64,000 nt of DNA from Robertmurraya dakarensis (GTDB taxonomy: Bacteria > Bacillota > Bacilli > Bacillales > Cytobacillaceae): assembly GCF_900156875.1 (NCBI RefSeq), contig NZ_LT707409.1, positions 3,493,435-3,557,434 on the forward strand. Direction: 5' to 3'. How positions within the stretch are numbered: position 1 is the stretch's first letter; each line of letters begins with the position of its first letter. The notes under the pieces were generated by a model, which was not told where the DNA came from, searched no databases, and saw nothing but the letters and a program-made list of their open reading frames with translations. Shown here piece by piece: positions 1-64,000 of this stretch. A program made the position numbers and the translations under genes.

Positions 1-590
1 TTAAAATACTTGCCCGTTCGATTCGTGATCCATTTCATTCCTGCAAACATAACTGGAACTATTGTTAAGGTTAAAACCGTTAACAATGGACTTAACCAGA
101 GCATGACTGCCACCGTACCAGCCAATGTCAATGTACTTGTAATAATTTGAATCACAGCAGAATTTAATGTTCTGCTGACATTTTCCATATCATTCGTTAA
201 GCGGCTCATTAATTCACCATGCTGACGCTTTTGAAAAAAGGAAATCGGAAGCTTTTGCAGATGAGAAAATAAAGCATTCCTCATCGTAAATACAACATTT
301 TGCGCAATTCCAATCATCCAATAGCCTTGTAAAAAAACTGTCCCCGACTGCGCTGCATAAATGATCACAAGCCATACTAACATGGTCAACAGTTGACTGC
401 CGTTCCAACCAGAAATTAAAGAATCAACCGCCACTCCCATTAAATATGGACCAGCAAGTGATAACACTGAGCTAACAATTACCATGATCACGACAAGAAC
501 AAAGAGGCCTTTTTCTTCAGCCATATACGACCAGATTCTTAATAGCGTTCTTTTCATATTACGCTTCTTTACTGATGGTTTAGACAACAT
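1..590 (-). CDS. ABC exporter half-transporter, YfiC-like, N-terminal part (3' end outside window)
   Basis: The reverse strand reads from an ATG at 588-590 without a stop to base 1, about 196 codons. The visible part is the transmembrane half of a type I ABC exporter: a basic N-terminus, hydrophobic helices, and the loop Q-K-R-Q-H-G-E-L-M-S-R-L-T-N-D typical of the coupling-helix region. The start overlaps the 3' end of the upstream YfiB-like gene (stop at 580-582) by 11 bases, so the two were translationally coupled and would form a heterodimeric exporter, as YfiB/YfiC do in Bacillus subtilis (family knowledge). The upstream partner is disrupted by an insertion sequence, so this subunit may be expressed poorly or from another promoter. 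The nucleotide-binding domain lies beyond the window. Substrate unknown. Confidence 0.85.
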   Translation of the reverse strand, partial: MLSKPSVKKRNMKRTLLRIWSYMAEEKGLFVLVVIMVIVSSVLSLAGPYLMGVAVDSLISGWNGSQLLTMLVWLVIIYAAQSGTVFLQGYWMIGIAQNVVFTMRNALFSHLQKLPISFFQKRQHGELMSRLTNDMENVSRTLNSAVIQIITSTLTLAGTVAVMLWLSPLLTVLTLTIVPVMFAGMKWITNRTGKYF

Positions 591-2288
591 GCCCCGCCTC
601 CTCTTTTGACTGAGACCAGTAGATTCTCTGATAATATGAATTTTCTTTTAGGAGAAATTCATGCGTACCATCTCCGATTATTTCTCCATCATGAAGAAGC
701 AAGATATGATCTGCACCCTTTACTGAGCTTATTTTCTGCGCAATAATCAGTGTCGTACAAGCTTGTCTTTTTAACCTAGTTAAGATTCTTTTTTCCGTAC
801 GGGCATCAAGTGCACTTGTGCTGTCATCTAGAAGCAGAATGCTTGGGTTTCGAACAAGCGCCCTTGCAATTGATAGCCGCTGCTTCTGTCCCCCCGAAAG
901 ATTGACTCCTCTTTGGCCAACCCTTGTATCATAACCATCAGGTAAACTCTTAATAAAATCATGAATTTCTGCATCTTTTGCAGCTTGAATGATTTCCTCA
1001 AGTGAAGCGTCATTTTTCCCCCAGCCGATATTTTCCTTTATTGTTCCTGAAAAAAGATGTGCTTCTTGCGGAACAAGCCCAATTTGTTTTCGGAGCATTT
1101 GCAATGGAATGGTTCGGATTTCCTCTCCATCTAAGAAAATCTCTCCCTTCGTAACCTCATAGAGTCTTGGAATCAGCTGAAAAAGGGAGGTTTTCCCTGA
1201 ACCTGTTTCGCCCAAAATTCCAACAGTCTCTCCTGGTTTTATAAAAAAGTTAAGATTCTCTAGAACAGGTTTTTTTTCAGAAGAGTATTGGAAGGAAACA
1301 TCGACGAATTCCAGCTCCCCTTCTACACGGAGGTCCCCGCCGTCTGGCCTTTTCTCCAGCAGGTGTTGTTCAATCCCTACATCCAATACTTCTGTAATTC
1401 GGGCGGAGGAAGCTTTTGCCCGCGAATAGTTCATCATTAAAAAGGAAAATACTCCAAAGGAAAACATAATCCTTGTCGCATAGTTAATGATGGCTACAAC
1501 CTCACCTGCTTGCGCACTTCCAAGATTTAAATAAATCGAGCCAAACCAAAGAATTACTACCATACTGACATTCATGCCAAGCATCAAAAGCGGCATGGTC
1601 AATTCCATAATCCATAACGCTTTTTTATTATCCTTCATCAGTGAATCGTTTACGTCCGTAAACCGCTTTTCTTCATATCTGCCTCTTGTATACGCTTTAA
1701 TCAAGCGTATTCCCATGAGATTTTCACGAATCACCCTATTAACAGCATCTAATTTCTTTTGAACAAGCTGAAAATAAAAAACACCCTTTTTTAACAGCCA
1801 TAAGGTAATAAGTAAAAGAATGGGTACCGCAACGAGAAGGATATGGGCCAGGCCGACATGAACACTGTATGCCATAATGATTCCGCCCAGTATAAATAAC
1901 GGCGCTCTTAGCGCAATTCGCAACCCCATAAAAATAAAGGTTTGAATTTGTGTAACATCGTTCGTCAGCCTTGTAATAAGAGAAGATGTAGGAAGAGATT
2001 GAAAATGTTTAAAGGAAAATGATTGAATCCTTGTAAAAAGTTCCTTCCTGATCTCATAGCCGACTCCTTGGCTGACTTTTGCTGAATAAAATGTATTAAT
2101 GATGCCGCCGGCAAACGCCAGGAGCGATAAGCCGAGAAGCAGCCCTCCCCATCCATAAATGACCGAAAGATTGCCCTTTACAACCCCCTCATCGATCATA
2201 ACCGCCATAATAATAGGCTGAACAAGCTCTACAGCAAGCTCAAACACAGTAAAAAATAAAGCAATCCAAACCGCTGCCCGATATCGTT
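580..2288 (-). pseudogene. yfiB: ABC exporter YfiB-like, 3' fragment of an IS-interrupted gene
   Basis: This is the large remnant of a heterodimeric ABC exporter subunit. About 555 codons remain open from a fortuitous ATG at 2247. It shows six hydrophobic helices, then a nucleotide-binding domain with Walker A GETGSGKT, signature LSGGQKQR and Walker B ILLLDD. The open frame extends upstream of that ATG (residues YRAAVWIALF) to an in-frame TAA at 2288-2290, exactly where the IS21-family element begins. The missing start is found at 8320-8350 on the far side of the element: MRKIFLFLKR joins YRAAVW in frame once the element and one copy of ATCGTT are removed. The rebuilt protein would have about 570 residues, normal for YfiB. 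The fragment probably lacks its promoter and start, so a product is doubtful. Confidence 0.9.
2283..2288. repeat. Target-site duplication of the IS21-family element, left copy
   Basis: ATCGTT here is repeated at 8320-8325. The two copies flank the IS. Deleting 2289-8325 rejoins the yfiB-like frame exactly, which supports these six bases as the duplicated target. Confidence 0.8.
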
Positions 2289-2293
2289 ATAAA

Positions 2294-2344
2294 TGTCAAC
2301 GATAATATGTACACTTTTGCTTGTTTTAGAATGCACAATTCTGC
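2294..2344 (+). repeat. IS21-family left terminal inverted repeat
   Basis: Begins TGTCAACG, then TGTACAC at 2308, TGCTTGT at 2318 and AGAATGCACA at 2328. It pairs with 8264-8313 in inverted orientation, with about 70-80 percent identity over the inner 35 bases by eye. Repeated short motifs (TGTACA, GCACA) suggest multiple transposase-binding sites, as in other IS21 ends. Confidence 0.8.
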
Positions 2345-2361
2345 TATTCAATTATTTTTAT

Positions 2362-2396
2362 AACCCCCAACCGTTCTATTACCTTTGGCTGGGGGA
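2362..2396 (-). terminator. Terminator after IS21 third ORF
   Basis: Read on the minus strand, CCCCCAGCC pairs with GGTTGGGGG around a loop of about 14 bases. It sits just past the TAA of the 107-residue ORF and inside the IS. Confidence 0.6.
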
Positions 2397-2408
2397 GATT
2401 TTGTTAAT

Positions 2409-2732
2409 TTAAAAAGACTCAATTCCTAGTTTTAACTCTAATTCTTCTTTCTCCTTTTTTAAGGCTGACACCTCAATTTGAAGATCCTTTACTTCTTCTA
2501 ATAATCTTGCGATTTTTGTTTGATCATCTAGTCCTTCTTCGTAGGCTGTGCCTTTCCATCTACACCATTCATTGAAGTTGTAAAGGTCATCTTCACAAAC
2601 ACAATCGCTTAAATTTTCTTTGTTAGAAGTAGTATTTATCCATTCCTCAACCAGCTCTTTATCACATTTTATTCCGTATGAACGAAAGAACTTTGTAACT
2701 TCTGTTAATGCCAATACACTCATCTTATTCAT
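2409..2732 (-). CDS. Third ORF of IS21-family element, small coiled-coil protein
   Basis: A 107-residue protein I cannot assign to a named family. The first 40 residues look helical (ALTEVTKFFRSYGIKCDKEL). A middle segment carries three Cys and several Trp (CVCEDD, NEWCRWKG). The last 40 residues form a probable coiled coil rich in Leu, Glu and Lys (LLEEVKDLQIEVSALKKEKE). Its ATG lies inside the last codons of istB (overlap of 8 bases), the same coupling used between istA and istB, so it belongs to the transposon operon. It lies inside the terminal inverted repeats and moves with the IS. A regulator or helper of transposition is possible, but nothing in the sequence proves it. Confidence 0.75.
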   Translation of the reverse strand: MNKMSVLALTEVTKFFRSYGIKCDKELVEEWINTTSNKENLSDCVCEDDLYNFNEWCRWKGTAYEEGLDDQTKIARLLEEVKDLQIEVSALKKEKEELELKLGIESF

Positions 2733-2988
2733 CCCCTTGTTTAGTGTTTTCCATATTAAAATGGTCTTTTAGACGATATGAATCTCCGATAATATTTACA
2801 ACTGTCGCATGATGAAGAACACGGTCTAAAATGGCATTGGCAATTTTGGGATCCTGGAATATATCTCCCCACGTTTTAAAGCTGGCGTTGGTCGTTAAAA
2901 TGGTGCTCTTTTGTTCATATCTCATGTCAATTAGCTGAAAAAATAACTTGGCATCTTCCGCATCAATTGGCAAATAACCAATTTCATC
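2725..2988 (-). pseudogene. istB: IstB ATPase (transposition helper), C-terminal fragment
   Basis: This is the 3' part of istB. Reading begins at the RIT junction with codons for E-I-G-Y-L-P-I-D-A-E-D-A and continues LFFQLIDMRYEQKSTILTTN, the sensor region of IstB/DnaC-like AAA+ ATPases, to the stop at 2725. The N-terminal part is at 6442-6945. Joining the two across the RIT insert gives LLIIDEIGYLPID, the intact Walker B segment of IstB. As it stands the helper ATPase is broken, so this IS copy should not transpose unless the inserted element excises precisely or helper protein comes from another copy. Confidence 0.92.
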
Positions 2989-3081
2989 TTATGGAAAGAC
3001 AAATATTATGTAAAGTTAAATTCTAAAGGTACGATTTTTCGAACGTTTATTGGAACTTAACTTTGCATAATATTTTAATGA
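2983..3081 (+). repeat. RIT element left end with compound inverted repeats
   Basis: TTCATCTTATGGAAAG (2983-2998) is matched in inverted orientation at 6400-6415. Inside it lie TATTATGTAAAGTT (3004-3017) and, facing it, AACTTTGCATAATA (3059-3072). The right end has the same two units in mirror order. The paired units look like recombinase-binding arms. Confidence 0.85.
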
Positions 3082-3118
3082 TAAAGTAGTATCGAACATT
3101 TTAAGGAGGGTAAAAACA

Positions 3119-4336
3119 ATGTCCGATACTACTAATCTTACAGAATTAATTCAGCAGGCAACTCAACATTTAATTGATTTGAGGTATTCCGAAGGAACGA
3201 TATATCGGTATAGACTTGTCTGGAAGCATTTTCGGGTATATGCGGAAACTAGGAATCACAAAATTTTCTCATTGAAATTGGGAGAGGCCTTCTTATTAGA
3301 CTATTATGGTATTAAACCCAACATGAAACTTTCAGAGTCACAGGTTTTTAATGTCAGATGTATTAAGGTTTTGGAAGAATATCATCAGCATAATTCATTT
3401 CAGAAATGTCACCAATCACCAGGAAGGCAAGTTCCTAATCAATATATAAACATTTTTGAGGAATATATTCAGCTTCAAAAAGAACTACAATTGTCGAAAC
3501 GTACACTGCAGGGTAAAAAGATACAGATTATCGATTTTCTTAGTTATATTGATAAGGAAAATCTGATTGGCATAAATAATTTAATGCCTGAAGTTGTAAT
3601 GGTTTATCTAGAAACATTAAGTAAATACGCAAGTGCGACGAGGTCTGGTATTTTGTTCACATTAAGAGATTTTTTAGCTTTTCTTTTTTCAAAAGGCTAT
3701 ACCGAATCTCCACTAAATCAACTTTTTCCGGTTATTTTCACAAATAAATTTGAAAGAATTCCTTCCTATTATTCAATAGAAGAAATACAAAGGATCCTTA
3801 AGCAAGTGGATAGGAGCTCCGAAATTGGTCGTAGGGACTATGTAGTATTGTTATTAGCAATACAGTTAGGGATACGCGCTGGTGATATTAGAAAGTTAAA
3901 ATTTGACAACATAAAATGGCACTTAGATACTATAGAGTTCGTTCAGGAGAAAACCAACAATCCAATAAGGCTCCCATTAGTTGAAAACCTGAAATATGCT
4001 TTAATTGATTATATAAAAAATAGTCGGCCTATCACTAATGACCCACATATTTTCATACGTCATAGAGCGCCATTTATTGCGTTTACAAAAGGGAACGTAT
4101 TCTGGAGTATTATCAATAAATATATGGATACCGCAGGTATCACGATCAATAGGAGGAAACATGGCCTTCATTCTATGAGGCACAGTATGGCAAGTAACCT
4201 ACTTAAAAATAACACCCCATACCCTGTTATTACTGGTGTATTAGGACATGAAAACTCAAATACTACGAAATTATATCTCCGTATTGACATAGAGCAACTT
4301 CGAACGGTTGCATTGGAGGTACCTTATGAAAGATAA
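3119..4336 (+). CDS. Tyrosine recombinase RitA-like
   Basis: 405 residues. It has an N-terminal SAM-like core-binding region (about 10-200) and a C-terminal catalytic domain (about 215-395). The family residues are visible: Arg in LGIRAGDIRKLK, Lys in VQEKTNNPIRLP, the box HSMRHSMA, His in LGHENSNTT and the tyrosine nucleophile in KLYLRID. The start at 3119 has a good AAGGAGGG Shine-Dalgarno. It is the first gene of the trio and overlaps the next by 11 bases, so the three proteins are probably made in fixed proportion and may act together at the element ends. Confidence 0.9.
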   Translation: MSDTTNLTELIQQATQHLIDLRYSEGTIYRYRLVWKHFRVYAETRNHKIFSLKLGEAFLLDYYGIKPNMKLSESQVFNVRCIKVLEEYHQHNSFQKCHQSPGRQVPNQYINIFEEYIQLQKELQLSKRTLQGKKIQIIDFLSYIDKENLIGINNLMPEVVMVYLETLSKYASATRSGILFTLRDFLAFLFSKGYTESPLNQLFPVIFTNKFERIPSYYSIEEIQRILKQVDRSSEIGRRDYVVLLLAIQLGIRAGDIRKLKFDNIKWHLDTIEFVQEKTNNPIRLPLVENLKYALIDYIKNSRPITNDPHIFIRHRAPFIAFTKGNVFWSIINKYMDTAGITINRRKHGLHSMRHSMASNLLKNNTPYPVITGVLGHENSNTTKLYLRIDIEQLRTVALEVPYER

Positions 4337-5312
4337 AGAAAAGCAATTCATTTTTGATGGTCCTTTTAAAGATTATTGTTCGATGTATGTTGAATATAAA
4401 CGAAATCTTGGTTATAAATTTGGAGAATCCTCTCTTTATCAATTAAGGTATATGAATGATTTTTTTAAGAAATACGATATGGTCACTTTGAAATTGAATA
4501 AGGAAATGGTTGAGGACTATGTAAGCAAAAGAGGGAAAGAATCAGCTAAGACTCAGCATATGAGAATGAGCCTTATTAGACAATTTGCCATATATATGAA
4601 CAGTATGGGTTTTGATTTTTACGTTCATCCTAAAGAACTAATCCCTATTTCCAAAACTTTTTCTCCTTATATTTTTACTCGCGAAGAAATCGCAAGCATA
4701 ATAAAAGTTGTAGATAATTTGAAATATATTCCATCAAGTAAGTATTATCACGTGATATACCCAATGCTTTTTAGAATGTTGTATGGATGCGGGTTAAGAA
4801 TTAACGAAGCGTTGTCGTTAAAAAAAGTCGATGTTGATCTAGATGGCGGAATACTAACAGTTAAAAAAGCTAAGAACAATACTAGCAGACTAGTTCCTAT
4901 GTCGACATCATTAACCAATTACTGTAGACGATATGTTTCAAAGATGGGATTTGATATGCATGAAGATGGATATTTCTATCCCTCACGGGATAATGGGAAA
5001 TATAACAACACTCCTGTATATGTAAAATTTAAAGATTTTATGAAAGAGGCTGGAATATTTGCGGAAAACGAAGTTGGCCCCAGAGTTCACGATATTCGGC
5101 ATACTTTCGCAGTACATGCATTAGAAAAGATGGTTCAGGATGGACAAGATCTCTATTGTGCTTTACCAATTTTATGTACTTACTTAGGACATCGGGATAT
5201 TGAGAGTACAGAGAAATATCTAAGGCTTACAGAAGAAGCTTATGGTCAAATTATTGATTCTGTTACACCTCTTTACAATGGAGTTTTTCCGGAGGTGCAG
5301 ATCGATGAATAG
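4326..5312 (+). CDS. Tyrosine recombinase RitB-like
   Basis: About 328 residues from ATG 4326, chosen because GGAGGT lies five bases upstream inside the end of the preceding gene. Catalytic residues seen: Arg in CGLRINEALSL, Lys in VKKAKNNTSR, HDIRHTFA, a spacer with LYCALPILCTYLGHRD, and Tyr in TEKYLRLT. The longer helix between HxxR and LGH resembles phage-integrase-like RitB proteins. Overlaps ritA by 11 and ritC by 8 bases. Confidence 0.9.
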   Translation: MKDKEKQFIFDGPFKDYCSMYVEYKRNLGYKFGESSLYQLRYMNDFFKKYDMVTLKLNKEMVEDYVSKRGKESAKTQHMRMSLIRQFAIYMNSMGFDFYVHPKELIPISKTFSPYIFTREEIASIIKVVDNLKYIPSSKYYHVIYPMLFRMLYGCGLRINEALSLKKVDVDLDGGILTVKKAKNNTSRLVPMSTSLTNYCRRYVSKMGFDMHEDGYFYPSRDNGKYNNTPVYVKFKDFMKEAGIFAENEVGPRVHDIRHTFAVHALEKMVQDGQDLYCALPILCTYLGHRDIESTEKYLRLTEEAYGQIIDSVTPLYNGVFPEVQIDE

Positions 5313-6321
5313 TACCGATTTTGGAAGATACCTATCTAAATATTTTCTCAGTTATATACCACAAAGAACTGGTTATAGTGAAAACACAATTAAATCATAT
5401 AGGGATACTTTTACAATTTTTCTTAGATACTGTAAAGATGTTCTTCGAATTAAACCAGAAAAAATATGCTTTTCAAGAATGAGCAGGAATATGGTTGAAG
5501 ACTTTTTAACTTGGTTGGAAGATACAAAAAAATACTCTATTTCAACCAGAAATCAAAGATTAGCCGCGTTACATGCATTCTTTCGATATATACAAATTGA
5601 GGCTCCAGAATATATGGAACTGTGCAATTCAATATTATCAATAAGTTCGAAAAAAACACCTACGGTTGAAATGAACTATTTATCAATAGCAGCAATTAAA
5701 GAACTTTTAGCTACTCCTGATGCATCCAACAAAGAAGCGCGTAGGGATTTAGCTATTCTTTCCTTACTTTATGATTCAGGAGCAAGAGTTCAAGAACTAG
5801 TAGATGTACTAGTTGGTGATATAAGAATAAAAGGACCAGCAACAATACGATTAACTGGGAAAGGTAAAAAAACAAGGATTATTCCAATAATGCCTCAAAC
5901 AATAAATATCGTAAAAGCTTATATAAATGATTACGGTTTGTTTAGCGAATCAAAATTCACTTCACCTTTATTTTTTAATAAAAGGCAAGAAAAACTAACA
6001 AGAGCTGGTATTTCATATATTGTAAACAAATATATAACGGCAGCCAGAAAAAAACATCCAGAATTATTTCCAAATAGAGTTTCACCACATATTTTTAGAC
6101 ATAGTAAAGCTATGCATTTATTAGAGAGTGGTGTCAACCTGATTTATATAAGGGATTTTTTAGGGCATTCCTCTGTTACTACAACTGAAATTTATGCAAA
6201 ATCGAATCCAGAGGTGAAAAGGAAAGCGATTGAACAAGCAAGCCATAATGTGATTCCTGATGAAAAACTTACTAAAAAAGAAAAAGATGATTTATTGAAC
6301 TGGTTAAAAGAACTTATTTAG
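5305..6321 (+). CDS. Tyrosine recombinase RitC-like (XerC/D-like)
   Basis: About 338 residues from ATG 5305 with GGAGGTG upstream. It is the most Xer-like of the three: Arg in DSGARVQELVD, Lys in TGKGKKTRIIP, HIFRHSKAMHLLE, LGHSSVTTTEIYAKSNPE with the tyrosine nucleophile. A short basic and acidic tail follows (KLTKKEKDDLLNWLKELI). The start overlaps the ritB stop by 8 bases (ATGAATAG). Right-end repeats begin about five bases after the stop. Confidence 0.9.
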   Translation: MNSTDFGRYLSKYFLSYIPQRTGYSENTIKSYRDTFTIFLRYCKDVLRIKPEKICFSRMSRNMVEDFLTWLEDTKKYSISTRNQRLAALHAFFRYIQIEAPEYMELCNSILSISSKKTPTVEMNYLSIAAIKELLATPDASNKEARRDLAILSLLYDSGARVQELVDVLVGDIRIKGPATIRLTGKGKKTRIIPIMPQTINIVKAYINDYGLFSESKFTSPLFFNKRQEKLTRAGISYIVNKYITAARKKHPELFPNRVSPHIFRHSKAMHLLESGVNLIYIRDFLGHSSVTTTEIYAKSNPEVKRKAIEQASHNVIPDEKLTKKEKDDLLNWLKELI

Positions 6322-6325
6322 AATT

Positions 6326-6441
6326 TATTATGCAAAGTTGGATGTTAAAAATCATAAACAAGACAAGGCCTTTAGCATTCAACTTTACATAATAAGTAAC
6401 TTTCCATAAGATGAATTATGTGAAGCTTTGCATAATTCATC
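6326..6441 (+). repeat. RIT element right end with a duplicated core site
   Basis: Contains TATTATGCAAAGTT (6326-6339), AACTTTACATAATA (6381-6394), CTTTCCATAAGATGAA (6400-6415), a 20-base near-palindrome TTATGTGAAGCTTTGCATAA (6416-6435) and TTCATC (6436-6441). The string CATAA-GATGAA-TTATG at 6405-6420 is the reverse complement of the CATAA-TTCATC-TTATG joint that a circularised element would have, so the right end holds an extra core site. The left end lacks this extra 20 bases. Confidence 0.8.
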
Positions 6442-6945
6442 AATGATAAGCAGCTTATATTTTGCATAATGTTTGAGTCTATTCTCCAATCGATTTTCAA
6501 GTTTTGCTCTTTTTAAATTGAGAATCAAGTCATTACACTTAATAAAATACGTGCTCGTCCTTTTCTTTGCTGCTGCGATTCCAATAGCGGTGGCTAAATG
6601 AGTTTTGCCCACACCACTTGTTCCTAAAAATACAATATTTTCTTTTTGCTCAATAAACCGTAAGGTGGTGAAATCTAAAATCTGTTGTTTATTAATCGTT
6701 GGTTGAAAATCAAAATCAAAGTCTTTTACTTCCTTCAAATGAGGGAATGCACCGACTTTCACCATTGATTTCACCATGTTGACTTCCTTCATATCAATTT
6801 CGTAATCCGTAAGTTTGATTAACGTTTCCGTAAATGACAATTGGTTATTGGTCATAAAATCAATCGTTTCATCAAGATGCACTAACATCTGCTTTAACTT
6901 TAAATACTCTAAATTATTTACAAGTTTGTTATAACTACTATTCAT
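6442..6945 (-). pseudogene. istB: IstB ATPase (transposition helper), N-terminal fragment
   Basis: About 168 codons of IstB from ATG 6945, which overlaps the istA stop by 8 bases. Walker A is GTSGVGKTHLATAIG, followed by the expected helix and KLLIIDE, where the frame is cut by the RIT element between the Glu and Ile codons of Walker B. Translation would continue for some 19 foreign residues into the RIT end and stop at 6385. The C-terminal part is at 2725-2988. Confidence 0.92.
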
Positions 6946-8227
6946 TTTTATACACCTCATTAATTGCCTCTAAATTTTTCTTTGCCAACTCTTCTATATT
7001 TGTGGAAGATGGTAATCCTCTTGCCAATGTATCGACATAATGCTCTGGCTTGTAATTGAGTTTTGATTGGCGAATAGGATGTTGGACAATTAAATCCGTG
7101 TTATAATAAACAAAGATATGGTTGTCATATACTTGTAAACGAAGCGTTTTCCCGATGTATCCAGGTGGGACTGAATACTGGTTGGATTTGAAGGGAACCA
7201 TATTAGATGGATTCACTTTCACATGTATATGATCAATTTTATAGGAATCTCTTATTCGTTCATGTGGTAATGGGGATAAGAGATTTTTTTCTTTTTTTAG
7301 TGCCAGTATCGGGATTTTTCCTGTTCCTTGGTGGTAACTATTGTTGATACGATCACATAGTTTTTGTATAAACTGATGAAGTTCCTCATAATCAAATTTT
7401 CCTTGATAGGCGTGAATCTCATCTAGTAATTTCATCGGGGCCTCTACTTTGGCTTTTGTCCTCGGTCTTCCTGCTATACAAGGCCTCACCTCAAAACCCA
7501 TGTCTTTAGAAAATTGAAAAAACCGTTCATTTACTTTTCCTTTTTGATGTTCTGTTCGAGGCTCGTCCATAACCGTTTTCATGTTGTCTGTTAGAATCGT
7601 TTTAGGAACTCCTCCAAATGCTTCAAAGCTCTCCGTAAGGAAAGATAATAATATACTTTGAGACTTAGAGATTGATAAGTTGAATGTTCGAAACCTTGAA
7701 TGAGCAAGTAAAAGTACGCATACATTCACATAAAGGATTTCCCCATCTTTGGTGATGTATCGAATATTTTCCTTCCAATCTAATTGTGCTTGTTCAGCTG
7801 GTGGTGTCTCAAAACGAATTACTTCACTGACTGAACTCTTACGTCTCTCTGATTCGAAGTAACTTTGGAATTCTGGTTTACTTGATATGTAATTCCTGAA
7901 AGTTGATTGTCCACAATTTAATCCATGATTATCTTTCAAGTATTGCCATAGTACTCTTTTGTAATAAAATTTTTGATTAGATTCTTCTGATAGAAGCAGC
8001 GCTATAACTTCATAGTAATCATCTACTTTTGATGTCCTCTTCCGATTACTTTTCGGCTCATAACCCTGTAGATATTTTTCAACCGTCCTCCGATCTACTC
8101 CCATATCCCGAGCTAATTTACTCTTATTGATCTTCATTTTTAAACTCTCCATTAACAATTTAAGTTTAGGTAAATCTACAAGACTGTTAATTTCAATATC
8201 TGTATTTACATTGATTTGCATGTGCAT
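6938..8227 (-). CDS. istA: IS21-family transposase IstA
   Basis: About 429 residues and apparently intact. The N-terminal helix-turn-helix (SKLARDMGVDRRTVEKYLQG) binds element ends. The integrase core has DDE candidates Asp in AQLDWKE, Asp in TILTDNMKT and Glu in KAKVEAPMK. The C-terminal beta domain contains VPFKSNQYSVPPGYIG. The start at 8227 has GGAGGTGGAATATT upstream and is preferred over an upstream in-frame codon. It is expressed with istB and the third ORF. Without a functional IstB partner this copy is likely stalled. Confidence 0.9.
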   Translation of the reverse strand: MHMQINVNTDIEINSLVDLPKLKLLMESLKMKINKSKLARDMGVDRRTVEKYLQGYEPKSNRKRTSKVDDYYEVIALLLSEESNQKFYYKRVLWQYLKDNHGLNCGQSTFRNYISSKPEFQSYFESERRKSSVSEVIRFETPPAEQAQLDWKENIRYITKDGEILYVNVCVLLLAHSRFRTFNLSISKSQSILLSFLTESFEAFGGVPKTILTDNMKTVMDEPRTEHQKGKVNERFFQFSKDMGFEVRPCIAGRPRTKAKVEAPMKLLDEIHAYQGKFDYEELHQFIQKLCDRINNSYHQGTGKIPILALKKEKNLLSPLPHERIRDSYKIDHIHVKVNPSNMVPFKSNQYSVPPGYIGKTLRLQVYDNHIFVYYNTDLIVQHPIRQSKLNYKPEHYVDTLARGLPSSTNIEELAKKNLEAINEVYKNE

Positions 8228-8263
8228 AATATTCCACCTCCAGAATATTATGCATCTTCTCAA

Positions 8264-8313
8264 CAAAACTGTACATTCTTATACAAGCATTTCTGTACAC
8301 TATTAAATTAGCA
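8264..8313 (-). repeat. IS21-family right terminal inverted repeat
   Basis: The reverse complement begins TGCTAATTTAATAG, then TGTACAG, TGCTTGT, and AGAATGTACAG, matching the left end at 2294-2344. Confidence 0.8.
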
Positions 8314-8319
8314 TTTGTA

Positions 8320-8350
8320 ATCGTTTCAAAAACAAAAATATCTTTCTCAT
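8320..8350 (-). pseudogene. yfiB: YfiB-like ABC exporter, severed 5' end
   Basis: The minus strand reads ATG at 8348-8350 and then codons for RKIFLFLKR, preceded by a GGGGGAAG ribosome site. This is the expected N-terminus of YfiB-type exporters (basic, then KP/R-YR before the first helix). The IS begins right after the Arg codon. Translation would enter the IS and stop within about five codons. The rest of the gene is at 580-2288. Bases 8320-8325 are the right copy of the ATCGTT duplication. Confidence 0.85.
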
Positions 8351-8463
8351 AACCTGCACTTCCCCCATAACATACCGCCAAAAATAGATATCACTCCCCC
8401 TAAATTAACCCCTATTCTAATGTATAATCCCCCATTTGAATAGATTCCACCCTAATAAGGTTA

Positions 8464-8519
8464 GGTACCTTTTCATTAGGTACCTTTCGTTAGGTACCTT
8501 TCGTTAGGTACCTGGTACC
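8464..8519. repeat. GGTACC-rich tandem repeats
   Basis: Five GGTACC hexamers start at 8464, 8479, 8493, 8507 and 8514, within a 14-15 bp unit TAGGTACCTTTCGT. The last pair, GGTACCTGGTACC, is followed by a degenerate AAAGACACTTTCC...GGACAG block. The same GGTACCTGGTACC plus a better-preserved block occurs at 9471-9524. Looks like a dispersed intergenic repeat family. Confidence 0.7.
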
Positions 8520-8582
8520 TAAAAAAGACACTTTCCATCTGGGGCGGACAGTTTTTGTTATAATACTTTACATAAATACAAA

Positions 8583-8613
8583 AAGACCGACAATACCTTA
8601 TAGCGTCGGCCTT
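8583..8613 (-). terminator. tnrA terminator
   Basis: Minus-strand stem AAGGCCGAC / GTCGGTCTT, one G-T or mismatch, followed by TTTTGTATTT. Lies 35 bases past the tnrA stop. Confidence 0.8.
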
Positions 8614-8647
8614 CACCTTAGTGAGCTATTAATCTTAGAAACTATAA

Positions 8648-8989
8648 TCACTTGCCATTTAACCTTCCTTTTTGAACTCCGAATCGCGCATTAAGCTGCC
8701 CTCGCAGCATTCTTTCACGCAATTTCTTGTCTTCTTCCTTTTTTTTGGCTTTCAGCATATCCTGCCTAATTTCATACGTTCTCACGCCTTCCTCTCTTTT
8801 GTCGGCAATATCCATTAACCTCTCCACATCTGAGAACGAGTACTTTCTATTCCCTCGTTCAGTACGTTCCGGAAAAATCAGCTTTCGTTCCTCATAATAT
8901 CTAATCTGCCTTTCTGACAATCCAGTCAGTTCACTGACTACTCCAATCGTGATAACTTTACGATTTTTATATGAAGGCTCCTCCATCAT
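8648..8989 (-). CDS. tnrA: Nitrogen regulator TnrA (MerR/GlnR family)
   Basis: About 113 residues. The MerR-type winged helix ([20 protein letters not shown]) is followed by [18 protein letters not shown] and [21 protein letters not shown], almost the consensus of TnrA/GlnR. The C-terminus ([20 protein letters not shown]) matches the TnrA tail that binds feedback-inhibited glutamine synthetase, and this separates it from GlnR. In Bacillus TnrA activates nitrogen-scavenging genes when glutamine is scarce. The start is the ATG pair at 8989/8986, behind GGGAGGAGG; an in-frame start 30 bases further upstream lacks such a site. Two TnrA boxes upstream imply autoregulation. Lies divergent from the fbpA-like genes. 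Confidence 0.9.
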
Positions 8990-9059
8990 ATCCTCCTCCC
9001 TTAAAGTTCCCCACCACATGGTTAATTATATAATAAAAACTCCCGCTTATTACACCATA

Positions 9060-9076
9060 TGTAAGAAAATATAACA
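9060..9076. promoter_or_regulatory. TnrA box 1
   Basis: TGTAAGAAAATATAACA fits TGTNA-N7-TNACA perfectly. It lies about 70 bases upstream of the tnrA start codon, placing it in the tnrA promoter region. Confidence 0.8.
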
Positions 9077-9092
9077 TAAAATTGGTATTTAT

Positions 9093-9109
9093 TGTTACAT
9101 TTTTTAACA
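9093..9109. promoter_or_regulatory. TnrA box 2
   Basis: TGTTACATTTTTTAACA is a second perfect TGTNA-N7-TNACA match, 33 bases (about three helical turns) from the first. It lies nearer to the divergent fbpA-like gene, whose start is at 9176, and may activate that side. Confidence 0.8.
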
Positions 9110-9175
9110 TAAAGAATGATTTCTAAGAAAGTTCCTATTAAAATATCTTTAACATTCAAAAAAGGGAGGATTAAA

Positions 9176-9340
9176 ATGCCATTGATAAGAAAAGCCATCG
9201 AAAAGAGGAGAAGACATTTTATTACATTGTTAATGAATACCGGTTTGTTCAAGCAGCTTGATTTAGAATCCTTAACATTAACGGAACTTGAACTTGAATA
9301 TAAAAGATATAGCGAAAGGAGAAACGAAGAATATGAATAA
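9176..9340 (+). CDS. FbpA-like Fur-regulated basic protein family, 54 residues
   Basis: A small basic protein: LIRKAIEKRRRHFITLLMNT, then GLFKQ and a C-terminal LTLTELELEYKRY. This matches the FbpA family pattern (RKAVE..R...I..LI..GVYK...L..LTLSELE.EYK). In B. subtilis FbpA is a proposed RNA chaperone or RNA partner in the iron-sparing response, but family members also occur outside Fur control. The start ATG 9176 has GGGAGG seven bases upstream. I see no clear Fur box; instead a perfect TnrA box lies upstream, so nitrogen control is more likely here. Overlaps the next gene by 8 bases. Confidence 0.75.
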   Translation: MPLIRKAIEKRRRHFITLLMNTGLFKQLDLESLTLTELELEYKRYSERRNEEYE

Positions 9341-9470
9341 CAAAGATGTCATCGAACTAGCCAAAAAAATTGTAGAAATCGATATATTAAGAGATCGTAT
9401 CTGGGAAAGCTTTGCACAGCAAGCCGGAGACAAAGCCTACGAACTCCTAAGAAAAGCACAAAACAGCTAA
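9333..9470 (+). CDS. Small hypothetical protein, 45 residues, coupled to fbpA-like gene
   Basis: Helical, charged protein (MNNKDVIELAKKIVEIDILR and WESFAQQAGDKAYELLRKAQ). ATG 9333 lies within the end of the fbpA-like frame, with AAAGGAGAAACG upstream, so it is translationally coupled. Small proteins of this kind often follow fbpA-like genes in bacilli. Function unknown. Confidence 0.65.
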   Translation: MNNKDVIELAKKIVEIDILRDRIWESFAQQAGDKAYELLRKAQNS

Positions 9471-9524
9471 GGTACCTGGTACCGAAGAAAGACACTGTCC
9501 ACCTGAGGGGGACAGTGTCTTTCT
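9471..9524 (+). terminator. Repeat-derived terminator after fbpA-like operon
   Basis: GGTACCTGGTACC is followed by a strong stem: GAAAGACACTGTCC pairs with GGACAGTGTCTTTC around a short loop, then TTTT. It may serve both this operon and the opposing methyltransferase gene. The block is a member of the same repeat family as 8464-8555. Confidence 0.8.
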
Positions 9525-9525
9525 T

Positions 9526-10722
9526 TTATGTGAGCTTTTTTATTATGGCTACTTTTAAGTAGTTGCCTTCTTTGAATTCTTTTATGGTTTTGAAGTCTTT
9601 CGGAAGTCCGTATTCTTCTAATATTTTGTAGGTATGTCCACTTTGAGTAAATGCCTTTTCAATAAAACTCTTGAATTTCTTCATGTCAAAGGTGCTGCAG
9701 TTGGAGGAAGCAACGATGATGCCCTCCTTTTCAGTTATCTCAATCGCCTGTTCTAACAGCTTCGGATAGTCCTTCCCAGCACTGAAAGTGTGCTTTTTCG
9801 AACGTGCAAAGCTGGGAGGATCGAGAATGACCATATCAAACTTAAGCTGTTTGCGAACTGCATATTTAAAATAATGAAAGACGTCTTCTACAATGATATC
9901 CTGTGATTCAAAATCAATGCCATTCACAGCAAACTGTTCAATCGTCTTACTTTTACTCCTGTTCGCTAGGTCAACGCTTGTCGTCTTGACAGCCCCGCCT
10001 AACGCAGCTGCTACCGAAAACGCTCCTGTATAAGAAAATGTATTCAGCACACTTTTCCCTTTGGCATAGGTATCCCGTATTCTCTTCCGAACATCCCGCT
10101 GATCGAGAAAGACCCCCACCATCGCACCGTCATTTAAATAAACCGCAAAATGCATGCCGTTCTCTTTGACAATAAGCGGGAATTCAGCCCTCTCTCCCGC
10201 AACGAAATCATCATCCTCCATATAGGAGCCTTTTGCATCAAAGCGCTTTTTCTCATAAAGACCTTTAAACTTTGTAAGGTTTTCTAATGACGTAATCACT
10301 TCATTCTTAAAGGTATAAATCCCTTCACTATACCAAGTCATCAAGTAATACCCATCAAAGTAGTCAATCGCTAATCCGCCAATTCCGTCTCCTTCGCCAT
10401 TAAACACCCTAAAGGCTGTCGTATCGCTGTCACGAAAGAACGATTTTCGCTGATCCAGCGCCTTTTTTATTTTCCCTTCAAAAAAGGCTTGGTCAATATT
10501 CTCTTTCTGATTTCTCGTTAAAATCCAGCCTCGGCCCTTATTTTGTTTCCCATAATATCCTTTTCCAAGAAACTTATTTTGATCATTGATCACTTCAATA
10601 AGAGTTCCTTCCGCAATATCGCCATTTAATTTCTGTAAGGATTCCTCACTAATCAGCGGGTAACCACTTTCAAATCTTTTTACAAATGAAGACTTCACTT
10701 TTACTTTCATCAATTTATCCAT
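9526..10722 (-). CDS. Class I rRNA large-subunit methyltransferase, RlmI/YwbD-like
   Basis: About 398 residues. An N-terminal PUA domain (about 5-75) is followed by the EEHxx-like linking domain (TTAFRVFNGEGDGIGGLAID) and a SAM-binding Rossmann domain (VLNTFSYTGAFSVAAALGG; DMVILDPPSFARSKK). The DPPSF motif is typical of RlmI/RlmK-type m5C or m7G 23S rRNA methyltransferases. Which nucleotide is modified cannot be read from sequence. I prefer ATG 10722 (GGGTGA upstream) over a TTG four codons earlier. Monocistronic, convergent with the fbpA-like operon. Confidence 0.85.
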   Translation of the reverse strand: MDKLMKVKVKSSFVKRFESGYPLISEESLQKLNGDIAEGTLIEVINDQNKFLGKGYYGKQNKGRGWILTRNQKENIDQAFFEGKIKKALDQRKSFFRDSDTTAFRVFNGEGDGIGGLAIDYFDGYYLMTWYSEGIYTFKNEVITSLENLTKFKGLYEKKRFDAKGSYMEDDDFVAGERAEFPLIVKENGMHFAVYLNDGAMVGVFLDQRDVRKRIRDTYAKGKSVLNTFSYTGAFSVAAALGGAVKTTSVDLANRSKSKTIEQFAVNGIDFESQDIIVEDVFHYFKYAVRKQLKFDMVILDPPSFARSKKHTFSAGKDYPKLLEQAIEITEKEGIIVASSNCSTFDMKKFKSFIEKAFTQSGHTYKILEEYGLPKDFKTIKEFKEGNYLKVAIIKKLT

Positions 10723-10808
10723 CTGTTCACCCAATCATTTCGGTTTACTTTTTCAAGCATTCTCTCATTATAATACTTCTCCATAAAAATTAACGCATAT
10801 ACGCAAAA

Positions 10809-10832
10809 AAAGAAGAGGCTTCCCTCTCCTTT
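10809..10832 (-). terminator. Terminator of ehuBCDA operon
   Basis: On the minus strand GAGAGGGAAGCCTCTTC forms a short stem followed by TTTTTTT, about 15 bases past the ehuA stop. Confidence 0.75.
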
Positions 10833-10845
10833 CGTAAAAACTAAT

Positions 10846-11658
10846 TTAATTTCTCAAGAATCTGCTCAAGAAAGCTTGAAGTCTCTCACTGCTAGGATTT
10901 TCAAGAACCTCTTGAGGAGTTCCTTGTTCTTCAATTTGCCCATCATGCAAAAAGACGATGCGGTCGGCAACATCACGGGCAAAGTCCATTTCATGAGTAA
11001 CAAGGATCATCGCCATATCTGTTTCCTTTGCTAAATCCTTAATCACCTCAAGAACTTCCCCAACTAATTCAGGATCAAGAGCAGATGTCACTTCATCAAA
11101 AAGCATTACCTTAGGCCGCATCACGACTGCCCTTGCAATCGCCACACGCTGCTTCTGCCCGCCGGAAAGCTGCTCTGGATAAGCATCCAGCTTATCTCCA
11201 AGTCCTACCTTCTCAAGCATGTCTACTGCCCTCTCTCGCGCTTCCTCTTTAGAAAGCCCCAGCACGTGGATCGGTGCCTCTGTTACATTTCTTAATATAC
11301 TCATATGAGGAAAAAGATTAAAATGCTGAAAGACCATGCCAATATCACTGCGCATTCTCCGCAAATGCTTCTCATCAGCAGGCACGAGCTTACCGCTGCT
11401 TGACTTCTTATGCCAAAGAGGCTCGCCACCCATTGAAATAACACCTGAAGTCGGCTTCTCTAAAGTCATCAGCATGCGAATGATCGTTGTTTTTCCGGAT
11501 CCACTTGGGCCGATTAATGCCACCTTTTCCCCAGGCTTAATATCTAAATCTACGCCCTTTAAAACTTCGATATCGCCAAACCTCTTCGTAACATTTTCAT
11601 AACGCACTAACGTACTAAGAGAATCTTTACTAGCTAGATCCTTTTCTATCGCTCCCAT
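10846..11658 (-). CDS. ehuA: Ectoine/hydroxyectoine ABC transporter ATPase EhuA
   Basis: 270 residues with Walker A GPSGSGKTTIIR, Q-loop VFQHFNLFPHM, signature LSGGQKQRVAIARA and Walker B VMLFDEVTSALDPE, the polar amino acid (PAAT) ATPase type. The insertion between the A-loop and Q-loop (GEPLWHKKSSSGKLVPADE) is characteristic of EhuA-like proteins. Last gene of a four-gene operon; eight bases separate it from ehuD. It energises uptake of ectoine or hydroxyectoine by the EhuBCD complex. The assignment rests mostly on the EhuB protein and on the ectoine synthesis genes 13 kb away. Start has GGGTGATGATGAG upstream. Confidence 0.85.
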   Translation of the reverse strand: MGAIEKDLASKDSLSTLVRYENVTKRFGDIEVLKGVDLDIKPGEKVALIGPSGSGKTTIIRMLMTLEKPTSGVISMGGEPLWHKKSSSGKLVPADEKHLRRMRSDIGMVFQHFNLFPHMSILRNVTEAPIHVLGLSKEEARERAVDMLEKVGLGDKLDAYPEQLSGGQKQRVAIARAVVMRPKVMLFDEVTSALDPELVGEVLEVIKDLAKETDMAMILVTHEMDFARDVADRIVFLHDGQIEEQGTPQEVLENPSSERLQAFLSRFLRN

Positions 11659-11665
11659 CTCATCA

Positions 11666-12376
11666 TCACCCTTTCAGTTCTTCAAATTCATTCATTTCTT
11701 TTACTGCTTTCTTTGTCGAACGAAAGCCTCTTTTTGACCGTTTTTCCAGCTTGTTGATCAGCAAGGCAGATGGATAGCTTAATAACAAGAACAACAATCC
11801 AACAATCGTGATAGGTTCTAGATACTTAAAGTTTGCGGCACCAATCAACTGTGCTTCTTGTAAAAACTCACCAACACCAATTGCCATCAAGATAGGTGTT
11901 TCTTTAAAAAGAACAAGCAAGTAATTCCCCATCATCGGAATGACTGGCGGTAGCGCTTGAGGGAGAATAACCTTGAACCACGTCTGCATCTTTGAAAAAT
12001 TCATTGCTTTCGCAGCTTCCCACTGACCTTTCGGAACTGCTTCTATCCCTGAACGGTATACCTCAGAAAGATATGTGCTGTAATGAATTCCTAATGTCAG
12101 GATCCCAGCTGTATATTTATCGAAGGAAATGCCGATTGAAGGAAGTGCAAAGAAGACAAAAAACAATTGCACTAAAGGAGGAGTACTTCTGACAAATTCT
12201 ATAAAGCCATATGTCGCCAAGGCTAAAGGTTTAAAGCTAGACCTTCTAGCAAATGTAAGTGCAAGTCCAAATACCAACGAAACGATATATGCACCTAAAG
12301 TAATCCCAATGACCAGCCAGATTGCACCAGCAATTTCCGGAAATACTTCAATCGCAAAATTCCAATCCCATGTCAT
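11666..12376 (-). CDS. ehuD: Ectoine/hydroxyectoine ABC permease EhuD
   Basis: 236 residues with about five hydrophobic helices and the PAAT permease signature (EAAKAMNFSKMQTWFKVILP), plus FVRSTPPLVQLFFVFFALP. ATG overlaps the ehuC stop by 4 bases (ATGA), so the two permease subunits are coupled and likely form the heterodimeric channel. A basic tail (LEKRSKRGFRSTKKAVKEM) follows. Confidence 0.85.
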   Translation of the reverse strand: MTWDWNFAIEVFPEIAGAIWLVIGITLGAYIVSLVFGLALTFARRSSFKPLALATYGFIEFVRSTPPLVQLFFVFFALPSIGISFDKYTAGILTLGIHYSTYLSEVYRSGIEAVPKGQWEAAKAMNFSKMQTWFKVILPQALPPVIPMMGNYLLVLFKETPILMAIGVGEFLQEAQLIGAANFKYLEPITIVGLLFLLLSYPSALLINKLEKRSKRGFRSTKKAVKEMNEFEELKG

Positions 12377-13032
12377 GCTTTCACCACTCCCTTTGAAGCA
12401 TTTTTCTCCAATTTACGAACGCCAAAAATTAACGGGAGGGCAATAACAAAATACATGATCAAAAGTACGATAAAGACCGGAAATGTATAGCTAATATTTG
12501 TATTTTGAACCATAAGACCTTTGTAAGTTAAGTCCGTCAGCGTAATCAATGAAACGAGAGAAGTGCCTTTTAATAGTTCAATAGAGGTATTTCCGAACCC
12601 AGGCAGCATCATTCGGATCGCTTGCGGAAGAATAACAAGCCTCATTCGCTGCCACCGGGTCATATTCAAAGCGATCGATGCTTCTGTCTGGCCGTTCGGA
12701 ATGGCCAAAATGGCACCGCGTACAATTTCGGACCCATAAGCACCATAATTTAGACCGAGGGCCGTCACTCCAGCAAGGAATGGAGAAAATTGAAATCCAA
12801 AGGCCGGCAGAGCAAAGAAGATAAAAAACATCTGCACAAGCAAAGAAGTTCCGCGGAAAAGCTCTACATAGACACTTGTCAAACTTCTTACAACAGCAAA
12901 CCTCGAAACTCGCCCTAACCCTGCTATAAAGGCTATAACCAAAGCTAGGCAGGAAGATGCAACTAATAATTGGATGGTTATAATCGCACCGGGTAAAATT
13001 TTAGGAATAATATCAACATATACATCCATCAT
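12373..13032 (-). CDS. ehuC: Ectoine/hydroxyectoine ABC permease EhuC
   Basis: 219 residues, same HisMQ-type fold as EhuD: FRGTSLLVQMFFIFFALPAF and the EAA loop EASIALNMTRWQRMRLVILP. Lies 90 bases downstream of ehuB, separated by a strong hairpin, and overlaps ehuD by 4 bases. Confidence 0.85.
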   Translation of the reverse strand: MMDVYVDIIPKILPGAIITIQLLVASSCLALVIAFIAGLGRVSRFAVVRSLTSVYVELFRGTSLLVQMFFIFFALPAFGFQFSPFLAGVTALGLNYGAYGSEIVRGAILAIPNGQTEASIALNMTRWQRMRLVILPQAIRMMLPGFGNTSIELLKGTSLVSLITLTDLTYKGLMVQNTNISYTFPVFIVLLIMYFVIALPLIFGVRKLEKNASKGVVKA

Positions 13033-13073
13033 TCATCACATCCTTCAAATCTCTTATTTTAATCGTTCTATCC

Positions 13074-13110
13074 AAAAACAGGCACCCAGAATGAAGAGTG
13101 CCTGTTTTTT
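13074..13110 (-). terminator. Hairpin between ehuB and ehuC (partial terminator or processing site)
   Basis: AAAAACAGGCAC pairs with GTGCCTGTTTTTT around a 12-base loop. It lies inside the operon. Such hairpins behind a binding-protein gene usually keep its transcript more abundant than those of the permease genes (inference). Confidence 0.7.
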
Positions 13111-13122
13111 GCATCTATCAAT

Positions 13123-13998
13123 CTAGCCTTTACAAAGTTCCTCTGCTGTCGCATCTCCTGGTAAGTCTGCTTCTGTAAAGCCAAACTCGCTAATAATATT
13201 TAATAATTCACCTGAATCCTTCAACTCTTGAAGCTTCTCGTTATAAGCTTCTCTTAGCTCATCATCATCAATACGGAAGGCGGCAGCTCCATAGCCGCGG
13301 ACACTTTCACCATCAACTGTCGGCTGCGTAAAGTCCTCAACGCGGTCAATGTTCTTGGCATTTGCCGTTTTCAATGCACTTTCCAATGTCGGACCTGTCA
13401 TTGTGATCGCATCTACTCTGCCTGATTCAAGAGCAGCAATATTTGAAGGGATATCCTGAACAATCTCCATTTGATCATCTGATATTCCTGCTGCTTTCAG
13501 ATAATCAATTTCAATAGCACCATTCATAATCGCTACCTTTACATCCGGGTTATTTACAATATCTTCATAGCTGTGCAAATCAAGCGGATTTCCCTTTTGA
13601 ACTGCTAAAGCTTCACCAATACTATATTCTGGTTCACCGAAATCGACTTGTTCACAACGATCTGGCGTAATATACATTCCAGCTGTAACAACGTCAAAGT
13701 TGCCTGACTGCAAGCCAGGAATAAGCGATCCGAATTTAGTCAGCTTTCCTTCCATTTCTTCTATGCCAAGCTCCTTAAAAACAGCCCGAGCTACTTCAAC
13801 TGACTGTCCTGTTAAATTCCCATCTTCATCTTCATATGCATATGGAACTTCTCCAGAAAACCCGACAACTATCTTTCCTTCTTCAAGCGCTTTTTCCAGT
13901 GTAGACATATCTCCTTCAGATCCTGATGACGTCGATGAACAAGCAACCAGACTCAGCATCAAAAGACATACGACTATTCCTGTTAAAAATTTCTTCAA
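13123..13998 (-). CDS. ehuB: Ectoine/hydroxyectoine-binding lipoprotein EhuB
   Basis: 291 residues. A lipoprotein signal ends in the lipobox LVACS, so the protein is anchored outside the membrane by its Cys. The mature part follows EhuB closely: FGSLIPGLQSGNFDVVTAGM, CEQVDFGEPEYSIGEALAVQ and GNPLDLHSYEDI are hallmark segments. It binds ectoines and delivers them to EhuCD. First gene of the operon, start behind TTGGGGGT. Cross-check with ectoine synthesis genes in the window supports the substrate. Compared with other PAAT binding proteins, the CEQV and LDLHSYED motifs make EhuB the best fit. Confidence 0.88.
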   Translation of the reverse strand: MKKFLTGIVVCLLMLSLVACSSTSSGSEGDMSTLEKALEEGKIVVGFSGEVPYAYEDEDGNLTGQSVEVARAVFKELGIEEMEGKLTKFGSLIPGLQSGNFDVVTAGMYITPDRCEQVDFGEPEYSIGEALAVQKGNPLDLHSYEDIVNNPDVKVAIMNGAIEIDYLKAAGISDDQMEIVQDIPSNIAALESGRVDAITMTGPTLESALKTANAKNIDRVEDFTQPTVDGESVRGYGAAAFRIDDDELREAYNEKLQELKDSGELLNIISEFGFTEADLPGDATAEELCKG

Positions 13999-14468
13999 TG
14001 ATCAAACCCCCAATTTTTTGAATAGCATTTTTCTTCATATAAAGCTGTACTTATTAAAACCTTTTTGGAAAAAACATCGTTCATAAGAAGAATTATCTTA
14101 AACTTGTACATTCACAGTAGAGTTAATGTGAAAATGGTTGTGAATGATGGTAATAGTGGAATGTTGAATAGGAAAAGCGGCATAAATTAAGTCTACGCAA
14201 ATTAAAAAGATGATACAAACCTCATATTTTATGATAATCAAGGATAATTCCAGCTCACCTATCTTCAGCTCTTTTAAATTTAGGGAAAACTTAGAATTAT
14301 TAGCATATACTTGAAAATACTACTAAATATGCAGTATATTTAGACTAAACTGAATATTTTATTTGCGAAATCCGCCTATAAACTTTCATACTAAAAAAGA
14401 CGAATTCCACACAGAACCCGCCTTTCAACTGATTTTTGAGTCAGACCTATTGCCCGTTATCATCCTAT
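13999..14468. other. Intergenic region upstream of ehuB
   Basis: 470 bases without a credible gene. It must hold the ehuB promoter and the 3' end signals of gltC. Very AT-rich. I see no clear operator, no RNA gene, and no convincing -35/-10 pair that I would defend. Confidence 0.5.
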
Positions 14469-15374
14469 TCACCTTTGAAAGTTATTTAAAATTAAGAAGA
14501 AGTCCTTTAAAAACTCATGAAATAATCGTTCTGTCGGTAGCAGCTGCCGCTCTTTTGGAATGATGACTCCAACCGTTCTTGTTACTTTTGGTTCAGTAAT
14601 CGGAATCATCACAGTCGAACGCGGTAAACTGTCTATTAATGTTATTTCCGGAATTAACGTAACACCCAATCCTGCCGATACCAAACCTTTAATGGCATCA
14701 ATATCTTCTCCTTCAAACGAAACTTTTGGCAGATAGCCAATTTCCTGACATGCATTTACTATAATTTCCCTTAAGATAAACCCCTTTGGAAATAAAATAA
14801 ATGAATCTTCCTGCAGTTGGCTGAGTGTAAGTTCTTTGCGATCTGCTAACGGATGGCTACTTGGCAAAAGGGCCACAATATTTTCTGTAAATAAAATATC
14901 ACCGTTCAATTTATGTTCGTTTTTGGGCAGAGGTCCAATGAGAGCCATATCAATGTCCCCTTTGATTACCGCATCAATTAAGTGACGGTAGGAGCCCTGA
15001 TTCAATTGAAATTTCACCTTCGGATACTTATCACGAAAAGCAGAAACGACAGTTGGCAGAGTATAATTAGCCAAGCTGCTTGGAAAACCGATGCGAATCG
15101 TTCCTCTTTCCGGATTTACGTACTCTTCAACTTCCCGTTTCGCATTATCAATGACCTTCATGGCCTGCTCCATATGTTCCAAAAATATTTTTCCAATTGG
15201 GGTTAACCGGACACTTCGTCCTTCACGAAAAAACAAATCCACACCGAGCTCAGATTCTAAATTAAAAATCTGCCTGCTCACAGCAGATTGTGCAACATGC
15301 AAATTCAATGCAGCTTCTGTCACATGTTCCCGTTTTGCCACCTCGATGAAATACTGAATTTGTCTTAATTCCAA
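14469..15374 (-). CDS. gltC: LysR-type regulator GltC-like
   Basis: About 301 residues. The N-terminal winged helix (EHVTEAALNLHVAQSAVSRQ) and effector domain match GltC: GTIRIGFPSSLANYTLPTVV, EGEDIDAIKGLVSAGLGVTL and LFPKGFILREIIVNACQEIG. In B. subtilis GltC activates glutamate synthase gltAB. Here the divergent gene is a glutamate dehydrogenase, so it may control gdhA instead. I favour TTG 15374 as start, giving MELRQIQYF as in GltC, with GGGG nine bases upstream; ATG codons at 15383 and 15389 are in frame but have poor sites. Confidence 0.8.
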   Translation of the reverse strand: MELRQIQYFIEVAKREHVTEAALNLHVAQSAVSRQIFNLESELGVDLFFREGRSVRLTPIGKIFLEHMEQAMKVIDNAKREVEEYVNPERGTIRIGFPSSLANYTLPTVVSAFRDKYPKVKFQLNQGSYRHLIDAVIKGDIDMALIGPLPKNEHKLNGDILFTENIVALLPSSHPLADRKELTLSQLQEDSFILFPKGFILREIIVNACQEIGYLPKVSFEGEDIDAIKGLVSAGLGVTLIPEITLIDSLPRSTVMIPITEPKVTRTVGVIIPKERQLLPTERLFHEFLKDFFLILNNFQR

Positions 15375-15509
15375 CTTTATCATCCCCATTCATCTCATAT
15401 TGGCATTGATATTATCTATTATACGTATTGATTAGATTATTCATAGGATATAAAATAAAAAAACAGAAGTAATAAGTTCTGCTACGGATTCATACCAATT
15501 GAATTTTGA

Positions 15510-16928
<1,419 letters not shown>

Positions 16929-16944
16929 TTATCGCTAAACCAAT

Positions 16945-16982
16945 AAAAAAGATGCGTACTATTAATAAGTACGCATCTTTTT
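16945..16982. terminator. Bidirectional terminator between gdhA and parR-like gene
   Basis: AAAAAAGATGCGTACT pairs with AGTACGCATCTTTTTT around six bases. A-tract and T-tract on both sides serve both convergent genes. Confidence 0.9.
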
Positions 16983-17569
16983 TATTTATTCATTTGGCTT
17001 AAAAATCCACCCAGCAAGTCCTCTACATCGTCTTCTTCTATATTATCCTCATTTTCAGACAGTGAAGCAGCCTGCTCATCTTTAATCTGATTCCAATCTA
17101 ATTCCATTAGATCATCTTCGTCCAAGACAGAGTCTGTTTCAAGGTCGAACTCGCGGCTTTCATCAGTATCTTCCAACATCGGATTTTCCTGCTCTTGTAG
17201 AAATAAGGCTTCATCAATATCTAATGAATGACTGTTAAAAGAGGCAAGAAACGAAGAAGCCCGGACAGGATCTGCAAGCATTTGGTAAATAATTGATCCA
17301 AGCAGCGCTTCAGAATGGGCATGCTTCAGCCAATTACGCTGTTCCTTGCTTAATGCTCTTGGAAGAGGAATCGTCACCGTTTCTTTCTCTTTAATATGAT
17401 GACGATTCACTCCATCCAGCACAAACTCGGCAATTTTACTGGAAAAATTCCGTTTTTCCTTATCCTTTAATTCCTGTAATTGCTGAATGAGATGATCTGG
17501 AGTATCAGAAGGGAGCCTAAACGTAATAGCTTGTCCCCTCTCAATACCAGCCCTTCCGTTTTTTTTCAT
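16982..17569 (-). CDS. ParR/AlfB-like DNA-binding adaptor of actin-type partition system
   Basis: 195 residues. The N-terminus (about 10-60) has a ribbon-helix-helix look: QAITFRLPSDTPDHLIQQLQ then a helix with KRNFSSKIAEFVLDGV. The last 80 residues are highly acidic (EDNIEEDDVEDLLGG). It lies 12 bases downstream of the parM-like gene, the position of the centromere-binding adaptor in parMR-type operons. It would bind the iteron array at 18872-19028 and cap ParM filaments (inference from family). No named-family match is recognised beyond this layout. Confidence 0.7.
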   Translation of the reverse strand: MKKNGRAGIERGQAITFRLPSDTPDHLIQQLQELKDKEKRNFSSKIAEFVLDGVNRHHIKEKETVTIPLPRALSKEQRNWLKHAHSEALLGSIIYQMLADPVRASSFLASFNSHSLDIDEALFLQEQENPMLEDTDESREFDLETDSVLDEDDLMELDWNQIKDEQAASLSENEDNIEEDDVEDLLGGFLSQMNK

Positions 17570-17581
17570 GACATCACCTTA

Positions 17582-18772
17582 TTATTTTGTGACAGCTTGT
17601 TTCTCCGGGCCCTTTCCTTTGCCCTTTTCCTCTTTTTCCTTCTTTCTTACAAAATCGGAAATAAGCTTATAATAAGCATTAGCCATCATCCAGATACTTT
17701 CTTTCTCATCCTCGAAAAATTCAATATTATAGCCATCTAAACTGTTATTAAGCGCCTTAAGATAATCTTTTAAAACAATAGAACCGCCGCCTACAAAATA
17801 GCAAATCTCTGTTTGTGAGTTCTTTTTCCAAACATTGCGGAGATGACGGTATTGCTTTTTGGCAAGCTCCAATAAAATGCGGTCCGTAATATCATGAACA
17901 CTAGTCCGGCTTCCTTTTACCATAATGTGATTGCGGTCATTTTTCCTAGTAATAATTTCAACCACATCACGACGGCTGTCTAGCTCCACTCCGTGTTTCG
18001 AACGAATTTCTTCACGAATTGCTTCCAATGCTTCAGAAACACCGATATTGAAGCCTTGCGCTTTATCATCATCGACATTGCGGTTCTTAATCACTGCTAC
18101 ATCAGTTGATAAACCTCCAATGTCTTGAATCAGAATTCTTCTATCAATTAAATCTCTATTAATAATGTTGAGATCATTGTCCATAACAAGGTTAATGTAA
18201 GCTGCAAATCCTTCAGGATATACTTTCACTTCATCAAATTTAATATTTACTTTTATACCTTGATACTTTGGAGTCACTAAAAATTCCACTTGATGGACAG
18301 AGCTTAATAATTGCGCTCGGTACCCTACATCTTTACCTTCCTTTACTTCACGGAGAGGTAATCCTGTACCAAGAGTATAATTAGCATCTATTACATTATT
18401 AACCTTTTTAAAAAGATTAGAATTTTCATCTCTTACTGCATCTAATGCCAATGAAGCAAAAAGCATAACCAATGTCTGATCCTCTTCAGACTTACTACTT
18501 CCAGGATCTAATTCTGCGGCATTGTCACTTTTTGTCGCAAGACTGCCCACACGATAAACAACATTATTTTCTGTTAAAGCAGGGGAGTGGACTCTAATAT
18601 GAATACCTTCTAATGGATCCTTCTCATTTAACTCTTCTATTCCAATAACTGGACGATCCTCCGTATCTCTTGCCATTACGTTCGGTATATTTAGTTCAAA
18701 GTCCATTTTACCGAATAAAGCCTTAATTGAATCATTTCCAACATCAATTGCTGCTACCCTAGAATTACTCAT
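17582..18772 (-). CDS. ParM/StbA-family actin-like ATPase
   Basis: 396 residues. Actin-fold ATP motifs are visible: phosphate-1 AAIDVGNDSIKALFG, phosphate-2 ILIQDIGGLSTDVAVI and adenosine motif CYFVGGGSIVLKDYL. Length and motifs fit plasmid segregation actins of the ParM/Alp type, not MreB. A Lys/Glu-rich tail ends the protein (RKKEKEEKGKGKGPEK). ATG 18772 has AAGGGATGATTTG upstream. The gene sits near oriC between housekeeping genes, with no plasmid replication gene in view, so it is a chromosomal copy. With its downstream adaptor and upstream iterons it makes a complete type II partition cassette in outline. Confidence 0.85.
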   Translation of the reverse strand: MSNSRVAAIDVGNDSIKALFGKMDFELNIPNVMARDTEDRPVIGIEELNEKDPLEGIHIRVHSPALTENNVVYRVGSLATKSDNAAELDPGSSKSEEDQTLVMLFASLALDAVRDENSNLFKKVNNVIDANYTLGTGLPLREVKEGKDVGYRAQLLSSVHQVEFLVTPKYQGIKVNIKFDEVKVYPEGFAAYINLVMDNDLNIINRDLIDRRILIQDIGGLSTDVAVIKNRNVDDDKAQGFNIGVSEALEAIREEIRSKHGVELDSRRDVVEIITRKNDRNHIMVKGSRTSVHDITDRILLELAKKQYRHLRNVWKKNSQTEICYFVGGGSIVLKDYLKALNNSLDGYNIEFFEDEKESIWMMANAYYKLISDFVRKKEKEEKGKGKGPEKQAVTK

Positions 18773-18871
18773 CAAATCATCCCTTCATATGATTATAGGT
18801 ATAAGAAAAATTTAACATCATATAATAATAGATTATTTGATTTCCAATAGCTAGTCAATGATTCATTAGTT

Positions 18872-19028
18872 GTATTCAAAAAGGATTACAAGTACACAAA
18901 TATGTATACACGTACACAAATCCGCATACATGTTGATATATCAGCATGTATACACGTTTGTAAACAAGTATACGAATATGAATACATTAAGTATACATAT
19001 TCGTATACAAGAATACACTTTTGTATAC
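18872..19028. repeat. Iteron array upstream of parM, putative centromere (parC-like)
   Basis: Fourteen GTATAC-like hexamers start at 18872, 18884, 18892, 18904, 18912, 18924, 18948, 18960, 18968, 18980, 18991, 19003, 19011 and 19023. Six are exact GTATAC. Spacing alternates 12 and 8 bases (a 20-bp period), apart from a central dyad GATATATC at 18935-18942 and two steps near 11 bases. An inverted repeat GTATACGAATATG / CATATTCGTATAC occupies 18968-18980 and 18996-19008. The array covers the parM promoter region, as centromeres of parMR systems do. Confidence 0.8.
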
Positions 19029-19102
19029 ATGATAAAATGCACCAATTTATCCCTGTAATTGTACCTGTTATCTCCCCTCCCCTTCTCTTCAACTCAATAC
19101 AT

Positions 19103-20425
19103 TTATTTATTGCTGCTATTGATAAAAGGCGGTTTACCTACTGGGTAATACTCGATATTTTTAATATCTTCTAATTGCTCTTCCCTAAAACAGTTCCTGC
19201 CATCAAAAATGATCGGCTGTTTCATTTCATCGAGTGCCTTCTGCAAATCCAAATTCTTAAACTCATTCCATTCGGTAACAATCATTAAGGCATCAGCATC
19301 AGCAATCGCTTCAAAGGCATTTGAGGCATATTCTATTTCATCCCCAATTACTTTTTGGGCATTTCCCATTGCAACCGGGTCATAAGCGGAAACACTTGCT
19401 CCGAGTCTAACAAGTTCCTTTACAATTATAATCGAGGGAGCTTCTCTCATATCATCAGTCTCCGGCTTGAACGCAAGTCCGAGCATCGCAAATTTCTTGC
19501 CCTTAATATCACCGAATCGTTTTAAAGCTTTTGAAACAAGTCGTTTTTGCTGCTCTTGATTAGTCTCAATCGTTTCCTTCACAATTGCAAAAGGAACCCC
19601 ATTCTTTCTAGCAGTATGAACTAACGCCGCTGTGTCCTTTGGGAAGCAGGAACCGCCATAGCCAATACCTGCCTGTAAAAAGGCACTTCCTATTCGTTGA
19701 TCCCTTCCCATTCCTTCAGCAACATCTTCAACATTCGCCCCCACTGCTTCACATAAATTTGCCATTTCATTAATGAAGCTGATCTTCGTTGCTAAGAACG
19801 CATTTGAAGCATATTTAATTAACTCTGCACTGCGAATAGTTGTCTGAAGTACAGGGACTTTCATTGGACGGTACATCTCTGCTATTTTCTCAGCTGCAAA
19901 TTTGTTATCAGCACCGATAACGATTCGGTCAGCTCGAAGAGTATCTTGAACCGCAGACCCTTGCCTTAAAAATTCTGGATTGGAAACAATCTCAATCTTT
20001 ACTCCAGATTCCAACCCATCTTTTATTCTTGTTTTAATATATTCATTCGTGCCAACCGGAACGGTACTTTTTATGACCACAATCGCATCATGCTTCAAGT
20101 GCTGGGCAATATCCTTTGCTGCCTGCTCAAGATAGACCAAATTCGCCGCACCCTCATCTGTTTGCGGCGTACCTACTGCAATAATGATCACCTCTGCCCT
20201 TTCAAAGCCTTTTTGGTGTGAAGTTGTAAACTCAAGCCTCCCCTCTCCCATATTGCTGACTAGCAAACTTTCTAATCCAGGCTCATAAATAGGAGAAATC
20301 CCTTTATTCAACTGATCAATTTTTTCAGTATTAACATCAATGCAAGTAACATTATGACCAATTTCCGCTAAGCAAACACCCGTCGACAGCCCGACATAAC
20401 CTGTTCCTAATACCGTAATTTTCAT
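19103..20425 (-). CDS. UDP-glucose 6-dehydrogenase
   Basis: About 440 residues, converting UDP-glucose to UDP-glucuronate with two NAD+. N-terminal Rossmann KITVLGTGYVGLSTGVCLAE, the catalytic Cys in IGYGGSCFPKDTAALVH, and the C-terminal domain FAMLGLAFKPETDDMREAPS are present. ATG 20425 follows the galU stop by one base. UDP-glucuronate feeds teichuronic acid or exopolysaccharide; this cannot be decided here. Equivalent to TuaD/Ugd of B. subtilis. Confidence 0.92.
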   Translation of the reverse strand: MKITVLGTGYVGLSTGVCLAEIGHNVTCIDVNTEKIDQLNKGISPIYEPGLESLLVSNMGEGRLEFTTSHQKGFERAEVIIIAVGTPQTDEGAANLVYLEQAAKDIAQHLKHDAIVVIKSTVPVGTNEYIKTRIKDGLESGVKIEIVSNPEFLRQGSAVQDTLRADRIVIGADNKFAAEKIAEMYRPMKVPVLQTTIRSAELIKYASNAFLATKISFINEMANLCEAVGANVEDVAEGMGRDQRIGSAFLQAGIGYGGSCFPKDTAALVHTARKNGVPFAIVKETIETNQEQQKRLVSKALKRFGDIKGKKFAMLGLAFKPETDDMREAPSIIIVKELVRLGASVSAYDPVAMGNAQKVIGDEIEYASNAFEAIADADALMIVTEWNEFKNLDLQKALDEMKQPIIFDGRNCFREEQLEDIKNIEYYPVGKPPFINSSNK

Positions 20426-20426
20426 C

Positions 20427-21332
20427 CTAATCATACTCTCTCTTAAAAAGTTGAAGATTTTCCTTTTTGTCCATTTCATTCAAATAATCGATAAGTGCTT
20501 CTCTTATTTCCTCTCTTTGCAGAGCAAAGTCTAACGTTGCTTTAATAAAGCCGATTCGGTCACCGATGTCATAGCGTCTTCCTTCAAAATTATAGGCGAG
20601 GACTGCCTGCTGCTTGTTTAATTCATTAATCGCATCCGTCAGCTGAAGCTCATCCCCTCTTCCAAAAGGAACACTCTCTAAAAATTGAAATATTTCAGGT
20701 CTCAAGACATAACGTCCCATGATGGCGTATGTGGATGGTGCTTCCTCTATATTGGGCTTTTCTACTAATGAATCGATATGAAGTAGATTTGGTTCGAACA
20801 TGGTGCCTTTTGGCTTTATAATTCCGTATTTGCTAACATCCTCTTTTGGAACTCCTTGAACAGCAACAACTGAACTATTACAATACTCAAACACACGAAT
20901 AAGCTGTTTGAGACAAGGAGTTTCAGACATTACAATATCATCGCCAAGCATAACAGCAAATGGTTCATTCCCTATGAAGCTTTTTGCACAAAGAATGGCG
21001 TGTCCCAGTCCTTTAGGTTCCTTCTGGCGTACATAGTAGATATTGGCCAAACTTGAAATCTTCTGTACTTCTTCCAGCATATCTTGCTTTCCTTTTCTAA
21101 AAAGAGCATCTTCTAGTTCATATGATTTATCAAAATGATCTTCAATTGACCGTTTTCCTCTGCCAATGATGATGATAATCTCTTCAATCCCCGAAGCAAC
21201 CGCTTCTTCGACGATATATTGAATCGTTGGTTTATCAACAATTGGCATCATTTCTTTCGGCTGTGCCTTCGTAGCAGGCAAGAACCTTGTTCCAAGACCA
21301 GCAGCCGGTATGATGGCTTTCCGTATTTTCAT
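20427..21332 (-). CDS. galU: UTP-glucose-1-phosphate uridylyltransferase
   Basis: 301 residues with the nucleotidyltransferase start [20 protein letters not shown] and [20 protein letters not shown], then [10 protein letters not shown] with the metal-binding Asp and SLVEKP. It makes UDP-glucose, the substrate of the next gene ugd, one base downstream. The pair is a two-gene operon. Called gtaB in B. subtilis. Confidence 0.92.
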
Positions 21333-21433
21333 CTCTTTCCTCCTGCTATAAGATATTTATCGTTGTATATGAAGCCCGACAGCTTTTTTTCACGATAGAA
21401 AAATAGATTCATAGACTTAATCTTTGGTTTTAA

Positions 21434-21467
21434 AATAAACTCCTGAATCGCTAAGAGTCAGGAGTTA
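21434..21467 (-). terminator. Terminator of kinase-GT4-HipA-like operon
   Basis: ACTCCTGA / TCAGGAGT stem around an 11-base loop. The TGA stop of the HipA-like gene is part of the stem. TTTATTTT follows on the minus strand. Confidence 0.7.
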
Positions 21468-22240
21468 TCATTTTTTTGATGAAGGGGCCTATAAACCTTT
21501 TTAAGAAAACTTCCCATTAATTTAGGCAGTATTTTATCACGTCTTCTTAATAATACTGTGACAATGCCCTTTCTTTCTTCCGCTGTTACATTCCAATCAT
21601 CAGGAATTAGGGCGACAATCTCTTCTATCAGCAAAATTGGTATAGTTTGAATAATTTCCAATGACGCGTGAAAATCCTCTTCGTTTCTAATGAAACGTGC
21701 CATTAGCTGGTGTGCCGCACTTTTCATGACTCTCTCCGGAAGACTATCTAAATCTGGCATTTCCCAATTATACGTGCTGAATACCTCAGCATGGTCAATA
21801 GTCCATAACTGATAGGAATCTGCTCCTTTTTCTTCTAGGAGGATATTTTTTCTGGTTCGGTCGGTATTTCCCAGCCAATAATCAAATAAAATAATAGATG
21901 CAAGGGTGGAAGGATTTGTAATGCTTTCCACATCAGTAACTTGATGACCATCCAAACAATTCGGTATGAACAATGACGCAAATTGATAACTGTCATCTTT
22001 TAAAGGCGGCAGATCAGGAATTTGGCTTGAAAACTCCTGTGGGATTTTTACTATTTTTGCAACTGGAATTGGCAATCCGAGATAACGTCCCAGACAATAT
22101 GAGATCCATTCGTTTGGCAATGTCTTTTCAAAACCAGGACGAAAATATTTAACTACATAATCTCTACCATCATCGAAGGTAATCAAATGTGCATTTGACT
22201 TTCCTTCCATCTTTCGTCGATAAGCTACAGGTTTTATCAA
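21458..22240 (-). CDS. HipA-like kinase-fold protein
   Basis: 260 residues. Segments HLITFDDGRDYVVKYF, LFDYWLGNTDRTRKNILL and YQLWTIDHAEVFS line up with the HipA/PI3-4-kinase-like fold: the Lys of the small lobe, D-x-x-x-x-N and the metal-binding Asp. It is much shorter than toxin HipA and has no HipB partner nearby, so a toxin role is unlikely. Start overlaps the glycosyltransferase stop by 4 bases. Likely part of a three-gene operon with 22237-23346 and 23424-24539. Target unknown. Confidence 0.65.
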   Translation of the reverse strand: MIKPVAYRRKMEGKSNAHLITFDDGRDYVVKYFRPGFEKTLPNEWISYCLGRYLGLPIPVAKIVKIPQEFSSQIPDLPPLKDDSYQFASLFIPNCLDGHQVTDVESITNPSTLASIILFDYWLGNTDRTRKNILLEEKGADSYQLWTIDHAEVFSTYNWEMPDLDSLPERVMKSAAHQLMARFIRNEEDFHASLEIIQTIPILLIEEIVALIPDDWNVTAEERKGIVTVLLRRRDKILPKLMGSFLKKVYRPLHQKNDNS

Positions 22241-23346
22241 GGAGCCTGCACCTCACCTTCATCATTCTTTCCTTCCACTTTTCTTAATGCTCCAACATAT
22301 TGTTCTGCTACCACTTCTATCGCAAAATTTTTACGAACATGATTTACCGCTTCCTTTGATCTACGCTCATAGAGTTCAGGATAGTCTACGATCCCGTAAA
22401 TTTGGTTTACTGCGTCATCAACGTTTTGGCCGCGGAAAAGCAAGCCTGTTTCCCCTTTCCGGACTAGTTCAGTGATTGGCATAATATTGGATGCGACAAC
22501 TGGTACTCCACAAGCCATTGACTCAATGAACGTATTCCCAAACGATTCAGATTTGGTTGTAGCAAGCGTACAACCCCCTGACTCACGTATTTTTGCATAC
22601 ATATGCGGCATTTGCTGATAAGGAATAACGGGAAACCACTTTATGATATCGGTCAATTCTTCCTCCTGCCATTTAATAGTAAACTCATTTCTTTGTACAC
22701 TTTGTGCTCCGCCTATTACCCAAATCTCTATATCTTCACGTTCACTTTTAATTTTTTGCGCAATTTCAAGTAATCTAGTCCAATTTTTACGTTTATCCAA
22801 TCTTCCTATCCAGCCAATAATTTTTTTATTGTTCCTCAGAATAGGAATACTATTGTAATCAATCTCGTCTTTTTGCAGCGGACGAAAGAAGGATGTGTCT
22901 ATGCCATTATAGATAACATTTATTGGTATATTATCAGTGAGGATTGAGACTAATCTTTTCTGATACTGTGAGGGTACAATGATAAACTCTGGGTTAATTC
23001 CTCTGAATGTTTTTAGATGGGGCTGTAACTTGATTAGTTCGGGTGTCCGTGCTTCAACAATGACAGGTCCTTGATAATTTGCCTTTTGAATCCATTTATA
23101 AGCTGCACCTGTATCAACCACAATAATGGCATCATAACGATTACTCTGAATAATATTAACAATCTTTTCTTCATCTTTCGTTAAATACACAGTAGCTACA
23201 TCTTCCATAATATGCATACCACCATGATCTGTGGTATATAAAAAGTCCGTTTCGATTCCATGTTTTTTGAAGTATATTGCACGATTTCGCCAGCCAGCGT
23301 TAACCCCGCCAACAGTTAGCAGGCGCCAGATGACAAGTATTTTCAT
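22237..23346 (-). CDS. Glycosyltransferase family 4
   Basis: 369 residues, GT-B fold. N-terminal MKILVIWRLLTVGGVNAGWR; acceptor-domain end with VIYNGIDTSFFRP; donor domain IIGWIGRLDKRKNW and the family signature FGNTFIESMACGVPVVASNI with the E-x7-E motif (ESFGNTFIESMA). Cytoplasmic, no signal peptide. It probably adds a sugar from a nucleotide donor to a surface or spore polymer, but the acceptor is unknown. Sits between a kinase-fold gene and a HipA-like gene. Confidence 0.8.
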   Translation of the reverse strand: MKILVIWRLLTVGGVNAGWRNRAIYFKKHGIETDFLYTTDHGGMHIMEDVATVYLTKDEEKIVNIIQSNRYDAIIVVDTGAAYKWIQKANYQGPVIVEARTPELIKLQPHLKTFRGINPEFIIVPSQYQKRLVSILTDNIPINVIYNGIDTSFFRPLQKDEIDYNSIPILRNNKKIIGWIGRLDKRKNWTRLLEIAQKIKSEREDIEIWVIGGAQSVQRNEFTIKWQEEELTDIIKWFPVIPYQQMPHMYAKIRESGGCTLATTKSESFGNTFIESMACGVPVVASNIMPITELVRKGETGLLFRGQNVDDAVNQIYGIVDYPELYERRSKEAVNHVRKNFAIEVVAEQYVGALRKVEGKNDEGEVQAP

Positions 23347-23423
23347 TTTGACATCACCTCTTTACCTTTTGATATACCCTGTTAGTAGTTTTTGTTTCTA
23401 TAAAAACCAACTTCTCTAATGCC

Positions 23424-24539
23424 TTACTTTTTTCTCTTGGTTTTTGATAAATCAGGACCAATGGAAAGCATTTTTTTAAATAACTCTTCTTTGCTTTTCC
23501 TCTTTTCTTCTGCTTCTCTTTTCTTTCTTTGTTCTTCCGTTTCTTTAACCTTTTTACTCTTTGATTTTTTGTTTTTATCCTTCTTTTTACCCATTTCTTT
23601 GTCCTCCTTCTTCTTTCCTTTATCCTTTGAATCTATTAGCTCTTTAAATACCTTTTCTTTAAACTCTTGATCTACTTCTGACAATAACTCCTTATCTGTC
23701 TTGGCCTGTTCATATTGAGCCCAATACGCATCCATTTGATCTTTTACTTGATCCGGGTTGTATCCCATTGCGAGCATGGCCTTCACCCACTCATCCTTAA
23801 ACACTTTATAAACGAGGTTTTCCAGCCCTACCTCATAAAGAGGCTTTTCATTACTTGTTCTTAACCTTTCACTAGCCTTTTTGATTGCTTCTTTATCATA
23901 GGCCTGACTTGAAATTACTTTAATGAGTTCGCGGGACTGCTCTTCCATCTCAATATAGTGCTTCCATTCTTCGTATAAACTTGGAGCAAATTCTTGCACA
24001 TGTTCTAAAAAGAGTGCTTTATACTCCTCTCCAAGAGAATTTAATAATTTTCGAGGGTATGGATATACCCGGTCTCTCCAAATGGTTCTCGCTACATCAA
24101 TTACTTTAAGACTCCCATCATTTTGAAGATAGATTTGTCTCTTATGATGATCAATTCTTTCAAATCCAATTTCCTTAAATACAATAAGCATTTGTATTAA
24201 TTTTGCAGACAGCTCTTTTGTCAGAGGCTGCGATTGTAAATATTCACGCAAATCCACTCCTCTTACTATTTCCATAGCAATATGAAGAGGTCCCCTTCCA
24301 TGAAGTTTCGGAAAAAGGTTTGTATGCTGGCCAAGCGATAGAGCTTGATATTCCCTTTCACAATCTTCCTCATTTCCGAATACTTTTACACATATATCAT
24401 TTGTAAATTGAAAAACAGCTCCTTGACGTCCCTTACCCATCATTTTTAACGGTGAATTGTTGACTACTTCTACATCAGCATTTTCCAAATTTGTTACTTT
24501 AATTTTTTCAACATGTTTGTTTAATAAAGAAGTATCCAC
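23424..24539 (-). CDS. Protein-kinase-fold protein with long Lys/Glu tail (YrzF-like)
   Basis: 371 residues. The small lobe shows a glycine loop GKGRQGAVFQF, Lys in CVKVFGNE and Glu in EREYQAL. The catalytic loop reads RIDHHKRQIYLQNDGSLKVI followed by IDVART, so the usual HRD and DFG are degenerate. YrzF-type proteins of Bacillus look similar, and activity is uncertain. Residues after about 295 are a highly charged tail of Lys and Glu runs (KKKEDKEMGKKKDKNKKSKS). First gene of the operon; 77 bases separate it from the glycosyltransferase. Confidence 0.7.
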   Translation of the reverse strand: MDTSLLNKHVEKIKVTNLENADVEVVNNSPLKMMGKGRQGAVFQFTNDICVKVFGNEEDCEREYQALSLGQHTNLFPKLHGRGPLHIAMEIVRGVDLREYLQSQPLTKELSAKLIQMLIVFKEIGFERIDHHKRQIYLQNDGSLKVIDVARTIWRDRVYPYPRKLLNSLGEEYKALFLEHVQEFAPSLYEEWKHYIEMEEQSRELIKVISSQAYDKEAIKKASERLRTSNEKPLYEVGLENLVYKVFKDEWVKAMLAMGYNPDQVKDQMDAYWAQYEQAKTDKELLSEVDQEFKEKVFKELIDSKDKGKKKEDKEMGKKKDKNKKSKSKKVKETEEQRKKREAEEKRKSKEELFKKMLSIGPDLSKTKRKK

Positions 24540-24958
24540 ATAATTCCTCCTTCCAAAAAATTCTCCATATACACTTGCTAAACTTGTACTCTTCTATATT
24601 CAATTCATCAATGTAAAGAAATGTAAAGGCAAACAACCACAAATGTAAAAATATTTATGTGTTTTGTAAAAAACTAGGTTAAAACCTCTCCAAAGGTACA
24701 CCTTTTCCTTATTTAATGTTTTCAAGCTTGTCACTGAAGCATCACTTTTGCATGGTTTGTCCTAATCTGTCTAATTATCAATATTTTTGAAATAATTACA
24801 ATATTTAATTTATTTAAAAGGGATTTTCTCATATATGTAGAATAGTTTTCTAGAAGCATTAGTCACTTACCACAATTGCTTTTCTCAATCGGAGGTGGAT
24901 TTATTTACTGTCTAAAAGTAGGTGGCTGCACATTGACTAATATGTTAGGAGGATACAA
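24540..24958. other. Intergenic region between kinase-like gene and TRAP binding-protein gene
   Basis: 419 AT-rich bases carrying the divergent promoters. The plus-strand gene has a strong TTAGGAGGATAC ribosome site. I see no defined operator, RNA element or further gene. Confidence 0.5.
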
Positions 24959-26029
24959 ATGAAATTATTTAAAACAATAAATATAATCATTATTACATTA
25001 ACGATTGCCTTAGCTGGATGCGGTAATAATTCCTCACAAGAGACAACTGAACAAGCCTCTGGATCTGCAGATGAACAAATTACTTTAAAACTTGCCTCAT
25101 TTTTCGCTGATACGACGACAACTTATACTGATTTTGTAAAACCTTGGATAGAAAGGGTAACAGAACGGACAAATGGAAAAGTTCAGATTGAATACTATCC
25201 ATCTGAACAGCTCGGGAAAGCTGGTGACTTGCTTGGGTTAACTGCAGATAATGTTGCTGATATCAGCATGCTTCCAACTATTTATTATCCTTCAGAAATG
25301 CCTATCAATAATGCTTTACAAAATATGCCTGGTGTCGCAGAATCCGGCTATCAATCAACATTAGGCTTTTGGGATCTGATCCAAGAGAATCCAGAGATAC
25401 TAGAAAAGGAATTTTTAGCAAACGGTGTAAGACCGCTGGGTGTGTTAAACTCACCTCCTTATGAAATTTGGACAATGGACCGGGAAATTCGTGTCCCTTC
25501 AGATTTAAAGGGACTAAAAATCAAGACTGCTGGAGGCATGTCCAGTGAATTCTTTGAATTTGTAGGGGCGGTTCCTGTAACAGTTCCCTACCCAGAAATG
25601 TATGAAGCAGTTGAAAGAGGAGTAGTTGATGCGCTTAGCATTGATGGTAAACCACTCATTTCTACAGGAGTAAAAGATCTTTTAACGCATGGTGTATTGC
25701 CTCACTATGGAACAAGCTTACAGGCTCTCATTATTAATGAAAAGGTTTGGCAAGGCCTGCCCGATGATGTAAAAGAAGTCATGATTCAAGCAGGTCAAGA
25801 AGTGACTGAAGAAATCGGAAAAGTAGAAAACGAAGTAGCAAAAACATTTATAGAAGAGTTTAGGGCAAACAAAACGATTGTTGAACTAACTCCAGAAGAA
25901 GAACAGGAGTGGAAATCAACGGCGGAAGAATTCCAGAAAAAATGGATTGCTGAAAATGAAACAGAAGACTTTAAAATCTCTGAGTATCTAGAACAGTATA
26001 AGAAGAGTCTAGAGAAATTTAAAGAATAA
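24959..26029 (+). CDS. TRAP transporter substrate-binding lipoprotein, DctP family (orphan)
   Basis: 356 residues. Lipoprotein signal with lipobox LAGCG. DctP-fold segments: LKLASFFADTTTTYTDFVKP, the conserved Arg/ligand region EIRVPSDLKGLKIKTAGG and VPYPEMYEAVERGVVDAL. It binds a carboxylate or ectoine-like solute outside the cell. No DctQ or DctM gene is next to it; the only TRAP membrane protein in the window belongs to a TAXI operon 12 kb away. It is convergent with the BCCT carrier of the ectoine cluster. An ectoine role (TeaA/UehA-like) is possible by location only. Confidence 0.8.
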   Translation: MKLFKTINIIIITLTIALAGCGNNSSQETTEQASGSADEQITLKLASFFADTTTTYTDFVKPWIERVTERTNGKVQIEYYPSEQLGKAGDLLGLTADNVADISMLPTIYYPSEMPINNALQNMPGVAESGYQSTLGFWDLIQENPEILEKEFLANGVRPLGVLNSPPYEIWTMDREIRVPSDLKGLKIKTAGGMSSEFFEFVGAVPVTVPYPEMYEAVERGVVDALSIDGKPLISTGVKDLLTHGVLPHYGTSLQALIINEKVWQGLPDDVKEVMIQAGQEVTEEIGKVENEVAKTFIEEFRANKTIVELTPEEEQEWKSTAEEFQKKWIAENETEDFKISEYLEQYKKSLEKFKE

Positions 26030-26038
26030 TCACGAAAT

Positions 26039-26084
26039 AATAAGAGGTAAAGCTATGGTTCACTACAGCTTTACCTCTTATTTT
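26039..26084 (+). terminator. Terminator after dctP-like gene
   Basis: AATAAGAGGTAAAGCT pairs with AGCTTTACCTCTTATT around 12 bases, then TT. Strong and nearly symmetric, so it may also serve the opposing gene. Confidence 0.85.
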
Positions 26085-26114
26085 ATCCATGTATCATAAT
26101 CATTTCGTAAATCA

Positions 26115-27671
26115 CTACTTTTTTTTCTTATTATCTGCAGCAGCCTTCTCCAATCTGCGAAAGCGCCGCAGATCTGCTTTACGAATCGGAAGTGGTTCGT
26201 GCTTCAGTAACTTTACAATAGCAAATGTTAATAACAAAAGAATGACTGTGAATGGAAGCGCCGCAATTAAGGAAGCTGTTTGCAATGCTTCAAGTCCCCC
26301 TGCATAAAGCAGCACGGCAGCAATCGCCGACATCAGGATCCCCCACACATACTTGGCAAATTGCGGTGGTGTAATGCTTCCATAAGACGTCATACTGGCT
26401 AATATATAGGTTGCTGAGTCAGCGGACGTCACTAAAAATGTGAATATTAATAATATAGATAGCACAGACATGATTACCGAGAATGGCAAATAGTTAAAGG
26501 TTTGGAACAACGCTGATGTAATATCGGCATTAACAGCAGCTGCAATTCCCGCACCATTATTTAAATCCTGCCATATTGCTGTTCCCCCAAACGCCGCTAT
26601 CCATAAGCACGCGATTAAAGGGGGAATAATCATGACACCCATGATATATTCACGTATTTTGCGTCCCCTCGAGACCCTTGCTACAAAAGCTCCAACGAAA
26701 GGCGACCATGCAATCGCCCAAGCCCAATAGAAGATCGTCCAGTCACGAACCCAAGTTCCTCCCTGATACGGCTGCAGACGTAAGCTGTACTGGATAAAAT
26801 TCGTGAAATAGTCCCCCATTGCTAATGTAAAGCTTTCTAAAATAAATACAGTAGGACCTGTAATAAGTACAAATAAAAGCAGCACTATGGCGATTCCTAA
26901 ATTTAGATTACTCAAATAGCGAATCCCTTTATCTAAGCCGGTTGTGGAAGACAACATATAAGCAATAAAAATAATGGCAATAATGATGATTTGGATTCCA
27001 AAATGGTTTTCCGTTCCAAATACAGCATTAATTCCGCCATTCATTTGCAGTACCCCAAGACCAATCGATGTAGCAATCCCCATTACCGTCGCAATCACAG
27101 CTAATGTATCAATTGTATGCTTTACACCCGGTTTGCTTCCTGTGACAGGTTCTAGTGCTGTTGAAACAAGTCCATCTCGATCTTTACGGAACTGCAGGAA
27201 CCCGATCACAAGTCCGACAATTGCAAATACGGACCACTGACTGACTCCCCAATGAAAAAAGGAATATCCCATTGCAAGTCTTGCTGCATCTTCTGTTTGA
27301 CCTGCTACATTTGCATAAGGCGGAGTAAAAAAGTGACTCATCGGTTCCGCGACGCCCCAAAAAACAAGTCCCGCACCAAAGCCCGCTGAAAATAACATTC
27401 CAATCCATGTAAAGAATGAAAATTCTGGGCGCTCTTTTTCACCGCCAAGGCGGATTGCTCCATACTTACTTAAGGCCAAGCCAACCAAAAATACAATCAG
27501 AATGAGAACTGCTAATAAGTAGAACCAGCCAAAATTTACCGTCGTAAAATTAAACAGGTTTCCTGAGACTTCTCCAAACTTCACTGGAATGATGGCACCA
27601 AGAATAACTAATGCCAAAATAACAGCACCTGATATAAAAAAAACTGGATTTCGCAAAATCTTTTTATTCAT
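26115..27671 (-). CDS. BCCT-family compatible-solute transporter (OpuD/EctT-like)
   Basis: 518 residues and about 12 hydrophobic helices. BCCT hallmarks: GFGAGLVFWGVAEPMSHFF in the substrate site, VRDWTIFYWAWAIAWSPFVG and FLVTSADSATYILA. These sodium-coupled carriers take up betaine, ectoine or carnitine. Position next to ectD makes ectoine or hydroxyectoine recapture plausible, but the substrate cannot be read from sequence. The basic C-terminus (RKADLRRFRRLEKAAADNKK) resembles osmosensing tails of BetP-like proteins. Confidence 0.87.
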   Translation of the reverse strand: MNKKILRNPVFFISGAVILALVILGAIIPVKFGEVSGNLFNFTTVNFGWFYLLAVLILIVFLVGLALSKYGAIRLGGEKERPEFSFFTWIGMLFSAGFGAGLVFWGVAEPMSHFFTPPYANVAGQTEDAARLAMGYSFFHWGVSQWSVFAIVGLVIGFLQFRKDRDGLVSTALEPVTGSKPGVKHTIDTLAVIATVMGIATSIGLGVLQMNGGINAVFGTENHFGIQIIIIAIIFIAYMLSSTTGLDKGIRYLSNLNLGIAIVLLLFVLITGPTVFILESFTLAMGDYFTNFIQYSLRLQPYQGGTWVRDWTIFYWAWAIAWSPFVGAFVARVSRGRKIREYIMGVMIIPPLIACLWIAAFGGTAIWQDLNNGAGIAAAVNADITSALFQTFNYLPFSVIMSVLSILLIFTFLVTSADSATYILASMTSYGSITPPQFAKYVWGILMSAIAAVLLYAGGLEALQTASLIAALPFTVILLLLTFAIVKLLKHEPLPIRKADLRRFRRLEKAAADNKKKK

Positions 27672-27779
27672 GTAAACCCCCGCATGTCCAACTGTTTAAT
27701 TTAAGATTACTTCTATTATTTTTCAAATCAGAAAAACAATACTTAATCGAACGAATTAAGCCGAAAAACCTGCGTACAT

Positions 27780-27808
27780 AAAAAAGTACCCCTCGAAAGG
27801 AGTACTTT
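27780..27808 (-). terminator. Terminator after ectD
   Basis: Minus strand AAAGTACTCC pairs with GGGGTACTTT, then TTTT. It separates ectD from the BCCT gene, so the carrier has its own promoter. Confidence 0.8.
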
Positions 27809-27813
27809 AAACA

Positions 27814-28704
27814 TTAAATATTTTCCAAAACCTTTTCACGTGCTGCAATATGATCAGGCCGCGGCTTTTGGCCGGAAAATGGCGAAACTAACTTGTTTTC
27901 CACACTGTTAAAAACAAAGAACACATTGCTTCTTGGACTAGGTGTAATATTGCTATTTGAACCATGCATGATGTTACAATCAAATAATATAACCGAACCA
28001 GCTGGACCAGTTGGAGCAACAATTCCCCCTTGTTCTACCAGTTTGGTTAAGCTCTCATGGTCAGGTACACCAACCTCTTGTCTGCGAAGAGATTGTTCAT
28101 AATTTGATTCTGGTGTTTCGCCCACACAAGAAACGTAATATTTATGAGAACCAGGCACCAGCATAAGCGGTCCATTAAATGGAGTATTTTCTGTTAACGT
28201 AATGGAACAGCTAATTGCTCTCATTCTTGGCATACCATCTTCAACATGCCATGTTTCAAAATCGGAATGCCAATAGAACTCTTTGCCATTAAAACCTGAT
28301 TTAAGATTGATTCTGGACTGGTGTATATACACTTCAGAACCTAGAAGCTGCTCAAGTATCCCTGTCAGACGTTCGTCCCTTGATAGATCTTTAAAAAACT
28401 CTTCGTGTTCATGAACAGCAAACACAGATCGGACATCCTGACTATCAGGTTCACGAATGACCCGCTTATCATCTGAGCCTCTCGATTCTTCAAGCACATT
28501 AGAAAGCTCTTTGCGCATCACAGCAACTTCTGTTTCATTAAAAAACTGATCAAGTACTAAAAAACCATTCTCTTCAAAAAAAGATAATTGATCAGCTGCA
28601 AGAGGACCTGGTTGTGATAAATCAGAATAAACAACAGGATCCTTTCGATCAGTAATGGTTGGAATATTACTTACTCTTGACGGATATAAGTCTAACAAAC
28701 CCAA
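27814..28704 (-). CDS. ectD: Ectoine 5-hydroxylase EctD
   Basis: 296 residues, a 2-oxoglutarate and Fe(II)-dependent dioxygenase turning ectoine into 5-hydroxyectoine. The EctD signature is complete: FYWHSDFETWHVEDGMPRMR holds the metal-binding His and Asp, the distal His is in CNIMHGSNSNITPSPRSN, and the 2-oxoglutarate-binding Arg follows. Lies 88 bases downstream of ectC; may be cotranscribed with ectABC. Confidence 0.95.
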   Translation of the reverse strand: MGLLDLYPSRVSNIPTITDRKDPVVYSDLSQPGPLAADQLSFFEENGFLVLDQFFNETEVAVMRKELSNVLEESRGSDDKRVIREPDSQDVRSVFAVHEHEEFFKDLSRDERLTGILEQLLGSEVYIHQSRINLKSGFNGKEFYWHSDFETWHVEDGMPRMRAISCSITLTENTPFNGPLMLVPGSHKYYVSCVGETPESNYEQSLRRQEVGVPDHESLTKLVEQGGIVAPTGPAGSVILFDCNIMHGSNSNITPSPRSNVFFVFNSVENKLVSPFSGQKPRPDHIAAREKVLENI

Positions 28705-28792
28705 TCACTCCTTCTTCTATTTTATATATTTCTATAAAAGCGGAGATGACTTGTCTTGTGGATTAGCTGCTAAATCGTTAAAAATTCAACAC

Positions 28793-29197
28793 TTACTTCT
28801 GTGATGCTGCTTCTTGTTCTGGTAATCGATAAGCGCCTTCTTCATCATGTATTTCTTGTCCCGTACATGGAGGATTGAAGACACAAACCATTCGCATTTG
28901 TGTTTTTGCACGCAGACGGTGCTTTTCATGCCCATCAAGTGCATACATCGTACCTGCTTTAATTGGATAGATCTTTCCATCCGTTAAATCTTCAATTTCA
29001 CCTTCACCTTCAATGCAATAAACAGCTTCTTGATGGTATTTATACCAAAAAACAGACTCTGTTCCTGCATGAATGATCGTATCATGTAGAGAAAACCCCA
29101 TTCCATCCTTTTGCAAAATAAAACGTCGGCTTTCCCAATGCCCATCAGCTACGTCATCAACAGTTCCTTTAATTTCGTCTAAAGATTTAACAATCAT
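28793..29197 (-). CDS. ectC: Ectoine synthase EctC
   Basis: 134 residues, a cupin enzyme closing N-gamma-acetyl-diaminobutyrate to ectoine. Typical EctC stretches: DGMGFSLHDTIIHAGTE, the metal-site region WYKYHQEAVYCIEGEGEI, and LDGHEKHRLRAKTQMRMVCV. Standard length. A 207-base gap with a hairpin separates it from ectB. Confidence 0.95.
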   Translation of the reverse strand: MIVKSLDEIKGTVDDVADGHWESRRFILQKDGMGFSLHDTIIHAGTESVFWYKYHQEAVYCIEGEGEIEDLTDGKIYPIKAGTMYALDGHEKHRLRAKTQMRMVCVFNPPCTGQEIHDEEGAYRLPEQEAASQK

Positions 29198-29249
29198 GTA
29201 AATTCCTCCTTTTAAAATATGACTATGTAAACCATGATTTATAGATTAT

Positions 29250-29285
29250 CGGGCAGAAATCCCCCTCGGAAGGAGGATCGTCCCG
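29250..29285 (-). ncRNA. Hairpin in the ectB-ectC gap (mRNA processing or attenuator candidate)
   Basis: On the minus strand CGGGACGATCCTCC folds against GGGGGATTTCTGCCCG with small internal loops. No T-tract follows, so it is not a classic terminator. It may stabilise or process the ect mRNA. Confidence 0.4.
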
Positions 29286-29404
29286 CTAATCACACTTAAA
29301 ATTTAGGTGAATAAAAAACATTGCAGCAGTGATTCTTTGGAATGTCCCTCTATTCTGAAAAAACCTGGCATAAGTGTCCGTAAATTTTGACACTATCAAC
29401 CATT

Positions 29405-30685
29405 CTATTTTTGCAAGCTTTCACTTACACTGCTTTCCACAATTTCAAACCCGCGTAACAATTCTTCACGATCAATCGTTAATGGAGGCATGATTTTAAA
29501 GACCTCACTGTTTGGTCCGGAAGTTTCCATAATAACGCCTTTTTCAAAGGCATTTTTACAGATTTTATCGGCAATCCCATCGAGGCCGCATGCAATTCCC
29601 CTCATTAGCCCTCTGCCGCGAACTTCTCCTTGTATTTCCGGATATTTAGAAGCCAGCTTTTCTAAAAATTCACCAACTAGCTCGCCTTTTTCTTGAACAT
29701 CCTTGCTAAAATCCTTTGACTCCCAATAAACAAGGGCCTCTTTTGCAGTAATGAACGCTAAATTATTTCCACGGAATGTACCATTATGTTCTCCAGGACC
29801 CCAAACATCATATTGTGGTTTAATTAGGGTCAGCGCCATCGGAAGTCCATAACCACCAATTGATTTTGATAAACAAACAATATCTGGATTGATCCCAGCT
29901 TCTTCAAAGCTAAAGAATGTGCCAGTTCTGCCGCATCCAGCTTGAACATCATCAATAATTAACAAGATGTCCCACTTTCGGCAGACCTCCTCAATTCTTT
30001 TCAACCATTCATTTTTGGCTACATTTAAACCGCCTTCACCTTGAACGGTTTCCAAAATAATTGCTGCCGGCAATGCAACACCGCTTCCGTTATCCTCAAG
30101 AAAACGCTCCAAGTAATCAACAGTATCAACATCATCGCCTAAATACCGATCAAATGGCATAGCGACACTGTTATGAAGCGGAATTCCCGCACCATGACGT
30201 TTGAATGAATTACCAGTTATTGAGAGTGATCCGATCGTCATCCCATGGAAGGCATTTGTAAAGCTTATTACTAAGTCTCTGCCAGTCACTTTCCTAGCCA
30301 GTTTTAATGCACTTTCTACCGTATTCGTTCCGGTAGGACCAGGAAACATTACCTTATACTCTAGTTCTCGGGGTTTTAAGATGACTTCATTAAACGCTTC
30401 CAAAAACTCAGCTTTAGCTGTTGTCCCCATGTCAAGACTATGAGTAATTCCATCATCCATAATATATTCCACTAATTTTTCTTTCATTTTTGAGTTGTTA
30501 TGGCCATAGTTTAGTGCACCTGCACCTGCAAAGAAATCAATATACTCTTTCCCATTTGCGTCCCACATCGTAGAATCCTTTGCTTTCGTAAATGTGGTTG
30601 GGAAGCTGCGAATATAACTGCGCACTTCTGACTCCAAATTTTCAAATACTCCTAAAAGTGAATCTATTTCTTTTACCGCTACCAT
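29405..30685 (-). CDS. ectB: Diaminobutyrate-2-oxoglutarate transaminase EctB
   Basis: 426 residues, class III PLP aminotransferase converting aspartate semialdehyde to L-2,4-diaminobutyrate. Visible: [37 protein letters not shown], the PLP Asp in [20 protein letters not shown], and the Lys Schiff base in [18 protein letters not shown]. Follows ectA by 77 bases. Confidence 0.95.
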
Positions 30686-30762
30686 TCAAACACAACCTTT
30701 CAGAATATTCAATATTTTTTGTCGATAATTGTCCTTTCCTCATGGAACCCAGTAGTTTTCTT

Positions 30763-31281
30763 TTAAAAAGGACCAATTCGATATGTCTCTTCGGCTTCAT
30801 GTCCGGTTTCCGGAAATAATTCAGCTTCAAAACAAGCTGAGACTTCGCAGGCACAATCGCGATCCTTTGCTAATCCTTTAAATAGGGACTGGGATGCGAT
30901 GTTTGATGGTGTGACCGTTGCTTCCAGATAGTGAACATTTTCACAACTTTTTCGGTTCAATAACTCTTTCAAGAGCTTTTTCCCTATCCCTTTTCCTCGT
31001 TGTGATTCGTGTACTGCCACTTGCCAGACAAAGACGACATCACTAGAAGGAGGCGGACGGAAAGCGGACACAAAGCCGACGATTTGATCATTTTCCTCTG
31101 CAATCACACAGGTGTCGGAGAAAAACTCGCAAAACATTAAATAAGAATAGGCTGAGTTGAGGTCTAAATTCCCAGTGCTTTTAATAAGCTCCCAAACTTT
31201 TGCTCCATCTTCTTTCGTTGGTTCACGAAAACAAATAGTAGTAGTTGTATCAGACTTTGACTCTGATATTTTAATAGTCAT
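30763..31281 (-). CDS. ectA: Diaminobutyrate acetyltransferase EctA
   Basis: 172 residues, GNAT fold. Acetyl-CoA loop VHESQRGKGIGKKLLKELL, then HYLEATVTPSNIASQSLF, both typical of EctA. First gene of the ectABC(D) operon; AAGGAGGATAAAA precedes the ATG. Expected to rise under high salinity as in other bacilli; the sequence only shows the promoter palindrome upstream. Confidence 0.95.
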   Translation of the reverse strand: MTIKISESKSDTTTTICFREPTKEDGAKVWELIKSTGNLDLNSAYSYLMFCEFFSDTCVIAEENDQIVGFVSAFRPPPSSDVVFVWQVAVHESQRGKGIGKKLLKELLNRKSCENVHYLEATVTPSNIASQSLFKGLAKDRDCACEVSACFEAELFPETGHEAEETYRIGPF

Positions 31282-31314
31282 GTAAGGTTTTTTATCCTCC
31301 TTTTTCCAATTTTC

Positions 31315-31333
31315 TTAACAATTATAATGTTAA
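31315..31333 (-). promoter_or_regulatory. ectA promoter -10 within a 19-bp palindrome
   Basis: TTAACA-ATTATAA-TGTTAA is a perfect dyad, and its centre supplies the minus-strand -10 hexamer TATAAT (31321-31326), about 40 bases from the ectA ATG. No good -35 is visible at 17 bases. A repressor bound here would block the promoter. Owner unknown. Confidence 0.55.
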
Positions 31334-31506
31334 CGTGAATCAACATGGTCGTCAAAGCGGATAAAACAGGCTGACTCTATAAATAATCGATTTAACGAGG
31401 TTGAGCCCACCTACAGCTGTCAATTCTATTAAAATCCCCCTATTTCCTCACAAATCCTCTGATTTTAACGAATATTTTTAAAATTATATTTACTGAATGA
31501 ACACTT

Positions 31507-31536
31507 AAAAAACCGCTATTTTAAACAAATAGCGGC
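31507..31536 (-). terminator. msrAB terminator
   Basis: Minus strand CCGCTATTTGTTTAAAATAGCGG followed by TTTTTT, just past the stop at 31547. Confidence 0.85.
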
Positions 31537-31546
31537 CTAAAAATTA

Positions 31547-32500
31547 TTAAAATAAACTTTTAAACTCCTCATAGCCTTCCTCAGCAAGTTTTTCTTTTGG
31601 AATAAATCGCAGTGCTGCTGAATTGATACAATAACGGGCACGATCAGGACCAGGACCATCATCAAACACATGACCAAGATGGGATTTTGACGTTTTCGCT
31701 CTTATTTCAATCCTTCTCATTCCATGTGAAGTATCGAAGCTTTCTTTCAGCTCTGAACGTCTTAACGGCTTTGTAAAACTCGGCCACCCACAACCGGCAT
31801 CATACTTATCAGCAGAACTAAACAAAGGTTCTCCTGAAATAATATCCACATAAATTCCTTCCGCAGTATGATCCCAGTATTCATTTTGAAAGGGCGGTTC
31901 CGTTCCATTATTTCTTGTCACCTCATACTGTAATGGAGTCAATTCTTGTCGTAATTCCTCATCACTTTTATGCTTTTTCCAATAACTTCGAATAAAAGAT
32001 GCCCGTCCAGACCCCTCTTTATAAAGATTATAGTGAAAAGGATTCTTCTTATAATACTGCTGGTGCTTCTCCTCTGCTTGATAAAAAGGACCTGCCGGCA
32101 GAATGCCCGTTACAATAGGTTTACTGAACTTGCCGCTTTGAGATAGCTTTTCTTTGGAGCTTTCTGCGATTTTCTTTTGCTGCCCATTATGGTAAAAAAT
32201 CGCCGTCCTATAGGAAGTTCCCCGATCACTGAATTGCCCCCCTTCATCTGTCGGATCTATTTGCTGCCAAAATAAATCAACTATTTTTTGATAAGGTATC
32301 TTTTCTGGATCAAATGTGATTTGGACCGCTTCATAGTGGCCGGTAGCATCTGAATGAACTTCTTCATAGGTTGGATTTTCTTTGTGGCCGCCAGTATAAC
32401 CAGAGATCACTTCAGTGATTCCCGGCAGTTCATCAAATGGCGATACCATACACCAAAAACATCCGCCTGCAAAGGCTGCCAATTCATATGGTTTTGACAT
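31547..32500 (-). CDS. msrAB: Bifunctional methionine sulfoxide reductase MsrA-MsrB
   Basis: About 317 residues. MsrA domain first (about 1-165) with the catalytic [11 protein letters not shown], then MsrB (about 185-310) with [12 protein letters not shown] and the catalytic Cys in [11 protein letters not shown]. It repairs both S and R sulfoxides of methionine. MsrB lacks the zinc CxxC pairs near CGWPSF. ATG 32500 sits behind GAAAGGAGTTGG and is preferred to a start seven codons upstream. Monocistronic. Confidence 0.93.
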
Positions 32501-32566
32501 AATTCCAACTCCTTTCCCCATATGTTACTTTTAGTCTGCTCAATACTCAACAGCGCAAAGAAAAAA

Positions 32567-32592
32567 CCTGGAGTACATATTAGTCTCCAGGA
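32567..32592 (-). terminator. aprX terminator overlapping the stop
   Basis: CCTGGAG / CTCCAGG stem with TTTTTTC after it on the minus strand. The aprX TAA is inside the loop. Confidence 0.7.
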
Positions 32593-33911
32593 ATGGAACG
32601 TTCTGCGTTAATATAACCTGCACCATATATATTGTGTTCTCTATCTCGCCATAAATCAGCACCTGACATCAATAATTCCTTTACCTTATTGGGAGGTAAT
32701 TCTGGGTTATTTTGCTTTATAAGTGCCGCTATTCCTGCACAGATAGGTGTGGCCATTGATGTTCCAGATAAGCTGAAATAATCATTTCCTACGCGGCTTG
32801 TCTTTTGAAGTTTGTCCAAATACGAATTTGGTGCTCTTAACGAGACGATATTTACCCCTGGTGCTAAAATATCCGGTTTCTTATCTCCGTAAATAGTTGG
32901 TCCTCTGCTGGAGAAACTAGCAACATCATCATCATTTCTCGTTTCAACTGTATCCATATCATCCAAGGCTCCGACTGTAATAATTTTTTCACTAAGACCT
33001 GGACTTGCAATCGTACCGCTATTTGGCCCTTCATTCCCAGCAGCTACACATACAACAATTCCCGCATCCCAAGCTGCATTCACTATCTGCACCATTGGGT
33101 CATTGATATCATCCCCAAAATTCTGCGCGGAACTTCCTAAAGACATGCTGATAATATCAATTTTCTCGGCAGAAGGATCTTCATTGTACTGAATGCACCA
33201 ATCCACTCCTGACATGACGGTCTCTAAGGATCCCGATCCTAACTTATCGAGCACCTTAACCCCGACTAGATTTGCTTCTGGAGCTGGTCCTGCATATCTA
33301 GACGATGAGGCTGCACCATTTCCAGCAGCATCTCCTGCACAATGTGTCCCATGTCCATTATCATCGTATGGGTCTGTTCGATTATTAATAAAATCAACAA
33401 AATCTGTAATTCTTCCGGATAGATCCTGATGCGGATAGATCCCTGTGTCAATAATCGCAATTTTTACTCCTTTTCCTGTTAATCTCTGATTTCTCCTTAC
33501 TACATTCCTTGCTCTCGCGGATTCTACCGCTACATCCAAAAACGCTTTTACTTCCCTATTCAAATAAATCTTTTTAATATGACGGCAGCTGGATAACATG
33601 TCCTCTAAGCCATTTGGGGTAATATCAGCACTGCAGCAGGAAACCCTCGAGAAATGAACTCTTATATTATTTTTTACATGCTTCTTCATCACCGTCTCTA
33701 TTTCATTACAACCCTTTTCATAGCAGCCCTTTTCAAACTCGATAATAACGGAAAGCTTTTTTCTCTTTTTAAGAGAACCCTCGAAATAACGATGCAAAAA
33801 GCAAGGCGTCCACTTAAATGGTCTATAAAGGTTTAGTATTTCTTCACGCAGCGAACGTTCGAGCTTGTCTGCATTTGCTCTAACCATTTGCACCATTGAA
33901 AAACCAAACAA
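32580..33911 (-). CDS. aprX: Intracellular-type subtilisin-like serine protease AprX
   Basis: 443 residues, almost the same length as B. subtilis AprX. No signal peptide. N-terminal pro-like region MFGFSMVQMVRANADKLERS and FKWTPCFLHRYFEG are diagnostic. Catalytic triad: Asp in IAIIDTGIYPH, His in DDNGHGTHCAGDAAGNG and Ser in LSGTSMATPICAGIAALIK, with oxyanion Asn in CVAAGNEGPNSG. Role in late growth in B. subtilis is poorly defined. Monocistronic. Confidence 0.93.
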   Translation of the reverse strand: MFGFSMVQMVRANADKLERSLREEILNLYRPFKWTPCFLHRYFEGSLKKRKKLSVIIEFEKGCYEKGCNEIETVMKKHVKNNIRVHFSRVSCCSADITPNGLEDMLSSCRHIKKIYLNREVKAFLDVAVESARARNVVRRNQRLTGKGVKIAIIDTGIYPHQDLSGRITDFVDFINNRTDPYDDNGHGTHCAGDAAGNGAASSSRYAGPAPEANLVGVKVLDKLGSGSLETVMSGVDWCIQYNEDPSAEKIDIISMSLGSSAQNFGDDINDPMVQIVNAAWDAGIVVCVAAGNEGPNSGTIASPGLSEKIITVGALDDMDTVETRNDDDVASFSSRGPTIYGDKKPDILAPGVNIVSLRAPNSYLDKLQKTSRVGNDYFSLSGTSMATPICAGIAALIKQNNPELPPNKVKELLMSGADLWRDREHNIYGAGYINAERSIPGD

Positions 33912-34128
33912 TTTTATCCCTTCCCTTCTAAACTTTTATTAGCAGTCTATGAAGGAGGGGAAGAGATTGCAGCGGTACTTGTCCCATATTATTAAGATAA
34001 AACTTACTAATTTCGATGAAGCTAAAATATCATTCGTTATTATTACATCTTAATCCCTATATGGAGCATGTTAACCTAAGTTTTCGACTTTTTAGTCTAA
34101 AAACTCCCATCGTAATCTTGCTGTCTAC

Positions 34129-34153
34129 TATACTATTTTTGAAAGCGTAATCA
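34129..34153 (+). promoter_or_regulatory. cstA promoter -10 and cre site
   Basis: TATACT at 34129-34134 is a likely -10. TGAAAGCGTAATCA at 34140-34153 matches the cre consensus TGWAARCGYTWNCW at 13 of 14 positions and would lie just after the start point, fitting CcpA repression in good carbon supply. Confidence 0.65.
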
Positions 34154-34172
34154 CTGTAGAGGGGGAGAATAA

Positions 34173-35624
34173 ATGTATACATTTCTAGCAGGTATTGTCC
34201 TGTTAATCATAGGTTATTTCACGTATGGAAAGTTTATTGAAAAAATATTCGGAGTCAAAGAAGACCGTGCAACACCGGCTTATGTAAATAATGATGGTGT
34301 GGACTATGTACCCATGAGTACACCTAAAAACTCTCTGATCCAACTATTAAATATTGCCGGTACAGGCCCAGTTTTTGGCCCAATTATGGGAGCTCTATAC
34401 GGACCTGTAGCTTTTATTTGGATCGTCATCGGCTGTATTTTTGCGGGGGCTGTTCATGACTACTTAACAGGAATGATTTCCATCCGTAACCGAGGGGCTC
34501 ATTTACCGGAGCTTGCGAGCAAGTTCTTAGGAAAAGTAATGAAACATGTTGTTAACGCCTTTGCTGTCCTGCTTCTTTTATTAGTAGGTACAGTATTCGT
34601 ATCAACACCAGCGAGTCTGTTACACCTTTTAATGGATGGCAAAGTCGCTATGGGCATCCTTATTGCAGTTATTTTTCTATATTATATTTTGGCAACATTA
34701 CTGCCAGTTGATAAAATTATCGGTCGCGTCTACCCATACTTCGGTGCTGTTCTTGTAATTAGTGCCCTTGGAGTTGGTATTGGTTTAATCGTGAAGGGTG
34801 CACCAATCCCTGAACTTTCTCTATCAAACTTCCATCCTGACAATGCACCGATTTTCCCGTTATTATTTTTCACCATTACTTGTGGTGCTTTATCAGGATT
34901 CCATGCAACACAAACACCCATCATTTCTCGTACTACTCAAAAGGAAAAGCAAGGCCGTAAAATTTTCTATGGAATGATGATTGCTGAGGGAATCATTGCG
35001 ATGATTTGGGCTGCAGCCGCGATGAGTTTATTTGATGGATATAATGGATTAAGCGATGTTCTTGCAGCAGGCGGTCCTGGTGCGATTGTAAGTGAAGTTT
35101 CAACAACAATGCTTGGAGCAATTGGCGGAACACTTGCTGTACTTGGAGTAGTTGTATTACCGATCACTTCAGGCGATACTGCTTTCCGCAGTGCTCGTAT
35201 GATCATTGCAGAATACCTTAACATTGCACAAAAGAAAATCTCAAGCCGTCTATGGATTGCTATACCACTATTTGCTGTTTCAGTGGTTCTTACTCAAATC
35301 GACTTTAATATTTTATGGAGATACTTTAGCTGGGCTAACCAAGCAACAGCTGTTATTGCTCTGTTTGTAGGTGCTATGTATTTATACATCGCAAAGAAAA
35401 ACTACTGGGTTGCACTTGTACCTGGAACTTTCATGCTAGTGATGGTCATCACCTATATTTTAAATGCACAGATCGGTTTCGGCCTATCCTTGAACACATC
35501 TTGGTACGGCGGCTTTATCGGTGCAATTGTCCTTGTCCTGCTATTCTTCAACGCTGCTAAAAAGGCACGGGCCAATAATTTACCGCTTGATGAAGATATT
35601 TCAGATTGGAACAGAGTAGCTTAA
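34173..35624 (+). CDS. cstA: CstA-family carbon starvation / peptide or pyruvate transporter
   Basis: 483 residues, short form of the CstA/BtsT family, with about 12 to 13 membrane helices. Signatures: TPKNSLIQLLNIAGTGPVFG, GPVAFIWIVIGCIFAGAVHD and GFHATQTPIISRTTQKE. Family members import peptides or pyruvate. A cre site over the start region suggests CcpA control. GAGGGGGAG precedes the ATG. Followed immediately by a small membrane-protein gene. Confidence 0.9.
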   Translation: MYTFLAGIVLLIIGYFTYGKFIEKIFGVKEDRATPAYVNNDGVDYVPMSTPKNSLIQLLNIAGTGPVFGPIMGALYGPVAFIWIVIGCIFAGAVHDYLTGMISIRNRGAHLPELASKFLGKVMKHVVNAFAVLLLLLVGTVFVSTPASLLHLLMDGKVAMGILIAVIFLYYILATLLPVDKIIGRVYPYFGAVLVISALGVGIGLIVKGAPIPELSLSNFHPDNAPIFPLLFFTITCGALSGFHATQTPIISRTTQKEKQGRKIFYGMMIAEGIIAMIWAAAAMSLFDGYNGLSDVLAAGGPGAIVSEVSTTMLGAIGGTLAVLGVVVLPITSGDTAFRSARMIIAEYLNIAQKKISSRLWIAIPLFAVSVVLTQIDFNILWRYFSWANQATAVIALFVGAMYLYIAKKNYWVALVPGTFMLVMVITYILNAQIGFGLSLNTSWYGGFIGAIVLVLLFFNAAKKARANNLPLDEDISDWNRVA

Positions 35625-35774
35625 ATGGGCTGCTGCAGTCCAGAATATCGAAAGGTTGTGAATGAACAGGAAAAAAAAGTGAATGAAAAGACGAACGAAA
35701 AAATCTCACCATTCATTAAGTTTTCCGCCGTACTCATCACAACTGGAAGTGTGCTAGCATTCTTGCTTCTGTAA
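35625..35774 (+). CDS. Small membrane protein behind cstA, 49 residues
   Basis: ATG follows the cstA TAA with no gap. The protein starts MGCCSPEYRKVVNEQEKKVN, continues with a charged stretch, and ends in one transmembrane helix (IKFSAVLITTGSVLAFLLL). The Cys pair at positions 3-4 and single helix suggest a membrane-associated partner of CstA. A terminator follows directly. Small cstA-linked proteins occur in other bacteria (YbdD in E. coli), but this one is not visibly related. Confidence 0.65.
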   Translation: MGCCSPEYRKVVNEQEKKVNEKTNEKISPFIKFSAVLITTGSVLAFLLL

Positions 35775-35784
35775 TGTTGGCGAC

Positions 35785-35812
35785 AAAAGCTCCTTTTTAG
35801 GAGCTTTTTTTA
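35785..35812 (+). terminator. cstA operon terminator
   Basis: AAAAGCTCC / GGAGCTTTT stem, six-base loop, then TTTT. Confidence 0.85.
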
Positions 35813-36040
35813 TTTTCCCCTCAGCATTCTTTGGTTGTTGAATTTTTATTAAACACATGCTACTCATGCAAAAATTAATCTCAAAATCATCCTAGAGAAC
35901 CCCTTCGTTTCAATACATTAATTTTTTACAGGTAAAAAATTTTCAAAATTTTGTTTAAAATTATAGAAATTCCGAATTATTGTTGTATAATATATAAATA
36001 AAACATCCGTTGTTATATAACATGAATAGGAGGTCATATA

Positions 36041-37762
36041 ATGAAAAGCTCTCAAGAAATGATGGGACTTGAAACGATTGATCGTGAAGCAAACCTTAAA
36101 AACTATGAAGAAACTGTAAAAGAAATGAACTGGAAAGATATCGAGCAGCATTTTACATGGTTTAAAACTGGAAAAGTTAACATGGTCTATGAGGCTATTG
36201 ATCGACATGTCGATGAAGGAAAAGGAGACAAGACGGCGTTTATTTACAGTGATACAGAACGGAATGAAGTATATACTTTCAAAGATTTAAGCGTGCTTTC
36301 TACACAATTTGCAAATGGTCTCCGTTCACAAGGAGTTGAAAAAGGGGATAGGGTCTTCATCTTTATGCCGCGAAGCCCGGAACTATACATTGCTATGTTA
36401 GGTATTATTAGAATTGGGGCAATTGCTGGCCCGATGTTTGAGGCTTTCATGGAAGAAGCCGTTAAAGATAGATTACTAGACAGCGGCGCAAAAATGGTTG
36501 TAACGACACCAGAACTCTTAGAAAGAATACCTGTAAAGGAACTGCCTAATTTACAAAACGTTATTTTAGTTGGAGCGGATAAAGCAACTGAAGACTATCA
36601 ATTGTTATACCAAGACTTAATGAATGGCTCTGAAGAGTATACTATTGAATGGGTAGATCGCGAGGATGGAATGCTCCTTATCTATACTTCAGGTTCTACT
36701 GGAAAGCCTAAAGGAGTTCTTCAAGTCCATGATGCGATGGTTCACCAATATTTATCAGGCAAATGGGTCTACGATCTAAAAGAAGATGATGTTTACTGGT
36801 GTACGGCGGATCCTGGCTGGGTAACAGGAACATCGGCAGGTATGTGGTCACCATGGTTAAATGGTGTTACAAATGTTCTTCGCGGCGGCCGTTTTGATGC
36901 TGATGAGTGGTTTGCTACATTAGAAAAATACGGTGTCACTGTTTGGTTCAGTGCCCCTACGGCTTTCAGATTACTAATGGGAAATGGAGATACACTGCCA
37001 AAGAAATATGATATTTCCAAACTACGCCATGTATTATCAGCAGGCGAACCTTTAAATCCAGAAGTTATCCGCTGGGGTCTGGAGACCTTAAATCTGCGCA
37101 TTCATGATAATTGGTGGATGACTGAAACAGGTTCTGCAATTTGTGCAAACTTCCGCTGTAATCCTATTCGCCCAGGTTCAATGGGGAAGCCTCTTCCAGG
37201 GATACAGGTGAGCATTATCGATGATCATGGCAATGAAGTGCCTCCTAACCATATGGGTAATCTGGCAATTAAACCAAAATGGCCGGCTATGGTTCGGACG
37301 ATTTGGAATAACCCTGATCGCTATGAGCAATATTTTTTAAACGGCTGGTTTATCACTGGTGACTCTGCTTATATGGATCAAGATGGATATGTTTGGTTTG
37401 AAGGCCGCGTTGATGATGTGATTAACACATCCGGAGAACGGGTGGGTCCATTTGAAGTTGAAAGTAAACTAGTTGAGCACCCTGCTGTTAAAGAGGCTGG
37501 TGTAATCGGCGTACCAGATCCTGTTCGAGGTGAAATCATTAAGGCATTCATTACCTTACGTGAAGGATATGTCGAAAGTGACGAGCTATTAACGGAAATT
37601 AGAAACTTTGTTAAACACAAGCTGGCTGCCCATGCAGCACCCCGCCTATTTGAAGTACGCGAATCAATTCCAAAGACTCGTTCAGGAAAAATCATGCGCC
37701 GCGTCTTGAAAGCTTGGGAGCTTGGACTGCCGACTGGCGACTTGTCTACTATGGAAGATTAA
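36041..37762 (+). CDS. acsA: Acetyl-CoA synthetase (AMP-forming)
   Basis: 573 residues, the AcsA length of bacilli. ANL-family motifs: P-loop LIYTSGSTGKPKGVLQVHDA, WMTETGSAICANF, GWFITGDSAYMDQDGYVWFE, and the C-terminal Lys motif PKTRSGKIMRR, whose Lys can be acetylated by AcuA-type enzymes. It activates acetate to acetyl-CoA. AGGAGGTC precedes the ATG, and TATAAT at about 35985 is a possible -10. The usual acuABC genes are not next to it. Confidence 0.93.
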   Translation: MKSSQEMMGLETIDREANLKNYEETVKEMNWKDIEQHFTWFKTGKVNMVYEAIDRHVDEGKGDKTAFIYSDTERNEVYTFKDLSVLSTQFANGLRSQGVEKGDRVFIFMPRSPELYIAMLGIIRIGAIAGPMFEAFMEEAVKDRLLDSGAKMVVTTPELLERIPVKELPNLQNVILVGADKATEDYQLLYQDLMNGSEEYTIEWVDREDGMLLIYTSGSTGKPKGVLQVHDAMVHQYLSGKWVYDLKEDDVYWCTADPGWVTGTSAGMWSPWLNGVTNVLRGGRFDADEWFATLEKYGVTVWFSAPTAFRLLMGNGDTLPKKYDISKLRHVLSAGEPLNPEVIRWGLETLNLRIHDNWWMTETGSAICANFRCNPIRPGSMGKPLPGIQVSIIDDHGNEVPPNHMGNLAIKPKWPAMVRTIWNNPDRYEQYFLNGWFITGDSAYMDQDGYVWFEGRVDDVINTSGERVGPFEVESKLVEHPAVKEAGVIGVPDPVRGEIIKAFITLREGYVESDELLTEIRNFVKHKLAAHAAPRLFEVRESIPKTRSGKIMRRVLKAWELGLPTGDLSTMED

Positions 37763-37793
37763 GTAAAGTTACGAATGAAATTTTCATATACGG

Positions 37794-37837
37794 AAAAAAG
37801 AGGAGAATCGTAACAAACACGATTCCCCTCTTTTTTT
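37794..37837. terminator. Bidirectional terminator between acsA and TRAP permease
   Basis: AAAAAAGAGGAGAATCG pairs with CGATTCCCCTCTTTTTTT around nine bases. Serves both convergent genes. Confidence 0.88.
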
Positions 37838-39863
37838 ACGCACCTATATTAATATTTTGCTGACCTTTTTTATCTTTGAGGTAATCCCAAGCAAATATAA
37901 TTGCAACAAGGATCAAACCAGCAATGTCTGTAAATGTTTCCGGTATAATCATCATCAATGCACCTGCGCCTAATATTAAACGGATAAAAGGATTCAAGCT
38001 TGTTTTAAAGTATCCTTCAACCGCAGCACTCAATGCAATAATTCCGATAATCGCAGTGATGGTAATTAAAACAATGTCCAAAACTGGCGCCATTGGAAAC
38101 TCTTTTGAATTTATACCAACCCCAGTTGTATCAATCATCATCATGGCAGGATTGTATACAAATAAATATGGTATTAGGAATCCAGCTACTGATAGCCTTA
38201 ATGAAGTGAAGCCCGTTCTCATTGGATCTCCACCTGAAATCCCTGCACCAGCAAAAGCTGCAAGAGCTACTGGAGGTGTAATATTGGCAAAAATACCAAA
38301 GTAGAACACAAACATATGGGCAACCAGAATCGGAATTCCGAACTCTGCTAATGCAGGAGCTGCCATTGTCGCTGTAATAATATAAGCCGGAATGGATGGA
38401 AGACCCATACCTAAAACCATTGATGCAATCATCGTAAAGAACAATGTTAAGAATAATGAACCTGCACCAAGGCTTGCAATTGAAGAAGTCATGACATTTC
38501 CGAAGCTTGTTAAGCTTACTACCCCAATAATAATCCCAACAACAGCACAGGCAACCATTACGGATAGTGATTGTCTTGCGCCGCTGTCCAGCGCTTCTAG
38601 GATATCCTTAATAGACATACGAGTACTCTTTTTAAACGCTGCCACAATGACCGTAGATACAATCGTATAGAAAGCTGCGTGTCCAATTGGAATACTTTGA
38701 TATAACAATACAACTAAGAAGACGATTGGCAGCAATAGATGCCCTCTTTCCTTCATTATGACCTTTAATTGTGGAAGGTCGGCCTTTGGAATACCTTTTA
38801 AATTCTGTCTGCCGGCTCTAAAATGAACCTGCATGATAACTGCCATAAAATATAATACTGCAGGAATCAATGCAGCTAGTGCGATTGTTCCGTAAGCAAC
38901 ACCTGTAGTTTCTGCCATGATAAAAGCACTTGCTCCCATGATTGGCGGCAGGATTTGCCCACCAACAGATGCACTGGCTTCTACCGCACCTGCGAAATTT
39001 TTCGAATAACCGATCTTTTTCATTAATGGAATGGTAAAAGCACCTGTTCCCACAACATTTGCTACAGCTGCTCCGTTAATGCTTCCCATAAAACCACTTG
39101 AAATTACCGCAACTTTAGCAGGTCCGCCTTGTTTATGTCCGGCCATCGCCAAAGCTAAATCATTAAAAAACTGTCCCATACCGGACTTTGCCAGGAATGC
39201 TCCAAACAAAATAAACAAGAAAATAAAGTTAACAGAAGCACCAATCGCTGTTGAATATAGTCCTTCTGTTTTCAAATAAAGCTGTCCAAAAATATCGCCT
39301 AAATCGTACGGACGCGTCATCATTTTAACTGGCATCCAGTCCATATGGCTGACAAATGGATAGGCAAGGAAAACTAACGCTAAGATAGGTAAAATAATAC
39401 CTGTTACTCTTCGTGCCGCTTCTAAAACAAGAATAACGGTTGTAATGGCTAACACGATATCCATTGTATTAGGGATACCACCACGTGTTGTCGCAATCGC
39501 AGTATATTCTTTAATTAAATATCCTGCTGAAGCAAGCGCTAATAAGAATAAGATCCAATCATACCAAGCTATCTTACTGCGGTCTTGTTTTTTCGTCGTT
39601 GGGTACAGCAAGAATATTAAAGCAATACCAAACGATACGTGGATGGCCCTTGCCTGCAGCGTTGGCATTGGATTGAATGTAATATATAAGTGAAAGAGCG
39701 AGTATAGGATGGCAAATACGGAAACAACAATAACAACCTTTTTACTGCTGAATTTTCTTACTTTTGATTCAGTATCAAATTTCTCCAGTATTTCCGCTTG
39801 TTTTTCTTCCGTAATGACATCTTTGTCTTCCACCCTATTATTCTGCTTCTTTGAATCTGTCAC
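37836..39863 (-). CDS. TRAP transporter fused permease (DctQM fusion, TAXI type)
   Basis: 675 residues and some 16 or more hydrophobic helices: a small 4-helix DctQ-like part (about 45-170) fused to a 12-helix DctM-like part. The M part shows GSINGAAVANVVGTGAFTIP, GASAFIMAETTGVAYGTIAL and MVLGMGLPSIPAYIITATM, as in 4TM/12TM fusion proteins. Start is GTG 39863, overlapping the DUF1850 gene by 26 bases. Works with the TAXI binding protein two genes upstream, importing an organic acid (inference). Confidence 0.9.
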   Translation of the reverse strand: MTDSKKQNNRVEDKDVITEEKQAEILEKFDTESKVRKFSSKKVVIVVSVFAILYSLFHLYITFNPMPTLQARAIHVSFGIALIFLLYPTTKKQDRSKIAWYDWILFLLALASAGYLIKEYTAIATTRGGIPNTMDIVLAITTVILVLEAARRVTGIILPILALVFLAYPFVSHMDWMPVKMMTRPYDLGDIFGQLYLKTEGLYSTAIGASVNFIFLFILFGAFLAKSGMGQFFNDLALAMAGHKQGGPAKVAVISSGFMGSINGAAVANVVGTGAFTIPLMKKIGYSKNFAGAVEASASVGGQILPPIMGASAFIMAETTGVAYGTIALAALIPAVLYFMAVIMQVHFRAGRQNLKGIPKADLPQLKVIMKERGHLLLPIVFLVVLLYQSIPIGHAAFYTIVSTVIVAAFKKSTRMSIKDILEALDSGARQSLSVMVACAVVGIIIGVVSLTSFGNVMTSSIASLGAGSLFLTLFFTMIASMVLGMGLPSIPAYIITATMAAPALAEFGIPILVAHMFVFYFGIFANITPPVALAAFAGAGISGGDPMRTGFTSLRLSVAGFLIPYLFVYNPAMMMIDTTGVGINSKEFPMAPVLDIVLITITAIIGIIALSAAVEGYFKTSLNPFIRLILGAGALMMIIPETFTDIAGLILVAIIFAWDYLKDKKGQQNINIGA

Positions 39864-40326
39864 TTGTCATCACCTCTAGTAACCGCCACAGCGGAAGTTT
39901 TTTGCTTTCAATCGTTATCGCCCCATACTTTTCAGTAAGTTTGTATAAAGGAATGTTCGATTGTTCTGTGTATAGTGTTGTTTTGATATTTTCCGAGACA
40001 ACTAGATGGATGGCTTCCATTTTGCGATTCATCCTCATATGCACAAAACCATCATTGGAAGGGATAATTTCACCTGTAGAGGGGGTACCGGCACCGAAAG
40101 TTTTAAATCGTGTTTCAACTAAATAAAGATCATCATTTCTCAGTTCATATTTTTCAAACCAAGGTTCTTTTTCAACAGAATGAATCCAGCCAATTTCAAA
40201 AGTTTTATCCTTTAAATAAAAATGATGATCAGAATAAGATACCTGAATGGCAGAAATCTTGTAAAAAAGGAGAATAAGGAGCACTGCTAAAAAAGTGCTC
40301 CCTACAATGAAACGTTTACTGTTCAT
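39838..40326 (-). CDS. DUF1850 protein of TAXI-TRAP operon
   Basis: About 162 residues from ATG 40326, which overlaps the TAXI gene stop by 11 bases. One N-terminal helix (FIVGSTFLAVLLILLFYKIS) then an extracytoplasmic domain with IGWIHSVEKEPWFEKYELRN and LVETRFKTFGAGTPSTGEII, the DUF1850 pattern. Genes of this family commonly sit between TAXI binding protein and fused permease. Function unknown, probably a transport accessory. Confidence 0.85.
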   Translation of the reverse strand: MNSKRFIVGSTFLAVLLILLFYKISAIQVSYSDHHFYLKDKTFEIGWIHSVEKEPWFEKYELRNDDLYLVETRFKTFGAGTPSTGEIIPSNDGFVHMRMNRKMEAIHLVVSENIKTTLYTEQSNIPLYKLTEKYGAITIESKKLPLWRLLEVMTSDRFKEAE

Positions 40327-41308
40327 CGTAATATTTTTGTGCTCCTGGATGTACGGGTGCAACCATACCTTTTTGTGCAGCTTCAAGTGAAACTTCAGTT
40401 GCTGCTTGGTGTGCATTGCCCAATTTGTCTAAGCTTTCAAAGAATGTTTTTGTTAATTTATAAACATCATCTTCACTTAAATCGCTTCTAACTACAAGCG
40501 CATTCATAATTGCAGCAGTAGGAATCGCTTCTGCATTTCCATAAGTGTCTGCAGGAATATCAATTGCTACGAAGTATTCTTGATCTTCCGCAATCTTTTC
40601 AATGTTTGCAGGATCTACTGATACTAAATTAATATCAAGTGTTTTTGATAGCTCTAATACTGATGCGTTTGGAAGTCCGCTTGTTAAGAACGCTGCATCA
40701 ACTGTACCAGACTTTAATCCATCAGCAGCCTCTGCATATCCTAAGTAGTCTACTTTAATGTCATCATATGTGATGCCATGACCAGCAAGTAAGTTGCGCG
40801 CATTGATTTCAACACCAGAATTTTGGTCACCAACTGCAACACGCTTGCCTTTTAAATCTTCAATCGTCTTGATTCCAGAATCAGCTGTTGTAACGATTTG
40901 AACGAAGTTTGGATATAGTACAGCCATTTGCGATACTTCTTCCACTGGCTCACTAAAGTTTCCAGTACCTGTTACTGCTTCTGTTAAAACATCACTCATA
41001 ACGAAGGCCATTTCAACTTTTCCTTCTTTAATTAAGTTAATATTTTCAACAGATGCTCCAGTAGTTTGCGGCTTTGAATTAACGCCGTATAATTCTGTAT
41101 ATTCATTACCTAATGTTGTTCCGATAATGTTATATGGACCTGAAGAACCACCAGTTGCAATCGTTACAATGTTCGTTTCTAGTCCATCTTTATTTCCTTC
41201 TGTATCTCCGCCCTCAGCGTTATCACTTCCACCGCCGCATGCAGCCAATAGTAAACTGACTACGAATAAAACGCTTACAGTCAAGAGACTATTCTTTTTT
41301 ATTTTCAT
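40316..41308 (-). CDS. TAXI-family TRAP solute-binding lipoprotein
   Basis: 330 residues. Lipobox LLAACG. The TAXI pattern follows: TIATGGSSGPYNIIGTTLGN, TTGASVENINLIKEGKVEMA, LYPNFVQIVTTADSGIKTIE, DLKGKRVAVGDQNSGVEINA. First gene of a three-gene operon with coupled overlaps. Ligand not predictable; glutamate and other carboxylates are known for the family. Confidence 0.9.
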   Translation of the reverse strand: MKIKKNSLLTVSVLFVVSLLLAACGGGSDNAEGGDTEGNKDGLETNIVTIATGGSSGPYNIIGTTLGNEYTELYGVNSKPQTTGASVENINLIKEGKVEMAFVMSDVLTEAVTGTGNFSEPVEEVSQMAVLYPNFVQIVTTADSGIKTIEDLKGKRVAVGDQNSGVEINARNLLAGHGITYDDIKVDYLGYAEAADGLKSGTVDAAFLTSGLPNASVLELSKTLDINLVSVDPANIEKIAEDQEYFVAIDIPADTYGNAEAIPTAAIMNALVVRSDLSEDDVYKLTKTFFESLDKLGNAHQAATEVSLEAAQKGMVAPVHPGAQKYYDEQ

Positions 41309-41490
41309 GTAATATCTCCCCCTTCGAAATTAAACTACTTCAACGTTATTTTAGCAAAGTAAAATTTTGATTACAACAATAATTTTGTTAGTACTAAAAT
41401 TCATTATTTTTAAAATATTTAAACATATAACAAGTATAGTCGACTGTTATACAGGTTTTTCAATGTATTTATAGTATTTTCTCTAGAAAT

Positions 41491-41522
41491 AAAAGACTTA
41501 GGAAATGACCCTAAGTCTTTTA
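41491..41522 (-). terminator. lctP terminator
   Basis: AAAAGACTTAGG / CCTAAGTCTTTT stem, short loop, 25 bases past the lctP stop. Confidence 0.85.
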
Positions 41523-41546
41523 TAAAAACTTTTTTCTGAAATAGTT

Positions 41547-43121
41547 TTATAAGATGAAGAATCCTGCAGTTCCAATTAATAAACCGTAAATAATTGCAGG
41601 GATTAATGTCTTACGAATAATTTCCCCTTCTTTACCCTCTAAACCAACAACTGCGCTGGCTGCTACTACGTTATGAATGCAAATCATATTACCAGCAGCT
41701 GCACCAATTATTTGGGCCGCCAAAACAATATTTTGATCCAAACCGATTTCACTTGCTACATTATACTGAATTGGTGAGAATGTCAGTGTAGAAACGGTTG
41801 CACTACCTGTTATAAATGCACCTAGTTCACCAAGGAACGGTGCTACAAATATCCAAATTGATCCTAAGCTGCTTGCAAATGATTCTGCGATGTATTGCGG
41901 CATACTTGCAAGGTCACTGGCATTTAATCCTGAGTTACTAAATACTTGTACCATTGCAAGCGTTGCAATTAATGAAATAGTCGTTGTTTTCATTGATCCC
42001 AGCGATTCTTTTGCTGCTTTTGTAAATGTGTTAAACGACTTTCGCTGAATGATAAATGCAAATATAGCTGACACTGTTAAAATTGTTCCAGGTGAATATA
42101 AAAACTCCCATGCTGAACTGATTTTTTCAACACCTAATATGTTATTCCAAGATAAATTAATGGCTGTTTTAGTGAATTCATTTAACCATGGTACGATTCT
42201 TGTTAATAACAATAGTCCAACTACAACTAAATATGGCGACCACGCAGTAATAAGGCCCATGTTTGATTTTTCTGTATCCACCTTGAAACCTTCCTGCATA
42301 GCGTCTGTCCATTCCACTTTTGGCAATAGAAAACCTTTTTTAGCTGTAAACGCTGCCACAACTAAACCTGTTAACGCAGCTAAAATGGATACGAATTCAT
42401 GTCCGAATAAATTTGCATAAAGGTAAGCAGATCCTGTATACACAATCCCAACGAATAATGTCCAAGGAATCATTGGAATCGCATCTTTAAGCCCTCTACC
42501 TTTGCCAAAAAAGCTAGTTAAAAGAACGATTAAAATCAATGGAATGAATGTCCCTGCAAATAAATCAATAAATGTAATCGTTTGCGCTATTTCATGAAAG
42601 AATGGAGTATCTGCACCAGGAATATTACTTAATCCTACCGCAACTGGTGTCCCTACTGCCCCAAACATAACAGCTGAACTGTCAGCAACCAAAGCAAGTG
42701 TTGCCGCAGCTATTGGGTTAAAACCTAATGCGATCATGAGCGGACCGGTTACCATTGCTGGAGTACCGAATCCTGCTGCCCCTTCAATTAATGAACCAAA
42801 CAAGAAAGCAACAATAATCGCCTGTACTCTCATATCAGCAGAAATATACTGAAATCCTTGGTTAATCCTTGTGATAGCACCAGTATTTCGAAGCGTATTC
42901 AAAAGCACTAATGCCCCAAATAATATCCATAATATCGTAAACGTTTTATGGGTACCCTGTAATATTGATGACAGGATAATATTTGTTTCCATCCCCCAAA
43001 GAGAAAATGCTAATAAAATAACAATAATTGCACTTATTGTCATCCCTTTTGCGGCTGGCATTTTTAATAGTACCAGCATAATAAACGGTGCAATAATTGC
43101 ACTTAAAGCAACTAATAACAA
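41547..43121 (-). CDS. lctP: L-lactate permease
   Basis: 524 residues, 12 or more helices, LldP family. Typical [20 protein letters not shown] and [20 protein letters not shown], and near the end [20 protein letters not shown] and [20 protein letters not shown]. The start is a TTG at 43121 behind AAGGGGAGATTTGAA; no ATG is placed suitably. An operator palindrome and a cre site lie upstream, so it should respond to lactate and carbon supply. Confidence 0.92.
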
Positions 43122-43156
43122 TTCAAATCTCCCCTTTTTACACTTTCCCCCATTTA

Positions 43157-43170
43157 AGAAAGCGCTGTCA
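43157..43170 (-). promoter_or_regulatory. cre site downstream of lctP promoter
   Basis: On the minus strand TGACAGCGCTTTCT matches TGWAARCGYTWNCW at 13 of 14 positions. If the -10 is at 43183-43188 the site covers roughly +6 to +19, a road-block position for CcpA. Confidence 0.65.
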
Positions 43171-43183
43171 AAAAATAACTTAA

Positions 43184-43210
43184 TTATACGGTCATCTGAT
43201 GACCGTATAA
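43184..43210. promoter_or_regulatory. LutR/LldR-type operator in lctP promoter
   Basis: A 27-bp perfect dyad: TTATACGGTCATC, one T, GATGACCGTATAA. The core TCATC-N-GATGA matches the site described for LutR, the GntR-family lactate regulator of B. subtilis. The left arm contains the minus-strand -10 (TATAAT, 43183-43188), so binding would block transcription of lctP. The regulator gene is not in the window. Confidence 0.75.
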
Positions 43211-43524
43211 TAATATTACCTTATTTATATTCCGCTTTTCAATCTTTTTTTGTATAGAAAAAGATAATTAATTTAAACGTACTTTTAACTATTAACTTGT
43301 TGTTTATGATGTTTTTTCAGAATAAACAAGGAGAACAATCATTATTTCCAAAGAAATATCGTTTATCTATCCTCCATAGATCACTTCTTTTGATTTATTA
43401 CCCTTCCAAATGAGTGAAAAAATATTCATAAATAACAATTTAACAACCAAAATTATTAAAAAAAGCATTTTTGTATAACTTAAGCATTACCAAGGTTGAA
43501 TTAATAATCTTAGGAGGAGAGGAT
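43211..43524. other. Intergenic region between lctP operator and endoU-like gene
   Basis: About 310 AT-rich bases. Apart from the AGGAGGAGAGG ribosome site of the downstream gene (43512-43522) I see nothing I can name. Confidence 0.5.
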
Positions 43525-44379
43525 TTGGATATTTACAAACAGATTTGGGAATGCGATACGAAGCACAGTGGTCTTCGTCCTATTTCCCCTTTGGAAAATA
43601 GAAATTATTCCGAGGGATACGTTATGGTCGATACGCAAGTTTGTAGTCCTGACCACCGTATTTTAAGGGAAGTTCATATACCCGATAAAAAAAGAAAAAG
43701 CTATGAGTTAATTGAAAAGCTTTTTGATAATTACACCTTGAATCAAAAAAGCAAGGAGATAAATACTGCATATGAGTTTAAGGAAGCCTCCGAATTCTTA
43801 ATGATGGCCTCCCTCTCTCCGCCTGTTCAAATAGCAAGGAAGTTTCTAATGGAAAAGCTTAATAAAAATTTTGATGATCAACAGTGGTACCACCAACTGC
43901 ATCATCTTTGGTTTCGGCAATTTAACTGGGACAACGGAAGGGATTTGTCAGGGTTTGAGCATGTTTTTATTGGAGAACAACAAAGGAGAAAATTAGTCGG
44001 TCACCATTTTTGGTATAAATACTGGCTTGCTGATCAAGATCATGCAGACCACGTTGATATGACCTGTGAAGTTCCTTCAGATCAAAATTCCGCATCGCCA
44101 TATGTGATTACCGTAAGCTATCAATTGAAAGCAACTGATCATCATAAAAAAAAGTCAGTAGAACTATCAAAAAAAAGATGCACTTTCCTGGTTGGAATAA
44201 GTGCCGAAGGGCTATTAGCGTTAGGAACCATACGGGCTCTAGGCAAGGAGTATGTCCCAGAATATTTTTACATTAAAGAAATCCCTTATAAGTTAGAATT
44301 AATCATGAGCCCTGATGGACAAAGCATAAGAACCTTTTACCTCAGCAATCATTCACCAGGACACGGACTCAATATATAG
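43525..44379 (+). CDS. XendoU/EndoU-family endoribonuclease (eukaryote-like)
   Basis: About 284 residues from TTG 43525, chosen for the AGGAGGAGAGG seven bases upstream. The C-terminal half carries the XendoU pattern: SGFEHVFIGEQQRRKLVGHH followed by FWYKYWL, with catalytic His candidates at about residues 146 and 160/161. Further on YVITVSYQL and KKRCTFLVGISAEGLLALG match the beta-strand and the 'FxIGxSPEFExALYT' region of the family, with Lys nearby. XendoU enzymes cut RNA at U and leave 2',3'-cyclic phosphate. No signal peptide or toxin-delivery domain, no immunity-like partner, so a cytoplasmic enzyme seems likely. Monocistronic. Confidence 0.75.
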   Translation: MDIYKQIWECDTKHSGLRPISPLENRNYSEGYVMVDTQVCSPDHRILREVHIPDKKRKSYELIEKLFDNYTLNQKSKEINTAYEFKEASEFLMMASLSPPVQIARKFLMEKLNKNFDDQQWYHQLHHLWFRQFNWDNGRDLSGFEHVFIGEQQRRKLVGHHFWYKYWLADQDHADHVDMTCEVPSDQNSASPYVITVSYQLKATDHHKKKSVELSKKRCTFLVGISAEGLLALGTIRALGKEYVPEYFYIKEIPYKLELIMSPDGQSIRTFYLSNHSPGHGLNI

Positions 44380-44401
44380 ATTATTTCCTCTAAGGAGCTC
44401 A

Positions 44402-44430
44402 TAAGGCCACTGTGTACACAGTGACCTTAA
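44402..44430 (+). terminator. Terminator after endoU-like gene
   Basis: AAGGCCACTGT / ACAGTGACCTT stem with a two- to four-base loop, no long T-tract. Confidence 0.6.
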
Positions 44431-44481
44431 ATAACAATTCACCTTCTTGATTCTCATAACAAAGGATTGGAAGCCTTATTC

Positions 44482-44632
44482 TTAGTTTTTAACCGTTCTT
44501 TGGTCTTCATCACTTCGATGAAAACCTTTTTTCTAGTTTTCTACCCGCTTTTTGGTCTTCATCACATGAATGAGAGCTATTTTCCTAGTTTCCATTCGTT
44601 TTTGGCCTTCATCTATTAAGAAATCATTCTCC
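44482..44632. repeat. Three degenerate ~51-bp tandem repeats
   Basis: Units contain CTAGTTTT...CCG(C/T)TTTTTGG(T/C)CTTCATC. TGGTCTTCAT or TGGCCTTCAT occurs at 44501, 44553 and 44603 (spacing 52 and 50). No open frame. Similar in period, not in sequence, to 51027-51210. Confidence 0.65.
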
Positions 44633-44635
44633 CGC

Positions 44636-44676
44636 TAAAAAAAGAAGCATAAAGTGCCAGAATGGCAGTTTATACT
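44636..44676 (-). terminator. mqo terminator
   Basis: Minus strand GAAGTATAAACTGCCA folds with TGGCACTTTATGCTTC, then TTTTTTT. It begins in the last mqo codons. Confidence 0.75.
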
Positions 44677-46202
44677 TCTTGTAATACGCGTGTATTGATT
44701 TTTGGATTTGTTGGTTTCTTTTCTTCTAGGCCTAGTGTCTGTGCAGTTGAATTATGAATCTCATGAAGAAGGTCAGGATTCTCCATTAGCGACACGCCAT
44801 AAGAAGGAATCATTTCTTTAATTTTCTGTTCCCATTCTGCTATATATTGCGGGAAACATTTTTTAAGAACTTCAATCATAACGTGAACAGCAGTTGAAGC
44901 ACCTGGTGAAGCACCTAATAAAGCTGCAATTGATCCATCAGAAGCTGTGATAACTTCCGTACCAAACTGAAGGGTTCCTTTGCCTCCAGCTTCTGTGTCC
45001 TTAATTACCTGCACACGTTGGCCTGCAACCACTAGATCCCAATCTTCAATTTTTGCATTCGGAATAAATTCGCGAAGCTCTTCCATGCGCTGTTCTTTCG
45101 ATAACATCACTTGCTGAATGAGATACTTTGTCAGTGCCATCTCTTTTGCACCAGCTGCCAGCATCGTTAAGAGATTATCCGGTTTTACCGAAGTAACCAA
45201 ATCGAACATCGAACCCGTTTTTAAGAACTTTGGCGAGAAACCAGCAAAAGGTCCAAATAACAAGGATTTTTTATTATCAATGTATCTTGTATCAAGATGT
45301 GGAACAGACATTGGCGGAGCACCCACCTTAGCCTTTCCGTATAATTTCGCATGATGCTTCTCGACCACTTCCGGATTATTACATACCATAAATAATCCGC
45401 TTACAGGGAAGCCGCCAATATGTTTCCCTTCAGGAATACCTGACTTTTGAAGTAAATGCAGGCTTCCTCCTCCGCCTCCAATAAAGACGAATTTTGCAGT
45501 GTGACGTTCAACTGCACCGCTATCAAGATTACGTACTTTTAGTTCCCATAATCCGTCACTCGTGCGTTTAATATCGTTAACACTGTGTTTGTAATTTATC
45601 TCGACATCTTTGCTCTCTAAGTGTTCAAACAACATGCGTGTTAAAGCCCCAAAGTTGACATCCGTTCCAGAGTCAATTTTGGTTGCTGCTATAGGTTCGT
45701 TCGATGTGCGGTCTTGCATAACAAGTGGAATCCACTCTTTAAGTTTTTTTGGATCTTCAGAGAATTCCATTCCTTCGAATAAAGGATTGTTAGACAGCGC
45801 TTCAAATCGTTTCTTTAAAAAAGCTACATTTTTTTCCCCTTGTACTAAACTCATATGAGGCAATGGCATAATAAAGTCTTTCGGATTACGTATCAGATTA
45901 CTATCTACAAGATATGACCAAAACTGCCTTGAAAGCTGGAACTGTTCGTTAATTTTGATCGCTTTGCTTATGTCTATCGATCCGTCCTTTTTCTCAACAG
46001 TATAGTTTAGCTCACACAGTGCGGCATGCCCCGTTCCTGCATTATTCCACTCGTTTGAACTTTCCTCTCCTGCGCTTGAAAGTTTCTCAAATACTTTTAT
46101 TTCCCAGTCCGGTTTTAATTCTTTCAGCAGTGACCCCAAAGTCGCACTCATAATTCCGGCACCAATTAAGATAACGTCTGTTCTAGTATGTCCGTTGCTC
46201 AT
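44670..46202 (-). CDS. mqo: Malate:quinone oxidoreductase
   Basis: About 510 residues from ATG 46202. FAD-binding start [38 protein letters not shown], and the C-terminal [20 protein letters not shown] are family signatures. Membrane-associated enzyme oxidising malate to oxaloacetate and reducing quinone. An in-frame start 22 codons upstream lacks similarity to the family. The ribosome site is weak for both. Confidence 0.92.
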
Positions 46203-46468
46203 TTTACCGTCCGTCCTTATCCCCTTAGATTTGCAGAAAGGATGTGGGCGTTCCTGCTTAGGCGTCACAATAAGCCCAGGACCACCTGTTAATACATCTT
46301 TTCTGGATCAATAATACCTACTAATAGTGTATCACTATTATCAAAAGATTAAAATATTAATTTACTATTATATGATAGTTATAACCTATTTAAAAGTGAA
46401 CGAAACCTTAATTATTCCATACATTTACAATTTAAAAGTGAAAAGTCCACACTTCCTTTGTAAAACAC
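46203..46468. other. Region upstream of mqo
   Basis: About 265 bases with the mqo promoter. ATAGTGTATCACTATTAT near 46325-46342 contains the short dyad ATAGTG-TAT-CACTAT, which may be an operator. Nothing else seen. Confidence 0.4.
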
Positions 46469-46470
46469 AA

Positions 46471-46507
46471 AAAAACCAAAGCTGAAATCGGGGTTTCTGC
46501 TTTGGTT
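46471..46507 (-). terminator. Terminator of GIY-YIG gene
   Basis: Minus strand AACCAAAGC pairs with GCTTTGGTT around a 16-base loop, then TTTTTG. Confidence 0.8.
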
Positions 46508-46543
46508 AATCGTTATCTCTCTATAATAAATCAGCAATTTCAT

Positions 46544-46900
46544 TTAGCGAAAAAATACTTTATCAACATTGTACTTTGCCTTGAGTTCGTTAATGATGTA
46601 TGTTTCATAAATTTCTCTATGTACAGGATCTTCAACCAGGCAAACGGCAATTTTCGTTACTTCGTCTCTGTGCATCTTTATTGGAGAAACATTGTCCTCA
46701 AAATGCTTTTTTATTCTCTGTCTTAACTTCCTCGCTTTGCCTACGAATAATAACTCCTTATCACGGTTGTAAAACATAAAGATTCCACCTTTATCTCTAG
46801 AGATAAGATGAAAGTCAGTAAATCCATATATATTACTTAATTCAGGATTATCCTTCTTAGTAATCGTCACATCTGGCTTTGGAATTGTTATGTTTATCAT
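46544..46900 (-). CDS. GIY-YIG nuclease-domain protein (UvrC-N-like)
   Basis: About 118 residues. GIY-YIG core: GGIFMFYNRDKELLFVGKAR with the motif changed to GIF/LFVG, Arg in KLRQRIKKHF, and Glu in HREIYETYIINELKAKYN. Resembles the small UvrC-like 'excision repair endonuclease' proteins of Bacillus (YurQ type). ATG 46900 follows GAGGAGGTGGG. Substrate unproven. Confidence 0.75.
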   Translation of the reverse strand: MINITIPKPDVTITKKDNPELSNIYGFTDFHLISRDKGGIFMFYNRDKELLFVGKARKLRQRIKKHFEDNVSPIKMHRDEVTKIAVCLVEDPVHREIYETYIINELKAKYNVDKVFFR

Positions 46901-47012
46901 CTTAACCCACCTCCTCACTTTTATAATGCTCTAAATCGCAGCCGCTATCCTAAGATAGTTCATTTATTCCTTTTTGTATACTAAAAGGACCTTGGCTGTA
47001 TTTTCACATCTT

Positions 47013-47897
47013 TCAACTATTGTTAATTCTTTCCACAAACCTCTTTGCAGCACGTGATAATGGGACATTCCTTAAATAGCATATACCAATATTCCTTTTT
47101 GGAATCGTCTCTTCAAGCGTTACTTCATATAAATTTCCTGAGTTCAAATAATCCTTTGAAAACTCCTTTGTAACGCACGCTATGCCCAGATTTATTTTTG
47201 TGAATTCTAATAATAAATCATAAGAACCAAGTTCAAATACTGGTGAAACTTGAAAGCCTCTCTTTTTCAAGAAGTTTTCTACATAAATTCGCGAATTAGA
47301 TTTTTTTTCCAAAAAAATGAGTGGCATTCGCATCAAATATTCCAAACTAATTGGTTTTTCCGTTATTTTCTTGTATTTTTCACCACAAACAAAAATGTCC
47401 TGAATCTCTTTACATGGAATGACTTGAAGGTTTTCCTCCTGGATTGGCAGATTGCAAATCCCTATATCTGCTTTGCCTGACTTGATAAACTCACAGATTT
47501 CAGTTGTTGTGCCATTTAATATAGTTAATTTAACACCAGGATATGCTGTGCGAAATTCTTCCAAATAAGGCAATAAAAAATAACGAGAAATTGTGTCTCC
47601 TACCCCAATACGCAATTCTCCTGTTTTTAATGATTTAAATTCTAAGATTTTATCCTCTGCTGCCTGAATAATACCTAATGCTGAGTTCACATGCTCATTT
47701 AGCAGGCTTCCTTCATTTGTTAAGACTACACCTTTTGATGTTCGATAGAAAAGCTGGATATCTAATTCCTTTTCAAGCTTGGATATAGCTTGGCTGACTG
47801 CCGACTGTGTCATATATAACTCATGTGCTGCTTTTGAAAAACTATTATTTTTACTTACAACGTTAAATATGCGATATAAATCTAATGATCCAATCAT
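47013..47897 (-). CDS. LysR-type transcriptional regulator
   Basis: 294 residues. Winged helix NNSFSKAAHELYMTQSAVSQ, then a periplasmic-binding-like effector domain (LRIGVGDTISRYFLLPYLEE). CysL/YtlI-like overall. Divergent from the CofE-like gene with 126 bases between, so probably its regulator. Effector unknown. Confidence 0.85.
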   Translation of the reverse strand: MIGSLDLYRIFNVVSKNNSFSKAAHELYMTQSAVSQAISKLEKELDIQLFYRTSKGVVLTNEGSLLNEHVNSALGIIQAAEDKILEFKSLKTGELRIGVGDTISRYFLLPYLEEFRTAYPGVKLTILNGTTTEICEFIKSGKADIGICNLPIQEENLQVIPCKEIQDIFVCGEKYKKITEKPISLEYLMRMPLIFLEKKSNSRIYVENFLKKRGFQVSPVFELGSYDLLLEFTKINLGIACVTKEFSKDYLNSGNLYEVTLEETIPKRNIGICYLRNVPLSRAAKRFVERINNS

Positions 47898-48023
47898 ATA
47901 AGTTCTCCTTATATCCGATATTATGAATATTAATTTTACTTATACTACTTAAAAGGTTATAGTAACATAGGATTTAAAATTAGTATTTAAAATATATAAA
48001 TATACTTTGATAGAGGAGCGATC

Positions 48024-49217
48024 ATGTTGCAAAGAGTAGTCGGAACAGTAGTACGCGGACTTCGAGGGCCGATCATTAATCAAGGGGATAATATTGAAGA
48101 AATCGTAGTAAATACTGTATTACATACAGCAAAGGTGGAAGGCTTTTCTATCGAAGATAATGATATTGTCACAATCACTGAATCAGTCGTTGCTCGTGCA
48201 CAAGGAAACTATGCGACAATTGACGATATTGCTGCTGATGTAAAAGAAAAATTTGGTGAGGAAACAGTTGGTGTCACCTTCCCAATCCTAAGCCGTAACC
48301 GCTTTGCAAACTGCTTACGAGGGATTGCTAGAGGAGCTAACAAAGTTGTTTTAAAGTTAAGCTATCCTTCTGATGAAGTTGGTAACCACCTTGTTGACAT
48401 CGACGAGCTGGACGTAAAGGGTGTAAATCCGTGGACTGATGTATTAACGGAAGATGAATTCCGTGAGCATTTTGGATATAAAAAACATACTTTTACTGGT
48501 GTTGATTACATCGAATACTATAAAGAATTAGTTGAAGCTGAAGGTGCAGCTTGCCAAGTTATCTTCTCAAATAATCCAAAGACTATCTTAGATTATACAA
48601 AGAATGTTTTAACATGTGATATCCACTCACGCTTCAGAACAAAACGTATTTTAACTAACCATGGTGCTGAAAAAGTATTTGGACTTGATGATATTCTGAA
48701 AGAATCAGTCAATGGCAGCGGCTTTAACGAAGCTTATGGTCTATTAGGATCTAATAAAGCAACGGAAGAAAGCGTAAAGCTATTTCCAAATAACTGCCAA
48801 CCTATCGTGGACGGTATTCAAGCAAAACTTAAAGAAGTAACAGGTAAAAATGTAGAAGTTATGATTTACGGCGACGGTGCCTTCAAAGATCCAGTCGGGA
48901 AGATCTGGGAACTTGCGGATCCAGTTGTATCACCCGCTTATACAGCAGGACTTGATGGTACACCGAATGAAGTAAAGTTAAAATACTTAGCAGACAATAA
49001 CTTCTCACATCTTCGCGGCGAAGAGTTAAAACAGGCTATTTCCACTTACATTAAGAACAAGAACGAAGACTTAGTAGGTGCGATGGAAGCACAAGGTACT
49101 ACACCTCGCAGATTAACGGACCTAATTGGATCATTATCGGATTTAACGTCTGGCAGCGGCGACAAGGGAACACCAATGATTTATATTCAAGGATACTTTG
49201 ATAACTATACAAAATAA
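48024..49217 (+). CDS. CofE-like (F420-0:gamma-glutamyl ligase family) protein
   Basis: 397 residues. The N-terminal segment RVVGTVVRGLRGPIINQGDN and DNDIVTITESVVARAQGNYA, plus FGEETVGVTFPILSRNRFAN, resemble the CofE ligase fold (substrate and GTP/metal sites). Methanogen CofE is about 250 residues, so this form carries an extra domain of about 150 residues with EVMIYGDGAFKDPVGKIWEL. No other F420 biosynthesis gene is in the window and bacilli generally lack the full pathway, so the true substrate is likely different. TAGAGGAGCG precedes the ATG. Confidence 0.7.
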   Translation: MLQRVVGTVVRGLRGPIINQGDNIEEIVVNTVLHTAKVEGFSIEDNDIVTITESVVARAQGNYATIDDIAADVKEKFGEETVGVTFPILSRNRFANCLRGIARGANKVVLKLSYPSDEVGNHLVDIDELDVKGVNPWTDVLTEDEFREHFGYKKHTFTGVDYIEYYKELVEAEGAACQVIFSNNPKTILDYTKNVLTCDIHSRFRTKRILTNHGAEKVFGLDDILKESVNGSGFNEAYGLLGSNKATEESVKLFPNNCQPIVDGIQAKLKEVTGKNVEVMIYGDGAFKDPVGKIWELADPVVSPAYTAGLDGTPNEVKLKYLADNNFSHLRGEELKQAISTYIKNKNEDLVGAMEAQGTTPRRLTDLIGSLSDLTSGSGDKGTPMIYIQGYFDNYTK

Positions 49218-49229
49218 GCTATACAAAGA

Positions 49230-49262
49230 AGCTGTCTCATTAAAATGAGGCAGCTCTTTTAA
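49230..49262 (+). terminator. Terminator after CofE-like gene
   Basis: AGCTGTCTCAT / ATGAGGCAGCT stem, four-base loop, then CTTTT. Confidence 0.85.
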
Positions 49263-49321
49263 AACCCTTCTATTTCATGACAGTTCTCCGTAATATAGAG
49301 GCTGTTATTAGACTGAACAAC

Positions 49322-50770
49322 TTACAAATCCTCTTTCGGTCTGCTCTTTATTTTTGAGCGTATTTGATAGTTAGTTTTCTTCTTCTGTGGATCTTCTTGT
49401 TTTGTGATTGTTAATCCTGTTATACCGTAGAACAGTGCAACTATCGGTGTGATCAGAGCCAAGAAACAGAACGGAAAATAAGCACCAGTTGCAACACCAA
49501 GTGTAGTTGCTGTGAAAATACCGCTGCCAGTCCAAGGAACTAATGCACCACCCTGTGTGCTTGAATCTTCTATTGTTCTTGAGAGATTTTCGGGTCTTAA
49601 GTTTAATCTTTCGAAAATAGGTTTCATTAAAGTACCACTCATCACAGAAGAAAAGTAAATGGAACCACCGATTGCAAGTGTTGAATAACTTACTATGATT
49701 GTTACAAAAATCAGGGTGCCAGTGTGTTGAATTTTATCTGCAAAAGAAGCAATTAATGCCTCTAATACTCCCGTTTCAGCAAGCATACCTCCTAGACCTA
49801 GTGCAAATAAGAACAGAGCAATAAGTTCAAGCATACTTGTTAAACCACCGCGCTGCAGTAAATTGTCAACAATTTCAATTCCAGACTCCACCACGTAACC
49901 CCTATATAAAATACTCAACGTTTCGGAGATCCCGAATCCTTGATAGATGGTTGCAACAAGAGCAGCCACTACTGACGCAATGAAGATGGAAGGGATTGGC
50001 GGTTTCTTTTTTAATAACAAGGCAATTAAAACTACAATAGGAATCATAGACACTAGCCCAAGATTGAATGTTTCGCTTAAATAAGCTGTCAGTACTCTTA
50101 CACTTTCTGCATCTGCAACCCCAGTATATTGCAGCCCAATAAAGGTAAAAATTACTGCGGAAATAATATAAGCAGGTACTGTCGTCCATAGCATATGTTT
50201 AATATGTGTGAATAGATCACCACCAGTAACAGTTGGTGCTAAGTTTGTCGTATCTGATAGAGGTGACATTTTATCACCAAAATATGCACCACTTATAATC
50301 GCCCCCGCAGTTACTCCCGGTGGTATCCCCAAACTCGTACCAATCGCCATCATAGCTATCCCTGCAGTACCAATCGTCCCCCATGAAGATCCTATAGCCA
50401 TTGATACAACCGAACAAAATAATAAGGTTGTTACTAAAAAGAATTGAGGCGATATCATTTTAATTCCGTAATAAATTAAAGTAGGTACTGTGCCCGAAGC
50501 TATCATCGCCCCAATTAAAATACCTACTGATAAAAGAATAATGCCAGGATGCAAGGCTTTACTCATTGAAGACATCATAGCTTTTTTTACTTGTTTATAG
50601 GTGTACCCTAACCCTTTCATAAACGGAATCAATGCAACCATACTTATAAACATTAAAATTTGAATAGGCGCTTCAAAAGCAATTATGCCAGTCGCCACAA
50701 TAATAACAGCTGAAAGCAGCATAAATAACGCATATTTGAATGATGGTTTTTTTATATGTTCATTTTCCAA
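49322..50770 (-). CDS. NhaC-family Na+/H+ (or malate/lactate) antiporter
   Basis: About 482 residues from TTG 50770, behind GGAAGGAAGTGATC. About 11 to 12 helices. NhaC signatures: SMAIGSSWGTIGTAGIAMMA, GAYFGDKMSPLSDTTNLAPT, and TQGGALVPWTGSGIFTATTL. The family includes Na+/H+ antiporters and the malate-lactate antiporter MleN; sequence alone does not separate them. An alternative TTG start 22 codons upstream gives an atypical basic leader. Confidence 0.85.
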   Translation of the reverse strand: MENEHIKKPSFKYALFMLLSAVIIVATGIIAFEAPIQILMFISMVALIPFMKGLGYTYKQVKKAMMSSMSKALHPGIILLSVGILIGAMIASGTVPTLIYYGIKMISPQFFLVTTLLFCSVVSMAIGSSWGTIGTAGIAMMAIGTSLGIPPGVTAGAIISGAYFGDKMSPLSDTTNLAPTVTGGDLFTHIKHMLWTTVPAYIISAVIFTFIGLQYTGVADAESVRVLTAYLSETFNLGLVSMIPIVVLIALLLKKKPPIPSIFIASVVAALVATIYQGFGISETLSILYRGYVVESGIEIVDNLLQRGGLTSMLELIALFLFALGLGGMLAETGVLEALIASFADKIQHTGTLIFVTIIVSYSTLAIGGSIYFSSVMSGTLMKPIFERLNLRPENLSRTIEDSSTQGGALVPWTGSGIFTATTLGVATGAYFPFCFLALITPIVALFYGITGLTITKQEDPQKKKTNYQIRSKIKSRPKEDL

Positions 50771-51026
50771 AAGATCACTTCCTTCCCTTTTCACTTTAAT
50801 TTTAGATCTAGCTAACCTTAGATAAGACTGAATCAACGTTCATAAATTTATAAAATATTTTAAAACACGAATTCATAATGTATTATGCTGATTAAGTGGG
50901 GATTTTATTAGGAGCATATTTAACAAAAAAGGGGTTGAACCTTTGTTCAACCTTACTGTTCATTCTGCCCTATCCGATTGTGTTAAGAAGTCTTATCCTC
51001 AAATGAGTAACCGGCAAAAATAATAT
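50771..51026. other. Region upstream of nhaC-like gene
   Basis: Holds the promoter of the NhaC gene. AAAAAGGGGTTGAACCTTTGTTCAACC at about 50928-50952 includes the inverted pair GGTTGAAC / GTTCAACC, possibly a terminator or operator. No gene seen. Confidence 0.4.
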
Positions 51027-51210
51027 AAGCGGAGATTTTCCCGTTAAAATCAAAAAGATGCTCGTTTTAGGAGATATAAGGGGAGATTTTCCGCTTACCC
51101 AAGGTAAAATATCCTATTTTCGCATTTTCCTGAGTCAATAAAGGGAATTTCTCCGCCTATTAGTGGCTATTTTCGATGCATTTACTTTTTAAGCGGAATT
51201 TTTCCCTCTA
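51027..51210. repeat. Four degenerate repeats with AAGCGGAGATTTTCC core
   Basis: Cores at 51027 (AAGCGGAGATTTTCCCG), 51078 (AAGGGGAGATTTTCCGC), 51140 (AAAGGGAATTTCTCCGC) and 51191 (AAGCGGAATTTTTCCC). Spacing 51, 62 and 51 bases. Non-coding. Confidence 0.7.
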
Positions 51211-51287
51211 TTTATCTATCGATCAAGTTTTTAACCTGATCTCCTAAACCAGTCCCTTAATTACAAGTAATGATCAAAGACAATTTT

Positions 51288-51330
51288 CGTGAGATAAATC
51301 ACAACTCGCTGTCATTATTATTGCTATCAT
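51288..51330 (+). promoter_or_regulatory. Fnr-type class II promoter of PAS gene
   Basis: CGTGAGATAAATCACA (51288-51303) matches the Fnr/CRP site TGTGA-N6-TCACA at nine of ten defined positions. TATCAT at 51325-51330 is a -10; the implied start point near 51337 puts the box centre at -41.5, the activating position. Suggests induction under oxygen limitation. Confidence 0.6.
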
Positions 51331-51427
51331 TATTAATGAGGTAGATAATTATTCACCTAAAAGAAGAGGATTTTCTCAAGATTATTTGTCTTTTCATAAA
51401 GAGAGTTTCCATAAGGGAGTGTTATAC

Positions 51428-51904
51428 ATGTCTGAAAATAAATTGTCTGAATTAATTAGTCCTGAGGCTATCATAAATTTTGAAACCGGTGCAATTAAAG
51501 CGAGCACTTTGGATTCAATTATCAATCTTTTACCATTTGAAATGGGCTTTTGCGATGCTAACGATATTTTCCGCTGGTATTCAAATAATCCAGACCGTGT
51601 CCATGGTCGTCGTAAAGAGGCAATTGGACGCCATGTGCTTGAACTTCATCCAAAAGTGGCTCATCATGTTGAAAAATTGTTGAATGATTTCCGTTCAGGA
51701 GCACGCGACGAATGGGAATTTTGGTTTCCAAAACGCTCTGGTGAAGAAAGTGGTCAAATTTACCAAAAGTTCATGGCAGTGCGTGATGAAAATGGAAAAT
51801 ACCTTGGCTGTATGGATGTGACCATTAATCTCGACGTTTTCAAAGGAAAAGAAGGTAAACACACCCCTGAAACTATTGACGAATTTATAGCTGTTAAGCC
51901 CTGA
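51428..51904 (+). CDS. PAS-domain protein (DUF438 C-terminal type)
   Basis: About 158 residues. A single PAS fold: FEMGFCDANDIFRWYSNNPD, GRHVLELHPKVAHHVEKLLN and DFRSGARDEWEFWFPKRSGE, as in the PAS part of DUF438 proteins. No histidine kinase, GGDEF or DNA-binding part, so it is a stand-alone sensor, perhaps for heme or redox signals. ATG 51428 has AAGGGAGTG upstream. Candidate Fnr promoter upstream and own terminator downstream. Confidence 0.8.
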   Translation: MSENKLSELISPEAIINFETGAIKASTLDSIINLLPFEMGFCDANDIFRWYSNNPDRVHGRRKEAIGRHVLELHPKVAHHVEKLLNDFRSGARDEWEFWFPKRSGEESGQIYQKFMAVRDENGKYLGCMDVTINLDVFKGKEGKHTPETIDEFIAVKP

Positions 51905-51928
51905 ATAAAAATAACTTTTCTATTAAAG

Positions 51929-51962
51929 AACACATTGGATCCCCCCGATACAATGTGTTTTT
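51929..51962 (+). terminator. Terminator of PAS gene
   Basis: AACACATTG / CAATGTGTT stem, 13-base C-rich loop, then TTTC. Confidence 0.82.
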
Positions 51963-52009
51963 CTTTATATAGAAATTTCAATTTAACTTACTAAAAAATT
52001 CTTCAAATT

Positions 52010-52038
52010 AACCGCATCTATTTATGATACGGTTCACC
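52010..52038. repeat. SCC-like distal attachment site (copy of rlmH 3' end)
   Basis: CATCTATTTATGATACGGTTCACC (52015-52038) equals 53134-53157 at 21 of 24 bases and in the same orientation. Read on the minus strand it encodes G-E-P-Y-H-K-stop, the C-terminus of RlmH, followed by AGATGCGGTT. From memory, staphylococcal SCC att sites have the same layout (TATCATAA, then TGATGCGGTT). AACCGCATC and GATACGGTT also form a dyad here. Confidence 0.65.
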
Positions 52039-52262
52039 GTAATGTACTTATATTAGGTGTTGCTAGGTTAGGGTGTGCAAGCTCGTTTTAACTCCTTTCT
52101 GCTATTCAGAATAATATCCTTATATATACCTATAATAGAGTAATTTTCGCTTCTTTTTATCCCCTATATCCGTTATATATAAATCAGAATTTGTCATTCA
52201 CCCTAAAAATGAAGTATAGTTAGTATCTAATAAAACAATCCTCTGATTAAGGTTGTGTCAAC

Positions 52263-52970
52263 ATGCGTATTAATAAATATATAAGTGAATCTGGAAAAGC
52301 ATCTAGACGAGGTGCCGATAAATTAATTACCGATGGAAGAGTTACTATTAATGGTAAGCGTGCAACTATAGGTAGCCAAGTTGAACCTGGGGATGACGTT
52401 AAAGTGGATGGAAATCCAATTCGAGTAGCAAGGAATAATGTCTATATTGCCTTAAATAAACCTGTAGGCATTACTAGCACAACAGAAAAAGGTGTAAAAG
52501 GAAATATTGTTGACTTGGTCAACCATCCATTAAGAATATTTAATATTGGGCGCCTGGATAAAGATTCAGAGGGCTTAATACTTCTTACGAATGATGGCGA
52601 TATTGTTAACGAAATTCTGCGGTCTGAAAATAAGCATGAAAAGGAATATATTGTTTCAGTAGACAGACCAATTACTCCTGAATTCTTGAAGAAGATGTCA
52701 GAAGGTGTCAAAATATTAAATACTAAAACCCTGCCTTGTGAAGTTGTTCAATTATCAAAGTTTGAATTTCAGATTATTTTAACACAGGGGCTAAACCGCC
52801 AAATACGCCGCATGTGCGCTGAATTAGGATACGACGTTTACCGTTTGCAAAGAACCCGAATCATGAATATTCATTTAGGTAACCTTTCTCCTGGACAATG
52901 GAGAGATTTATCCAAGAAAGAACGAACTCAGTTATTTAGAGAATTAAACTATGAGCCAAAAGAATGGTGA
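52263..52970 (+). CDS. rluF: 23S rRNA pseudouridine synthase RluF-like
   Basis: 235 residues. N-terminal S4 domain ([20 protein letters not shown]), then the RsuA/RluB/E/F catalytic motif [20 protein letters not shown] with the nucleophile Asp, and [20 protein letters not shown]. RluF-like by [23 protein letters not shown] 52263 with a weak AAGGTTGTG site. It lies inside the SCC-like segment. Confidence 0.9.
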
Positions 52971-53059
52971 AAACTATGGAACATCAAGTTTAGGCAGAGT
53001 TATCATTGGATTAATATCCAAATAACAAATAAAGGGACAATCTCATTATAATAAATAAA

Positions 53060-53094
53060 CCTTAGTGCTTCTTTCCAAGAAAGAGGCACTAAGG
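53060..53094 (-). terminator. rlmH terminator
   Basis: CCTTAGTGC pairs with GCACTAAGG, with a further TCTTT/AAAGA stem inside. Minus strand continues TTTATTTATT. Confidence 0.75.
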
Positions 53095-53136
53095 AAAATA
53101 TGCGTAGGGGCCATCCTATACCCTTAATAACTTCAT

Positions 53137-53616
53137 TTACTTATGATACGGTTCCCCCCGATTAATTCGATACGCCCGATAGACCTGCTCCACCAAAATC
53201 AGCCTCATTAATTGATGAGGGAATGTCATTTTTGAAAATGACAGGTGCTCATCTGCCCTGTTTAAGACTTCATCACTTAAGCCAAGTGAACCGCCAATGA
53301 TAAAGGCAATTTTGCTCTTCCCATAGGTTGCCAGTTTATCCAGTAACTCTGCCAGTTCTTCGGAAGATTTTTGTTTTCCTTGAATCGCTAATGCGATAAC
53401 ATATGTATCGGGGCTTATTTTCGCTAGAATTCTCTCTCCCTCTTTTTGTTTCACTTGCTCCATTTCGGTTGCACTTAGTTCCTCTGGTGCCTTTTCATCG
53501 GATACTTCAATTACCTCTACCTTGGCATAAGATGATAATCTTTTTAAATATTCTTCAATGCCTTGTTTTAAATATTTTTCTTTTAACTTTCCAACCGTTA
53601 CTAACGAAATATGCAC
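53137..53616 (-). CDS. rlmH: 23S rRNA m3-pseudouridine-1915 methyltransferase RlmH
   Basis: 159 residues, the fixed length of the family (OrfX in staphylococci, YydA in B. subtilis). SPOUT fold with [40 protein letters not shown] and the C-terminal [11 protein letters not shown]. Its last codons are the classical insertion site of SCC cassettes. Confidence 0.95.
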
Positions 53617-53641
53617 ACCTAATCCTCACTTTACAAACAAG

Positions 53642-53684
53642 ATATCCACATAACTTATCCACATATCCACATTTTCTATCCACA
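53642..53684. promoter_or_regulatory. DnaA-box cluster upstream of rlmH
   Basis: Four boxes on the plus strand: ATATCCACA 53642, TTATCCACA 53655 (perfect), ATATCCACA 53663 and CTATCCACA 53676, spaced 13, 8 and 13 bases. A further perfect TTATCCACA lies at 53944. B. subtilis has an oriC-proximal DnaA-box cluster upstream of yydA (rlmH), so position and content agree with a conserved site. Confidence 0.8.
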
Positions 53685-53696
53685 TCTTGTATGAGA

Positions 53697-53855
53697 TCAT
53701 TCGTTCGCTACCATATATACAGCGGAATTTCGACAATATTCACAGCTTGTTGATAACTCGTCCACTGCCACTTTAGACAGTAACGGAAATGTCTCAAATT
53801 CATCTACAATCGTGTCTATAGCAAGATCCACATGTTCTTCACAGCAATATATCAT
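53697..53855 (-). CDS. CxxH/CxxC small zinc-type protein YyzF
   Basis: 52 residues from ATG 53855 behind GAAGGAGAAAAG. Pattern CCEEHVDLAIDTIVDEFETF, then CEYCRNSAVYMVANE: a C-x2-H / C-x2-C pair that should bind a metal. Found beside rlmH and htrC in bacilli. Role unknown. Confidence 0.85.
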   Translation of the reverse strand: MIYCCEEHVDLAIDTIVDEFETFPLLSKVAVDELSTSCEYCRNSAVYMVANE

Positions 53856-53970
53856 GTTCTTTTCTCCTTCTATCATGTTTATATTTTCTACATAATTAGA
53901 CAAAATTCTAATGTGGAAAACACCATTCCAAACTCTGTCCTACTTATCCACATTTCATCTTAACATGATC

Positions 53971-54010
53971 AAAAAAAGCAGGAAAGCTTTTATACACAGC
54001 CTTCCTGCTC
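53971..54010 (-). terminator. htrC terminator
   Basis: Minus strand GAGCAGGAAGGC pairs with GCTTTCCTGC across a 10-base loop, followed by TTTTTTT. Confidence 0.85.
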
Positions 54011-54028
54011 TATTTTACCCACATCTAA

Positions 54029-55243
54029 CTAATATACTCTATTTCCTGTTAGTTTCATCGTGGTTTCCTCTATCTTTCCATTTCGGTAGACCTTAATAGT
54101 TAAGGACTCACCAATGTCCTTTTCATTATATAAGTGCTTGCGTAAATCGATCACGTCTGTAATCTTCTCTCCATCCATTTCAACGATAACATCCAGCTCT
54201 TGCAGGCCAGCTAACTCTGCTGGTGAATTTGGTTCTACTCTCATGACAGCAACACCATAATTAATATCTTTTGGAAGCTTCAATGCTTCTTGCTGATAAT
54301 AAGACGGAATTTCATTTACAGATTGAAGTTCGATTCCCATGTATGGCCTTTGAACTTCACCAACCTGTTCTAAGTCTTCAATAATAGGGATGGCATAATT
54401 GATTGGTATCGCAAGTCCAATTCCTTCAACCGCACTCTCAGCAATTTTCATTGAATTAATCCCGATTACTTGGCCAGCAATGTTAATTAGAGCCCCTCCG
54501 CTATTACCAGGGTTGATAGCAGCATCCGTTTGTAATACTTCTGCCTGCCAATCAACTACACCATTTTGATCGATATCAACCGGGATTGCTCTTTCTAACC
54601 CTGAAATGATCCCTTGAGTAACAGATCCTGAGAAGGTAGGTCCTAATGGGTTTCCAATTGCAATAACTGGTTCACCCGTCCTTAAAGCATCAGAATCTCC
54701 AAATTCAGCAATAGTTTCAATTTCACTGCCATCTACTTCAAGCACCGCTAGATCTGTCCAAATATCACTGCCTCGAAGTGTCGCAGGAATTTTTGTGCCA
54801 TTTGCTAACGTAATTTCAATCGTGTTAGCTCCTTCAATTACATGATGATTTGTTACGACAAAGGCTTTATTGCCTTCCTTTTTATAAATGACACCGGAAC
54901 CAGTACCAGCCTCTTCTCCTTGACCATTTCCCCAAAAGCTAGTTGCTTGGATATTGGTTATACCCACGACAGCATCTGCCGCTTTTTCGACTGCTTTTGT
55001 AATATCTGTTTCAACATTTACTGAAACCGTCTCTGATTGCAGAGGACTGCGTTCTTCCACTTCATTTTTTTCTTCATCATCCAAGGAATAAGGCAATACA
55101 TCATAATTTAACAGCTGCGGAAGGGCAATTACTACTAGCAGAGCTCCTAATATCACTCCGACCAAGCTGGCAAGTATATATCCACCCCTGTTTCCCTTTT
55201 GCTTTTTATAGCGTTCTTGGTAATCTTGATCGTAATAACCCAC
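54029..55243 (-). CDS. htrC: HtrA-type membrane-anchored serine protease (HtrC/YyxA)
   Basis: 404 residues. Basic N-terminus with one anchor helix (GGYILASLVGVILGALLVVI), protease domain with His in VVTNHHVIEGA, Asp in TDLAVLEVDG and Ser in INPGNSGGALINIAG, then a C-terminal PDZ domain (GVAVMRVEPNSPAELAGLQE). Degrades misfolded exported proteins. Sits downstream of yycJ with its own promoter and terminator. Confidence 0.93.
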   Translation of the reverse strand: MGYYDQDYQERYKKQKGNRGGYILASLVGVILGALLVVIALPQLLNYDVLPYSLDDEEKNEVEERSPLQSETVSVNVETDITKAVEKAADAVVGITNIQATSFWGNGQGEEAGTGSGVIYKKEGNKAFVVTNHHVIEGANTIEITLANGTKIPATLRGSDIWTDLAVLEVDGSEIETIAEFGDSDALRTGEPVIAIGNPLGPTFSGSVTQGIISGLERAIPVDIDQNGVVDWQAEVLQTDAAINPGNSGGALINIAGQVIGINSMKIAESAVEGIGLAIPINYAIPIIEDLEQVGEVQRPYMGIELQSVNEIPSYYQQEALKLPKDINYGVAVMRVEPNSPAELAGLQELDVIVEMDGEKITDVIDLRKHLYNEKDIGESLTIKVYRNGKIEETTMKLTGNRVY

Positions 55244-55394
55244 TTTTCACCATTCCTTTCACGAGAACGATTGCTAAAGATTATTCTTCCTATCTATACC
55301 TAATTATAATCTTGTAACATGAAAAATCTAATGAAAAGCATGCTAAATTTGCATTCTTACAACTTTGTTCATATTTTAGTCTTAGTTTATTCAT

Positions 55395-55430
55395 AAAAAA
55401 GAAACCGGTTCTCTCACCGATTTCTTCTCA
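55395..55430 (-). terminator. walRK operon terminator
   Basis: AAGAAATCGGT / ACCGGTTTCTT stem with T6 after it on the minus strand, just past yycJ. Confidence 0.8.
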
Positions 55431-55435
55431 GGTAC

Positions 55436-56230
55436 CTATACGGCTGTTAATGCCGTTGGATTTTTTGGATCTGTATCATAAAGTTCAACTTGCTCACCGA
55501 CAATTACTCCTCGGCTTTGCAGTGTTTGTGTGACAGACATCTTTGCTAAGTCTTTCATATTATTATCCTGACTTAAATGCGCTAAATAAATTCGCTTAGT
55601 CTGATCCCCGATAACTTCACTCATAGCAATGGCTGCATCTTCATTAGAGACATGCCCCACATCACTTAGAATTCTTCGTTTAATATTCCAAGGATATCGC
55701 CCCATGCGAAGCATTTGGACATCATGGTTACTTTCAAATACGAAAGCATCTGCATTCGAAATAATCCCTTTCATCCTGTCACTGACATAACCTGTGTCTG
55801 TAATAAGAACCAGCTTTTTGCCCCCATGGTGAAAGATATAGAACATCGGTTCAGCTGCATCATGAGAAACGCCAAATGATTCAATATCTAATGCGCCAAA
55901 GCTCTTAACGGTTTCTGTCTCAAACGTGAACCTTTGTTCTAATGGTATTTTCCCAATTAAACCATCCATCGCAGCCCATGTCTTTTCATTGGCGTAAATA
56001 GGCAGATTATATTTGCGGGCAACAATTCCTACGCCCTTAATGTGATCGCTATGTTCATGAGTAACAAGCAAACCAGAGAGTTTCCCCATATCCCGGTCAA
56101 TTTTTGCAAAAAGAGCTTCCATCTGCTTCCCGCTTAAACCAGCATCCACTAAAAAGGAATGCTCCTCCGTTTCTACGAAAACTGCGTTTCCCGTGCTCCC
56201 GCTAGCAAGAACACTAAATGTGAGTCCCAT
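55436..56230 (-). CDS. walJ: Metallo-beta-lactamase-fold exonuclease YycJ/WalJ
   Basis: About 264 residues. MBL motif [11 protein letters not shown] and further metal ligands ([16 protein letters not shown]). Family members are 5'-3' exonucleases linked to cell division and mismatch repair. ATG 56230 is preferred to a GTG three codons upstream (GGAG at proper distance). Last gene of the wal operon. Confidence 0.9.
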
Positions 56231-56235
56231 TTTTT

Positions 56236-57045
56236 TCACTCCACTATCTTTTTATCTTGGTTTTCTAGTTGAACAATTTGACCATCGATTGCGTTTACGA
56301 ATAAGCTTTTTTCATCATCGACCAAGAACCGCCAAACTGGTGTCAGCACTTGCGATGACGTAAGATGAACCAATGTATAATACCCTAGCTCAACCTTTGA
56401 GATTTTGCTGCCAAATTCTAATTCCCCATTATCATATAGAGTTTCAATCGCTTTAAGAGGCTGAAGGATATTATCCTCCTCAGAAAATTCCTCAAAGTTC
56501 TCTAAAAGAGTTTGTTTATAACCGGTCAACTCATTTTCATCATTCAAAAAAAAGGTAAGCTCACCATTGGGATTTTTGTAGAGCATTTTACCATCAAAGA
56601 CTTGGTAAAATGTGATGACATTTTTATCTTCATCTAACTCCCAAAGCTCATATTCTTCCGTATAGAGAACATTGCTTTTCATAAAAGACTGAAATTCAGC
56701 TAAATCAAATTTCTCCTTCAGCTCTATCGGTTCTTGAAAATTAGATTCAATCGTCGTTTCATTCCAAACGGTGATGTTTTGTCCTCTTAAAATCGTGTCC
56801 TTAACCTTTTCTAATTCCTCTTTCGTGAATTTCTTTGGTTCCGCACTCAAATATTTATCACTCTTAATATTTTTAGGAAGGTCTTCATATTTAATTTCAT
56901 CTGTTTTTAACTTATTTTCAATAGAAGTTTCCGACATATAATCATATTGACTAGAATGATAAGTTTTATAAAACTCGAACATCAAATTAAGATTCAAGAT
57001 AAGGAAGGCTACGATAAAAATTGATTTAATCCTACTCCAATCCAA
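56236..57045 (-). CDS. yycI: WalK-regulating membrane protein YycI
   Basis: 269 residues, one N-terminal helix ([20 protein letters not shown]) and an extracytoplasmic domain. With YycH it restrains WalK in B. subtilis. Start is TTG 57045 overlapping yycH by 14 bases; GGAGGCGAAG lies upstream. Confidence 0.9.
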
Positions 57046-58357
57046 TTTCTTCGCCTCCCTTATTCTCCTTCGGAACCATCAGCCATTGGTCCTTATACTT
57101 GTAATACCATGCTGGTTGTAAATGAACAAGCGGTCCTCCTGAACCACGAACCATATTATAGCCGATGGTTAAATCCTGGATAAACTCAGGGTTAATACCC
57201 TCGGTGTTTTTGAGAATACGTAATGTATCGATACCGGAAACTAATGGGTTCTCCTTCGTTTCCGTATCAACACGGCGGTCAAGTGCAAAATTATTTCTCA
57301 TATACATAAAGGTTTCTGTTTGACCCCAGATATGGAGAATGTCAGACATTCCGCTATTAAAAATCGGAAGTCCAGAAGAACGTTCGTACATGCGATATGA
57401 AACAGTTCTTTCTGCAGCATCCACCCCTACAAAACGATAGTTATCTGTCCAGCCGCCATGCCCATTTACAAAGTCTATACTGTGCTGCAGCAATTCACTA
57501 GCATTGATTGGCCGTTCACTTTCCTCTGCAGGATTCACATAAGAGATCGTATATGTCTCTTTATTGACTCTGAGCAACGTGGAAGAATCCTTATATTCAT
57601 CCCCGGACATCGAACTATATCTCTGTACACGGATTGGATCACTAAATAAGGCATCTCTGAAGCTATCTGTTTGAAAAATATCTAACAAATAACTGTACGT
57701 TGGCAGCGTTGTTGAGTAAGTTAGTACTAATAAGCTTCTATTATCTGTGAGTGGTTCCAACGTATAAGTTAAGAAGGAAGGATTGTCTTTTGCAGTCTGA
57801 TAATAGGACTGTTTGAAATTATTAATAAAGGAAACAACTACACGTGCCCGAAAAGCCTGATCATGTTCAGAGTTTAAAAAATAGACAAACCCTTCTTCAC
57901 CTGCTGTGTTTTTTAAATCAATGATGATCCGATCAAATTGAAAATTTAATGTTTCACTATCCCGAAGATTTAATACACCTTTGTAAATTTCCATCGGTAC
58001 AATATCGGGGAAAATAATCTCCGCATATCCTTCTTCATAAAAATTGGACAATCCACCGATGTTTTTCGAAACGTTCTCGAAACCATCTAAATTCCAGTTA
58101 CTTAGTTCCTGTAAGACAGTATTTATCTCATTATGATTGACTGTCCCAAGATGGAGGTTGTTCTGATGGTAAAAAATCTTCGTTGGCTTCACAATTTGAG
58201 AAACTTCCTTTTTTTCACCTAAGTTAACTTCCGGCACAATATTGGTATTTTCCATTGTGTCGTAACTTGGCTTATAGGTCCAAATACCATAAGTGAATAG
58301 TGTACTTGTCAGTACTAAAAAAGTTAATAGCACTGTCTTAAAGTTTTCATATGTCAT
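57032..58357 (-). CDS. yycH: WalK-regulating membrane protein YycH
   Basis: About 441 residues: N-terminal anchor helix (VLLTFLVLTSTLFTYGIWTY) and a large outer domain, standard for YycH. ATG 58357 overlaps the walK stop by 4 bases, so the genes are coupled. Binds WalK with YycI to lower its activity (known in B. subtilis). Confidence 0.9.
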   Translation of the reverse strand: MTYENFKTVLLTFLVLTSTLFTYGIWTYKPSYDTMENTNIVPEVNLGEKKEVSQIVKPTKIFYHQNNLHLGTVNHNEINTVLQELSNWNLDGFENVSKNIGGLSNFYEEGYAEIIFPDIVPMEIYKGVLNLRDSETLNFQFDRIIIDLKNTAGEEGFVYFLNSEHDQAFRARVVVSFINNFKQSYYQTAKDNPSFLTYTLEPLTDNRSLLVLTYSTTLPTYSYLLDIFQTDSFRDALFSDPIRVQRYSSMSGDEYKDSSTLLRVNKETYTISYVNPAEESERPINASELLQHSIDFVNGHGGWTDNYRFVGVDAAERTVSYRMYERSSGLPIFNSGMSDILHIWGQTETFMYMRNNFALDRRVDTETKENPLVSGIDTLRILKNTEGINPEFIQDLTIGYNMVRGSGGPLVHLQPAWYYKYKDQWLMVPKENKGGEEIGLE

Positions 58358-60195
58358 GCCCAATCATCCTCTTCCGTCTGTACATAAGGTAGACTAAAAG
58401 AAATCGTTGTCCCATGACCTTCCACACTGTCTGCCCAAATATTGCCTCCATGTGCTTCAACCATTTCTTTTGCAATGGCCAACCCTAATCCTGTACCGCC
58501 CAGCTTTCTTGTTCTAGCTTTATCAACTCGATAAAAACGATCGAAGATTTTCTCGATATTTTCCTTTGGGATCCCCACTCCCTCATCAGAAATGCTAATA
58601 ACCAGCTGTTCTTCTTGTTCAACCATATTAAAAGTAACTTTTCCACCCTCAGGTGAGTACTTCAGTGCATTTGAAATAATATTATCCAACACTTGTGTTA
58701 ATTTATCTTCATCAATTTCTACAACTGCAGCATGGTCAAGGAGCTTCCTTTCAAAATGAACATCTTGATTTTTGGTCAATTCAAATCGATCAATGATTCG
58801 ATTGAAAAACTCCACAAAATTAATCCACTCTGTCGTCAGCTGATAATCTCTGCTGTCCATTTTCGATAACTGCAATAAGTCATTGACTAAACGAATCATT
58901 CTTTCTGTTTCGTTTTGTGTCACTTCTAAAAAGTTAGGTGCAATATTCTCATCTTTCCAGGCACCATCTGCCAGCGCTTCTAAATAGCTTCTCATCGTTG
59001 TCAGTGGTGTCCGTAATTCATGTGACACATTGGCAACAAATTCACGCCGTTCCATATCAATCTTTTCCTGCTCAGTAATGTCATGAAGCACTGCAATCAG
59101 ACCGTTCACAAACCCCGTTTCTTTCTGAATGACAGAAAAATTAGCACGCAGTACATAAGGTTTTGTGTTCGTACTATAGTTTAAAATCACTGATTCATTT
59201 TCCACTAATAAGTCGTCAAGCGTATACTCTTCTTCGATCCCGAGCAAAGATACAATTGGTGTTGAGAGAATCGTTTCACGTGAAACATTCAGCATTTTTG
59301 CAGCGGGTTCATTAATTAAAATAACTCGTCCTTTACGATCCGTGGCAATAACACCGTCGGTCATATAGGAAAGAACTGAGGAAAGCTTTCGCCGTTCTCC
59401 TTCAGTTGTTGCCTGTGCTTCTTGAAGTTTCTTAGTTAAATTATTAAAGGTTATTGCTAACTGGCCAATTTCATCATAGCTGTAGACCTTAACTTTTCTT
59501 GAAAAGTTCCCTTTTGCCATTGCTAATGCTTGTCTTCTCATATCCGAGATCGGTCTTGTAATCGTTCGAGCAAGCAACACTATTAGTACCGCTGTGATTC
59601 CCAACGACATAACCGTGCCTGTAGCAAAGATATTATTAATGGTCCTCATTTGCTCATAAACATTTTCTACATTGGCAATTAAATAGATGGCTCCTATAAC
59701 GTCACCATCCACCTTAATAGGATTAACTAGAACCCATATACGATTTTTAGTTTGCGGATCAATCATTGTGACATCGTCACCGTCATCATCAGACGTAGCA
59801 ATGACACGCCAGATTAACTTATCTGTCGTTCTTTGTCCGACAATTCCTTGGTTATAAGGATCTGAGGTCCCTAGGAATTTAAGACTGTTCCCTTCGATTA
59901 CCCGAACCTCTGAAATATCAGCCGTTTTATTAAAATCCTTCAGGAGATTTTTGACATCATCCTCTAAAGTGGGACCCTCTTCGTCCGTACTTCTTTCCTT
60001 GATCATTTCTTCTCCAAGATAATAAGCCAATAAATCGACTCTTTCCTGAATCGATGTTTCAAAATTTTTTAAAAGTGTCGCTTCAAGCTGACGGACGAAA
60101 TAAGCACCGATGATTTGCATCGCTATTAAAATCAATAGTACATAAATTAATACCAGCTTTAAATGTATCGAACGAAAGAAACCGACTTTTTTCAT
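58354..60195 (-). CDS. walK: Sensor histidine kinase WalK
   Basis: 613 residues. Two helices (about 10-30 and 183-205) flank an outer Cache-like sensor; then HAMP, a PAS domain (TDGVIATDRKGRVILINEPA), HisKA with the phospho-His in FVANVSHELRTPLTTMRSYL, and HATPase with N-box and GVGIPKENIEKIFDRF. Essential regulator of cell-wall turnover. Nine bases separate it from walR. Confidence 0.95.
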   Translation of the reverse strand: MKKVGFFRSIHLKLVLIYVLLILIAMQIIGAYFVRQLEATLLKNFETSIQERVDLLAYYLGEEMIKERSTDEEGPTLEDDVKNLLKDFNKTADISEVRVIEGNSLKFLGTSDPYNQGIVGQRTTDKLIWRVIATSDDDGDDVTMIDPQTKNRIWVLVNPIKVDGDVIGAIYLIANVENVYEQMRTINNIFATGTVMSLGITAVLIVLLARTITRPISDMRRQALAMAKGNFSRKVKVYSYDEIGQLAITFNNLTKKLQEAQATTEGERRKLSSVLSYMTDGVIATDRKGRVILINEPAAKMLNVSRETILSTPIVSLLGIEEEYTLDDLLVENESVILNYSTNTKPYVLRANFSVIQKETGFVNGLIAVLHDITEQEKIDMERREFVANVSHELRTPLTTMRSYLEALADGAWKDENIAPNFLEVTQNETERMIRLVNDLLQLSKMDSRDYQLTTEWINFVEFFNRIIDRFELTKNQDVHFERKLLDHAAVVEIDEDKLTQVLDNIISNALKYSPEGGKVTFNMVEQEEQLVISISDEGVGIPKENIEKIFDRFYRVDKARTRKLGGTGLGLAIAKEMVEAHGGNIWADSVEGHGTTISFSLPYVQTEEDDWA

Positions 60196-60204
60196 GATCG
60201 TGAA

Positions 60205-60912
60205 TTACTCCTGATCAGGATTTCTTAAGTAGTAGCCGACTCCCCTTCTCGTTACAATCCATATAGGATGACTCGGGTTATCTTCGATTTTTTCACGTAA
60301 GCGTCTAACCGTCACATCTACTGTTCGTACATCACCGTAATAGTCATAGCCCCAAACAGTCTGCAATAGATGCTCTCTCGTCATAACTTGACCAATATGC
60401 TTAGCTAGATAATGAAGCAGTTCAAATTCGCGATGTGTCAGCTCAATCTTTTCTCCGCGTTTTGAAACAATATAAGCATCTGGATGAATCGTTAACGCCC
60501 CAACCTCAATCTCATTTGTCTCTTCTTCATCACTTTGCGCCGCGACATGTTGATGTCTCCTTAAATTTGCTTTTACGCGGGCAATTAACTCTCTTGAACT
60601 GAAAGGCTTTGTCACATAGTCATCTGCACCTAGCTCTAAGCCCAATACCTTATCTATTTCAGAGTCCTTTGCGGTCAGCATAATGATCGGCATTTCGTAT
60701 TTTTTTCGTACTTCCCTGCATACCTCCATCCCATCTCTTTGAGGAAGCATGATATCTAAAAGAATTAAATCAGGTTTGATTTCTTCTACCATTTCAAGTG
60801 CACTATTTCCATCATAAGCACAATAGACTTCGTAGCCTTCTTTTTTTAAATTAAACTGCAGTATATCAGCAATTGGCTTTTCGTCATCGACAACTAAGAT
60901 TTTTTTATCCAT
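60205..60912 (-). CDS. walR: Response regulator WalR
   Basis: About 235 residues from ATG 60912, behind GAAGGAGAATTG. Receiver domain with phospho-Asp in [15 protein letters not shown], then an OmpR/PhoB winged helix ([20 protein letters not shown]). Directs cell-wall hydrolase genes via TGTWAH-N5-TGTWAH boxes. Confidence 0.95.
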
Positions 60913-61059
60913 ACAATTCTCCTTCAATCAATCTAATTTCACTGCCTAGAAAATTGTTCTACTTTCTACTTTACCATTTTATTTAAGGGAATTCACCTAT
61001 TAGCACGAGGGTAAAAACATATACCTCGAATGGTAAATATTTAAATGGGCATGAATTAA

Positions 61060-61097
61060 GTAAAAAAGTCCCTAGAGCATATACTAGAGACTTTTTA
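61060..61097 (-). terminator. Terminator of M23 endopeptidase gene
   Basis: AAAAAGTCCCTAG / CTAGAGACTTTTT stem, nine-base loop, T-tract on the minus strand. Confidence 0.85.
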
Positions 61098-61105
61098 CCA
61101 TTTTA

Positions 61106-62521
61106 TTATAAATAATCCTGAGGGTCTTTCAGACTGCCATTCTTATAAATCTCAAAATGGAGATGAATACCAGTTGAATTTCCCGTTGAACCCATAATGC
61201 CAATTTTAGTTCCTTTTGTAACGGTTTGCCCCACACTTACATTTATGGAAGATAGGTGTGCATAGATTGTTTTGTACCCATTTTGATGGTCAATAACAAT
61301 TTTATTACCATAACCGCCATCCCAGCCAGCGGAAACTACTTTTCCGTTATCTGCTGCTTTTATCGTTCTATTACTAGGTCTAGCTATATCGATTCCTTTA
61401 TGAAGTTTCCCCCATCTAGTACCTTGTGAGCTGGAAATGTAACCGCCCACAGCCGGCCATGCAAAAGAACCATCTCCGCGGGAAGGGATTACTTTCGTAC
61501 CTTTTTTTACAATATGTTTAACAGGTTCCTCCACAATCTTTTCATTGATGGTTTCCTGTTTTACTACCATGCCATTTTGCTCAAATGATTTATAAGTTAC
61601 TTCCTTAGAGCCATCCTTGCCTTCCTGTATAACCTCTGTGTCACCTTTATACATTGATGGGTCTTCTACGACCTCTTTTTCATGTGCAATTGCTTCCTTT
61701 TTAAATGTTTCCTTCTCCACAACTACCTCTACAAGAGGCTTAAGGAATGTGACGTTTAACTCCTGCCCTACCTTAATGGTAGTTTCATCTTTTAACTCTG
61801 GATTAATCGATCGTAACTGTTCTAATGTCATATCATGCTCATTAGCAATTTTGCCAAGAACGTCTCCTTCTTGTACTCGATACTTTTTCTCATGGAGAGT
61901 ACCTTTTATTAAATATTCGACAGCATCCTCTACGGACAATAACTCTTTCGCTGAAACAATTTTCTCCTCTATCTCAATCTCTTTGGATAGAGAAACATTT
62001 AATATACGTGTTTCATTTTCTTTTAAAGGCTGTAAGCTGCTGGCTGATTCTTCTTTTTGCTGCTGTACTTGCTGAAGCTGCTCTTTTGTCACATATTTGA
62101 GTTTTAGTGCCTCTATTACTTTCTCCGCTGCCTCGTAATCTTTTACATACACAGCAGACTCATCGCCAATTTTTAAAGCATACGCTTCCGCTTCAACATC
62201 CAATGAATCTGTTAATTCTTGAATTACCTTTTCATCATCTGTGTTCGCTCCTGAACCAAATACTTGCTCAGGAATATATGTAAGTTCTGAACCAATTGTC
62301 AGGTTAACTTGTTGATAGTTATCCTCTGCTTCACTAACTTTCTTATGTAATGCACTATTAATCACTTCTTTATCAGAAACAGTTCCAATATAGTCATCCT
62401 GGTTGTATACATAGTAAACCGTTGTAAGATTGGAATCCGCTGCTGCAGCAGCCCCTGTGCCTAAAGAAATAGCCGCAAAAGCAAGTGCTGACATAGTCAA
62501 TTTTTTTATACCTATATACAT
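61106..62521 (-). CDS. Secreted LysM-G5-M23 peptidoglycan endopeptidase
   Basis: 471 residues. Signal peptide (MSALAFAAISLGTGAAAAAD). A pair-repeat region to about 200, LysM near 205-250 (YRVQEGDVLGKIANEHDMTL), a G5 domain near 255-335, and C-terminal M23 peptidase (about 355-471) with zinc ligands in HKGIDIARPS and HLHFEIYKNG. Cuts cross-bridges in the wall. A perfect WalR box lies 275 bases upstream and the walRK operon follows, so it is a likely WalRK target. CTAGGAGGATTT precedes the ATG. Confidence 0.9.
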   Translation of the reverse strand: MYIGIKKLTMSALAFAAISLGTGAAAAADSNLTTVYYVYNQDDYIGTVSDKEVINSALHKKVSEAEDNYQQVNLTIGSELTYIPEQVFGSGANTDDEKVIQELTDSLDVEAEAYALKIGDESAVYVKDYEAAEKVIEALKLKYVTKEQLQQVQQQKEESASSLQPLKENETRILNVSLSKEIEIEEKIVSAKELLSVEDAVEYLIKGTLHEKKYRVQEGDVLGKIANEHDMTLEQLRSINPELKDETTIKVGQELNVTFLKPLVEVVVEKETFKKEAIAHEKEVVEDPSMYKGDTEVIQEGKDGSKEVTYKSFEQNGMVVKQETINEKIVEEPVKHIVKKGTKVIPSRGDGSFAWPAVGGYISSSQGTRWGKLHKGIDIARPSNRTIKAADNGKVVSAGWDGGYGNKIVIDHQNGYKTIYAHLSSINVSVGQTVTKGTKIGIMGSTGNSTGIHLHFEIYKNGSLKDPQDYL

Positions 62522-62793
62522 TTAAATCCTCCTAGACTAATAAGATAGTAAAACCTCTTATTATTCTATTTACATCCTTGTTTAACACCTTTTTAACTTT
62601 AACATAAATAAAACAGAAAAGATTAAGAGAATTTATAATGTAATATAAATGTATAATTCATGACATGCTGCCCTAAAGAAATGTTAGGAATATTATGATT
62701 AACCACTTTGGACATGTCGTAAAATAGCATATTCTGGCGAAAAAAACATCAAGTATGCTATTAATAACATTGTCATAGTGATTTTTCAGTTTT
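62522..62793. other. Leader region of M23 endopeptidase gene
   Basis: About 270 AT-rich bases between WalR box and start codon. Further TGTTAA-like half-sites exist (62580-62610) but not at the right spacing. I see no riboswitch-like GC-rich fold. Confidence 0.4.
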
Positions 62794-62810
62794 ATTACAG
62801 GAATGTTACA
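62794..62810 (-). promoter_or_regulatory. WalR box
   Basis: On the minus strand TGTAACATTCCTGTAAT fits TGTWAH-N5-TGTWAH at all defined positions, directed toward the M23 endopeptidase gene. Confidence 0.7.
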
Positions 62811-62828
62811 AAAAGGGGGTTATAACAG

Positions 62829-62870
62829 AAAAAAGACTAAAGGAACTTAGATTCAGTCCTTTAGTCTTTT
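62829..62870 (-). terminator. purA terminator
   Basis: AAAAGACTAAAGGA / TCCTTTAGTCTTTT, 13-base loop, then T-rich on the minus strand. Confidence 0.88.
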
Positions 62871-62877
62871 ATCGTGA

Positions 62878-64000
62878 TTAGTTTTGACGCCATGGATTCA
62901 TGACTACATTGGTTTGAGTACGATCCGGTCCTACAGAGAAGATAGATAGAGGAACACCTGTTAACTGGGCTACTCTTTCTACATAATGGCGAGCATTAAC
63001 AGGGAGTTCATCTAAAGATTTACAGCCAGTGATATCTTCTGTCCAGCCTGGAAGCTCCTCGTATACCGGTTCACATTCCCCTAAAACCTTTAGACTTGCT
63101 GGGAACTCCTCCATCACTTCTCCTTTATAGCGGTAGGCTGTACAAATCTTTAATGTTTCAATTCCCGTTAATACATCAATTGAGTTTAAAGATAGATCTG
63201 TGATTCCACTTACACGGCGAGCATGACGTACCACTACGCTGTCAAACCAGCCCACACGGCGTGGACGGCCAGTTGTTGTACCATATTCTCTTCCTACTTC
63301 ACGAATTTGATGGCCGATCTCATCATTAAGCTCTGTTGGGAAAGGTCCATCGCCAACGCGAGTCGTATATGCCTTACAAACTCCAACAACATGCTTAATC
63401 TTTGTCGGACCAACACCAGACCCGATCGTTACTCCACCTGCAACGGGGTTCGATGAAGTCACAAATGGGTATGTACCTTGATCAATATCTAGCATGACAC
63501 CTTGAGCACCTTCAAATAAAACACGGCGTCCCTCATCAAGAGCATCGTTTAACACGACAGAAGTGTCAACGACATACTGTTTAATTTGTTGTCCAAGCTC
63601 GTAGTACTCATCTAGTATATCTTCTATTTTAAAGCCTTCCGTTTCGTAGATACGTTCTAATAGACGGTTCTTCTCTCCTAAATTCCGTGACAGTTTCTCT
63701 TCAAATACTTCTCGATCCATCAGATCCGCGATGCGTATTCCTACCCGTGCTGCTTTATCCATGTATGCTGGACCGATTCCCTTTTTAGTGGTTCCAATTT
63801 TATTGGCACCTTTACTTTCTTCTTCTACCTCATCTAGTTTTAAATGATATGGCAAGATGACATGCGCACGATTGCTGATGCGTAGATTATCTGTTGTGAC
63901 TCCTTTATCGTGTAAATAAGCAAGTTCTTTAACTAACGCTTTTGGATCTACAACCATTCCATTTCCAATTACAGAAATTTTATCTTTATAAAAGATTCCA
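62878..64000 (-). CDS. purA: Adenylosuccinate synthetase, C-terminal part (5' end outside window)
   Basis: The frame is open from the stop at 62878 to the end of the window, about 374 residues; the N-terminal 55 or so, with the GTP loop, lie beyond. Seen: [40 protein letters not shown], and [20 protein letters not shown]. It makes adenylosuccinate from IMP and aspartate with GTP. Neighbour of walRK near the origin, as in other bacilli. Confidence 0.95.

Follow-up and report, generated by a model that had tools for sequence, protein, structure and literature searches.

A candidate chromosomal actin-type partition cassette kept near oriC in Bacillales

Introduction

In plasmid ParMRC systems, dimers of the adaptor ParR line an array of sites on the DNA, and their free tails cap or recruit filaments of the actin-like ATPase ParM. 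ParABS systems are built from other parts, a Walker-type ATPase and parS sites instead of an actin and a hexamer array. ParM is also encoded on some chromosomes. Ali et al. (2025, J Biol Chem, PMC12270681) describe chromosomal ParMs (cParMR) in Desulfitobacterium, Clostridium, Moorella and Bacillus tropicus. The accessible parts of their paper name two B. tropicus cassettes, with Bt-cParM conserved on the chromosomes of several Bacillus species, report that no conserved cparC was identified among Clostridium strains, and state that ParCMR had yet to be implicated in chromosome segregation.

Here we analyse a 64,000-nucleotide stretch of Robertmurraya dakarensis DNA (hereafter the window), in which a parM-like gene, a parR-like gene and an array of short repeats lie next to each other. 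We argue, at a probability of roughly 0.6, that together these elements are a functional chromosomal partition cassette of the actin type (type II, ParMRC-like), which belongs to an old Bacillales lineage, has been kept near oriC and would work beside ParABS.

Results

Gene pair and upstream array

The two genes both run leftward, with parM first and parR 12 nt behind it (Table 1). The likely start of parM is the ATG at 18772; the list of open reading frames gives the gene as 17582-18775, starting from a TTG at 18775. In Pfam searches, the window ParM matched Alp7A_like_C (E = 1.6e-38, 132.4 bits, cut-off 22) and ALP_N (E = 1.8e-10, 41.7 bits, cut-off 26.3), and its ParM_N score of 25.3 was slightly below the cut-off of 27.4. 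These matches place it among the actin-fold ATPases of the ParM/Alp family, as in type II (ParMRC) systems. It was 82-89% identical to the 36 other rows of the family alignment, in which blocks including DVGND and DIGGLSTD are invariant. Searching the PDB by sequence with ParM gave weak matches. The predicted structure was poor (mean pLDDT 51); with this low-confidence model, Foldseek ranked Alp7A first (5ec0, E = 3.7e-7), followed by ParM of pSK41 and Alp12, at TM-scores of 0.32-0.44. The genome from which the window was taken has a single copy of parM.

Table 1. Positions of the cassette elements and of its putative expression signals in the window.
Feature	Position	Strand	Basis
parM-like actin ATPase gene	17582..18772	-	Pfam domains and family alignment
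parR-like adaptor gene, 195 aa	16982..17569	-	N-terminal part putatively ribbon-helix-helix (RHH)-like; acidic linker; tail conserved as LLGxFLxxMNK at the C terminus
parC-like array, 14 GTATAC-like hexamers, 12/8 rhythm, 24-bp central gap	18872..19028		Hexamer count, shuffles, array model
Semi-conserved 18-bp spacer at array centre	18930..18947		Palindromic in the window; dyad not kept in the family
Putative sigma-A promoter of parM	18830..18858	-	TTGACT 18853-18858, 17-bp spacer, TAATCT 18830-18835; by eye
Putative bidirectional terminator of parR and the convergent glutamate dehydrogenase gene	16945..16984		Inverted repeat AGATGCGTACT/AGTACGCATCT with runs of A and T on either side; by eye

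The window ParR matched none of the Pfam or NCBIfam models. By eye it shows a strand-helix-helix pattern; the predicted structure, again poor (mean pLDDT 65), has helices at 25-37 and 42-61 and no strand. Chromosomal ParRs could be aligned with plasmid ParRs, and a profile that combined 8 plasmid with 7 chromosomal sequences weakly matched the helices of the Arc repressor (E = 0.028). Foldseek found no convincing match for the ParR model, a PDB sequence search with ParR alone found none, and one further ParR search returned one match at chance level. The models of both proteins were probably poor because the underlying alignments were made up of close relatives only. At the C-terminal end of ParR, the residues F, L, M and N are invariant in 51 rows and the preceding linker is variable. 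A conserved tail behind a variable linker would fit a tail that binds ParM.

The array is situated between parM and a UDP-glucose dehydrogenase gene. A preliminary description of this DNA had counted 14 GTATAC-like hexamers in a 12-8 rhythm around a central dyad. The count was confirmed, as 13 hexamers have at most one mismatch to GTATAC and the remaining one, GATTAC at 18884, has two. The rhythm was found with one irregularity. From low to high coordinates the spacings are 12, 8, 12, 8, 12, 24, 12, 8, 12, 11, 12, 8 and 12 bp, which yields 16 hexamer pairs at 8, 12 or 20 bp (maximum 4 and mean 0.17 in 2000 dinucleotide shuffles) but also includes one step of 11 bp. A step of 9-11 bp occurs at a similar array position in many relatives. 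Outside the array, no 165-bp stretch of the window had a pair score above 1.

The dyad was borne out for the window only, where the centre of the array is a near-palindrome. Among 73 distinct centres of 81, after duplicates and rows without G at the next site had been dropped, 292 of 657 cells were dyad-paired, which is less than the shuffle mean of 336, and the dyad was rejected as a conserved feature of the centromere. Instead, the 24-bp central gap with its semi-conserved 18-bp spacer recurred across loci.

We compared the window with the best 80 of 448 confirmed relatives, which were 82-90% identical. In all 80 loci, parR lies directly downstream of parM with a gap of 5-22 nt, and an array is present; a cluster of sites falls within 330 nt before parM in 79 of them, and in the 80th (L019) the array lies further upstream, with other sequence in between. 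The commonest pair distances over the 80 loci were 12 bp (269 pairs), 20 bp (260) and 8 bp (193), compared with a highest count of 4 in shuffled copies. The site consensus is tGTnnACa, with GTATAC, GTTTAC, GTAAAC, GTGTAC and GTACAC as the commonest forms. Hence, the hexamers are conserved where the two genes are, and the complete parMR-parC layout proposed earlier is upheld as a prediction, with parM, a parR-like gene and the upstream array all present in a conserved order. An iterated, centromere-like array that exceeds shuffles, is conserved, adjoins the operon and consists of predicted ParR sites is likewise what characterises type II (ParMRC) systems. The last site of the window array is 13 nt upstream of the putative parM promoter. 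Because the array is placed just upstream of this promoter, ParR probably represses its own operon.

Two relatives have arrays of a different extent. In L019, two similar array copies are found at about 5200-5600, a dense one at about 5180-5380 and the other at 5466-5594, and the array is separated from parM by some 0.4 kb of other DNA, which may be an inserted repeat element. In genome G071 (L134:3005-3748), the single array place upstream of parM is about 0.7 kb long and is broken into at least three blocks.

An array model based on sequence only (R1), built from 81 arrays with the window as one row, was run on 60 genomes, with stricter filters under which weaker arrays may have gone unnoticed. 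It matched all 25 genomes with an orthologue, of which at least eight (the window's own genome, six via loci, and G053, which is L053) had supplied rows to the model and match by construction, and none of the 35 genomes without a parM match. In the window's own genome, R1 matched at a single place (88.9 bits, E = 7.0e-25). Several dispersed arrays per genome, as for parS, were not found with R1, which pointed to one place in 24 of the 25 carriers. Only in G190 (the L056 genome, a Sporosarcina globispora record) did it match at two places; the additional array is weaker and lies about 171 kb beyond dnaA (L133:6148-6244). A tyrosine recombinase fragment and encapsulin-like genes are nearby, by eye, and no parM-like protein is among the listed ORFs of that stretch.

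The absence of replication and conjugation genes from the surroundings, also noted earlier, was borne out in the ORFs scanned, which were 34 of the 67 listed. Recombinase and IS21-type genes are located 9-14 kb from the cassette. Three overlapping tyrosine recombinase genes, all with Phage_integrase, occupy 3119-6321 of the window (+), a row that we take to resemble a recombinase-in-trio element. An IS21-type insertion sequence with an IstB-like ATPase and an rve/Mu-C transposase follows at 6385-8266 (-).

Distribution and descent

In the family sample, 159 of the 186 genomes had a parM match, or 152 when seven with best E-values of 1e-15 to 1e-82 are left out. In the order sample, 223 of 397 genomes had a match; 203 of these were at E = 2e-202 or better, with identities of 79-90% among the matches listed, and 20 were between 4e-4 and 2e-19. 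A parR match was found in the same 203 genomes that have the parM orthologue, and none had one gene alone. With the same reading of E-values, the class sample contained an orthologue in 24 of 398 genomes, eight of them outside the order. The 194 of 397 order genomes without an orthologue, together with the absence of the Pfam family from all 14 control genomes (B. subtilis included), indicate that the cassette is dispensable in the wider group. Presence and absence were uninformative about a link with sporulation, as Spo0A_C occurs in 391 of the 397 order genomes, with or without parM; five of the six genomes lacking Spo0A_C had no parM match and one (G416) had an orthologue. Alkalihalophilus pseudofirmus OF4 (L023) is a cultured carrier with a complete genome.

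Both genes are under purifying selection. The median pN/pS relative to the window was about 0.12 for parM and about 0.33 for parR, at synonymous sites that are nearly saturated. In the ParM tree, all 81 chromosomal rows formed one clade (100/100), and a long branch lay between them and the 8 plasmid rows, whose own branches are also long. The Psychrobacillus rows grouped together. The labels Metabacillus, Mesobacillus, Peribacillus and Jeotgalibacillus were split, so that some transfer within the group is possible and descent may not have been strictly vertical. The tree topology is consistent with a single origin, and we infer a single domestication of the cassette.

These data bear on the suggestion in the preliminary description that the cassette may be a relic of an integrated plasmid. 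A relic, or a recent plasmid integration without present function, would account for the same gene pair on plasmids and for the three recombinase genes and the IS21-type transposase in the vicinity. It is contradicted by the presence of the cassette in 203 of 397 order genomes (about half of the sample), by a tree in which the 8 plasmid rows stand outside its clade, by the purifying selection on both genes, and by an array and gene order that are intact in all of the best 80 of 448 loci. On these grounds we rejected an integrated plasmid relic, and we give a functionless remnant of any such kind hardly any credence. Judged from its sequences, the cassette is a widespread chromosomal lineage.

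Relatives on plasmids and mobile elements

Plasmid relatives of ParM were found in 30 records at 25-43% identity (best 42.7%), and phage records gave no match. In all eight plasmid relatives examined, parM is followed by a gene for a protein of 133-151 aa. By eye, six of the eight have GTATAC- or GCATAC-like sites before parM and two have a TTGCAAA repeat, with about 4-6 sites per array; R1 matched three of the eight, weakly. Because these relatives share the gene order, and such cassettes segregate DNA on plasmids, we counted them in favour of a role in partition.

Two IMG/VR contigs from one sample, 3300037312_001875 and _001617 (L161:2901-4137 and L162:2901-4137), carry a chromosomal-type parM that is 76% identical. 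Both have five GTATAC/GCATAC sites directly upstream of parM (by eye) and no recognised parR beside it. A profile scan for ParR in the viral contigs, with strict peptide patterns, found none. Within about 10 kb, one of the contigs has tail spike matches, TcpC, an AAA_10 ATPase and a Replic_Relax protein, which suggests a mobile element, perhaps conjugative or a phage-plasmid. It is possible that these contigs borrow the ParR of their host.

Alternatively, the chromosomal set may manage visiting plasmids, by favouring the stability of plasmids that have related sites or by disturbing plasmids of its own kind (incompatibility), with the array as a decoy or titration site. The similar sites in six of the eight plasmids and the weak R1 matches in three agree with this idea, as do the two mobile contigs and the second array of G190, which lies 171 kb beyond dnaA near what by eye is a recombinase fragment. 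However, the ParRs of seven chromosomes are 29-35% identical to that of pBM69 and have different ends, and a role in plasmid maintenance leaves the conserved distance to oriC unexplained. We therefore regard plasmid management as quite improbable.

Position relative to the origin

The preliminary description had placed the cassette near oriC, and in the window's own genome dnaA is indeed 84 kb from parM on the same contig. A search for dnaA covered 41 genomes, of which 37 were retained after removal of G016 and G074 (no parM), G110 (parM position unlisted) and G189 (identical to G053); they had been chosen as single-contig or well assembled, are mostly from one family, and form a non-random sample. 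In all 37 genomes, parM and dnaA are on opposite strands. In 35, parM lies 40-161 kb to the left of dnaA, and the median of the 36 left-side cases is 77 kb. The outliers are G007, at 301 kb to the left, and G024, at 765 kb to the right. In G024 (L135), parM is accompanied by its array at the distant position, which may reflect a relocated cassette or a matter of assembly. Since the cassette shares a contig with dnaA in its own genome and in 36 others, which is not low-copy plasmid carriage, we do not call it a plasmid partition system.

The flanking genes within 6 kb differ between genera, and parM and parR stay adjacent. As the sole control for placement we used a gene for an rRNA methyltransferase that lies 6 kb from parR here; it was sought in 25 genomes and found in 19. 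In these same 19 genomes, the control gene was within 200 kb to the left of dnaA in seven, versus 18 for parM (Fisher's p = 4e-4, uncorrected for relatedness and with some lengths rounded). The kept placement near oriC despite turnover of the flanks favours a further option of the preliminary description, that the cassette may be a working part of chromosome handling. Two ParB-type proteins scored above the cut-off in each of the 25 carriers tested, about 8-12 kb from dnaA where this was compared. These results imply that the cassette does not replace ParABS.

A repurposed cytoskeleton offers another explanation for the same locus. ParM and ParR would then shape the cell or carry other cargo, the array would be an operator, and the place near oriC would reflect gene dosage or inheritance. 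There is a precedent in the cyanobacterial FcmB, a plasmid-type actin encoded on the chromosome, which controls the shape of the cell according to the accessible parts of PMC12645912. Furthermore, the array abuts the parM promoter, and the window ParM weakly matches the FcmB model. Yet its score of 32.2 bits is far below the NCBIfam equivalog cut-off of 300, which places it outside FcmB. An operator could do without 14 phased sites and a central gap that recurs; the plasmid relatives examined have about 4-6 by eye, and the cassette remains near oriC while its neighbours differ. A cytoskeletal role is therefore conceivable but unlikely.

Discussion

If the locus is a working partition cassette, as we propose, it may operate as follows. 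ParR dimers would coat the 14-site array, about 75 kb to the left of dnaA (84 kb in the window), which would give a nucleoprotein platform of curved shape. Through its conserved C-terminal tail, ParR would recruit or cap filaments of the ParM-like ATPase, and the ParM filament could push apart or position two origin-proximal regions that have just been copied. Given a single array near oriC on each chromosome, the two sister arrays would be linked or driven apart shortly after replication begins. The cassette would act in addition to ParABS (Spo0J/Soj) and Noc.

A wider picture can be drawn tentatively, and we give it somewhat less than an even chance. A large part of the Bacillales may use two engines to segregate or anchor the replication origins, ParABS and an ancient actin-driven ParMRC with a 14-site centromere about 75 kb to the left of oriC, the second of which may be exploited by mobile elements that carry a parM of the host type and a mini-centromere without parR.

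About half of the sampled relatives have the intact kit, usually near oriC, and an actin-like filament may thus help to move chromosomes as well as plasmids. A conserved, candidate centromere near the origin, with its motor and adaptor, makes the movement of bacterial chromosomes by actin approachable by experiment. The cassette would also provide a natural example of plasmid machinery that has become part of a chromosome.

Comparison with known systems

The kind of system is already known. With ParM and ParR on the chromosome and conserved within a lineage, the window cassette counts as a cParMR. An order-wide form of it, near the origin and with a conserved centromere-like array, is not described among the matches listed in the open PMC literature, where nothing closer to a chromosomal ParMRC near oriC was found. 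According to the accessible parts of PMC12270681, the published cParMR pairs likewise consist of a chromosomal ParM and a ParR, there of the RHH type, are conserved within genera and occur in genomes that also have ParA/ParB; the function of cParMR is given there as unknown. In contrast, the same parts of the paper describe no link with oriC and no family-wide centromere, and conservation within genera compares with about half of the order sample here.

FcmB/FcmC of filamentous cyanobacteria resemble the window cassette as a plasmid-type actin that has settled in the chromosome with a downstream partner, but the accessible parts of PMC12645912 assign them a role in cell shape and describe no DNA array.

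Plasmid Alp7A-like cassettes, such as those of pBM69 of B. methanolicus, pSJ52 and pPo45, share the parM-parR order and the upstream sites. They differ in having about 4-6 sites near the promoter instead of 14, and a ParR of 133-151 aa whose end is short and acidic (FLNFDDDD, for example), whereas the chromosomal ParRs have 186-213 aa and ends like DDLLGDFLAxMNK. ParABS and Noc, finally, resemble the proposed role of the cassette in that they too are origin-proximal partition functions.
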